From: Elusimicrobiota bacterium
GTDB lineage: Bacteria; Elusimicrobiota; Elusimicrobia; F11
Reading direction: 5' to 3'
Length of the DNA: 36,266 nucleotides
Assembly: GCA_003140895.1 (NCBI GenBank)
Contig: PLLH01000014.1
Location: 18,646 to 54,911, forward strand
In this document: in pieces, positions 1 through 36,266 of the stretch
How positions within the stretch are numbered: the first letter of the stretch is position 1
Layout: each line of letters opens with the position of its first letter
Program-made: the position numbers and the translations under genes
The notes under the pieces: model-generated
What the model was told of the DNA's origin: nothing
Database searches by the model: none
The model's input: the letters and a program-made list of their open reading frames with translations, nothing else

Positions 1-228
1 CGGGGAGAAGAGCTGTTTGAGCGCGCGCTCACGGACGACGATTTTTGGATTCGCCAAGAAACGGTCAAAGCTCTTTCCAGCAGAAAAAACCCCGCCACGA
101 CGCGGCTCCTTATTAAGATATCAGAGGATTCCTTCCCTCTCGTTCGAGAAGAAGCGCTCCGGGAATGTTATACACGGAATGCCAAAAGCGGTTCCGATGG
201 TCTAATAAAAGGAGACGTGTATGGATAA
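1..228 (+). CDS. HEAT-repeat protein, C-terminal end (partial)
   Basis: Frame 1 is open from the first base to a TAA at 226-228. It gives about 75 residues containing helix-pair repeats such as ALTDDDFWIRQETVKALSS and SEDSFPLVREEALRE, the acidic-then-V/IRxEAxxAL pattern of HEAT/PBS-lyase repeats. The start lies upstream of the window. The stop overlaps the first 8 bases of the response regulator gene, so the two are probably translationally coupled. A second, complete HEAT protein follows at 618, so this cluster codes for at least two. HEAT solenoids are protein-protein scaffolds; the specific partner cannot be told from sequence. The ATG-started overlapping frame at 17-205 has no repeat pattern and is a shadow. 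Confidence 0.75.
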   Translation, partial: RGEELFERALTDDDFWIRQETVKALSSRKNPATTRLLIKISEDSFPLVREEALRECYTRNAKSGSDGLIKGDVYG

Positions 229-592
229 GAAAAAAATTCTTATTTCGGAAGACGATCAATATATCGTTGATTTCATGTCCCATATCTTCCGGGGAACCAA
301 CTATGACGCTGTTTTTGCCCGAGACGGATATGAAGCGCTCCAGCTCATTCCAAAAGAGAATCCGGCCTTGTTGATTTTGGATTACATGACTCCCAAATTA
401 AACGCCTTCCAATTGTGCCAGGAGTTGAACAAAAATGAACAGTACAGGTCCATCCCTAAAATTGTCATGACCGCGTCGGAAAAAAACGAGATCGAAGAAG
501 GCCTGGAAAAATACGGGATCAAAGCGCTCGTAAAGAAGCCTTTTTTCGCCAACGATCTAATGAAGGCGATTGAGACCGTCCTAGGCGTCTAA
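221..592 (+). CDS. Single-domain response regulator (CheY-like)
   Basis: This 123-aa protein is a complete receiver domain with no output domain. The phosphorylation pocket is visible: the acidic pair D11-D12 after the first strand (ILISEDD), phospho-acceptor D54 (LLILDYMTP), T84 (IVMTAS) and K106 in the KKP motif. Phosphoryl transfer from a histidine kinase to D54 would switch its binding surface, so output should be through a protein partner and not DNA. The likely donor is the kinase at 2466-3884. The start is supported by an AAGGAG ribosome-binding site about 8 bases upstream. It overlaps the end of the preceding HEAT gene and is followed after 25 bases by another HEAT gene, so HEAT proteins are plausible partners (inference). 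Confidence 0.93.
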   Translation: MDKKKILISEDDQYIVDFMSHIFRGTNYDAVFARDGYEALQLIPKENPALLILDYMTPKLNAFQLCQELNKNEQYRSIPKIVMTASEKNEIEEGLEKYGIKALVKKPFFANDLMKAIETVLGV

Positions 593-617
593 GAACCGTT
601 TCAGAGGAGAGCTCGGC

Positions 618-2408
618 ATGGACAACAGGGATGAGATTGAAACCAAACTAAAGGAACTCAAAAACGACGATGAATCCATTCGCCGTTTGGCAGCGGAGCG
701 ATTGGGAGAACTTCGCGACGTCAAAGCCATATCTGGTTTGATTGATGCGATGTATGACGCCGACACAGCCGTCCGGGAAGCGGTGGGCGACGCCCTTGTC
801 GCCATCGGAGGGGAACCCGTCATCAAACGGCTGACGGAACCCTTACGCAGCGAAAACGAACCGGCGCGCAACTTGGCTTGCGAAGTCCTCGAAGCCATCG
901 GAAACCAGGACTTGGATTTGATTTTGGTTCTCATGGAGGATGCGAACGAAGACGTGCGAAAATTTGCGGCGGATGTGATCGGTCATATCAAAAACAAAGA
1001 AGCTCTGCCCATCCTGATCAACTCTCTGAACGATGCCAGTCCCAACGTCGTGACCTCGGTCATTGAAAGCCTGGGAAAATTGGCCGATGAAGACGCCGCC
1101 ATGCCTCTCGTGAACCTGTTGACGGGCAACTTCGCCTTCAAAGCCGCCGTGGCCCTCGGCATGATTCGTTCCTCAAAAGCGCTACCGGCACTCTTGGACA
1201 TGGCTCGAGACAAAGCCAACCTCGCCCGGTTTGCCGCGATCGAAGCCATCGGGAACATTGGAAATAAATCCGCCATTGAGGAACTCGTCAAACTTATTTC
1301 GGAAGAAGATGTGTTGATCCAAAAAGTGGTTTTAAAAGCGATCGGAATGATGGACGAACTCTGGCTGGAGGAACACGTCGTCGATTTCCGGACGCTCTGG
1401 AAAGAAGAGTGCTTCATGAGCGCGTTGGACGACTCGGATGATGACCTGAAGCGTTACGCCATTTTGGCGCTCGGCGTTCTCAATCTTCCTCAAGGGCCCA
1501 AACGTCTGCTGGATTTACTGGAACAGGAAAACGAGGTCCTTCTCCCCTTTATTATTCACAGTTTGGTCCGGATCGGAAAAAAGGACCTTCAGGCCATTAT
1601 GGATGGAATCACGAGAGAGTCGTACCATGTCAAGCGACACATGTGCGTTGTCCTGGGAGATGTCCAGAAAAACGACGTGATCCCGGCCTTAATGACCGCC
1701 GCCAAAGATGAGAACCCACTCGTGCGCGCCGCAGCGGTTCACTCTCTTGGAAAATATGAGGACGAGAAAATATTTGACGTGTTAAAAACCGCCTTAACCG
1801 ACGAAGATGATTACGTTCGGAAATCGAGCGCGGACGGATTGGGGTGGTTGGGGGATGCCAAAGCCATCGATCCCCTTATCACTCTCTTGGAGGACCCGTC
1901 AAAAGACGCCGGCGAATCGGCGCTGGGCTCTCTCCTCATGATCGGCGGGCCGGCCGTCAAAACCAATCTACTCAAAGCCCCCAGCCATCATAAAAAAGAA
2001 GTTCGAGCCTACGCGATGTACGGGCTTGGCATCATCAATGGCGGAGATGTCTTTGACCTGCTTCGCGCCGGTTTAAACGACGAGGATTCTGAAGTTCGAA
2101 AGACCGCCGTGGAAGCGTTGGGCAAAATCGCCCCGTCCCACGACTCGATTCAAGCGCTCAAACTTGGTTTTGGAGATTCAGACCCGAAAGTCAGGTCCGC
2201 CGTCCTCCAATCTCTCTTGAAATTGGGGGCGGAAGACGCCGTCGATATTTACAAAGTCGCTCTCAGAGATCCTGACCAGTGGGTCCGATTCAAAGGGGTG
2301 AAATGTTTGGCGTCCCTAAAAACACCTCAGGCCCGTTCGGCCTTGGAAGAAATTTTAAACGAGGCGGATGATTTGCTGAGAAGCGCCATTGAAGACTCCC
2401 TGAAATAA
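618..2408 (+). CDS. HEAT-repeat (PBS-lyase-like) scaffold protein
   Basis: The 596-aa protein is built almost wholly of about 30-residue alpha-helical repeats. Typical units are DDESIRRLAAERLGELRDVK near the N-terminus, ENPLVRAAAVHSLGKYEDEK in the middle and EDSEVRKTAVEALGKIAPS towards the C-terminus. These are the E/D-x-VRxxAxxALGxIxD pattern of HEAT/PBS-lyase repeats and fold as a curved solenoid. There is no signal peptide, membrane segment or catalytic motif, so it is expected in the cytoplasm. A GAGGAGA ribosome-binding site precedes the ATG. It lies between the response regulator and the histidine kinase genes in one direction, which suggests a role as scaffold or phospho-output partner in the same pathway. 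A phycobilin lyase role is very unlikely here. Confidence 0.9.
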   Translation: MDNRDEIETKLKELKNDDESIRRLAAERLGELRDVKAISGLIDAMYDADTAVREAVGDALVAIGGEPVIKRLTEPLRSENEPARNLACEVLEAIGNQDLDLILVLMEDANEDVRKFAADVIGHIKNKEALPILINSLNDASPNVVTSVIESLGKLADEDAAMPLVNLLTGNFAFKAAVALGMIRSSKALPALLDMARDKANLARFAAIEAIGNIGNKSAIEELVKLISEEDVLIQKVVLKAIGMMDELWLEEHVVDFRTLWKEECFMSALDDSDDDLKRYAILALGVLNLPQGPKRLLDLLEQENEVLLPFIIHSLVRIGKKDLQAIMDGITRESYHVKRHMCVVLGDVQKNDVIPALMTAAKDENPLVRAAAVHSLGKYEDEKIFDVLKTALTDEDDYVRKSSADGLGWLGDAKAIDPLITLLEDPSKDAGESALGSLLMIGGPAVKTNLLKAPSHHKKEVRAYAMYGLGIINGGDVFDLLRAGLNDEDSEVRKTAVEALGKIAPSHDSIQALKLGFGDSDPKVRSAVLQSLLKLGAEDAVDIYKVALRDPDQWVRFKGVKCLASLKTPQARSALEEILNEADDLLRSAIEDSLK

Positions 2409-2465
2409 ATGAAGAAGCGGAATTGGTTATTCCAGAACAGCGAGGGATATTGAGGCACATTCATT

Positions 2466-3884
2466 ATGGACAAATGGGAAGAAGTCAAAGCCAACATCAA
2501 ACGATTGGAACAAGACCCCGGCGTTAACCAGGAACTCCTGCGCGCCATGGATCATATTTCCCTGGCCGATTATTGGAAACGGCGCGCCGAGGAAGAACGG
2601 GAAATTTTATTCAACGCCCGCCAGCACATGGAAGAGCAGGAACATCTCCTCCACCAGGAAAAAATGCGCGGGGACACGCTGGAGAGGTCCCATGAAGACA
2701 AACACCGCCTATGGGAAAAAGAACGGGAAACATTCGAAGAAAAAATTAAAGTGAAAGAGGTGGAAATCCAGCTTCTCCGGGAACGCGGCGAGTGGGAAAC
2801 CAAATTTCAGGATGTGGTGAAAAATTTGGGAGGAGCCTCCCGCAACGGGATCCGGCTAACGGAGGACGGCGCGGAGGAGGACGTGAATCACGACCTTCGC
2901 CGCCTGCTCAAAGAATTCGCTTCTCTGCGAGACACCACGGACGAAATCCAAAAATCAACCCATTGGCTCGACCGCGAACATGACCAGTTGCTCGCCGCCC
3001 TTAATAAAAAATCAGACGGGGCCATCGGCCCCACCGATATCGCCTTGATCAAAGAACTGCTCATGAAAATGACGCAACAAGTGGGATCGTTCCAATTGGA
3101 TCTCTTTAAAAAGATGGAGGCGGGAGTGACCGCCGTGACGCCCGTGACGACAACCCCTCAAGCCGCTCCGAAAGACGAGTCCCTCTTCATGGCCGGCGGC
3201 TCTGAAATGGATGGGAACGCGTTGACGAAGATGTGGCGGGAACGCCTTCAGTCGTTCCTCCTTGTCCAAGAAGATATCGCGCGCGAATTCTGCCACAAAG
3301 CGCGCAATCTTCTTGGAATCATCAGCGGAACGGCGCAGCCGGGGTTAGCGACGAAAAATTTGTCGCCGGAAATCAAGGAAGCCTTCACCACCATCGACCA
3401 GAACACGACTCTCCTCCTGGATTCGATTGAAGAATTCCTGACGCTGACAAAATACCCGCAATTGACATGGGAAACAGCGAATATCAATCACGTCATCCAA
3501 GAAACGGCGTCCGGCCCGGCGGTTGAGTTCCATCTGGATCAGGCCGTTCCCTCCTTCTCCATGGATAAGAAATTAATCAAAGAAGTGATCGGATATATTC
3601 TCGACAACGCCCGCGAAGCGAGCCCGGAGGGGAAAACAATCACCATCGCGACAAAATTCCTCCAACAGGAAAAGATGGTGGAATTGACGATCGAGGACCA
3701 CGGGAAAGGGGTGTCGGAAAATCATCTCAAGAAGGTGTTTCGGCCGTATTTCACGACGAAAAAAGACCGCCGGGGGTTGGGCCTTTCAAAAGCCCTGCAC
3801 ATCGCCATCTTGCATGGGGGGAAAATGACCTTTACCAGCGTCAAAGACGCGGGAGCCGAGGTTCACTGTTTCTTTCCCGTGTAG
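2466..3884 (+). CDS. Soluble sensor histidine kinase with N-terminal coiled coil
   Basis: This 472-aa protein has no membrane segment or signal peptide. Residues about 30-120 are a long, charged, heptad-rich coiled coil, and about 150-215 is a second helical region. A dimerisation/phosphoacceptor helix follows with H277 in REFCHKARNLLG. The HATPase_c domain shows the N box (YILDNAREASPEG, N381), G1 box (IEDHGKGVS), F box (FRPYFTTKKDRRG) and G2 box (GLGLSKALHIAILHGG). It would autophosphorylate on H277 and pass the phosphate to a receiver, most simply the single-domain regulator at 221-592. No PAS, GAF or HAMP sensor is seen, so the stimulus is probably another cytoplasmic protein, perhaps a HEAT partner (inference). 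Confidence 0.93.
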   Translation: MDKWEEVKANIKRLEQDPGVNQELLRAMDHISLADYWKRRAEEEREILFNARQHMEEQEHLLHQEKMRGDTLERSHEDKHRLWEKERETFEEKIKVKEVEIQLLRERGEWETKFQDVVKNLGGASRNGIRLTEDGAEEDVNHDLRRLLKEFASLRDTTDEIQKSTHWLDREHDQLLAALNKKSDGAIGPTDIALIKELLMKMTQQVGSFQLDLFKKMEAGVTAVTPVTTTPQAAPKDESLFMAGGSEMDGNALTKMWRERLQSFLLVQEDIAREFCHKARNLLGIISGTAQPGLATKNLSPEIKEAFTTIDQNTTLLLDSIEEFLTLTKYPQLTWETANINHVIQETASGPAVEFHLDQAVPSFSMDKKLIKEVIGYILDNAREASPEGKTITIATKFLQQEKMVELTIEDHGKGVSENHLKKVFRPYFTTKKDRRGLGLSKALHIAILHGGKMTFTSVKDAGAEVHCFFPV

Positions 3885-3893
3885 GGTGAAGAT

Positions 3894-4034
3894 TTATTCA
3901 ACCGTGCAACGATACACTTCTTCGAAGATAATGTAATAAAACACCTGATCGTGAGGGTGGACTTTTTCTGACGGATAAGCCATGATATGTTCACCGCATT
4001 TGAATGAATATCCAATCCACTTCTTTGCGTGCAG
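3894..4034 (-). pseudogene. Possible gene remnant or tiny ORF in the 214-bp spacer
   Basis: On the minus strand this stretch reads as about 46 residues that look protein-like, including KKWIGYSFKCGEHIMAYP, HPHDQVFYYII and FEEVYRCTVE before a TAA stop. The frame stays open to about 4121 but has no ATG apart from an internal one at 3983, which would leave 29 residues; a CTG at 4034 is the only plausible upstream start. No ribosome-binding site is evident. It could be the surviving end of a deleted gene, a small unannotated protein, or chance. I do not recognise the family. The rest of the spacer (3885-4098) shows no clear promoter for the gene at 4099. Confidence 0.25.
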
Positions 4035-4098
4035 GAATCGAAATCGAAGGGGACATATCAGGACAAAAAGCCCTCCCTTGGCGCCGACGGAATAACAT

Positions 4099-5934
4099 AT
4101 GACGAACGAACTACACTCTTTTCACATCCCCGTCATGGGAATCGGCCATTCGGTTGACACGCCCATCCGAATGGCACCCCTTGGCATCACGTCTGTTATT
4201 TCTCTCGTGGACGATTTCTTACTGGAAAAACTCCGGGAATACTATTGCGCGCAAAACGACCTCCCTTATTCAAAACTCTCTCGAACGGAAGAAGACGGAC
4301 GCGCCCGGCGGATCACAGCGTATCTGGATGTGGTTCGCACCCTGGTTCACAAAAAAATGGAGGCCATCCGCAAACAGCCTTTCTTTGAAACGAACGAGAA
4401 ACAAACCTATTTCACCCTCCTTCCCGATTCTTCTCCGCTGAAACAAGACTATCTGAAATTACAGGCGATGCCCGAAGGTCCCGAGCGGGACGCTCTGGCC
4501 GACGAATTGTCATCCAAAATGAAACCGGGATCCATCGACGTCAACATCATGGTGAAACTGGACCGGATTCATTACGATGAATTCGGGAACCCCATCGGAG
4601 ACGATTTCACGGATGCCAAGGCCGCCCTCCGCGGATTTGCTAACAGCCAACTCCATTCCGGCATCGTTCTCTCGGCCGGAATGAACCGGCGGCTCTTTTC
4701 TTACATCGAAAAATTCAAATGCTTTTACCGGGATGCCTGCGGAGATATTGAGAAAAAAATCATCCTCAAGGTGAGTGATTTCAGGTCGGCATTGGTCCAA
4801 AGCAAGTTGTTGGCGAAACGAGGGTTGGAAGTGTCGGAATACCGGGTTGAATCCGGTCTCAATTGTGGGGGTCACGCCTTCCCGTCACAAGGACAGATTA
4901 TCCCGTGGATTTTGAAGGAATTTAAAGAGAAATGGAGCCAGTTGACCGACGAATTGCAACCGTTTATTCAAGAGCATTACAGAAAAGAAAATCCCGGCGC
5001 TTGCGTTGACGCTCTTGTGTTGTCTCCCCGGCTCACCGTCCAAGGCGGGATTGGAACCAACGGAGAACACCGTCGCCTCATGGAAGAATTCGGCGCCGAC
5101 CGAACGGGATGGGGGAGCCCCTTCCTTCTGGTCCCGGAAGTGACCAATGTCGACGACACGACGCGAGAACTCTTAAAAAACGCCAAAGAAGACGATGTCT
5201 ATTTAAGCGATATTTCACCCATCAACGTTCCCTTTAACACAGTGCGGGGGACGGGTTCGGAACGATGGACTCAACAACGCGTCACAGATAAAAAATTCGG
5301 TTCTCCCTGTCCCAAAGGGTTCGCCGTGACGAACACGGAATTCACGGAACGCCCCATCTGCGTGGCCTCCCAACAATATCAACGGGCCAAATTAAACGAC
5401 ATAGACAACATGCCCATTCGTAACGCGGAAAAAGACCGCCTCCGCCAAGAGGTGATCATCAAAACCTGTATTTGTGATCATCTTGGGAACGGCATTCTTA
5501 TCAAACTTGGCCTGATTAACGAGTCCAACGCCCCTCAGGCCATTTGTCCTGGCCCCAACATCGCCTGGTTCGACCGTATTTACTCTCTTGAAGAAATGGT
5601 GAAACACATTTACGGGCTCTGCCCTTCTCTTGTCCCGGCACACCGCCCCCATATGTTCGCCAAAGAAATAGAGATGAACGTTGACTACTTTGAGACGCTC
5701 ACCAAGAAAAGCGGACGTGATGCACGCGACGCGGAGAGCCTCCTCGAATTTAAAATCAATTTGGAGAACGGAATGGAATATTGCCTGGAGATCGCGAAGA
5801 AAAAACCGTTCCCGCAGGAAAATTTGGAATCCATCGTGCCCTGCGTTCAGAAACAGCGGCTCCGCCTCAATTCCATCCACTCCGCCTATCTGGCTCAACT
5901 GGCCGCCTGCTGTGAATCGACAACCATCCAGTAA
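4099..5934 (+). CDS. Conserved protein, divergent nitronate monooxygenase/FabK-like flavoprotein (putative)
   Basis: The 611-aa cytoplasmic protein has no signal peptide. Three segments match the layout of the nitronate monooxygenase/FabK TIM-barrel family: an N-terminal stretch with DTPIRMAPLGITSVISL, resembling the xxPIxxAPMxG opening; SGLNCGGHAF (C256, H259), resembling the EAGGH catalytic-His motif; and QGGIGT (316-320) followed by GADRTGWGSPFL (from 332), resembling the GGI...GADxxxxGxxFL FMN-phosphate motif. Unlike typical members (about 320-360 aa) it has a long N-terminal insertion and a Cys-containing C-terminal half (CPKG, TCICDH, ICPGP, GLCPS) that might bind metal. Proteins with this opening occur as conserved hypotheticals in other bacteria. 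Flavin use and substrate are inference. It appears to be transcribed alone. Confidence 0.5.
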   Translation: MTNELHSFHIPVMGIGHSVDTPIRMAPLGITSVISLVDDFLLEKLREYYCAQNDLPYSKLSRTEEDGRARRITAYLDVVRTLVHKKMEAIRKQPFFETNEKQTYFTLLPDSSPLKQDYLKLQAMPEGPERDALADELSSKMKPGSIDVNIMVKLDRIHYDEFGNPIGDDFTDAKAALRGFANSQLHSGIVLSAGMNRRLFSYIEKFKCFYRDACGDIEKKIILKVSDFRSALVQSKLLAKRGLEVSEYRVESGLNCGGHAFPSQGQIIPWILKEFKEKWSQLTDELQPFIQEHYRKENPGACVDALVLSPRLTVQGGIGTNGEHRRLMEEFGADRTGWGSPFLLVPEVTNVDDTTRELLKNAKEDDVYLSDISPINVPFNTVRGTGSERWTQQRVTDKKFGSPCPKGFAVTNTEFTERPICVASQQYQRAKLNDIDNMPIRNAEKDRLRQEVIIKTCICDHLGNGILIKLGLINESNAPQAICPGPNIAWFDRIYSLEEMVKHIYGLCPSLVPAHRPHMFAKEIEMNVDYFETLTKKSGRDARDAESLLEFKINLENGMEYCLEIAKKKPFPQENLESIVPCVQKQRLRLNSIHSAYLAQLAACCESTTIQ

Positions 5935-6013
5935 ACCCTTTCTAAACGTCTTGGCTTCATCACGTCCCCGGAAAGCGACACCTTAAACAAAAAATAAAAT
6001 CGAGGAGGACACA

Positions 6014-6262
6014 ATGACCGAAAAAGAACATGGAGAAGGAAAAGAATGTTGTTAATCGGACTCCGAATGCGAATGCGGCTGCAGTGGGAAATCGTGCTGC
6101 AGCGGTAAAGCCATCGTTGCTCTCATCCTGCTTCTCGTCGGCGGCGTTCTGGGCTATGTGCTTGGAAATTGCCATTCGATGAAACACGGATACATGATGA
6201 AGGGCATGATGAACTGCCCCATGGGCGCACCCATGACTCCACCGGCTCCGGACAAGAAATAA
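6014..6262 (+). pseudogene. Small Cys/Met-rich single-pass membrane protein, interrupted by in-frame TAA
   Basis: A strong GAGGAGG ribosome-binding site precedes ATG 6014. The frame reads MTEKEHGEGKECC, then TAA at 6053-6055, then continues in the same frame without another stop to 6262: a Cys-rich stretch (SDSECECGCSGKSCCSGK), one membrane helix (AIVALILLLVGGVLGYVLG), then a His/Met-rich tail with MMKGMMNCPMGAP. The 82-codon sequence looks like a real small metal-binding-type membrane protein with one nonsense codon at position 14. No start codon sits between the stop and the membrane helix. It may be a recent pseudogene, a sequencing error, or readthrough. The stop is TAA, so selenocysteine does not explain it. 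Confidence 0.6.
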
Positions 6263-6283
6263 CATCGATCCATTATTCACAAC

Positions 6284-6330
6284 GCGGAGATTCTCTCGGG
6301 CCAAAATCCAGGAGAATCTCCGCTTCTTTG
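6284..6330 (+). terminator. Probable terminator hairpin after the small Cys-rich gene
   Basis: A perfect 12-bp inverted repeat pairs 6284-6295 (GCGGAGATTCTC) with 6312-6323 (GAGAATCTCCGC) around a 16-base loop. It is followed by the modestly T-rich TTCTTTG. It starts 21 bases past the stop at 6262 and ends about 30 bases before the hydrolase start, so it probably ends the short upstream transcript. The weak T tract leaves some doubt. Confidence 0.55.
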
Positions 6331-6355
6331 TAAATCGACGCGATAAAAACATCGT

Positions 6356-7222
6356 ATGAACTCACCCCGGATGCGGCTCTCATTCGCTTCTTTGTTCTCT
6401 CTCGTTGTCTGCGTTCACCTCTTTCTAACCGGTTGCAGCCCCACTCGCTTCTTCTATTATCCGAACCGGACTCTCTACGTCGACCCCGTCAATCTCGGCA
6501 TGCCCTACGATGTCATTCAATTCCCGAGCCTCAACGGGAAAAACCTGTACGCGATTTTCTTCAAAACAAATCTCCCGCCGAAAGGCACCGTCGTTCACTT
6601 TCATGGGAATTTTGGGAACGTGTCCAACCATTTTATGCAGTCCCAATGGCTCACCCGTTACGGATTTGATGTGCTTGTGGTGGATTATCAGGGATTCGGG
6701 GGATCGGAAGGATCTCCCAGCCCCAAAAACACCGTTGAAGACGGGATCGCGAGCGTGCGCTACGCGCAAAATCATTTACGAGATCCCAACACGGGGGTGG
6801 TTGTTTTCGGGCAATCCATGGGAGCCGCGGTGGCCACGGTCGTCACGGCTCGGGAACCCTTCGTCAAGGGAGTGGTTCTCGAAGCCGGTTTTAATTCGTA
6901 CCGGGCCATCGCGAGAACCGTTTTAAAAAAATCGTTTCTTCTGTGGCCGCTCTATCCCGTCTATCCGTTTTTCGTCGGGACGAAATACGATCCCGAAAAG
7001 CGCATCGCAGACATTTCGCCGCGGCCGGTTCTCATCGTTCATGGAGACAAAGACCATATTGTCCCTGAATGGATGTCTGAGCGGCTTTACAAAAAAGCGC
7101 GCGAACCTAAAACGCTTCACGTGGTTCCGGGAGCCGATCATTTGGAAATCCTGCGAAAAGAGGGGAAAGGTTACGAAACGAGGGTGGCGAATTTCTTCTT
7201 GGATGCGTTAACCAAGCCTTAG
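6356..7222 (+). CDS. Lipoprotein alpha/beta-hydrolase (BEM46/YfhR-like serine hydrolase)
   Basis: This 288-aa protein starts with a lipoprotein signal peptide: hydrophobic core, then the lipobox LTGC with C27 as the lipidated residue. It should therefore be processed by Lgt, LspA and possibly the Lnt encoded at the end of this window. The hydrolase core shows the oxyanion-region HFHGNFGN, the nucleophile elbow FGQSMG with S154, the acid in VHGDKDHIVP and the late histidine in GADHLEI. This is the BEM46/YfhR/ABHD13 pattern, whose substrates are mostly unknown (esters or thioesters). No clear ribosome-binding site is seen before the ATG; M6 is an alternative start. It converges on the DUF4105 gene with a 4-base overlap of the two 3' ends. 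Confidence 0.88.
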   Translation: MNSPRMRLSFASLFSLVVCVHLFLTGCSPTRFFYYPNRTLYVDPVNLGMPYDVIQFPSLNGKNLYAIFFKTNLPPKGTVVHFHGNFGNVSNHFMQSQWLTRYGFDVLVVDYQGFGGSEGSPSPKNTVEDGIASVRYAQNHLRDPNTGVVVFGQSMGAAVATVVTAREPFVKGVVLEAGFNSYRAIARTVLKKSFLLWPLYPVYPFFVGTKYDPEKRIADISPRPVLIVHGDKDHIVPEWMSERLYKKAREPKTLHVVPGADHLEILRKEGKGYETRVANFFLDALTKP

Positions 7223-9186
7223 TAGTAATAATTAAAAGAAAGCATTCCTTCTTGATAGGAATTTTGCCGCTCCAACTGTAACCGCATTTCAATCTGCTGG
7301 GCCACTTGAACAGCTTGAATCAAACGCACCTTACGTGTGGTGCCAACGTTTCCAACGCCATACCGAAGACGCGTTCCGCTTAAATGGACCCGCCAGGCCG
7401 GGAGCGGATTAAACAAGAGTCCGGACGATAGGCCTCCGCCAATGCGATAGTGTTTATCAAATGGCTCGCCCACACCGGAATCGGCCACCGCGAAGGCGTA
7501 CAACAACCCCTTTCGTAAAAAGGGAATCCTGACCGTTAAGCCGGTATTCCCGTCCAGCCCGAAGAAAAGGCTCCTCTCCGGGGAACGGTTCACATCATGC
7601 GCGGTTGAAAACCCCATGCGACCGCCCCATGAGGGATGATGAATCCACCGGTCCCACGGCGCGAGCGATTTCACGTTGAACAACGTGAAATCCTCCAAAT
7701 TTAATTTACCGAACCGATTGTCATACCGGATCTTGAGTTGAGCCATCTCAAGAAGACTCCCGAACACGAATCCGGTGTCATCCCCTTCCAAATCCTGCAA
7801 AGCGGATCTCACGGAAAATTCCTCAAAGGAGCTATTCTTTGTCACCCCACCGCTAACTCCCAACCGCCCTGTCTTATGAGCCGACTCAGGTGGGGAAGGT
7901 TCAACATTCGGGCGGGAGAATCGATTTGATACGTCGACTGGAATGGCATTTTTGAGTATGAGAATCCGACGCTCGATTTGTTGAGCGTTTTCTGATTGGT
8001 CTCGTTGAAACCCTGATTTGTAGCGTAAAAAGTCATTGGCTGTCTCAAGAACCAACATCTGGCGTTCCGGCGGCAATTGTTTAACTTGGGTAACGAGCCC
8101 TTGGTCTCGTGATTCACCGGGCTTATCCAGAACAAGTTTCTCCGACAACCGAATCTCGTTCGAGTTCAAACGGTCTCTCGACGAAAGCATTTGTTGAAGG
8201 TAAGAGGGGCGCCAGGTGGTTGTGGATACAAGTCCCGGCTGTTCCAACACGCAGCGAAGCGTATCAAGGGGGATGGCGCGAAACCGAAACCGGTCCGATA
8301 AATGAAGACTCGGATCCGCCACTTCAAGAAGGGGGAGAAGCTGATAGGAACAATTCTTATTGAAGAAGAAATAGGACATGGCCGTTCCATTTCCCAATTC
8401 CCAGAGATGCTGGATTAAGCGGTTCAATTGGTTCTCATCCAGCGTGAGCCGATATTCCCAGAGATCACGGGACTCCAAATTATTGTATTGCTGAACCTTC
8501 ATGTAATAAGGATGCGTTGAAAAAACACCTGGAAACCCGCCGGTGAGCCCGAAAAGCGCGAACAAGATGCCGTTGCGAGTATTGGTCATCGCGGCGAAAT
8601 TGATGGTGTAATTCAACAACGGTTGATCTTTGAACCGCTCCTTTCGCCCCAAAAGGAAAAACGTGTGGCCGTACATCGACGCGGGATTGTTCATGTAATA
8701 CGAAGCAAAAACCAGAGAAATGGACCCGGGGTCCATTTTGTCCCGCCAAGACTCATAGCGGGGACAGCTCATTTCCTTAAGTTCTGGCGGAAACCCGAGT
8801 TGCTCCTTTAACCACGCGTACCTTGCCGGATACCGGCATTGGGGGTGTTCTTCATCGGGATTCACGATAGGAGGATTAAAAAAGGCGGCCAATGTGGCAT
8901 CCAATTCCGATGAAGGATCTTTTCGTCCGTTCTTGGAAATAAAAAAATGTCCTCGATCAATATCGCTCTTCTCGACGCCAAAGAGGTCTTTCTTATAGTG
9001 CAACAACAGACGCCAATAACGATCGTGCGCCAGGTTTTTTTGATGAGCCTTCTCGATCAATGTCGAGAGCGCGGGATTGTTGTTATCCGGTAAATTCTCG
9101 GCCGGCAAAGAGGGGGAACAAAACGACGCGCATAAAAGGCACAGAAGGATCTGACGGAAAAAATGAGCTAACGAGGAATGGTTCAT
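7219..9186 (-). CDS. DUF4105 (Lnb N-terminal periplasmic domain-like) secreted protein
   Basis: The 655-aa protein has a Sec signal peptide (about 1-29). Its N-terminal half carries DUF4105 hallmarks: MYGHTFFLLG (173-180), then a conserved FFFNKNCSYQLLPLLE segment with N277/C279 near 272-288. These resemble a papain/NlpC-like Cys-His arrangement, although activity is unproven. The second half (from about 430) has alternating amphipathic strands and ends in an aromatic residue run (SFNYYY), which suggests an outer-membrane beta-barrel or surface domain. Its start codon sits directly after the T tract of the terminator that follows the DUF3015 gene. There is no room for a normal ribosome-binding site or promoter, so expression may depend on readthrough. 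The signal peptide makes this start convincing. Confidence 0.85.
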   Translation of the reverse strand: MNHSSLAHFFRQILLCLLCASFCSPSLPAENLPDNNNPALSTLIEKAHQKNLAHDRYWRLLLHYKKDLFGVEKSDIDRGHFFISKNGRKDPSSELDATLAAFFNPPIVNPDEEHPQCRYPARYAWLKEQLGFPPELKEMSCPRYESWRDKMDPGSISLVFASYYMNNPASMYGHTFFLLGRKERFKDQPLLNYTINFAAMTNTRNGILFALFGLTGGFPGVFSTHPYYMKVQQYNNLESRDLWEYRLTLDENQLNRLIQHLWELGNGTAMSYFFFNKNCSYQLLPLLEVADPSLHLSDRFRFRAIPLDTLRCVLEQPGLVSTTTWRPSYLQQMLSSRDRLNSNEIRLSEKLVLDKPGESRDQGLVTQVKQLPPERQMLVLETANDFLRYKSGFQRDQSENAQQIERRILILKNAIPVDVSNRFSRPNVEPSPPESAHKTGRLGVSGGVTKNSSFEEFSVRSALQDLEGDDTGFVFGSLLEMAQLKIRYDNRFGKLNLEDFTLFNVKSLAPWDRWIHHPSWGGRMGFSTAHDVNRSPERSLFFGLDGNTGLTVRIPFLRKGLLYAFAVADSGVGEPFDKHYRIGGGLSSGLLFNPLPAWRVHLSGTRLRYGVGNVGTTRKVRLIQAVQVAQQIEMRLQLERQNSYQEGMLSFNYYY

Positions 9187-9190
9187 ATTA

Positions 9191-9228
9191 AAAGAAACGG
9201 CGCCCGTCCGCCGCAGCGGACGGGCGCC
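9191..9228 (-). terminator. Intrinsic terminator between DUF3015 and DUF4105 genes
   Basis: A perfect 13-bp GC-rich stem (9199-9211 with 9216-9228, GGCGCCCGTCCGC and its complement) has a 4-base loop. Read on the minus strand it is followed by GTTTCTTTT. This is a textbook rho-independent terminator 21 bases after the DUF3015 stop. The T tract ends about 3 bases before the DUF4105 start codon. Confidence 0.85.
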
Positions 9229-9249
9229 GTCTGTTTGAATCTGTATAAG

Positions 9250-9729
9250 TTAGCTCAGTAATTCAGGATGAGCAGCCAACGTCACCTTCAACGAATCAAG
9301 GAGTTCGGCTGTGGTCGTTTTGGACGATGGGAACAACGAGGCGTATTCGTCGTGGAAGAGCTTCAACATCTGGGGAACCTTTGTGGTCCCGAGAAGAGAG
9401 GCAAAAGCCCGGGCATATTCGCCTTCACCGGCGGCCATTTCGCGTCTTAAGCTGTCCAGGTTCACTTCAGCGAACACTTCCGCTTCTTTCACGAATTTCA
9501 CCGCGCCATCTTCGGTACATCCTGATGTTCCGCTGGTGATTCCGAAGGTTTGGTTTCCGCACGTTCCGTTGGTGGTGGCGGCGAAAACTTGCATAATTTG
9601 GGAATTATTTTGATTCCCAAAAAGAACATAACCCAATCCGCAACCGGCCATCGTATGGCTCCCTTTCGCGAACACCGAGGCGGGAACCGCCAACGCAAGA
9701 ACAAAGGAAACCGCTAATATCTTTTTCAT
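9250..9729 (-). CDS. DUF3015 family secreted protein
   Basis: This 159-aa protein has a clean Sec signal peptide, with cleavage expected after SVFA (about residue 21). The mature part carries the DUF3015 signature: MAGCGLGYVLFG near its start, then ATTNGTCGNQTFGITSGTSG, followed by a helical C-terminal half. Four Cys residues may form disulfides in the periplasm. The family has no established function. A strong AGGAGGAAC ribosome-binding site lies just before the ATG. The gene is divergent from pabBC across a 135-bp AT-rich spacer and is closed by a strong terminator, so it is probably transcribed mostly as a single gene at high level (inference). Confidence 0.9.
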   Translation of the reverse strand: MKKILAVSFVLALAVPASVFAKGSHTMAGCGLGYVLFGNQNNSQIMQVFAATTNGTCGNQTFGITSGTSGCTEDGAVKFVKEAEVFAEVNLDSLRREMAAGEGEYARAFASLLGTTKVPQMLKLFHDEYASLFPSSKTTTAELLDSLKVTLAAHPELLS

Positions 9730-9864
9730 AGTTCCTCCTGATCAACATGAACACTCTGTGCAAAATATGAAGCGCGGTATTTAAGCATTTTGATTTCTCT
9801 TTTTATATATAAATTAAGATTCAATTTTTGTTGTATATCATCCGAATCATGCACGAGAAAACCC
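9730..9864. promoter_or_regulatory. Divergent AT-rich promoter region
   Basis: The spacer between the DUF3015 gene (minus) and pabBC (plus) is much more AT-rich than its surroundings, with a TTTTTATATATAAATT core around 9800-9815. For the plus strand a TATATC at 9834-9839 could be a -10 box, giving a leader of about 20 bases before ATG 9865. I see no convincing -35 for either direction. That it holds promoters for both genes is inferred from gene layout. Confidence 0.4.
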
Positions 9865-11631
9865 ATGATAAATGAGATTATCCTTCGAGACGCCGTCCGC
9901 GGCCAATGGCTTCGTTTTCAACATCCATCCGCCATTTTGACGACGTCCGACTGCGGCGAGGTCGTTCGCGTTTTAGCGGAGGTTGAAACCGCCGTTCGCG
10001 CAAAGGGGGTGTTCGCGGTCGGATTTATTTCCTATGAAGCCGCGCCGGCGTTCGACACCGCTTTTGAAGTCGTCAAAGGGCATTCCTTCCCGCTCGTCTG
10101 GTTTGGGCTTTATTCACAGCCATCAATTATTTCATTGCCCCAAAAATCCCCGCGAGAGACACAACTCCTCTGGAAAGCGAACATCAATCAGACAGCGTAT
10201 GGCCAAGCTTTTCGAAAAATTAAAAACCACATCGCTGAGGGGGATTGTTATCAGGCGAACTATTCCTTTCGACTGACCTCCAAAGCGCCCGAATCGCCCT
10301 TTTCGTTGTTCACGGATCTGATCGCGGCCCAAAAAGCGCCGTATGGCGCTTATATTGAGACAGACGACTGGGCGATTCTTTCCGCCTCGCACGAATTGTT
10401 TTTCCAGTTGAACGGCAACACGATACACTCTCGCCCCATGAAAGGAACGGCCCCGCGAGAGTTGACATCCGAAGACGACCGGCAACAGTCCGAAACGCTG
10501 CGGCAATCAGAGAAAAACCGGGCGGAGAACGTGATGATCGTCGACATGGTTCGGCATGACTTGGGGAAAATCGCCGTGACCGGAAGCGTTCGCGTTCCAT
10601 CACTTTACTCGATTGAAAAATATCCGACGCTCTGGCAGATGACGTCCACGGTCTCAGCTGAAACCAAGGCGGGGTGGGCCGCCATCATGGGAGCTCTCTT
10701 TCCGCCCGCCTCCGTGACCGGTGCGCCCAAAGCGCGCGTCACTCAAATCATCGCTCAAACGGAAACGTCTCCTCGGAACATCTACACGGGGACCATTGGA
10801 TTTCTCGCCCCCAACCGGGAGGCCCAATTCAACGTCGCCATCCGAACGGTTTTGGTGAACAAAAAAACCAAGAAAGCCGATTATGGAATCGGAAGCGGCC
10901 TTGTCTGGGATTCCGATGAAAAAACGGAGTACGACGAATGCCGGACGAAGGCTGAAATTCTAACGCGGCGCGTTCCGGATTTTTCACTCTTGGAAACCAT
11001 CCTTTGGACGCCGGAAGACAGTTTTTTCCTCCTAGACCGCCATCTGGCGCGGCTCAAAGAATCCTCGGACTATTTCGGATTTGAAGCGAATCCTGAAACG
11101 GTTCGAGACGGCCTCTACGCGGCGGCGACGCATTTCAAACACGTCCCGACCAAAGTCAGGGTTCTCATAAAAGAGGATGGGGAAATGGCGATTGAAGCGC
11201 AAGTCCTGCCGGAGGCGGCGCTTCACAAACAGCTCGTGGTGGAGGTGGCCCGGCAACCAGTGAACTCCGCCAATCCATTCCTTTACCATAAGACCACCCA
11301 TCGCGCTGTTTACGCCTCCCACCAAACGAACTCATCGAACGTGGACGACGTCTTGCTTTGGAACGAGAGAGGGGAAATAACGGAATTCCGCGCCGCCAAC
11401 GTCGCCGTCGAGATGGACGGACAACTGATCACACCGCCCGTTCGCTGCGGCCTTCTCGCGGGCACCTTCCGCGCGCATCTCCTTGAAAATAAAAAAATAA
11501 AAGAAGGCGTACTCAAACTCGATGACTTAAAAAAGGCCGGAGGGATTTTCTCCCTCAATTCCATTCGTAAAATGAAACGCGTCCACCTTCGGATCGCCTC
11601 GAAAACAACTCCGCCGCCCGTAAAAAAATAA
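9865..11631 (+). CDS. pabB: Aminodeoxychorismate synthase component I fused to aminodeoxychorismate lyase (PabB-PabC)
   Basis: The protein makes 4-aminobenzoate for folate. Its N-terminal about 390 residues are a PabB/chorismate-binding domain with SRPMKGTAPR, ENVMIVDMVRHDLGKIA, PASVTGAPKARV and YDECRTKAEIL. The C-terminal about 190 residues are a PLP-dependent 4-amino-4-deoxychorismate lyase of the branched-chain aminotransferase-like fold, beginning LLETILWTPEDSFFLLDRHL, with the likely PLP lysine in FLYHKTTHRAVY. Such fusions are known in many bacteria. The glutamine amidotransferase PabA is not in the window. I chose ATG 9865 (MINEIILRD, 588 aa) over ATG 9790, because the 25 extra residues are not protein-like and come from the AT-rich promoter region. 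The MFS gene follows after 7 bases. Confidence 0.92.
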   Translation: MINEIILRDAVRGQWLRFQHPSAILTTSDCGEVVRVLAEVETAVRAKGVFAVGFISYEAAPAFDTAFEVVKGHSFPLVWFGLYSQPSIISLPQKSPRETQLLWKANINQTAYGQAFRKIKNHIAEGDCYQANYSFRLTSKAPESPFSLFTDLIAAQKAPYGAYIETDDWAILSASHELFFQLNGNTIHSRPMKGTAPRELTSEDDRQQSETLRQSEKNRAENVMIVDMVRHDLGKIAVTGSVRVPSLYSIEKYPTLWQMTSTVSAETKAGWAAIMGALFPPASVTGAPKARVTQIIAQTETSPRNIYTGTIGFLAPNREAQFNVAIRTVLVNKKTKKADYGIGSGLVWDSDEKTEYDECRTKAEILTRRVPDFSLLETILWTPEDSFFLLDRHLARLKESSDYFGFEANPETVRDGLYAAATHFKHVPTKVRVLIKEDGEMAIEAQVLPEAALHKQLVVEVARQPVNSANPFLYHKTTHRAVYASHQTNSSNVDDVLLWNERGEITEFRAANVAVEMDGQLITPPVRCGLLAGTFRAHLLENKKIKEGVLKLDDLKKAGGIFSLNSIRKMKRVHLRIASKTTPPPVKK

Positions 11632-11638
11632 TTAAACC

Positions 11639-12955
11639 ATGAAAGGGAAAATCAGGAAAAGCCTTAAAGCGTCTTTCTGGGATGGCGCCTTCGCCGCCGG
11701 CATGGTGGGGATAACGGAAAGTTATGTGATTCCGTACGCTCTGGCGCTTCGGGCTCAAGCTTCGCAAATCGGAATTTTGGCCTCGGTTCCCAACCTGATT
11801 ATGGCGCTGGCCAACAGTCAAATCAATAAATTGACCCGGTGGATCGGAAGCCGGAAAAAAGTCGTCCTCATCGTGGTTCTTATCCAGGCCATCGCTCTCA
11901 CCTTCATGTCTTTTCTACCGATGGTTGAGAACCGCTATCAAATAATCTCCCTTATCATCCTCACCTCCATTGCGACCACCTTCGGCGGTCTGGCGTCGGC
12001 GCCGTGGGGAAGCTTGATGTGTGAATATCTCCCGTTATCGAAACGATCGGGGTATTTCGGTTGGCGAAGCCGCGTTTTGGGGATGATTATTATCGCATCG
12101 AGCCTTCTCGCCGGTGGAGTCCTTCAGTATTGTGGACGATCCGTGTTGGCGGGGTTTGCCATCCTTTTCGCGTTGGCCGCGACATTCCGTCTGTTCTCTT
12201 GGTTCTCCTTAAGAAAAATGTTTGAGCCCGTGAGCGCCACAATAAAGGTCCAACCAGCCATTTCTGAAACCAACCTGAGCCCTACTGGAACCAATTTCAA
12301 CGCCTTCCTTCTTTTCACCGGCGCCATGAGTTTCGGCGTCAATCTCTCGGCGCCCATGATCCACGTCTACATGTTGAAAACCCTGCATTACAGCTATCTG
12401 ACCTATACGATCGCGTTGGTCGCCTCCACCAGCACAACCTATTTCATGATGGCGCCGTGGGGACGGCACGCCGATCATGCCGGCAATTTGAAAATCATCC
12501 GAATGGGAAGCGCTTTCATTCAGCTCATTCCATTTCTGTGGCTCGTTTCGGGACATCCGGTCTATATCGTCGCCATACAGTTGGTGAGCGGCGTGGCGTG
12601 GTCGGGGTATAACTTGTGCGTCAGCACGTATATCTTTGATTCCGTCTCACAAACCGAACGTGTTCGTCAGACAGCCCGGTTCAATATGATGAACGGGGTC
12701 TGCGTTTGCCTGGGCGCGGGGATCGGAACCAGCGTGATGCCGTTCCTGCCCTTCCTCAAGGGGACGCAATTCATGAGCCTGCTCATCCTGTCGGGATTGG
12801 CTCGGATGGGAGCGGTCAACCTTCTTCTGCCTAAAATAAAAGAAGTGAGAAAAGTGACGCACGTGGAGAGCATGGATCTCTTTAACAGCGTGATTGGTCT
12901 GCGGCCCTTGCCCGGCGTCGCGCGGGACACCAACGTCGACATTCGCCTGAGTTGA
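11639..12955 (+). CDS. MFS transporter, substrate unknown
   Basis: This 438-aa protein has about 12 hydrophobic segments in two halves separated by a polar loop near residues 195-222 (after FSLRKMFEP), the usual major facilitator layout. Inner-membrane location is expected. A basic loop between helices 2 and 3 (RWIGSRKK) stands in the position of the MFS motif A but is not canonical. The C-terminus ends in a short polar tail. The gene starts 7 bases after pabBC without a clear ribosome-binding site, so it is probably co-transcribed and possibly translationally coupled. The neighbour does not reveal the substrate; export of a pteridine or aromatic compound would be speculation. It converges on the small membrane gene at 12960. 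Confidence 0.85.
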   Translation: MKGKIRKSLKASFWDGAFAAGMVGITESYVIPYALALRAQASQIGILASVPNLIMALANSQINKLTRWIGSRKKVVLIVVLIQAIALTFMSFLPMVENRYQIISLIILTSIATTFGGLASAPWGSLMCEYLPLSKRSGYFGWRSRVLGMIIIASSLLAGGVLQYCGRSVLAGFAILFALAATFRLFSWFSLRKMFEPVSATIKVQPAISETNLSPTGTNFNAFLLFTGAMSFGVNLSAPMIHVYMLKTLHYSYLTYTIALVASTSTTYFMMAPWGRHADHAGNLKIIRMGSAFIQLIPFLWLVSGHPVYIVAIQLVSGVAWSGYNLCVSTYIFDSVSQTERVRQTARFNMMNGVCVCLGAGIGTSVMPFLPFLKGTQFMSLLILSGLARMGAVNLLLPKIKEVRKVTHVESMDLFNSVIGLRPLPGVARDTNVDIRLS

Positions 12956-12959
12956 CGGA

Positions 12960-13247
12960 TTATTTCCTGAGGATTTTATCGAACCACCGCCAGAGGGAAG
13001 CGGATCCGATGAGGATCAGCAGCCACGAAAGCAAATAAATCATGATGGCGACGATGTAATAGCGCCGGCGGCCCGTCTTCTTCCCTTTGTGATGAAAAAA
13101 AATCGTCCCGAACCCGCCGGTTAACCGATTAATGAGAAAAAGGACCCCGTGCGACAGCTTCCCAATGATCACGCTCACCCCAAGGGCGGACGCGATCGTA
13201 TTGAGAAACGAGTACACAATAAAAAGCAAGTCAGATTGCATTGGCAT
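12960..13247 (-). CDS. Small two-helix membrane protein, function unknown
   Basis: The 95-aa protein has a hydrophobic N-terminal segment (LLFIVYSFLNTIASALGVSV), a basic central loop (HHKGKKTGRRRYY) and a second helix (IVAIMIYLLSWLLILIGSAS). That suggests two inner-membrane helices joined by a cytoplasmic positive loop. I do not recognise the family. It lies 14 bases downstream of the PBP1b-type gene on the same strand, so it is probably co-transcribed with it and might assist it, as small membrane partners of cell-wall enzymes sometimes do (inference only). The start may be M1 or M3; no ribosome-binding site decides it. Confidence 0.65.
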   Translation of the reverse strand: MPMQSDLLFIVYSFLNTIASALGVSVIIGKLSHGVLFLINRLTGGFGTIFFHHKGKKTGRRRYYIVAIMIYLLSWLLILIGSASLWRWFDKILRK

Positions 13248-13261
13248 TGGTTGTCATTGAA

Positions 13262-15538
13262 TCATTTTTTAAGGAAACGTTGAAACCACCCTTTAAGCCC
13301 ACCGGGGTGAAGAGGACAGTCCACCGTCGGTTCCGTCCCTTTTAAAAATTCTTCTTCTATTTTTATCGGACATCCGGACCGGGACAAAGCTCCGCTCAAC
13401 GGATCAATCGTCACTTTGACCAATCCCGTCGCTTTTGAAAACCCCAAGGGGGGACAATCGCCGGACACCTTCTTCATTAAGGAAGCCCACACGGGCAACG
13501 CGTGGACCCCGCCCGCCAGGTGAACGGATTTCGCCTCGTCGTTTCCAACCCAAACACCGGCGAGAACCTCGCTCGTGTATCCCACAAACCAGGCGTCTTT
13601 CCCGCCGTTGGTGGTTCCTGTTTTCCCAGCCGTCGGATAAGGCCACCCCAGTTCAGGCAATCGTTTGGCCGTGCCTTCTTTGACGACGGATTCCAGCAAC
13701 GATGTCATGAGAGAGGCGAGGGCGGGATCGAGGACGGATTGGCGCTCCGCTCCGATGGTTTCAAGGGCATTTCCATCGGCATCCACGACGGACGTCACGA
13801 AATACGGAGACACGCGAAATCCGCCGTTCGAAAACGGCGCGTAGCACCCCACAAGCTCCAGAAGAGAGACTTCCGATGTTCCAAGCCCCAGCGCAAGCGA
13901 ATCCTCAAGAGGATGCGTCATCCCCATCCGCCGGGCGAAATCGATCACCCGATCCGGGCCAACGCGCTGCAGCAAATCCAGCGTGGCCGAATTCATGGAG
14001 TGCGCGAGCGCCTGGCGAAGCGTCACCGTTCCGTGATAAACACCGTCGTAATTTTTTGGGGCCCACACGTTGTTCTGGTTGTCCTTAAATTTCTTCTCTT
14101 CGTCTTTGAGCAGAGTCGCCGGCGTGAGTCCGTGTTCCAACGCCGCCGCGTAAATAAACGGCTTAAAAGCGCTTCCCGGTTGGCGAACGGCCTGCGTGGC
14201 CCGGTTAAACTGGCTCTTCTGAAAATCTTTCCCGCCCACGAGCGCCAAAACGCGTCCGGTGGACGGATCTAAAAGAACCACGGCCACTTGATCGGAAACG
14301 AGACGGGAGGCTTGCCAAGCGGCCTTTTGGAAAAGGGGATCCATGGTCGTGTAGACTCGCAGCCCCAACCGGTAAAGAGCCTCTTCTCCATAGTCAGGAA
14401 GAAGTTGGCGAACCACTTCGGCGATAAAATAATCATCTTCTTTTGTTTGAACCGTCGAGGCGGACGTCTGGCGCAAACGCAAAGGAAGAGACGACGCCCT
14501 CACGCAATCCCCTTTCGAAATCATTTGTTCCTTCAACATGAGTTTTAAGACCAAATTCCGGCGGGCCCTCGCTTTCTGCGGATGTTGAAACGGATTGAAC
14601 AAATGGGGGGACCGAATGACGCCGGCCAGAAGCGCGCACTCAGCCAGGTCCAGATCTTTAAACTCTTTTCCCAGGTAATAATCGGCGGCCGCTTTCATAC
14701 CGGCGACGCTCACGAAATGGTCTTGCCCCATATAAATATGATTGAGGTAGATCGTTAATATTTTTTCCTTCGAGAGCCGGAAATCCAAATAAACCGCCAG
14801 AGCGGCTTCAAGGATCTTCCGCGTGAGGGAGCGCGTCGGCGTGAGAAACAGGTTTTTCGCCAGCTGCTGGGTTATGGTGCTCCCGCCTTGCAGCCGGCCG
14901 GGCTTGACGATGTTTGAAAGTGCCGCGCGAGCGATGGCTTTCGGATCCACGCCCCAGTGTTTAAAATACCGTCGGTCTTCAACGGCGATGACCGCGTCCA
15001 CCAACATGTCAGGAAACTCTTCCCACTGAGTCGGGTCGCGCCTGATTTTGACGGGGCCTGACAGCTCTCCGATCAATTCCGGCTCAAGCGCCACGGGTTG
15101 ATTCAACTCTTGTTCTTCACGGCGCATCATCACGCGGCCATCCGACTTAAACGTCGCGTCAACCGTCGTGGATTCCTGGATGAATTGGGGGGATTTAAAT
15201 CCTCGAAGAAAGAGATGAAGACGGGGAGCGTCCCGCGGAGCGTCCCACTTATATTCTCCCGCCTGTTGGGGTGTTCCTTGAACCTCTTTATAGTGAAGCC
15301 GGCGAAGGCGTTGAATCAGAAGGGAAGGAGAGAACCGCCCCCCGTCTTCCATCACATAATGAGAGGAATAGAGGCGAGTCGAAAACTCTTCGCCGAGGCC
15401 GGAGAGGACCAGCCGTGACAGCTTCGCTTCCGCATACACAACAAGCGCCGCCGCGCCGAGGAGAAGCGTCAGGAAACTGATCCCAAATAAAAACGGCCAG
15501 TTAATTTTTAGTTTTGATCGTTTGGATCGCCGGCCCAT
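13262..15538 (-). CDS. mrcB: Bifunctional class A penicillin-binding protein, PBP1b type
   Basis: The 758-aa enzyme polymerises glycan strands and cross-links peptides of peptidoglycan. In order: a basic cytoplasmic tail, one membrane anchor (about 15-36), a UB2H-like region (about 52-110), a GT51 glycosyltransferase domain and a transpeptidase domain. The GT51 domain shows AVIAVEDRRYFKHWGVDP with catalytic E187, GGSTITQQLAKN at 218-229 and RKILEAALAVYLD. The transpeptidase has SxxK at S456-K459 (GSAFKP), SxN at S514-N516 and KTGT at 639-642. Length is typical. In E. coli the UB2H domain binds the lipoprotein activator LpoB, but no LpoB-like gene is seen here. The gene is divergent from the one at 15616. 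Confidence 0.95.
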   Translation of the reverse strand: MGRRSKRSKLKINWPFLFGISFLTLLLGAAALVVYAEAKLSRLVLSGLGEEFSTRLYSSHYVMEDGGRFSPSLLIQRLRRLHYKEVQGTPQQAGEYKWDAPRDAPRLHLFLRGFKSPQFIQESTTVDATFKSDGRVMMRREEQELNQPVALEPELIGELSGPVKIRRDPTQWEEFPDMLVDAVIAVEDRRYFKHWGVDPKAIARAALSNIVKPGRLQGGSTITQQLAKNLFLTPTRSLTRKILEAALAVYLDFRLSKEKILTIYLNHIYMGQDHFVSVAGMKAAADYYLGKEFKDLDLAECALLAGVIRSPHLFNPFQHPQKARARRNLVLKLMLKEQMISKGDCVRASSLPLRLRQTSASTVQTKEDDYFIAEVVRQLLPDYGEEALYRLGLRVYTTMDPLFQKAAWQASRLVSDQVAVVLLDPSTGRVLALVGGKDFQKSQFNRATQAVRQPGSAFKPFIYAAALEHGLTPATLLKDEEKKFKDNQNNVWAPKNYDGVYHGTVTLRQALAHSMNSATLDLLQRVGPDRVIDFARRMGMTHPLEDSLALGLGTSEVSLLELVGCYAPFSNGGFRVSPYFVTSVVDADGNALETIGAERQSVLDPALASLMTSLLESVVKEGTAKRLPELGWPYPTAGKTGTTNGGKDAWFVGYTSEVLAGVWVGNDEAKSVHLAGGVHALPVWASLMKKVSGDCPPLGFSKATGLVKVTIDPLSGALSRSGCPIKIEEEFLKGTEPTVDCPLHPGGLKGWFQRFLKK

Positions 15539-15562
15539 GGGTCATCATCCTTTCTTTTCTGG

Positions 15563-15576
15563 AAACGAATTCGTTT
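15563..15576. promoter_or_regulatory. 14-bp perfect palindrome in the divergent mrcB/15616 spacer
   Basis: AAACGAATTCGTTT is its own reverse complement and is centred in the 77-bp spacer between two divergent genes, 25 bases from one start and 40 from the other. That placement and symmetry suit a dimeric repressor operator. No regulator gene is adjacent, so this is a candidate only. Confidence 0.3.
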
Positions 15577-15615
15577 TTGGTATGTTAACTTATACAGGAG
15601 AATCTGTTTGATCCC

Positions 15616-16572
15616 ATGGACAACATAGCGCATACCTTGCTCGGCGTGACCCTGGCGAACGCCGGCCTCTCAAAACGATGGGGCCGTGGCACAACGGCCA
15701 CGCTGGTGATCGCCTCCAATCTTCCGGACGTGGACGCCTTGTGGGCCATGACTCAATCCCCGGGCGCCTTCCTCATGCGGCGGATGCTCACGCATTCCAT
15801 CGTGGGCGTTCCCTTGCTGGCGCTGGCCGCCGCCTGGCTTCTTAAATTCCGGTACAAGAACCTGAGTTGGAAAACGCTGATCGGCCTCACTCTTCTGGGA
15901 CTGGCCGGTCATCTCTTCTACGACCTATTAAACTCCTACGGTGTTGTTTTATTGTATCCCTTCAGTCACCACCGTTTCGAACTGGCGTGGGTGTTTATCG
16001 TCGATCTCTTTTTTTGGGGAATCCCGTTGGCCCCGTTTCTTCTATTGATCCCGTTAAAGCGATGGATCTCGTTGGAACGCCTCTCACAAATCGCGTTGGG
16101 AGCGCTGGGTCTTTATATCGGGCTATGCGGATGGGGCCGTCTCCAAGGAGAGCGCCTCCTTGAGCAAACAATTCAGCGGGAAAAATGGACGCCCGGTTTT
16201 ACGTATGTTTTTCCGGAGGCGTTGGGATGTCATCGGTTTCGGGGACTCGTTAAAGAGAATGAAACCTACCGGATGGTTCTTCTTCACGTGTTTCAACATC
16301 GAGCCGATGTAAAAATGGTCGTCACAACCGATGAAACAAACCCCGCTGTTGAAGCCGTTAAGCAAACCCCGTTCATTCAGAAACTGTTGTGGTTCGCGAA
16401 AGCTCCTGTTTGGCACGTCGAATACGCCCCAACGTCGGAAAATTCTCCCAGGCAACCATCCATCCGTGAGATTCAACTCTACGACTTACGGTTTAATTCG
16501 CTCGTCTTAAACCGCGGCGGACGACATTTCATCTTCCGGTTTGATTCCCAGGGGAACCAACTTCCCTCGTAA
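15616..16572 (+). CDS. YdjM/YfhP-family membrane-bound metal-dependent hydrolase-like protein
   Basis: This 318-aa protein opens with MDNIAHTLLGVTLANAGL and carries ASNLPDVDAL, MLTHSIVG and GHLFYDLLNSYGVVLLYPFS. These conserved His/Asp motifs mark the YdjM (DUF457) family of inner-membrane predicted metal-dependent hydrolases. Four or five hydrophobic segments occupy residues about 60-190, and the remaining about 130 residues form a soluble domain. The biochemical role of the family is not settled; membrane lipid or envelope stress functions have been proposed. A GGAG at 15597-15600 lies 15 bases before the ATG, longer than usual; an in-frame CTG at 15604 is a less likely start. It is divergent from mrcB. 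Confidence 0.8.
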   Translation: MDNIAHTLLGVTLANAGLSKRWGRGTTATLVIASNLPDVDALWAMTQSPGAFLMRRMLTHSIVGVPLLALAAAWLLKFRYKNLSWKTLIGLTLLGLAGHLFYDLLNSYGVVLLYPFSHHRFELAWVFIVDLFFWGIPLAPFLLLIPLKRWISLERLSQIALGALGLYIGLCGWGRLQGERLLEQTIQREKWTPGFTYVFPEALGCHRFRGLVKENETYRMVLLHVFQHRADVKMVVTTDETNPAVEAVKQTPFIQKLLWFAKAPVWHVEYAPTSENSPRQPSIREIQLYDLRFNSLVLNRGGRHFIFRFDSQGNQLPS

Positions 16573-16597
16573 CGCATCGATATTTTCACGTCCCTTC

Positions 16598-16626
16598 TTG
16601 TGCGATGAGTCCTGTCCTCGTATACT
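16598..16626 (+). promoter_or_regulatory. Promoter for the HAMP-HAMP-TrmH operon, apparently leaderless
   Basis: TTGTGC (16598-16603), a 17-base spacer and TATACT (16621-16626) form a good sigma-70-type promoter in the spacer after the stop at 16572. Transcription should begin about 7 bases past the -10, at or next to ATG 16634. There is no ribosome-binding site, which agrees with leaderless translation. Confidence 0.6.
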
Positions 16627-16633
16627 TGCCTTC

Positions 16634-17056
16634 ATGAGACGCCACTTCATCACTCATCCAAAATTTCAAACCGCCTTCACCTTGTCCTTCGTCGTCGGGG
16701 CGTTGCTGATGGTCCTTATCATCGGGGGGGCCAACATCCTGGCCTTGCAAATGCTGGCGAACAGCCCGACGCTGCCGATGGCTCAAAAAACGGCTCTCGC
16801 GCAACAAGCCTCCTCTTTCTATCAACTCATCTTGTGGCTGGGGCTCTTGACCGTCGCGGGGCTCACGCCGTTCGCTCTTTTTCTGTCTTATAAATTTATC
16901 GGACCATTGAACCGCCTCGAATTATGGATGGAACAGAATTTGCTGGGGCAGGATCCTCCTTTTCTAACCCTGCGCAAAAAAGATGAAATGATGCCTGTCA
17001 GCGCCGTTCTAGGGCGGCTCCTCCACAAATACTCGGCGCGGCTCCGGAGACAATAA
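16634..17056 (+). CDS. Minimal two-TM HAMP-like protein, first of a pair
   Basis: The 140-aa protein has a short basic N-terminus, a membrane helix (about 14-40, VVGALLMVLIIGGANILAL), a short periplasmic loop of about 25 residues, and a second helix (about 62-88). It then has a HAMP-like segment (YKFIGPLNRLELWMEQ ... LRKKDEMMPVSAVLGRLL) and ends there. No kinase, cyclase or chemoreceptor output domain follows, and the loop is too short for a sensor domain. The frame extends upstream to 16541, but the promoter at 16598-16626 and the character of the sequence favour ATG 16634. Its stop overlaps the start of the next gene (TAATG). It could pair with the next protein as a membrane signalling or regulatory complex (inference). 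Confidence 0.75.
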   Translation: MRRHFITHPKFQTAFTLSFVVGALLMVLIIGGANILALQMLANSPTLPMAQKTALAQQASSFYQLILWLGLLTVAGLTPFALFLSYKFIGPLNRLELWMEQNLLGQDPPFLTLRKKDEMMPVSAVLGRLLHKYSARLRRQ

Positions 17057-17475
17057 TGGCATCGACGCGCTTTATCCTCCATCCTGTTCTCGGTCATCAG
17101 CGAAGCCGCAAGATTTTCTTTCTCTATCTCGCCCTCTCCATCACGATCGGCCTTCTTGTTAATTGGAAAATGGACTCTCTTCTTCACCAAGCCGGCATCT
17201 ATCCAGAAATGATCCGGGACGGGCGCAACGGGCTGGCTTCAATTCTTTTGTCCACCAACACCCGGCTGTTCCTGGTTCTTTTTTCCGCCCTTATCGCCGG
17301 CACCTTGACGGCGAAACATGTGGTGGGCCCCGTCAACCGAATCCGGAATTGGCTTGAAGACTGGGAAAAAGGAATCGATGTTCCCAAACTGGCCGTTCGC
17401 AAAGGAGACAAATTTTCCGATCTGGTCCGCCTCCTGAACGAATTCCGTGACAAGATCCAGCAATCCCGGCAGTGA
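17056..17475 (+). CDS. Minimal two-TM HAMP-like protein, second of a pair
   Basis: This 139-aa protein has the same plan as the one before it: basic N-terminus, membrane helix (about 20-38, IFFLYLALSITIGLLVNW), a periplasmic loop of about 33 residues, a second helix (about 70-88), then a HAMP-like segment (AKHVVGPVNRIRNWLED ... KGDKFSDLVRLLNEFRD), and it stops. The conserved Pro after the second helix and the spacing match HAMP AS1, and the DKFSDL region matches AS2. It overlaps the genes on both sides (TAATG and GTGA), which implies tight translational coupling and fixed stoichiometry. No output domain is present. It is probably a paralogue of the first protein; the partner and signal are unknown. 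Confidence 0.75.
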   Translation: MASTRFILHPVLGHQRSRKIFFLYLALSITIGLLVNWKMDSLLHQAGIYPEMIRDGRNGLASILLSTNTRLFLVLFSALIAGTLTAKHVVGPVNRIRNWLEDWEKGIDVPKLAVRKGDKFSDLVRLLNEFRDKIQQSRQ

Positions 17476-18293
17476 TCCCATCCAATAACGTCATTTCAAC
17501 CCGATCCAACCCCGTTGTTCGGCGGCTCCGTTCCGTCCGTGACGGAGATGAGAAAAAATTGATTTTCGTCGAAGGGGAAAAGCTGATCGAGGAGCTGGCC
17601 AAATCGAAAATTCACGTCGAGAGCGTTTATTGTTTTCTCGAACAAGAAAAGGCCGTCTCTGATATTTTTAAGGAACACTCTCGCCCCATCCCAAAAATCA
17701 CTTTTCTCTCCAACGATGTCATGGCCTTTGTGTCTGATCTCCAAACGCCGCCCGGAATGATCGCCGTCGCCAAACGGCCGGAGGTCAAAGGTCCCCGCCC
17801 AGGCGGGCCCCGCCCAGACGGGGGGGACAGCAACAGCCTCATCCTCGTCTTGCATGAACTTCAGCTGCCTCAAAACGTGGGAGCCTTGTTTCGAACGGCG
17901 GAAGCCTCCGGCGTCTCGGAGGTCTGGTGTGTCGGGCGATCAGTGGACCCCTTCAACCCCAAAGTGATTCGCGGATCCATGGGAAGCGTGTTTCGAGTCC
18001 CGCATAACCTGTTTTCCGGATTGACGAAAGCGATGGAGGAATTATCCGCGCGCGGCATTAAAACCATAGGTGCCAGCCAACATGGAACGACCTCCTACGA
18101 TCAAGTGGACTGGCGGAGCGCCTGCGCTCTTCTCTTGGGATCGGAAGGGAAAGGATTCAGCGAAACCGACCTGCCGGCCTTGAGCGAAACCATTCAAATT
18201 CCCATGAAAGGCCTGGTGGAATCCTTGAACGTCGGGACGGCCGCGGCCGTCTGTTTGTTCGAAGCCGCGCGTCAACGACGAAACGCCGTATAA
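17472..18293 (+). CDS. TrmH/SpoU-family RNA 2'-O-ribose methyltransferase
   Basis: The 273-aa protein has an N-terminal substrate-binding domain (STRSNPVVRRLRSV ... FVEGEKLIEEL, as in RlmB/TsnR-type enzymes) and a SPOUT catalytic domain. The three SPOUT motifs are visible: LPQNVGALFRTAEASGV with the conserved Asn-Arg, LLLGSEGKGF, and IPMKGLVESLNVGTAAAV, which form the knot that binds S-adenosylmethionine. The target is probably 23S rRNA or tRNA and cannot be fixed by sequence alone. The GTG start overlaps the previous stop (GTGA). The linker between the two domains contains PRPGG-PRPDG-G, encoded by two copies of a 15-bp GC-rich unit, which looks like an in-frame insertion. Confidence 0.92.
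   Translation: MIPSNNVISTRSNPVVRRLRSVRDGDEKKLIFVEGEKLIEELAKSKIHVESVYCFLEQEKAVSDIFKEHSRPIPKITFLSNDVMAFVSDLQTPPGMIAVAKRPEVKGPRPGGPRPDGGDSNSLILVLHELQLPQNVGALFRTAEASGVSEVWCVGRSVDPFNPKVIRGSMGSVFRVPHNLFSGLTKAMEELSARGIKTIGASQHGTTSYDQVDWRSACALLLGSEGKGFSETDLPALSETIQIPMKGLVESLNVGTAAAVCLFEAARQRRNAV
17793..17822 (+). repeat. 15-bp tandem repeat (2 copies) in the TrmH-type gene
   Basis: CCCCGCCCAGGCGGG is followed directly by CCCCGCCCAGACGGG, with one mismatch. Each unit is nearly palindromic (CCCGCC/GGCGGG) and a multiple of three, so it adds five residues per copy (PRPGG, PRPDG). It lies in the inter-domain linker. Confidence 0.85.
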
Positions 18294-18401
18294 CCCGGAG
18301 CCTCCAAGCAAATCCTTTTCGAGATGCTCTCTCCTTCTTTTTTTCATAATCTCGACTAACAATTCATCCATCGAAAAAAAAAGGAACTAAGGAGAGTCGC
18401 C

Positions 18402-18734
18402 ATGGGACAAGAACGCCGAAGAATGACACGGCTGGAATCCAACTTCTTTGTGGAATTTGAAACATCGATGCAGGAGGTGGCCGGGCGGGGCGTGGTTGTG
18501 GACGTCAGCATTGCCGGGCTGGCGGTGGACACGGAAGCGGAACTGAACATTGGAGACGTGCTGCTCTGCCACGCTGAAATCCCGTTCACGGTCAAAGCCA
18601 AAGTTGTCCGTCAGGTGAAACCCGGGCAAATGAAACGCTACGGTTTGCAATTCGTCGGACAAAGTTTTATCGAAAAGCTCTTGCTCAGAAAACTTCTAAA
18701 AGGAGAACGGAAGACGCGTAAAGTGTCGGCCTAA
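18402..18734 (+). CDS. PilZ-domain protein (c-di-GMP receptor)
   Basis: The 110-aa protein is a stand-alone PilZ domain. The c-di-GMP-binding signature is present: an N-terminal RRRMTR (RxxxR) and VVDVSIAGLAV (D/NxSxxG), followed by beta-strands ending RYGLQFVGQSF. It should be a soluble receptor that changes conformation on binding c-di-GMP and acts through protein partners such as motility or secretion machinery. A good ribosome-binding site (AAGGAGAG) lies 7 bases before the ATG. The 108-bp upstream spacer holds a loose inverted repeat (CGAGAT ... ATCTCG) with a T-rich loop and no clear promoter. A degenerate GGDEF protein at 23587-24111 is the only other c-di-GMP-related gene in the window. 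Confidence 0.9.
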   Translation: MGQERRRMTRLESNFFVEFETSMQEVAGRGVVVDVSIAGLAVDTEAELNIGDVLLCHAEIPFTVKAKVVRQVKPGQMKRYGLQFVGQSFIEKLLLRKLLKGERKTRKVSA

Positions 18735-18738
18735 ATTT

Positions 18739-19236
18739 ATGTCGATGAAAACACACCTCTGGATTATCTGCGCGGCCCTTCTCACGTTCAATCCCCTGAT
18801 GGAGGCCGCCTATAAAATGGGGATCAACCAACCCCTCCCAGCCAAAGGGAAACACGCCTCCTCCACTGGAAAAAGCGGGAAATCAACCGGGCCCGCCGCG
18901 GGGCGCGAGGCCTTCGATGATGAACAGCCGGTGCTCCAGAATCTGTCCGAGAAGTTCGACATCTCTGTGGAGCGCCTCCGGTACTTAAGAGGGATTCACA
19001 ATGGATATGAGGAAATCGTCCCGGCCCTCATCGTCGCCCGGGAAGCGAAAGTTGAAGTGGGCCGGATCTTGAAGGACCGCATGAATGGAAAAGCCTGGAA
19101 ATTCATCGCCCATCTTTACCTGGTTGACCTCAAGCCACTTAACGAAGAAGTGATCGATCTCTTGAAACCCATTCGAAAACGCGTCTCCAAAGAGGCGATG
19201 GCGGAGCGCCCCACCGCCCGTCAATCGTCTAAATGA
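18739..19236 (+). CDS. Secreted protein of unknown function
   Basis: This 165-aa protein has a signal peptide at its N-terminus (MKTHLWIICAALLTFNPLM, cleavage near residue 24). A low-complexity Gly/Ser/Lys linker (about 30-55) follows. A helical domain comes next: LSEKFDISVERLRYLRGIHN, YEEIVPALIVAREAKVEVG and a basic C-terminal tail. The helical part resembles short regions seen in secreted hypotheticals, but I do not recognise a named family. No ribosome-binding site is clear before ATG 18739, and M3 (18745) is an alternative. It follows the PilZ gene by 4 bases and overlaps the next gene by ATGA, so it is in an operon. Confidence 0.7.
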   Translation: MSMKTHLWIICAALLTFNPLMEAAYKMGINQPLPAKGKHASSTGKSGKSTGPAAGREAFDDEQPVLQNLSEKFDISVERLRYLRGIHNGYEEIVPALIVAREAKVEVGRILKDRMNGKAWKFIAHLYLVDLKPLNEEVIDLLKPIRKRVSKEAMAERPTARQSSK

Positions 19237-20126
19237 AAAACAAACCGCCCGTCGGTTTTATCGGCCTTGGCATTATGGGAATGGCGATGGCCAAAAACGC
19301 CAAGAAAGCCGGCTATGAGGTTTCTGTTTTCAACCGTTCCGAACCGCGCCGCAGGGAGGCGGAAAAAGCGGGCTTGCGTGTCGTCTCCTCTGCGTCTGCG
19401 TTGGCTGACGTGTCAGACGCCCTGATCGTGATGGTCACGGATCCGTCCGCCGTTCGGGACGTTCTCACGGGCCACCAGGGCCTTCTGCGCGCGAACGTGG
19501 CGGGAAAAACATTGATCCAAACCAGCACCCTTGACGAGCCGTCCACGCTGGAATTCGCCAAAGAAGCCCACGCCAAAAAGATGTTCTTTTTGGACTGCCC
19601 CGTGACGGGCAGCAAAAAACAAGTGGAAGAAGCGGCATTGATCCTTTTGGCCGGCGGCGACGACGCCCTTATTGAAAAATGGAAACCGTTCCTTCTCTCG
19701 ATGGGAAAATCCATCGTTCACGCCGGAGACATTGGGAAAGGGACGGCGCTCAAACTCTGCATGAATTTGATCGTGGCGCAAATGACAACGGCCCTCTGCG
19801 AATCCGTGGCCCTCGCCAAAGCGCAAAACCTGGCGCCGAAGAAAATCTTCGACGTCCTCGCCCAAAGTCCGGCGCTGGGTTGCGGTTACTTTAAGATCAA
19901 AGAGAAAGCGCTCCTGGAACAACAGTTCGCCCCGGCGTTTTCATTGCGCAACATGCTTAAAGACGTGCGTTTTATGGATCAAGCGGGGAAAAACCACCGG
20001 CTTCCGCTCCCGGTCACTCAAGCCGTCCGTTTCCTGATGGAAGCCGCCGTCACAGACGGATATGGGGACGAAGACCTGACGAGCGTCATCAAAGTTCTTC
20101 GACCGTCGACAAACCCGTCAGTTTAG
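19233..20126 (+). CDS. Beta-hydroxyacid dehydrogenase (3-hydroxyisobutyrate dehydrogenase/GLYR family)
   Basis: The 297-aa cytoplasmic oxidoreductase has an N-terminal Rossmann domain with GFIGLGIMGMAMAKN (8-22) and VFNRS, where the basic residue after the second strand suggests NADPH use. The substrate motif DCPVTGSKKQVEEAAL (121-136) follows, then the catalytic lysine K174 with N178 in GKGTALKLCMNLI, and a helical C-terminal domain. The GSKKQ form of the substrate motif is closer to the GLYR/succinic-semialdehyde or glyoxylate reductase branch than to true 3-hydroxyisobutyrate dehydrogenases. The substrate is therefore probably a short-chain semialdehyde or glyoxylate (inference). It overlaps the preceding secreted-protein gene by 4 bases. 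Confidence 0.9.
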   Translation: MKNKPPVGFIGLGIMGMAMAKNAKKAGYEVSVFNRSEPRRREAEKAGLRVVSSASALADVSDALIVMVTDPSAVRDVLTGHQGLLRANVAGKTLIQTSTLDEPSTLEFAKEAHAKKMFFLDCPVTGSKKQVEEAALILLAGGDDALIEKWKPFLLSMGKSIVHAGDIGKGTALKLCMNLIVAQMTTALCESVALAKAQNLAPKKIFDVLAQSPALGCGYFKIKEKALLEQQFAPAFSLRNMLKDVRFMDQAGKNHRLPLPVTQAVRFLMEAAVTDGYGDEDLTSVIKVLRPSTNPSV

Positions 20127-20184
20127 GAACATCGTCGTTTCGTTGGTGTCATATCATTTAGAAATCGTTTGAGGAGGTACTTCA

Positions 20185-20799
20185 TTGGAACACGTAGCAT
20201 GGAAAAATATCCTGGCCGCAGGATGGCCGGTTTTGTCCGTTCTCTTGATCGGATCGATCACGACGTTCGCCGTCCTTTTTGAACGTTGGCGCACCTATTC
20301 GAAAATCGAACCCAATTCAAAACCTTTTTTGGAATCCGTCCGGAAAGCCGCGGACATTCAAAAAATCATCGCCTGGTGTGAAAACTCCGACCAGCCTCTG
20401 GCGCAAATCACCGCCCATATTTTCAAGGCGGCGGCGTCCCGGGACGACAAAGAACGGGCCCTTCAACGCTCCATCCAGATCCAGGTCCAAACGCTTGAAA
20501 CCCACGTCTCCGTTTTGGGAACCATCGCGAGCGTGGCTCCCTTCGTGGGACTCCTGGGAACGGTGATCGGGATCATCCGCGCGTTTCGCGCGGTCTCCAT
20601 GTCCGCCTCGGGAGGGGCCACGATGGTCGCGCTCGGTATCGCGGAAGCGTTGGTGGGAACCGCCGCCGGCTTGATTGTGGCCATCCCGGCGCTCTTGGCC
20701 TACAACTTCTTCGTCAACAAATTGCGGCGCCTCACTCAGGATTGGGAAATTGTGGGAAGTGAACTCGTGGATCTGTCGCTCAAAAACTCGCGAGGCTGA
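20185..20799 (+). CDS. exbB: ExbB/TolQ/MotA-family proton-channel protein
   Basis: The 204-aa inner-membrane protein has a first helix near residues 10-30 (WPVLSVLLIGSITTFAVLF), a cytoplasmic domain (about 35-110), and two further helices: VAPFVGLLGTVIGIIRAF and ALGIAEALVGTAAGLIVAIPAL. The last two are the conserved ExbB/TolQ channel helices. With ExbD it uses the proton gradient to drive TonB- or TolA-type force transmission. The start is TTG 20185, chosen because a strong GAGGAGG lies 7 bases upstream. With ExbD and TonB directly downstream this is an Exb/TonB-type set and not a flagellar MotA. No TonB-dependent receptor is encoded in the window. Confidence 0.93.
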   Translation: MEHVAWKNILAAGWPVLSVLLIGSITTFAVLFERWRTYSKIEPNSKPFLESVRKAADIQKIIAWCENSDQPLAQITAHIFKAAASRDDKERALQRSIQIQVQTLETHVSVLGTIASVAPFVGLLGTVIGIIRAFRAVSMSASGGATMVALGIAEALVGTAAGLIVAIPALLAYNFFVNKLRRLTQDWEIVGSELVDLSLKNSRG

Positions 20800-20801
20800 T
20801 C

Positions 20802-21227
20802 ATGAAAGCCGGAGCTTCGCAGGGAACGGGCCGATACCACATACAAGCGGACATCAACATGATTCCGCTCATCGACGTGGCCTTGGTTCTATTGATTATT
20901 TTCATGGTGATCTCGCCCATTCTGGTGGAGTCTCAAATGCGCGTCAACCTCCCCAAAGTGAGCGACGCCGGGAAAGCGGAAGAGCGCGCCCTCAAAGTGG
21001 AGATCGCCGCCGATGGAACCATGGCGTATCAGGGCCGCGTCGTTAACCGAAACAATTTGCGAATGATCATGACGCAGGATCTCCCGCCGGGACACCGCGC
21101 CTCGATTTTAATCCAGGCCGACAAAGACGTGGCCTTCGACAGCGTCGTGTTCGTGATGGACTTGGCCAAGCAACTGAAAATCGAAAAAATGGGCGTGGCG
21201 GTGATCCCGAAACTCGTCAATCAATGA
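20802..21227 (+). CDS. exbD: ExbD/TolR-family biopolymer transport protein
   Basis: This 141-aa protein has a short cytoplasmic N-terminus, one membrane helix that begins INMIPLIDVALVLLIIFMV, and a periplasmic domain. The Asp in MIPLIDVALVLL is the protonatable residue of the family. The periplasmic part (VEIAADGTMAYQGRVVNRNN and ILIQADKDVAFDSVVFVMD) matches ExbD/TolR. It starts 2 bases after exbB and overlaps the TonB gene by 4 bases (ATGA), so the three subunits are made from one message. Confidence 0.93.
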   Translation: MKAGASQGTGRYHIQADINMIPLIDVALVLLIIFMVISPILVESQMRVNLPKVSDAGKAEERALKVEIAADGTMAYQGRVVNRNNLRMIMTQDLPPGHRASILIQADKDVAFDSVVFVMDLAKQLKIEKMGVAVIPKLVNQ

Positions 21228-21976
21228 AAAATTATTTTCTCTCCTCCACCGCTGTTCACGCCGCCGTCCTGGGCGCTTTTCTGTTGTTCTCCTGGATCAA
21301 AGGCCCCTCGAGTCCGTATATCATGATCGACGGGTTTGATTTCGTGGGAGGGGGAGGAGGCGGGGGGGGCGGAGGCGGCCCCAAAGCCGCGCAGATGGGT
21401 CAAGTGGTGCCGCAACCGGTTAAGATCCCGATGCCGGCCAAGCCGGCGCCGGTTCAAAAAGCTCAAACCGCTGAAGAAACCTGGAAAGTGCTCAATAAAC
21501 AATCGGAGAAAGTGCCGGTCAAACGCGAAACGACAGAGGTCCCCGTCGAACGAGGAGAAAAAACCCAGGGCGAACAATCCAATATCATTCGACGAGGCGT
21601 CGCGGAAGGAACGACAGCCGGCAACGGCTCGTTTGACTTTGGCGCCGGAGGAGGGACCGGACGCGGCGTGGGCATCGGCGTCGGTGACGGGGTGGGAGGC
21701 GGGTTCGGTTTCGGCAGCTATCTGCGCATCGTCCGGCAACGAATTTGGTTGGAATGGACACAGGTGTACGGCAGCAATCAAAAGTGTGTTGTCGGACTCA
21801 CCATTCAACGGGATGGGAATGTGACGAACATTAAACTCGAAAAATCATCCGGAGACTCTTTTTACGACACTGTCGCCCTCCGGGCCGTCCGAAACGCCTC
21901 ACCGCTCCCGCCGCTCCCGGAAGGTTTCCCGAAATCGGAACAACGTTTCCGGATTCAATTCCGGTTGATTGAATAA
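21224..21976 (+). CDS. tonB: TonB-family energy transducer with glycine-rich linkers
   Basis: The 250-aa protein has an N-terminal membrane anchor (STAVHAAVLGAFLLFSW), a long disordered middle and a TonB C-terminal domain (about 165-250). The C-terminal domain has RQRIWLEWTQVY, VVGLTIQRDGNVTNIKLEKS, a YDTVALRAVRNASPLPPLP segment and a final FRIQFRLIE strand. The linker is unusual: an 11-Gly run (43-53) and a second Gly-rich block (about 145-166) flank a shorter Pro/Lys region, where typical TonB has mainly Pro-Glu/Pro-Lys repeats. It should span the periplasm and pull on outer-membrane receptors using ExbBD energy. The Gly run is coded by a G-rich tract that includes eight consecutive Gs. Confidence 0.88.
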   Translation: MKNYFLSSTAVHAAVLGAFLLFSWIKGPSSPYIMIDGFDFVGGGGGGGGGGGPKAAQMGQVVPQPVKIPMPAKPAPVQKAQTAEETWKVLNKQSEKVPVKRETTEVPVERGEKTQGEQSNIIRRGVAEGTTAGNGSFDFGAGGGTGRGVGIGVGDGVGGGFGFGSYLRIVRQRIWLEWTQVYGSNQKCVVGLTIQRDGNVTNIKLEKSSGDSFYDTVALRAVRNASPLPPLPEGFPKSEQRFRIQFRLIE

Positions 21977-21985
21977 CCAACGCCC

Positions 21986-23032
21986 ATGCGCATCCTCATT
22001 GTTCAACTCAGACGAATCGGCGATATTTTACTGACGACGCCCGTCGCCTCTTATCTCAGACACACCTTCCCGGACGCCACCATCGATTTTCTGGCGGAGT
22101 CGCCGGCCACCTCCGTTCTTGAAACCAATCCCCATATCAACCAGGTGTGGACGTATGACAAAGCCCACCCGTGGAAAGCCATTCAAGACATCCGGTCCCG
22201 CCGGTACGACGCCGTGCTTGATTTCATGAACAATCCGCGCACGCGCTATCTCACGGGATTAAGCGGAGCCCGCTGGCGCATTGGATTTCAGTCCTCCATC
22301 TCTCGCCTTTTCTACAACGTGTCCTTGCCCGTCCCCAAATTGCCCGAGTACGTGCCGATTCGGAAATTGCGGCTCGCGTCATTCTGGTTAAACGAGGCCG
22401 GACTTCCGTCGCCGGGAACGCCTCCGCCGCCACCTCTCAGTTTTCGCCCGGAACTTTATCTCACGGAAGAAGACGAGGCCTTCGCGACACGCTGGGTCCA
22501 GGAACAGAAACTGAACCGGCGCCCCGTTATTTTGATCCCAACCCACCAACATCCCATCCGAAGGTGGCGAGCCGACGGGTTCCGGAACGTGGGACTTGCT
22601 CTCGCTAAAGAATCCGGCGTTAACGTGTATCTGGCGTGGGGCCCGAATGAAAAAGATCTTGTGTCGAAAATTCGGGGAGGCCGTGAAACGGAATTGGGGC
22701 TTCTGCCTCTGACCACCCTGCGCCAAGCGGCCGCTCTCTTTAAAAAAGCCGCCTTGATCGTCACCAATGACTCAGGCCTCATGCATCTGGCCGTTTCGGT
22801 CGGGACGCCGACGGTGACGCTCTATGGCCCCACGCGGCCCATCGACTGGAATCCAGGGTTGGCTCAACCCCGCGCCGATTCGGCTCCGCATGATATTGCC
22901 TTGAACGCGCCGGATGTCGCCTGTTTGGGGTGCCATCTGCTGAAATGCCCCATCGGACACCTTTGCATGAATCAATTAAAAGACGAAACGGTTCTCAACG
23001 CCTGCAAAACGCTGCTGCCGGCGGAACAATGA
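21986..23032 (+). CDS. Glycosyltransferase family 9 (heptosyltransferase-like)
   Basis: The 348-aa protein starts MRILIVQLRRIGDILLTTPV, the standard opening of ADP-heptose:LPS heptosyltransferases (GT9). It also has PVILIPTHQHPIRRW in the donor-binding half, the ALIVTNDSGLMHLA motif and GTPTVTLYGPTRPIDW. It should be a cytoplasmic, membrane-associated GT-B enzyme acting on LPS core or a related glycan. The C-terminus has four Cys (VACLGCHLLKCPIGHLCM) that could bind metal, as seen in some GT9 members. It begins 9 bases after tonB and is followed immediately by the DUF4254 gene pair; GT9 and DUF4254 genes are often neighbours, which points to glycan assembly. Confidence 0.9.
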   Translation: MRILIVQLRRIGDILLTTPVASYLRHTFPDATIDFLAESPATSVLETNPHINQVWTYDKAHPWKAIQDIRSRRYDAVLDFMNNPRTRYLTGLSGARWRIGFQSSISRLFYNVSLPVPKLPEYVPIRKLRLASFWLNEAGLPSPGTPPPPPLSFRPELYLTEEDEAFATRWVQEQKLNRRPVILIPTHQHPIRRWRADGFRNVGLALAKESGVNVYLAWGPNEKDLVSKIRGGRETELGLLPLTTLRQAAALFKKAALIVTNDSGLMHLAVSVGTPTVTLYGPTRPIDWNPGLAQPRADSAPHDIALNAPDVACLGCHLLKCPIGHLCMNQLKDETVLNACKTLLPAEQ

Positions 23033-23043
23033 AGGAGGAAATG

Positions 23044-23298
23044 ATGAAGGAGAAAAACTCAGGTTTGGGGTCCCCAGGTATGGGGTCCCCAGGTATGGGC
23101 GCCCTCGTAGCCGAGCTCTGCCAAACCAACACCGCGCTTTGGCATGAAGAAGACAAAGCCCGGTGTGATAACGACAAGCAAGTGGCCGAAGCCAAACGAA
23201 GCGTCGACAAATTAAACCAGAAACGGAACGATTTGATCGAACGGATCGACGATCTGGTGATTCAAACGATCTCAAAAAAGGCGGGCCGCCATGGCTGA
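23044..23298 (+). CDS. DUF4254 protein, N-terminal half (split gene)
   Basis: This 84-aa ORF carries the first half of a DUF4254 protein: ALWHEEDKARCDND, VAEAKRSVDKLNQKRNDLIE and ERIDDLVIQ. It stops at TGA 23296-23298, just where the family normally continues into the segment coded by the next ORF in another frame. AGGAGG at 23033-23038 favours ATG 23044; 23041 and 23029 (overlapping the GT9 stop) are alternatives. Its N-terminus contains GSPGM twice, from a 15-bp tandem repeat. Joining the two ORFs needs loss of one base, for example in the AAAAAA run at 23273-23279. DUF4254 has no established biochemical function; proximity to GT9 suggests a glycan role. Confidence 0.75.
   Translation: MKEKNSGLGSPGMGSPGMGALVAELCQTNTALWHEEDKARCDNDKQVAEAKRSVDKLNQKRNDLIERIDDLVIQTISKKAGRHG
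23067..23096 (+). repeat. 15-bp tandem repeat (2 copies) in the DUF4254 N-terminus
   Basis: GGGGTCCCCAGGTAT occurs twice head to tail without mismatch, preceded by a near-copy end (AGGTTT). The unit contains the palindrome GGGGTCCCC, is a multiple of three and codes GSPGM per copy. Confidence 0.9.
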
Positions 23299-23566
23299 GA
23301 CGATCGGAAGCCTCGTCGATAAAATCTCCATCATGGAGCTGAAGATTTATCACATGCAGGAACAAGTCGAACGGGCGGACGCGGCGGAAAGCCACCGGGC
23401 CGCTTGTTTGGCCAAGTTGAGCACCTTAACGACGCAACGGAACGATTTGGCGAGTGAATTATCTAGCTTGTATGGGGCGGTCTCGACAGGAAAAAAAGAG
23501 TTGAAAATCTATCGCCAATACAAAATGTACAACGACCCGGTTTTCCGGATTCCCGGCGGACAATAG
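23291..23566 (+). CDS. DUF4254 protein, C-terminal half (split gene)
   Basis: The 91-aa ORF starts with ATG 23291, overlapping the previous ORF by 8 bases in the +1 frame. It carries the second half of DUF4254: ETIGSLVDKISIMELKIYHM, a basic/helical middle with LTTQRNDLASEL, and YRQYKMYNDPVFRI near the end. In the family these motifs lie on one chain of about 200 residues. There is no separate ribosome-binding site at a normal distance, so it would depend on translational coupling or a frameshift. The frame is open upstream to 23261, which allows a single-base correction anywhere in 23261-23296. It ends 20 bases before the convergent GGDEF-like gene. Confidence 0.78.
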   Translation: MAETIGSLVDKISIMELKIYHMQEQVERADAAESHRAACLAKLSTLTTQRNDLASELSSLYGAVSTGKKELKIYRQYKMYNDPVFRIPGGQ

Positions 23567-23586
23567 ACGCCTTCGGCGGGTCGCCC

Positions 23587-24111
23587 TTAGCGGGCTTGTT
23601 CGACGATGTGATACAGCGCTCTCGTCAACAGCGCTTTGGGATCCACGCCGTCGCGCGGATAAATGGCCCATCCCACTTGAGGGAAAATCATCCCCGGCGT
23701 ATTCGGGTGAAGGAATTGATAGATCAGATCCGACCACCGGCCTGTCAAATCGTTGTATTTTCCCGCTCTGATGACGTTTTGAACCAACCCCGCGAGTTTT
23801 TTCGCAATCGAATCCACATGCCCCACGTCCACGGCGTCAAAAACCAATCCCAAACCGTTTTTAAAAGGCCCGACAAACTGGCTTTGATGGACGGCGGAGC
23901 GAACAAGGTGGTACAACTCCTTAAAGAACGCGTCGACGACAGAAGGGGAATTTCGCTTCTTAAAACTCTGACTATTTTCAATTTGAAGAACCAGAATAAA
24001 AAACGGACGATCCGATGCCTTGCTATGGTCAATCGCCGTCAACATGTGGCTTCCAAAATCCTCTCGGATGGGAAGGCTGGTGACATCGGCGTACATCGTG
24101 TTATCGTTCAT
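23587..24111 (-). CDS. Degenerate GGDEF-domain protein
   Basis: The 174-aa protein resembles a diguanylate cyclase domain in layout: a strand like FFILVLQIENSQSFKK, helix VVDAFFKELYHLVRSAV, a central hairpin, helix SIAKKLAGLVQNVI, and VGWAIYPRDGVDPKALLTRA matching the conserved xGxAxYPxDGxxxxELLxxA end. The catalytic hairpin reads GPFKNGLGLVF where GGDEF/GGEEF is expected, so it cannot be an active cyclase. It might bind nucleotide or act as a regulator. No sensor domain or membrane helix is present. ATG 24111 is chosen over upstream starts because GGAGGTG lies 6 bases before it and the extra upstream residues are not protein-like. Confidence 0.7.
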   Translation of the reverse strand: MNDNTMYADVTSLPIREDFGSHMLTAIDHSKASDRPFFILVLQIENSQSFKKRNSPSVVDAFFKELYHLVRSAVHQSQFVGPFKNGLGLVFDAVDVGHVDSIAKKLAGLVQNVIRAGKYNDLTGRWSDLIYQFLHPNTPGMIFPQVGWAIYPRDGVDPKALLTRALYHIVEQAR

Positions 24112-24337
24112 GGCCCACCTCCGAATCGAAAATAAAATATGATTCCAGTTAACCAAGAGGTGAAATCGCCTTGAAATTGATGCACGTTTTAAAGGTCTCC
24201 CGTCAGTTCCGACGTTAAGCGCCTCTGTCACTTTTTGTTTACCTCCGACGGGGAACAACTGCCATGTGACAGAGTGCACATTTTTCACACGTCTATCACC
24301 CCGTTGTCACGTCTTTGCCACGGTCCTCCCGTAATCT
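24112..24337. promoter_or_regulatory. Divergent spacer with a 9-bp inverted repeat
   Basis: The 226-bp region separates the GGDEF-like gene (minus) from the small ORF at 24338 (plus). It contains CTCTGTCAC (24223-24231) and its exact complement GTGACAGAG (24266-24274), 34 bases apart, plus further TGTCAC-type hexamers near 24305. Such spaced half-sites could bind a regulator. I see no strong -35/-10 pair. Confidence 0.3.
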
Positions 24338-24523
24338 ATGAGTATGAAAAAATACAATGAGGAAATGTTCAAGTTCACCGACTTGGTCTCCCAGGACACA
24401 TATCAGGAAATCACGGAAGAACAACGCTATACCATCACGATGCGCGATTTTCTGCAGATGCCCGCCCTCGATTACCACAAACTGGCCAAAGAAGACCCCT
24501 TCATTCGCGCATTAATGAATTAA
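24338..24523 (+). CDS. Small protein of unknown function
   Basis: The 61-residue ORF has a protein-like composition: helical stretches with paired acidic and aromatic residues (MFKFTDLVSQDTYQEITEE, MRDFLQMPALDYHKLAKEDP). No signal peptide, membrane helix or Cys motif is present, so it is probably cytoplasmic. I do not recognise a family. No ribosome-binding site precedes ATG 24338, and ATG 24344 is an alternative start. It lies upstream of the large secreted-protein gene but that gene has its own promoter, so the link is positional only. It could be a regulatory peptide or an adaptor, with no evidence for either. Confidence 0.5.
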   Translation: MSMKKYNEEMFKFTDLVSQDTYQEITEEQRYTITMRDFLQMPALDYHKLAKEDPFIRALMN

Positions 24524-24527
24524 GTCT

Positions 24528-24556
24528 TTCATTCCAATCCCGCCCACATATATAAT
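24528..24556 (+). promoter_or_regulatory. Promoter for the NHL/transglutaminase gene
   Basis: A perfect TATAAT (24551-24556) lies 17 bases after TTCATT (24528-24533, a weak -35). The expected start near 24563 gives a leader of about 28 bases, which includes AGAGAGG before ATG 24591. Confidence 0.55.
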
Positions 24557-24590
24557 CGGCTATCTTAATCGAAGAGAGGTTTTTTATCCC

Positions 24591-27500
24591 ATGAAACGAT
24601 TTCGCTTCCTTATTATTGCTTGCGCTCTGGCCGTCCCTTCGTCCCTTTTTTCATACGAACAGGTGAACGTCGAAAAAGTCATTCTTCTCGCCGATAAAAA
24701 GGCGGACCTCTCCCTCCTTCGCCTGGACCCGCAGAACCAATTCTGGGTTTTGAACAAGAACCTGAACACCCTCCAACGCCTCTCGGAGGATGGGAAACCA
24801 GCGTTCACGCTGGATCCCGGAAAGAAAAAGGATATTTTATTCAGAGCGCTCTCGGATTTTGATTTTTTGAAAGACGGCTCGTTTCTCGTCGCCGATCCGG
24901 GCTTAAACCGCATCGCTCTGATCAAGAGTGAAACCATCGAAGCGTCCAGCGACACGAAAAAACAACCGGTGTTTGCCATCACCGCCCAATTTCCCTTTCA
25001 ATCCCCCAGCTGTCTTTCCATCAGCCACGATGACGTGATCGCCGTTGGAAGCAAAGAGAACGTGATCCGGCTTTTTTCCCTGGACGGCCTGCCTCTCTAT
25101 GATTTATACGCGCCGGAAAACACGCCCATGAAGTCCGTCACATCCATGCGGTTCGCCCGAAACGGCGTCCTGTGGGTTCTGGACGGAAGCCGCGGAGCGC
25201 TCCACCGCTTCTCGCCGGACCGGAAATGGTTGGGCGTCACGGACGGCCTCGCCGACGCGCAAGGCCTCGCCGTGGATGACTACGGATTTGCCTATGTGAC
25301 CCTCGGTAAAGGCCGCTGGAAAGAAGTGAACCAAGACGGCAAAGTGACCGGCACCTTCGGGACCAAAGGAAAAGAACCGGGCAAGTTTTCCTCACCGACA
25401 GGGCTCGCCGTCATGAGCAAGAACAAACTTTGGGTGGTTGATTCAGGAAACAAACGCCTTCAACTTTTCAACGTCACGAACAGCGACAAACAAACGCCCC
25501 TTCACCCGGAGCCCTCAACGCGCATCCAGGTGCGTTCCAAAAAACAATGGCCGCTCCTGGTCGAGCGGGCTCTCATGGCTCCCTCGGGAGACATCCTGAC
25601 GTATACTTCCAAAAAAATGAAATTCACCTGGCTGGATCCGAACGGACAGGTGAAATCGTCGTTCGGAAAAAAAGGGAAAGGGACCAAGGGATTCCTCTCT
25701 CCGGCCGGAATGGCCTTTGATAAAAACGGGGATTTATGGGTGGCGGATGAAGGAGAACACGCGCTTAAAAAAGTGAGCGCCGCCGGAGACATTGTTCTAA
25801 CCGTGGGACAAAAAGGCAGGAAGGAGGGGAACCTGAAAAATCCGTCTTTCCTCCAGGTTCGAACGGACGGATCGTTCGTCGTGGTGGATAAAGACAACTC
25901 CCGCGTCCAGGTGTTAAGCCCCGACGGTCTCTTTCTTTTCTCGATTGGATCCGTCGGAAATGAGAAAGGGAAATTTCAAACCATCTCGGGTCTGGCCGTC
26001 AACAAAGATCGAATCGCCTTGATCGACGGCAACCGAAAAGCCCTTCTCTTTTTCGACGATAAAGGAAAATTTTTGAGTGAAGTGGCCAACGAGCCCAACA
26101 GACCCCTTGTCTGGAGCAATCTCACGGCCCTCATCACCGACAGCGACGGCCGGTTCTGCGCGCTGGACAGCGGCTCCAAACGAATCCGCCTCTTTACCCC
26201 GCAAGGCAAATTCATCGGCGACCTCGCGTTGATCGGTCTTGGATTGGCCAGCGGTCCCAACCACCAGTTTTTGGTTCTCGGGGAAAAAGAGTTGCGGCTC
26301 TACTCCATCGATGTGGTGCCGAACGTCATCTCCAACCTTTCCGCCAAAGATCAAGAGGGAGACAGTGTTCTCTCGTGGGACGCCAATTTGGATTCCACGC
26401 TCTACCGCCTTTATCGATCCACGGACGGCGCCTCCTACACCCTTCTTCAAACCACGAATTCCTTGACCGCCACCGACAGCGCCACCACTCCCGGTGTTGA
26501 ATACCAGTACGCGGTGAACGGCGTGAACGTTCAAGGCTACGAGGGAAATTGGTCGCTCTTCCCGCCCCTTCGCGCCTCGAAGAGAAAAAACATGTCCATG
26601 GTGGGCATCTCTGAGACGCGGTTCAAGCCCGTCTTTACCGCCGCCTTCAAGTATTACGTGAAAGAGCCGATCGGAACCGTTGTCGTTCAAAACAACAACG
26701 ACCACGCCTACAAGGACGTCAAACTCGCCATTTCCCTGAAAAAATACACCGATTTCGCCACAGAAAAAGTCATCCCTCTCTTGGAAAGCGGCGCCAAATT
26801 GGAAGTGCCGATCACGATGACGTTTAATGACACCGTCCTCGAACTCACGGAAAACACGCCCGTTCAAGCGGATATCCGCCTCTCTTTCTTCGACGACAAC
26901 CAGGAAAAAACGGTATCGCAAAACGCGCCGCTCACGCTCTATTCCCGGAACGCCATCTCCTGGGAAGACAAAGCCCGGATTTCTTCTTTCATCACCCCGC
27001 GGGACGTTCCGGTATTGGACTTCTCACGAGCCGGGATCAAAACGTTCCTGGCCCTTCTTAAATCGACGACGATTCCAAAGCCGCTGGCCAAATCAGCGCT
27101 CTTTTTGGAATCCCTGGCGGCGTTGGGAGTCTCGTATGTGCCGGACCCCAAAACGCCCTACGCGCAAGCCTCCGGCCACCCCGACACTCTGGATTATGTT
27201 CAATTCCCACGGGAAACGCTCCGTCAAAAAAGCGGAGATTGTGACGACACAACCGCCCTTCTTTCAGCTCTTCTTGAAAGCATCGGAGTTGAAACCGCGT
27301 TGGTGGACACGCCCACGCACATCTTCGTGATGGCCAATTTGGAAATCAGCGATCCGGATCTTCTGGGATTCCCCCAAGAGAGATTCGTCCTCTACAAAGG
27401 AACCTATTGGGTCCCGATTGAAACGACGCAATTGTCGAAAACATTCATGGAATCCTGGCAGGCCGCGGCCGCGAACGTCAAAACCGCTCAAGAAGCGAAG

Positions 27501-28058
27501 ACCATCGATTTCATCCGCGTTGTGGATGCCTCGGAAAAATATCCGCCCATAACACTGGTTGAAAAAGACGCCGGGCAACCCGCCTTCCCCGCCGAGAAGC
27601 TGGAGAAAACCTTCCCGGCCCTTCTTAAATCCATGGAAGAGGAGCGGTACAAAAACCTCGTCGGCGATATCAAACAACAGATCAAAGACCATCCGGACGA
27701 CAAGATGCTGGAAGTTCGTCTTGGCATGATATACGTCGAAGGCGGTCAGGCCGCCGAAGGAGAGGCGGTTTTTTCCTCACTTATCACCGACGCCTCCATC
27801 GATGTTCAAGCCGCCGCCAAAAACAATCTGGGAAATCTGGCGTATCTTAAATCCGATTATAAAACCGCCGCCAAATTCTATGACGAGGCCTCCATCCTCT
27901 CCTCAGACGACGGGGGGATTCTCGTCAACAAAGCTCGAACAGCGTGGAAATTAAACGACAATGAATCCGCGAAAAAATATTTGGAAGAAGCGAAAAAAAC
28001 AAAAGAAGATTGGCGTGAATTTGCCGGGGATATTCCAGCGGAATTGTGCCCGAAGTAA
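24591..28058 (+). CDS. Large secreted NHL-repeat/FnIII/transglutaminase-like/TPR protein
   Basis: The 1155-aa protein has a signal peptide (about 1-21). Residues about 25-580 hold NHL-type beta-propeller repeats, such as GKEPGKFSSPTGLAVM and KGTKGFLSPAGMAFDKNGDL. A fibronectin III-like domain (about 585-665, ISNLSAKDQEGDSVLSWD to YQYAVNGVNVQGYEG) follows, then a beta-rich region. A transglutaminase-like domain comes next, with C884 in SGDCDDTTALLSALL, H910 in DTPTHIF and E944 in VPIETT as a possible active site. TPR-like helices end it (about 1030-1150). It is expected in the periplasm or on the surface; substrate unknown. The Ala/Pro-rich gene follows after 10 bases. Confidence 0.85.
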   Translation: MKRFRFLIIACALAVPSSLFSYEQVNVEKVILLADKKADLSLLRLDPQNQFWVLNKNLNTLQRLSEDGKPAFTLDPGKKKDILFRALSDFDFLKDGSFLVADPGLNRIALIKSETIEASSDTKKQPVFAITAQFPFQSPSCLSISHDDVIAVGSKENVIRLFSLDGLPLYDLYAPENTPMKSVTSMRFARNGVLWVLDGSRGALHRFSPDRKWLGVTDGLADAQGLAVDDYGFAYVTLGKGRWKEVNQDGKVTGTFGTKGKEPGKFSSPTGLAVMSKNKLWVVDSGNKRLQLFNVTNSDKQTPLHPEPSTRIQVRSKKQWPLLVERALMAPSGDILTYTSKKMKFTWLDPNGQVKSSFGKKGKGTKGFLSPAGMAFDKNGDLWVADEGEHALKKVSAAGDIVLTVGQKGRKEGNLKNPSFLQVRTDGSFVVVDKDNSRVQVLSPDGLFLFSIGSVGNEKGKFQTISGLAVNKDRIALIDGNRKALLFFDDKGKFLSEVANEPNRPLVWSNLTALITDSDGRFCALDSGSKRIRLFTPQGKFIGDLALIGLGLASGPNHQFLVLGEKELRLYSIDVVPNVISNLSAKDQEGDSVLSWDANLDSTLYRLYRSTDGASYTLLQTTNSLTATDSATTPGVEYQYAVNGVNVQGYEGNWSLFPPLRASKRKNMSMVGISETRFKPVFTAAFKYYVKEPIGTVVVQNNNDHAYKDVKLAISLKKYTDFATEKVIPLLESGAKLEVPITMTFNDTVLELTENTPVQADIRLSFFDDNQEKTVSQNAPLTLYSRNAISWEDKARISSFITPRDVPVLDFSRAGIKTFLALLKSTTIPKPLAKSALFLESLAALGVSYVPDPKTPYAQASGHPDTLDYVQFPRETLRQKSGDCDDTTALLSALLESIGVETALVDTPTHIFVMANLEISDPDLLGFPQERFVLYKGTYWVPIETTQLSKTFMESWQAAAANVKTAQEAKTIDFIRVVDASEKYPPITLVEKDAGQPAFPAEKLEKTFPALLKSMEEERYKNLVGDIKQQIKDHPDDKMLEVRLGMIYVEGGQAAEGEAVFSSLITDASIDVQAAAKNNLGNLAYLKSDYKTAAKFYDEASILSSDDGGILVNKARTAWKLNDNESAKKYLEEAKKTKEDWREFAGDIPAELCPK

Positions 28059-28068
28059 GGAGAGAGAG

Positions 28069-28713
28069 ATGACAAAACAAATGAAACACCTATCCATTGT
28101 GATTTGTCTGACGTGTTACTTGGGATTCTTAAAAGCGGAAGAAGCCGTTCCGGCGCAGGCCGCCACGGCGGCCAAGGCCGTTCCTGCTGCGGCGGTCCCC
28201 GCGCAAGCGGCCCCTGCACAGGCAGTTCCTGCGCAGGCCGTTCCGGCGACAGCCGTTCCGGCCGTCGATCAACAGGGCAAGAAAAAAATGGCCAAAAAGA
28301 AAAAGACCCGCTTGAAACAGGCCGCGAAAGTGGACGTCGCGCCGACACCGGCGCCCGCCGGTGCGGCGCCCGCCAGTGCGGCTCCCGCACAGAAAGATTC
28401 ACTTCAAGCGTGGCTTCAAAAATTAAAGAAGCGCATCGCTCAAACAAAGTCCAAACCGAACAAACTGGTGGCGGTGGCGGCTGTCCGAGGAGACGAAGCC
28501 AAAGACCCGGTGCCGCTTTATTGGAAAGGGAAGAAAACCGAAAGCGCCGTGAGCAACAAGGAAGTCAAAGCCTTTGACGAAGCGCTGGACGTGGCGTTAA
28601 GCGGCGACAAAGAGGCGGCCAAATCAAAATTAACCTCTTTCATCAGCACGTATCCGAAAAGTCCCTTGATGGGTGAAGCCAAGGATACCTTAGCTAAACT
28701 AGATGAACATTGA
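28069..28713 (+). CDS. Secreted Ala/Pro-rich repeat protein with C-terminal TPR-like helices
   Basis: This 214-aa protein has a signal peptide (MKHLSIVICLTCYLGFLKA). A low-complexity region of VPAQA/APAQA-type repeats (about 26-66) follows, then a Lys-rich block (KKKMAKKKKTR), a second Ala/Pro stretch and a helical C-terminus. The C-terminus (EALDVALSGDKEAAKSKLTS, FISTYPKSPLMGEAKDTLAK) matches a TPR/YbgF-like helix pair. It is probably a periplasmic structural or cell-wall-spanning protein. ATG 28069 is chosen over 27961 because AAGGAGAGAG precedes it and a signal peptide begins there. It lies 10 bases after the large NHL gene, so they are co-transcribed. Its end overlaps metH by 11 bases. 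Confidence 0.8.
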   Translation: MTKQMKHLSIVICLTCYLGFLKAEEAVPAQAATAAKAVPAAAVPAQAAPAQAVPAQAVPATAVPAVDQQGKKKMAKKKKTRLKQAAKVDVAPTPAPAGAAPASAAPAQKDSLQAWLQKLKKRIAQTKSKPNKLVAVAAVRGDEAKDPVPLYWKGKKTESAVSNKEVKAFDEALDVALSGDKEAAKSKLTSFISTYPKSPLMGEAKDTLAKLDEH

Positions 28714-31700
28714 GCAATACAGAAAAATACTCTCCGAGAAAATTCTCGTTTTCGACGGAGCCATGGGAACCAACCTTCAGCGGTTCAATCCGACCCCGGA
28801 TGATTTCCAAGGGAAGGAAGGGTGTTCGGAAATCCTGTGCGTCTCGCGCCCCCAATGGATCAAAGACATCCACGCGGGGTTTTTCAAAGCCGGATGCGAC
28901 GTCGTTGAAACGAATTCCTTTGGAGCCAACCGGATTGTCCTCGGAGAATACGATCTCGCTGACCGGACGCTGGAACTGAACCGCCTCTCGGCGCAGATGG
29001 CGAAAGAGGTCGCCCAGCAATTTTCCACTCCCGGCCACCCGCGCTTTGTGGCCGGATCCATGGGGCCCGGCACCAAACTCCCGTCGTTGGGACACACCAC
29101 CTTCGACATTCTGCGCTCGAACTACGCCGAGCAAGCCCAAGGCCTCCTGGAAGGCGGCTCTGATCTTCTCTTGATTGAAACATGCCAAGACCTCCTTCAA
29201 GTCAAAGCCGCCGTGAACGGCGCGTTGGACGCCATGAAAAAACTGAAAGTTCGGGTTCCGCTCAACGTTCAGGTGACCATTGAATCCACAGGAACCATGC
29301 TCGTCGGAAGCGATATGGCCACGGCCGTGACGGTGATCGAATGCTTCCCGGTGGATACGATCGGCATCAACTGCGCCACCGGCCCCACCGAAATGAGCGA
29401 GCACATTCGGACATTATGCCAACTCACCAACCGTTATATTTCAGTTCTCCCCAACGCGGGACTCCCGGAAAACGTGGGGGGGAAAGCCGTCTACAAACTG
29501 ACGCCGGCGGAGCTGGCCTCGCATCTTGTGGATTTCGTGACGCGCTTTGGCGTGAACGTCGTCGGCGGTTGCTGCGGAACTTCCTATGATCATCTTCAGA
29601 AGGTGGCCGAAGCGGTTTCGTCTTTAAAACCCGTTCAACGATCCGTTAAGAAATCAGCCCAAATCGCCAGCATGTATCTCAGCACGCCTCTTAGGCAAGA
29701 ACCGGCGCCCCTCATCGTCGGAGAACGAACCAACGCCAACGGGTCCAAACTGTTTCGAGATCTCCTGAACGCCGATGATTACGACGCGCTGGGCACGATC
29801 GCCAAAGAACAGGAAGACGAAGGCGCTCACGTTCTGGACGTCTGCACCGCCTTCGTCGGACGAGATGAAGTGAAAGACATGACGGAAACCATTAAACGGT
29901 TCGCCCTCCAATCCCGCGTTCCCTTGATGATTGATTCCACCGAAACGCCGGTCATTGAAGCTGCCCTCAAACTCTTGGGGGGAAAATCCATCGTTAATTC
30001 CATTAACCTGGAAGACGGCGAGGAACGGTTGGCCCAGATCTGTCCGCTTCTCAAAACCTATGGGGCGGCCGTCGTGGCGCTCACAATTGATGAAAAGGGA
30101 ATGGCCAAGACAACCGACTCCAAAGTGGCGATCGCCAAGCGAATTTTAGATATCGCCACCCGAAAATACGGCCTTTCAGCCTCCGACCTTATTTTCGACA
30201 CCCTCACCTTCACCCTGGGAAGCGGGGATGAGGAGTTTCGGAGAGCCGGAATGAGCACATTGGATGCCATCCGGCGCCTTAAAAAAGAAATCCCCGAGGC
30301 CCACACCATTTTAGGGGTGAGCAACATCTCCTTTGGCTTGGCTCCGGCCGTGCGAACCGTTTTGAATAGTGTTTTCCTGCATTATGCCCTGGAAGCCGGC
30401 CTTGACGCGGCCATCGTCAATTTTAAAAAGATCACCCCGTATCACAAAATCGACCCCAAAGGTCGGGAATTGGCCCGAAAGCTGATCTTTGACGAACGCC
30501 AATTCGCGCCGGACGGCACCGTCACCTTTGATCCACTGAAAGAATTGATGGCCGCCTACGCTGGAACCAAGGAAGAAGCCGCTTCCTCAAAGGAAGAAGA
30601 GAGCAAAAGCATCGAAGATGCTTTAAAACAGCGTATTATCAATGGAAATAAGCAGAAGATTGAGCTATTACTGGAAGAGGCATTAAAAAAGTATTCAGCC
30701 TTAGAGATCATCAACAATATTCTGTTGGATGGCATGCGAACGGTGGGAAATCTCTTCGGTTCCGGTCAACTCCAGCTCCCCTTTGTCCTCCAATCGGCCG
30801 AAACCATGAAAGCGGCCGTTCGTTGCCTTGAACCCCACATTCCCAAACAATCGGGGAAGGTGACCAAAGGAACAATGGTCTTGGCCACCGTGAAAGGGGA
30901 TGTCCACGATATTGGGAAAAACCTGGTGGATATTATCTTGACCAACAATGGGTACTCCGTTGTCAATCTGGGAATCAAGCAACCCATTGAGAATATTCTG
31001 AAGGCTGCCGAAGAGCACAAACCGGATGCCATCGGCCTCTCAGGCCTCTTGGTCAAGTCCACAGCCGTCATGAAAGAGAATCTGGAAGAGCTCAACCGAC
31101 GCGACCTGAAATACGAAGTGATTCTGGGCGGCGCCGCTCTCACGAAGAAATTCGTGGAGGTGGATTTACGCCCTCTTTATAAAGGAAAGGTCTATTACGC
31201 CAACGACGCCTTCGCAGGCCTACGCATTATGGACGAGCTGACGAACCCGTCCGTCGACAAAAAGCTGACCGCCGAATACAATTCTCCTCCCAAAGAGGAA
31301 AAAACCGGGGCGATTTCAACGGAAAAAGAACCCGGGACATCGGGGCCGACGAAGTCGGCCATCAAACCGGCGCCGCAGATCCCCAAAACACCCTTTCTGG
31401 GAACGCGGGTGGCGCGTGGAATCGACCTCAAAGAACTTTTCACCTACATCAATGAAACGGCGCTCCTTAAAGTCCGGTGGGGGTTTAAGCGCGTTTCGTC
31501 CTCCTCGACGGAAGAATACGAGCAGATGATGAAAGAAAAGGTTTATCCCCTGTATGAAAAATGGAAGAGCTACGTCATCCGCGAGGGGGTTTTCCATCCG
31601 CAAATCGTGTACGGCTATTTCCCCTGCCAATCCGATGGAGACGCTCTCATCGTTTATGACGTCGATCAAAAGACGGAACGCCAGCGTTTTCACTTCCCAA

Positions 31701-32176
31701 GGCAGAACAAAGCTCCCTATCTTTGCCTCGCCGACTTCTTCAGGTCAAAAGCATCGGAAGAGATGGACGTGATCGGTCTCATGCTCGTCACGATGGGGGC
31801 CGAAGCCTCCGAGCGAATCCAAACAATTTACAAGAGCAACGCTTACACGGATTACCTGTATTTGCACGGGCTGAGCGTGGAAACCGCCGAGGCGCTGGCG
31901 GAATACTGGCACAAACGGATGCGAGAGGACTTAGGGATCGCCAAGAACGATGCCAAAGTGATCCGAGACCTTTTTCAGCAGAAATACCAAGGGTCGCGGT
32001 ATAGCTTCGGTTATCCCGCGTGTCCCAACCTGGAAGACCAAACGAAATTATTTGATCTGCTGGACCCAAGCCGGATCGGCGTCCAACTCTCCGAATCGTT
32101 TCAACTCCAACCCGAACAATCCACCTCGGCCTTGATCGTCCACCACCCCGACGCCAAATACTTTTCCGTCGATTAA
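28703..32176 (+). CDS. metH: Cobalamin-dependent methionine synthase
   Basis: The 1157-aa enzyme transfers the methyl group of 5-methyltetrahydrofolate via cobalamin to homocysteine. All four modules are visible. The homocysteine domain has zinc ligands C224 (INCATG), C290 and C291 (VGGCCGTS). The folate-binding domain includes PLIVGERTNANGSKLFRDLL. The cap and B12-binding domain has GDVHDIGKNLVDII with the cobalt ligand H735 and SGLLVKST. The SAM-binding activation domain ends FGYPACPNLEDQTKLFDLL. Length is close to the usual about 1200. The linker before the activation domain (about 860-905) is low complexity and holds a short palindrome at 31344-31360. It overlaps the preceding gene by 11 bases. 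No cobalamin or SAM riboswitch is seen upstream. Confidence 0.97.
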   Translation: MNIEQYRKILSEKILVFDGAMGTNLQRFNPTPDDFQGKEGCSEILCVSRPQWIKDIHAGFFKAGCDVVETNSFGANRIVLGEYDLADRTLELNRLSAQMAKEVAQQFSTPGHPRFVAGSMGPGTKLPSLGHTTFDILRSNYAEQAQGLLEGGSDLLLIETCQDLLQVKAAVNGALDAMKKLKVRVPLNVQVTIESTGTMLVGSDMATAVTVIECFPVDTIGINCATGPTEMSEHIRTLCQLTNRYISVLPNAGLPENVGGKAVYKLTPAELASHLVDFVTRFGVNVVGGCCGTSYDHLQKVAEAVSSLKPVQRSVKKSAQIASMYLSTPLRQEPAPLIVGERTNANGSKLFRDLLNADDYDALGTIAKEQEDEGAHVLDVCTAFVGRDEVKDMTETIKRFALQSRVPLMIDSTETPVIEAALKLLGGKSIVNSINLEDGEERLAQICPLLKTYGAAVVALTIDEKGMAKTTDSKVAIAKRILDIATRKYGLSASDLIFDTLTFTLGSGDEEFRRAGMSTLDAIRRLKKEIPEAHTILGVSNISFGLAPAVRTVLNSVFLHYALEAGLDAAIVNFKKITPYHKIDPKGRELARKLIFDERQFAPDGTVTFDPLKELMAAYAGTKEEAASSKEEESKSIEDALKQRIINGNKQKIELLLEEALKKYSALEIINNILLDGMRTVGNLFGSGQLQLPFVLQSAETMKAAVRCLEPHIPKQSGKVTKGTMVLATVKGDVHDIGKNLVDIILTNNGYSVVNLGIKQPIENILKAAEEHKPDAIGLSGLLVKSTAVMKENLEELNRRDLKYEVILGGAALTKKFVEVDLRPLYKGKVYYANDAFAGLRIMDELTNPSVDKKLTAEYNSPPKEEKTGAISTEKEPGTSGPTKSAIKPAPQIPKTPFLGTRVARGIDLKELFTYINETALLKVRWGFKRVSSSSTEEYEQMMKEKVYPLYEKWKSYVIREGVFHPQIVYGYFPCQSDGDALIVYDVDQKTERQRFHFPRQNKAPYLCLADFFRSKASEEMDVIGLMLVTMGAEASERIQTIYKSNAYTDYLYLHGLSVETAEALAEYWHKRMREDLGIAKNDAKVIRDLFQQKYQGSRYSFGYPACPNLEDQTKLFDLLDPSRIGVQLSESFQLQPEQSTSALIVHHPDAKYFSVD
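31344..31360. repeat. Short perfect palindrome in the metH linker
   Basis: GGCCGAC (31344-31350) and GTCGGCC (31354-31360) form a 7-bp perfect inverted repeat with a 3-base loop, inside the low-complexity linker coding SGPTKSAIK. Confidence 0.8.
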
Positions 32177-32301
32177 ACCGAATTCCCCTCCATGTCTTAC
32201 AATGGAGGGGCTAGGGGAGGTTACCTCATTGGAGAGGAAATGCTTTTCTCCCTCTGTACGACGAGGGGAGGAATTTTTATTAATTTAGTAACATCCAGCC
32301 C
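32177..32301. repeat. Palindromic repeat element(s) filling the metH-secA spacer
   Basis: CCCCTCCAT (32185-32193) pairs perfectly with ATGGAGGGG (32202-32210) around an 8-base loop. It is followed by CTAGGGGAGGTTACCTC, which contains GAGGT-T-ACCTC (32217-32227), and then by a CTCCCTC ... GAGGGGAG pair before a T-rich end. The CCCCTCC...GGAGGGG...AGGGGAGGTT pattern resembles palindromic extragenic repeats seen in many bacteria. The first hairpin starts 8 bases after metH stops and may also act as a terminator or RNA-stability element. I see no clear promoter for secA here. Confidence 0.7.
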
Positions 32302-34980
32302 ATGTTAAACACCATCATGCGCATTCTGGGGGGGACCCGGAATGACCGCGTCATCAAAAAACTCCAACCCATCGTCGAAGAAATCAACGCCCTGGAGCCC
32401 GAAGTGAGCGCGCTGTCAAACGAGGCGATCAAAGGGAAGACGGACGAGTTCCGAGAGAGACTGAAAGCCGGCGAGACGCTGGACGACATTCTTCCGGAGG
32501 CGTTCGCCGTGGTTCGGGAAGCCTCCAAGCGAACCATCGGTCTTCGCCATTTCGACGTGCAGCTGATCGGCGGCATGATTCTTCACCATGGAAAGATCGC
32601 CGAGATGAAAACGGGTGAAGGGAAAACGCTGGTCGCGACCCTCGCCGCCTACTTAAACGCCCTCGAAGGAAAAGGCGTGCACGTCGTCACCGTGAACGAC
32701 TACTTGGCCAAACGCGACCGCGAATGGATGGGCCCGATCTATGAATTCCTCGGCCTCACCGTGGGCCACATTCAACACGACATGCCGATCCAACTCCACA
32801 AAGAGATGCACGCCAAAGACATCACCTACATCACGAACAACGAGGTGGGATTTGATTACCTCCGCGACAATTTGGTTCGAAGCATGGAGGAGCGGTCCAT
32901 TCGCGCCTTCAATTTCGCGATCGTGGACGAAGTGGACTCCATTCTGATTGATGAAGCCCGAACGCCGCTCATTATCTCCGGCCAGGGAGACCCCGCCACG
33001 GTGCGCTACTACGCCTGCGACAAACTGATCCCGCATTTGACGGGCCGGTTCATCACGGAAAAAGACGAGATCCAGGCCAAGTACGAAGGAACGGATTTGG
33101 GCCTCGGATACGATTTCATCGTCGACGAAAAAAACCACACGGTGGTGCTCACGGAACAAGGAACGCAAAAGTGCGAGCGGCTGCTTAAAGTCCCGTCTCT
33201 CTATGACGACCTTCAGGGAGAATGGGTTCATCACATCACAACCGCTCTTCGCGCGCACAATTTATTTAAACGCGACGTCCATTACGTCGTCAAAGACGGC
33301 GAAGTCGTGATCGTCGACGAATTCACCGGTCGCCTCATGCCGGGCCGAAGGTGGTCGGACGGGCTTCACCAGGCCATCGAAGCCAAAGAACGCATGCGGA
33401 TCGCCGAGGAAAACCAAACGCTCGCCACCGTCACTTTCCAAAATTTCTTCCGGCTTTTCAAAAAAATATCCGGCATGACCGGAACCGCTCTCACCGAGGC
33501 CAACGAATTTTGGGAAATCTATAAATTGGACGTGGTGGCCATCCCCACCAACCAACCCAACGTCCGCATCGACCACGCGGACCGGATTTTCAGAACCGAG
33601 CGGGAAAAATTTGAAGCCATCATCAGTGAAGTGGACGGGCTCTGGCGAAAGGGGCAGCCGGTGCTGGTGGGCACGCGCTCCATTGAAAAATCCGAAGCGA
33701 TTTCCGCCATGCTTCGCCGGAAAGGCATCCCGCACCAAGTCTTAAACGCCAAATACCACCAGCAGGAAGCTCAAATTATCGCCCAGGCGGGCCGGAAGGG
33801 CGCCATCACGATCGCCACCAACATGGCGGGACGCGGAACCGACATCCTCCTGGGCGGAAACCCGCAAAACCCGGAAGAAGCGGAACTCGTGAAAGCCGCG
33901 GGCGGCCTTCATGTTTTAGGATCAGAGCGCCACGAGGCGCGGCGCATCGACAACCAGCTTCGCGGCCGGACCGCCCGCCAGGGAGACCCGGGCAGCTCTC
34001 GGTTTTATCTGGCGCTCGATGACGAACTCATGCGGCTCTTCGGCTCCGAGCGAATCTCCCTCATCATGGGAAAACTCGGCATGCAGGAAGGGGAAGACAT
34101 TCAGCACCCGTGGATCAACAAAGCCGTGGCGAACGCTCAGAAAAAAGTCGAATCCATGAACTTCGACATCCGGAAACAAGTTCTCGACTACGACAACGTC
34201 ATGAACAAACAGCGGGAAGCCATCTATCGTCTTCGAAACGCCATTTTAGAAGGGGACGACATCTCCGGACGCGTCAAACAAATGGTGGAAGAATCCGTGG
34301 CGGATCACGTGGCTCAATACGCCCCGAAAGGCGCCGACCAGCGCGCATGGGACATCCCGAGTCTCAGAGCCTGGCTTAAATCCAGCTACGGCATCGACTG
34401 GACCGTTCCGGACGACGAAATTCACGATATCCATAATCTTGAAGACCGCGTCAAAGAATTGACGACCAAAGCGTATGAAGACCGGCACAACTCCCTCGGA
34501 GCCGAAACCTTCCTCGATATTCAGCGGAACGTTCTTATCGCCATCATTGACAGCGTGTGGGTGGAGCACTTAACGTATTTGGAGCAGCTGCGAAAAGGCA
34601 TTTTCCTGCGCGCGTACGGGCAAAAGGATCCGCTTATCGAATTCCAAAAAGAAGGCTATCGCCTCTTTGAAACCATGATGATCCGGGTGAGCGACACGGC
34701 CATCGATTATGTTTTCCGCATGTCCCAGACCGCGGCGCAGGAATCCGCCGCCGAATCCGCCTTGACCTCCAAAATGATTCCGCAGAAGGAAGAATTCTCA
34801 ATAGACCATTTTCAACAAAGCGCGGCGCCGGACGCGCAACAGTCCGCCGGCGTGGTTCCCATGCCGACCAAAGGAGCCAACCTTCCGAAACCCAAACCCA
34901 TCACCGTGGATAAAATCGGACGAAACGACCCCTGCCCGTGCGGAAGCGGAAAAAAATACAAGAAGTGCCATGCGAAATAA
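32302..34980 (+). CDS. secA: Protein translocase ATPase SecA
   Basis: The 892-aa motor drives preproteins through SecYEG. It has the expected order: N-terminal helix (MLNTIMRILGGTRNDRVIKK), NBD1 with Walker A MKTGEGKT (GEGKT 105-109) and Walker B VDEVDSILIDEARTP, the preprotein cross-linking region, and NBD2 with NMAGRGTDILLGG. Helical scaffold and wing domains follow, and a C-terminal SEC-C zinc motif NDPCPCGSGKKYKKCH that contacts SecB or ribosomes. The linker before the zinc motif is Ala/Pro/Lys-rich. Length is normal. Signal-peptide proteins in this window depend on it. No ribosome-binding site is clear before ATG 32302. lnt begins 9 bases after the stop. Confidence 0.98.
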   Translation: MLNTIMRILGGTRNDRVIKKLQPIVEEINALEPEVSALSNEAIKGKTDEFRERLKAGETLDDILPEAFAVVREASKRTIGLRHFDVQLIGGMILHHGKIAEMKTGEGKTLVATLAAYLNALEGKGVHVVTVNDYLAKRDREWMGPIYEFLGLTVGHIQHDMPIQLHKEMHAKDITYITNNEVGFDYLRDNLVRSMEERSIRAFNFAIVDEVDSILIDEARTPLIISGQGDPATVRYYACDKLIPHLTGRFITEKDEIQAKYEGTDLGLGYDFIVDEKNHTVVLTEQGTQKCERLLKVPSLYDDLQGEWVHHITTALRAHNLFKRDVHYVVKDGEVVIVDEFTGRLMPGRRWSDGLHQAIEAKERMRIAEENQTLATVTFQNFFRLFKKISGMTGTALTEANEFWEIYKLDVVAIPTNQPNVRIDHADRIFRTEREKFEAIISEVDGLWRKGQPVLVGTRSIEKSEAISAMLRRKGIPHQVLNAKYHQQEAQIIAQAGRKGAITIATNMAGRGTDILLGGNPQNPEEAELVKAAGGLHVLGSERHEARRIDNQLRGRTARQGDPGSSRFYLALDDELMRLFGSERISLIMGKLGMQEGEDIQHPWINKAVANAQKKVESMNFDIRKQVLDYDNVMNKQREAIYRLRNAILEGDDISGRVKQMVEESVADHVAQYAPKGADQRAWDIPSLRAWLKSSYGIDWTVPDDEIHDIHNLEDRVKELTTKAYEDRHNSLGAETFLDIQRNVLIAIIDSVWVEHLTYLEQLRKGIFLRAYGQKDPLIEFQKEGYRLFETMMIRVSDTAIDYVFRMSQTAAQESAAESALTSKMIPQKEEFSIDHFQQSAAPDAQQSAGVVPMPTKGANLPKPKPITVDKIGRNDPCPCGSGKKYKKCHAK

Positions 34981-34989
34981 CGGGCGTCC

Positions 34990-36266
34990 TTGAATTCACT
35001 CCCTCTTTTCACCGCCACTCTCTCCGGTCTCCTCTTCGCCGCCGCATTCCCGTCCTTTAATATTTCATATCTCGCCTGGGTCAGCCTGGTTCCGCTTCTT
35101 CTTCTCACCAAATCCGAGAAGCGCTTCAACCCGTTGACGCTGGGCCTGCTCTCCGGATTCGTCGCGAACCTGGTTCTTTTCTCTTGGCTGCTGACCACAT
35201 TCCGCGCCGCGGGAATCGCGCTTCCCATTTCTCTTTTTTGCTGGATGGCGCTTTCCGCCATCCTCGCTCTCTACTTTGGACTCTTCACGAGTTTCTACGC
35301 TCAATGCCCCGCGTCTTGGATGAAACCGTGGCTGGCCGGCGCCATGTGGGTGGCCCTGGAACATATCCGAAGCTATCTCCTCTCCGGTTTTCCCTGGGCG
35401 CTTCTCGGACACACGCAGGCCTATAACCCGCTTCTTCGGCAAACGGCGGCGGTGACGGGCGTGGCCGGAATTTCCTTTCTCCTCGTCGTATCCAACTCAA
35501 CCATCACAGAGTTGTGGAGTTGGCTGCGAGAAAAACCGTTCAACAGACACCGGGAAACGTCGCTGATTTTGAGCAGCACCTTTTTCCTCGTTCTCCTTCT
35601 TGGAGCGGGTCTTTTTGGGTGGGGGCGGCTTCACAGGTGGGAGAAACATCCCAAAACTTTCTTTACCGTCGCTCTCCTTCAGGGAAATATCGATCAATAC
35701 AAAAAGTGGGACGCCGTGTATGAAGCGGACATCCGCGCCACGTATTCTGATTTGGCTTTAAAAGCCGCGCTCGCCAAACCGGATTTGATTGTCTGGCCGG
35801 AATCGGCGGTCCCCGGCTGGATTCCAAACGACCGCGCCTACACGGAATGGCTGCAAACCCTCGTCAAGAAAACGGGAACCCCAAATTTCGTGGGAGCCGT
35901 CTCCTCCATCGGCCGGCACGATTTCAACTCGGCTTTTCTCATCGGCGCTGATGGAACCATCTTTAATCATTACGACAAAATCCACCTGGTGCCGTTCGGT
36001 GAATTCAATCCGTTCGGAAACTTCCTGAATAAGATCATTCCGTATCTCGGGCAACTCGGAACTTTTTCCGCCGGTAAAGGGCCATCTCTCTTTTACGTTG
36101 AAAGAGGGGCAGAGGCGTTCGGACGTAGTGACTTTGGGAGTCCGCCACGGCGGGCGAACAGGGAACGGAGTCCGAATGCCTCTGCCCCTCTTGCTGGTGC
36201 TGACGGCGGGCAGGAAGGGTCTGATTCCGCTCCATCTCTGTTGAGTCGCTCCACCAGACCCTCCCT
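34990..36266 (+). CDS. lnt: Apolipoprotein N-acyltransferase, 3' end outside window, with in-frame palindromic insertion
   Basis: The frame from TTG 34990 is open to the end of the window (425 codons). It shows an N-terminal block of membrane helices, then a nitrilase-like domain with FTVALLQGNIDQYKKWD, LIVWPESAVPG (catalytic E271) and FNHYDKIHLVPFGEFNPFG (catalytic K330), matching Lnt, which adds the third acyl chain to lipoproteins. The catalytic Cys segment (ICYE) has not been reached. From about residue 371 the sequence turns into low-complexity Ser/Pro/Arg/Gly residues coded by two large palindromes, an apparent insertion of at least 55 residues. TTG is chosen because no ATG precedes the first membrane helix; no ribosome-binding site is clear. 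Confidence 0.88.
   Translation, partial: MNSLPLFTATLSGLLFAAAFPSFNISYLAWVSLVPLLLLTKSEKRFNPLTLGLLSGFVANLVLFSWLLTTFRAAGIALPISLFCWMALSAILALYFGLFTSFYAQCPASWMKPWLAGAMWVALEHIRSYLLSGFPWALLGHTQAYNPLLRQTAAVTGVAGISFLLVVSNSTITELWSWLREKPFNRHRETSLILSSTFFLVLLLGAGLFGWGRLHRWEKHPKTFFTVALLQGNIDQYKKWDAVYEADIRATYSDLALKAALAKPDLIVWPESAVPGWIPNDRAYTEWLQTLVKKTGTPNFVGAVSSIGRHDFNSAFLIGADGTIFNHYDKIHLVPFGEFNPFGNFLNKIIPYLGQLGTFSAGKGPSLFYVERGAEAFGRSDFGSPPRRANRERSPNASAPLAGADGGQEGSDSAPSLLSRSTRPS
36102..36192. repeat. Large imperfect palindrome inside lnt (element 1)
   Basis: The 22-base arm 36102-36123 (begins AAGAGGGGCAGAGGC) and the arm 36171-36192 (ends GCCTCTGCCCCTCTT) are complementary at 21 of 22 positions around a 47-base loop. 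The loop holds a smaller palindrome, CCGCCACGGCGG. GGAGTCCG occurs in the loop and again at the start of the right arm. The reading frame stays open throughout. Confidence 0.9.
36212..36266. repeat. Second palindrome inside lnt (element 2, may continue past the window)
   Basis: AGGAAGGGTCTG (36212-36223) and CAGACCCTCCCT (36255-36266) match as an inverted repeat at 11 of 12 positions around a 31-base loop. The right arm ends exactly at the window edge, so the true length is unknown. It begins 20 bases after element 1. Confidence 0.75.

Follow-up and report, generated by a model that had tools for sequence, protein, structure and literature searches.

In most dispersed bacterial palindromes the stems are the repeated part. 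Rickettsia palindromic elements (RPEs), of 105-146 bp, occur between genes and also as in-frame fusions within conserved protein genes (PMC2229807), and their arms reportedly lose identity with time (PMC6649704). The mitochondrial repetitive and double-hairpin elements (RHE and DHE) are mobile-looking hairpins, often two in tandem and sometimes in genes (PMC2800124). Stems attributed to template switching (quasipalindromes) and the coding palindromes of Nematomorpha mitochondria have long perfect arms with matched changes and are partly coding (PMC8794818, PMC6649704).

The hairpins described here, of two types, A and B, come from an Elusimicrobiota genome. Like RPEs and Wolbachia palindromic elements, they are small hairpin repeats, similar in size, found between genes and in frame within them: a small palindrome is repeated in one genome (14 hairpins at 11 loci) and, in ispE, lies in frame in a conserved gene. 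They differ from RPEs, compared here by description only, in lineage and in having a conserved core with free arms whose complementarity is kept. With the REP/REPIN/BIME sequences and their RAYT (TnpAREP) they have in common dispersed hairpins, strand-specific features and inverted pairs, but there is no Y1 gene and no GTAG guide, the arms are not repeated and the hairpins are larger. In sponge RHEs the stems are conserved and the loops differ, the reverse of what we observed, and RHE and DHE are organellar, not bacterial. Matched arm changes are also seen in the template-switch and Nematomorpha palindromes, for which, in contrast, no repeated core common to different loci is described. In behaviour the A/B hairpins are comparable to RPEs and REPs; membership in neither is established.

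The window, that is, the whole stretch of 36,266 nt that was analysed, covers positions 18646-54911 of a contig (C75 of the genome G000) 56744 nt long. It ends within the first part of lnt (34990..36266, + strand), which encodes LNT_N and the start of the CN_hydrolase domain, and a scaffold gap follows directly. The two adjacent imperfect palindromes that a preliminary description had placed at this end of lnt are real. Hairpin A (36102..36192, motif strand +) has 23-nt arms (36102-36124 and 36170-36192) with one G-T mismatch around a 45-nt middle, the core (36125..36169, + strand), which consists of GTAGTGAC (36125-36132), a tip hairpin GTCCGCCACGGCGGGC (36140-36155) and GGAACGGA (36162-36169). 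After a spacer of 19 nt (36193..36211) comes hairpin B (36212..36266, motif strand -), with 14-nt arms (36212-36225 and 36253-36266) that contain two G-T mismatches, and an outer end cut by the gap. Its 27-nt middle, the core (36226..36252, - strand), reads TCCGCTCCATCTCTGTTGAGTCGCTCC on the + strand, which is GGAGCGACTCAACAGAGATGGAGCGGA on the motif strand. When the RNA was folded, as had been proposed, a segment of 177 nt containing both hairpins was far more stable than its shuffles (z -5.7). The first reading had missed that A and B are related to each other in inverted orientation, with a conserved core and covarying arms. Elsewhere in the window, at 9197-9230, perfectly paired arms of 15 bp enclose a loop of 4 nt (ACGGCGCCCGTCCGC cgca GCGGACGGGCGCCGT); this hairpin lies outside the A/B family.

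The lnt segment is not unique, and the earlier expectation that the palindrome would recur elsewhere in the genome, in and outside genes, was borne out. A search of the same genome returned a second full A-B copy on contig C17, where lplA starts, with 75% identity over 164 nt and a dissimilar spacer, and partial copies elsewhere. Between the A hairpins of lnt and C17 the left arm differs at seven positions, all seven matched on the other arm, and the core differs at 10 of 45. Both tips contain a GC-rich hairpin. The centre CCGCCGCGGCGG of a set of perfect palindromes with varied arms (GTCAAGTC, CATTGCGAGCTT and others; L225:2763-2808, L218:14828-14873, L223:6864-6901) also occurs within these two tips, as if hairpins were nested.

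Covariance models were built from B copies, from three A copies, and from both combined. Run over the whole 2.5-Mb genome and supplemented by pattern searches, they gave 14 family hairpins, seven A and seven B, at 11 loci. Since the model trained on A copies alone recovered B copies on the corresponding strand, A and B belong to one family. The combined model also recovered copies on which it had not been trained, among them the two in another genus. On the motif strand the layout is [G-rich arm]-GNAGYGAC-tip-GGARCGGA-[C-rich arm], with arms of 14-23 nt, tips of 5 to about 60 nt and a total element length of about 61-121 bp. What is conserved is thus the purine-rich core that encloses a variable tip, rather than the palindrome; the arms differ in every copy yet pair. 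The core probably forms non-canonical internal loops flanking a short G-Y/R-C stem. Inverted A/B pairs stand head to head at lnt and C17 and back to back on contig C85; the other eight loci have single hairpins. At C85 (L129:4930-5140) an extra imperfect stem (CTGACGGGAA / TTCCCGTTAG) lies outside the arms of hairpin A, so that some elements may exceed their main arms.

Pairing within the arms was checked by hand on the motif strand for 15 hairpins, 14 from this genome and one from another genus of the same family (G001). Among 302 arm pairs, 287 were Watson-Crick, 14 G-T and one A-C, with no other combination. In an alignment of nine copies, 97.2% of the paired cells were standard, 20 of 21 arm pairs had changes in both arms, and covariation scored 0.822, against 0.268 for shuffled alignments and 0.11-0.16 for slid structures; this alignment was fitted to the palindrome model, whereas the complementarity within each copy is direct. 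A transition within a palindrome appears as G-T when one strand is read and as A-C when the other is read, so that the ratio of 14 to 1 (p 0.001; 0.006 when shared events enter only once) suggests that it is the motif strand on which pairing is kept. This preference rests on 15 mismatches, and strand-biased mutation could mimic it. Among B copies the cores are 92% identical and the outer arms 49%; the latter retain a weak positional similarity, and the 5' arm is G-rich in 15 of 15 copies. Why old copies should have perfect arms, if they are inert after insertion, is not obvious.

Palindromes were surveyed in 763 kb, about 30% of the genome. Eight of the nine strongest belong to the A/B family, and a dinucleotide-matched control of 763 kb contained none of such strength. 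This control, together with the fold z of -5.7, led us to reject chance or base composition as the source. Insertion into the loops of pre-existing palindromes was also rejected, as there were almost no empty strong palindromes in the sampled 30%, and so was a hairpin adaptor or library artefact, as the copies have differing cores and short arms. By a crude count ORFs of at least 150 aa take up about 91% of the sampled sequence, and the copies are therefore concentrated between genes: at the lplA start (C17), between moxR and DUF58 (C8) and between dsbD and rmuC (C115), upstream of asnB (C92), and on C85, C87 and C25. Three lie in uninterrupted ORFs, namely ispE (C92:61606-61675), a gene adjoining lexA (C101) and, near its start, a gene overlapping proS (C83). 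Relative to the host genes the motif strand varies between sense and antisense, an arrangement that speaks against a cis-RNA signal.

The tolerance of such elements in frame inside genes, proposed earlier from lnt, is seen cleanly in ispE and also in the other two ORFs. The ispE ORF is complete and keeps its C-terminal GHMP motif, and both flanks of the element align with solved IspE enzymes. Where this genome has LDEARGQRGFGRRDSGSVERRPNPLWPRKYRNDFE, G001 has LDEYRKKKSRPKPVSAEKYFNSFE and a further genus of the family (G002) LDEERKKNRPRPVIKKGPRNDFE. The protein is 11-12 residues (33-36 nt) longer than same-family orthologues and the hairpin spans 73 nt, so that part of the hairpin replaces native length, perhaps via its 3' arm. 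In more distant relatives the segment is length-variable, and it therefore gives only a hint on the origin of the arms. The C101 gene was discarded as a test of arm origin because the region is length-variable in relatives; its G002 homologue carries an in-frame REPIN-like palindrome (L223:4963-5066). In G002 there is also a palindrome with arms of 123 bp around a 2-nt loop (L219:9476-9723), and contig C82 has ispE twice in opposite orientation (40096+ and 58237-); this has the look of an inverted duplication or of an artefact of assembly at a hairpin.

At lnt, the frame is open across both palindromes up to the window end, as had been described. The contig does continue past 36266, and after 17 adjoining N lnt restarts at NLTNDGWYLKTAAPEQ and extends to its stop codon (second part, C75 about 54930-55260). 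The protein behind the gap starts NLTNDGWY..., in a different frame if the count of 17 N is taken literally. Orthologues have about 25 codons ahead of NLTNDGW, among them those for the catalytic-Cys motif ICYE, and this segment, to which the frame had been expected to lead, is absent from the assembly. Of the 27 N runs inspected in this assembly, 25 consist of 2 N, and at some of them the ends are duplicated (CCAAATGGGG stands on either side of the gap at L127:387). Since gap lengths are nominal and the ICYE segment is unassembled, the 17 N of this scaffold gap fix neither the length nor the frame of the insert, and the in-frame insertion in lnt is putative. The aligned Lnt orthologues are without the palindromic segment, as predicted, although their distance from the catalytic Lys to the Cys is about 50 residues and not the 20-30 that had been given as normal. 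We also considered that the left arm of A might be native lnt sequence, for which the orthologues give no clear support, the arm being unlike native sequence. We infer that Lnt would tolerate the insertion. At this locus only, a chimeric contig end, with lnt free of such an insert, would be in keeping with a contig that ends within a repeat and a gap whose 17 N could not hold the native segment that is missing; we regard it as quite improbable, given that the lnt copy duplicates no other locus (the arms of A are unique, and the core of B is one base off that of C17) and that the scaffold joins both halves of lnt.

The account we favour, and think rather likely to be correct, is that A and B form one small dispersed hairpin family, its core fixed and its arms free but compensated, which would have spread as a folded single strand. 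Its dispersal suggests mobility; against this, neither an empty site nor a target duplication was seen, the same-family genera compared being too distant outside genes, and neither Y1 nor reverse transcriptase matches supplied a candidate enzyme in this genome. The element, DNA or RNA, would be recognised as a single-stranded hairpin through its core, and the arms would then need complementarity only. Selection for the hairpin would keep the arms paired, with replication template switching, which copies one arm onto the other, as a probable helper; a head-to-head A-B pair, like that at the lplA start, would have landed in lnt. A family of this kind has free stem sequences and retains only their pairing, as structured RNAs do, although its members occupy unrelated places on either strand, some of them inside genes. 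It offers a natural test case for the upkeep of long perfect hairpins, by single-strand selection versus template switching, and for the absorption of inserted hairpins by proteins outside Rickettsia and Wolbachia. That it is a new class of mobile hairpin, recognised by its purine internal loops, tolerated in frame by essential genes and mobilised by an enzyme other than a Y1 transposase or a reverse transcriptase, is a speculative extension that we hold to be unlikely. Reverse transcriptase (PF00078) had no match in this genome.

The divergence of the outer arms around the nearly identical B cores could also mean that the element is the core only and that the arms were made from host DNA at insertion, by inverted flank copying or by template switching that overwrote the flank. 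In ispE the 3' arm aligns with native residues (RPNPLWPRKY versus RPKPVSAEKY), and the net gain of 33-36 nt against a 73-nt hairpin fits with this; however, the segment is length-variable in relatives, the left arm in lnt is unlike native sequence, the A arms of lnt and C17 are clearly homologous with matched changes, and the uniformly G-rich 5' arms and weak positional similarity of the outer arms speak against it as well, which makes this origin improbable. A conserved unpaired core, covarying stems and G-T pairs tolerated on one strand would equally suit structured RNAs that function at fixed places as regulators, terminators or stabilisers. We consider this a little less probable still, as the motif strand is both sense and antisense to host genes, copies lie within ORFs, no consistent T run follows the stem and no locus is in common with the other-genus copies; in Rfam there was no match at the gathering score, and relaxed matches were to generic long-hairpin microRNA models, far below cutoff. 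Mobilisation as REP/REPIN-type elements by a RAYT (Y1) transposase would account for dispersed palindromes, inverted A-B pairs and a strand-specific hairpin, and Y1 genes (PF01797) are matched in three other genera of the family (G001-G003). Against it, PF01797 has no match in this 99.8% complete genome, an invariant GTAG before the hairpin is lacking (only lnt A has GTAG at that position), and REP stems are repeats whereas these stems differ in every copy, so that it deserves very little weight.

Returning to the favoured dispersed family, its distribution was explored with the combined model in this genome and 96 other genomes of the class, with 44 candidates scored per genome, so that weak copies elsewhere can be missed. 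Matches were obtained in this genome (12), in G001 (two) and, at one weak place, in a genome of another family of the class (G016). The last (E 0.002; C53:6702-6846, L184) has perfect G-rich/C-rich arms around GCAGTGAG ... AACGAA and, judged from its sequence, may be a distant family member. The copies in this genome and those in G001 had no locus in common. The B-core pattern matched only twice in 84,980 species, by chance and without palindromes, and had no matches in viral contigs, phages or plasmids; for the related repeats GTCATTGCGAG and GGAGCGAAGCGAC, sought in the literature by their sequence words, nothing of relevance turned up. G002 (L209-L224) and G003 (L225-L227) contain dense REPIN-like palindromes of the CGTCATTCCCGCGAAAGCGGGAATCCA kind, different from the A/B hairpins, along with Y1 transposase genes, and 37 strong palindromes were counted in 295 kb of G002.
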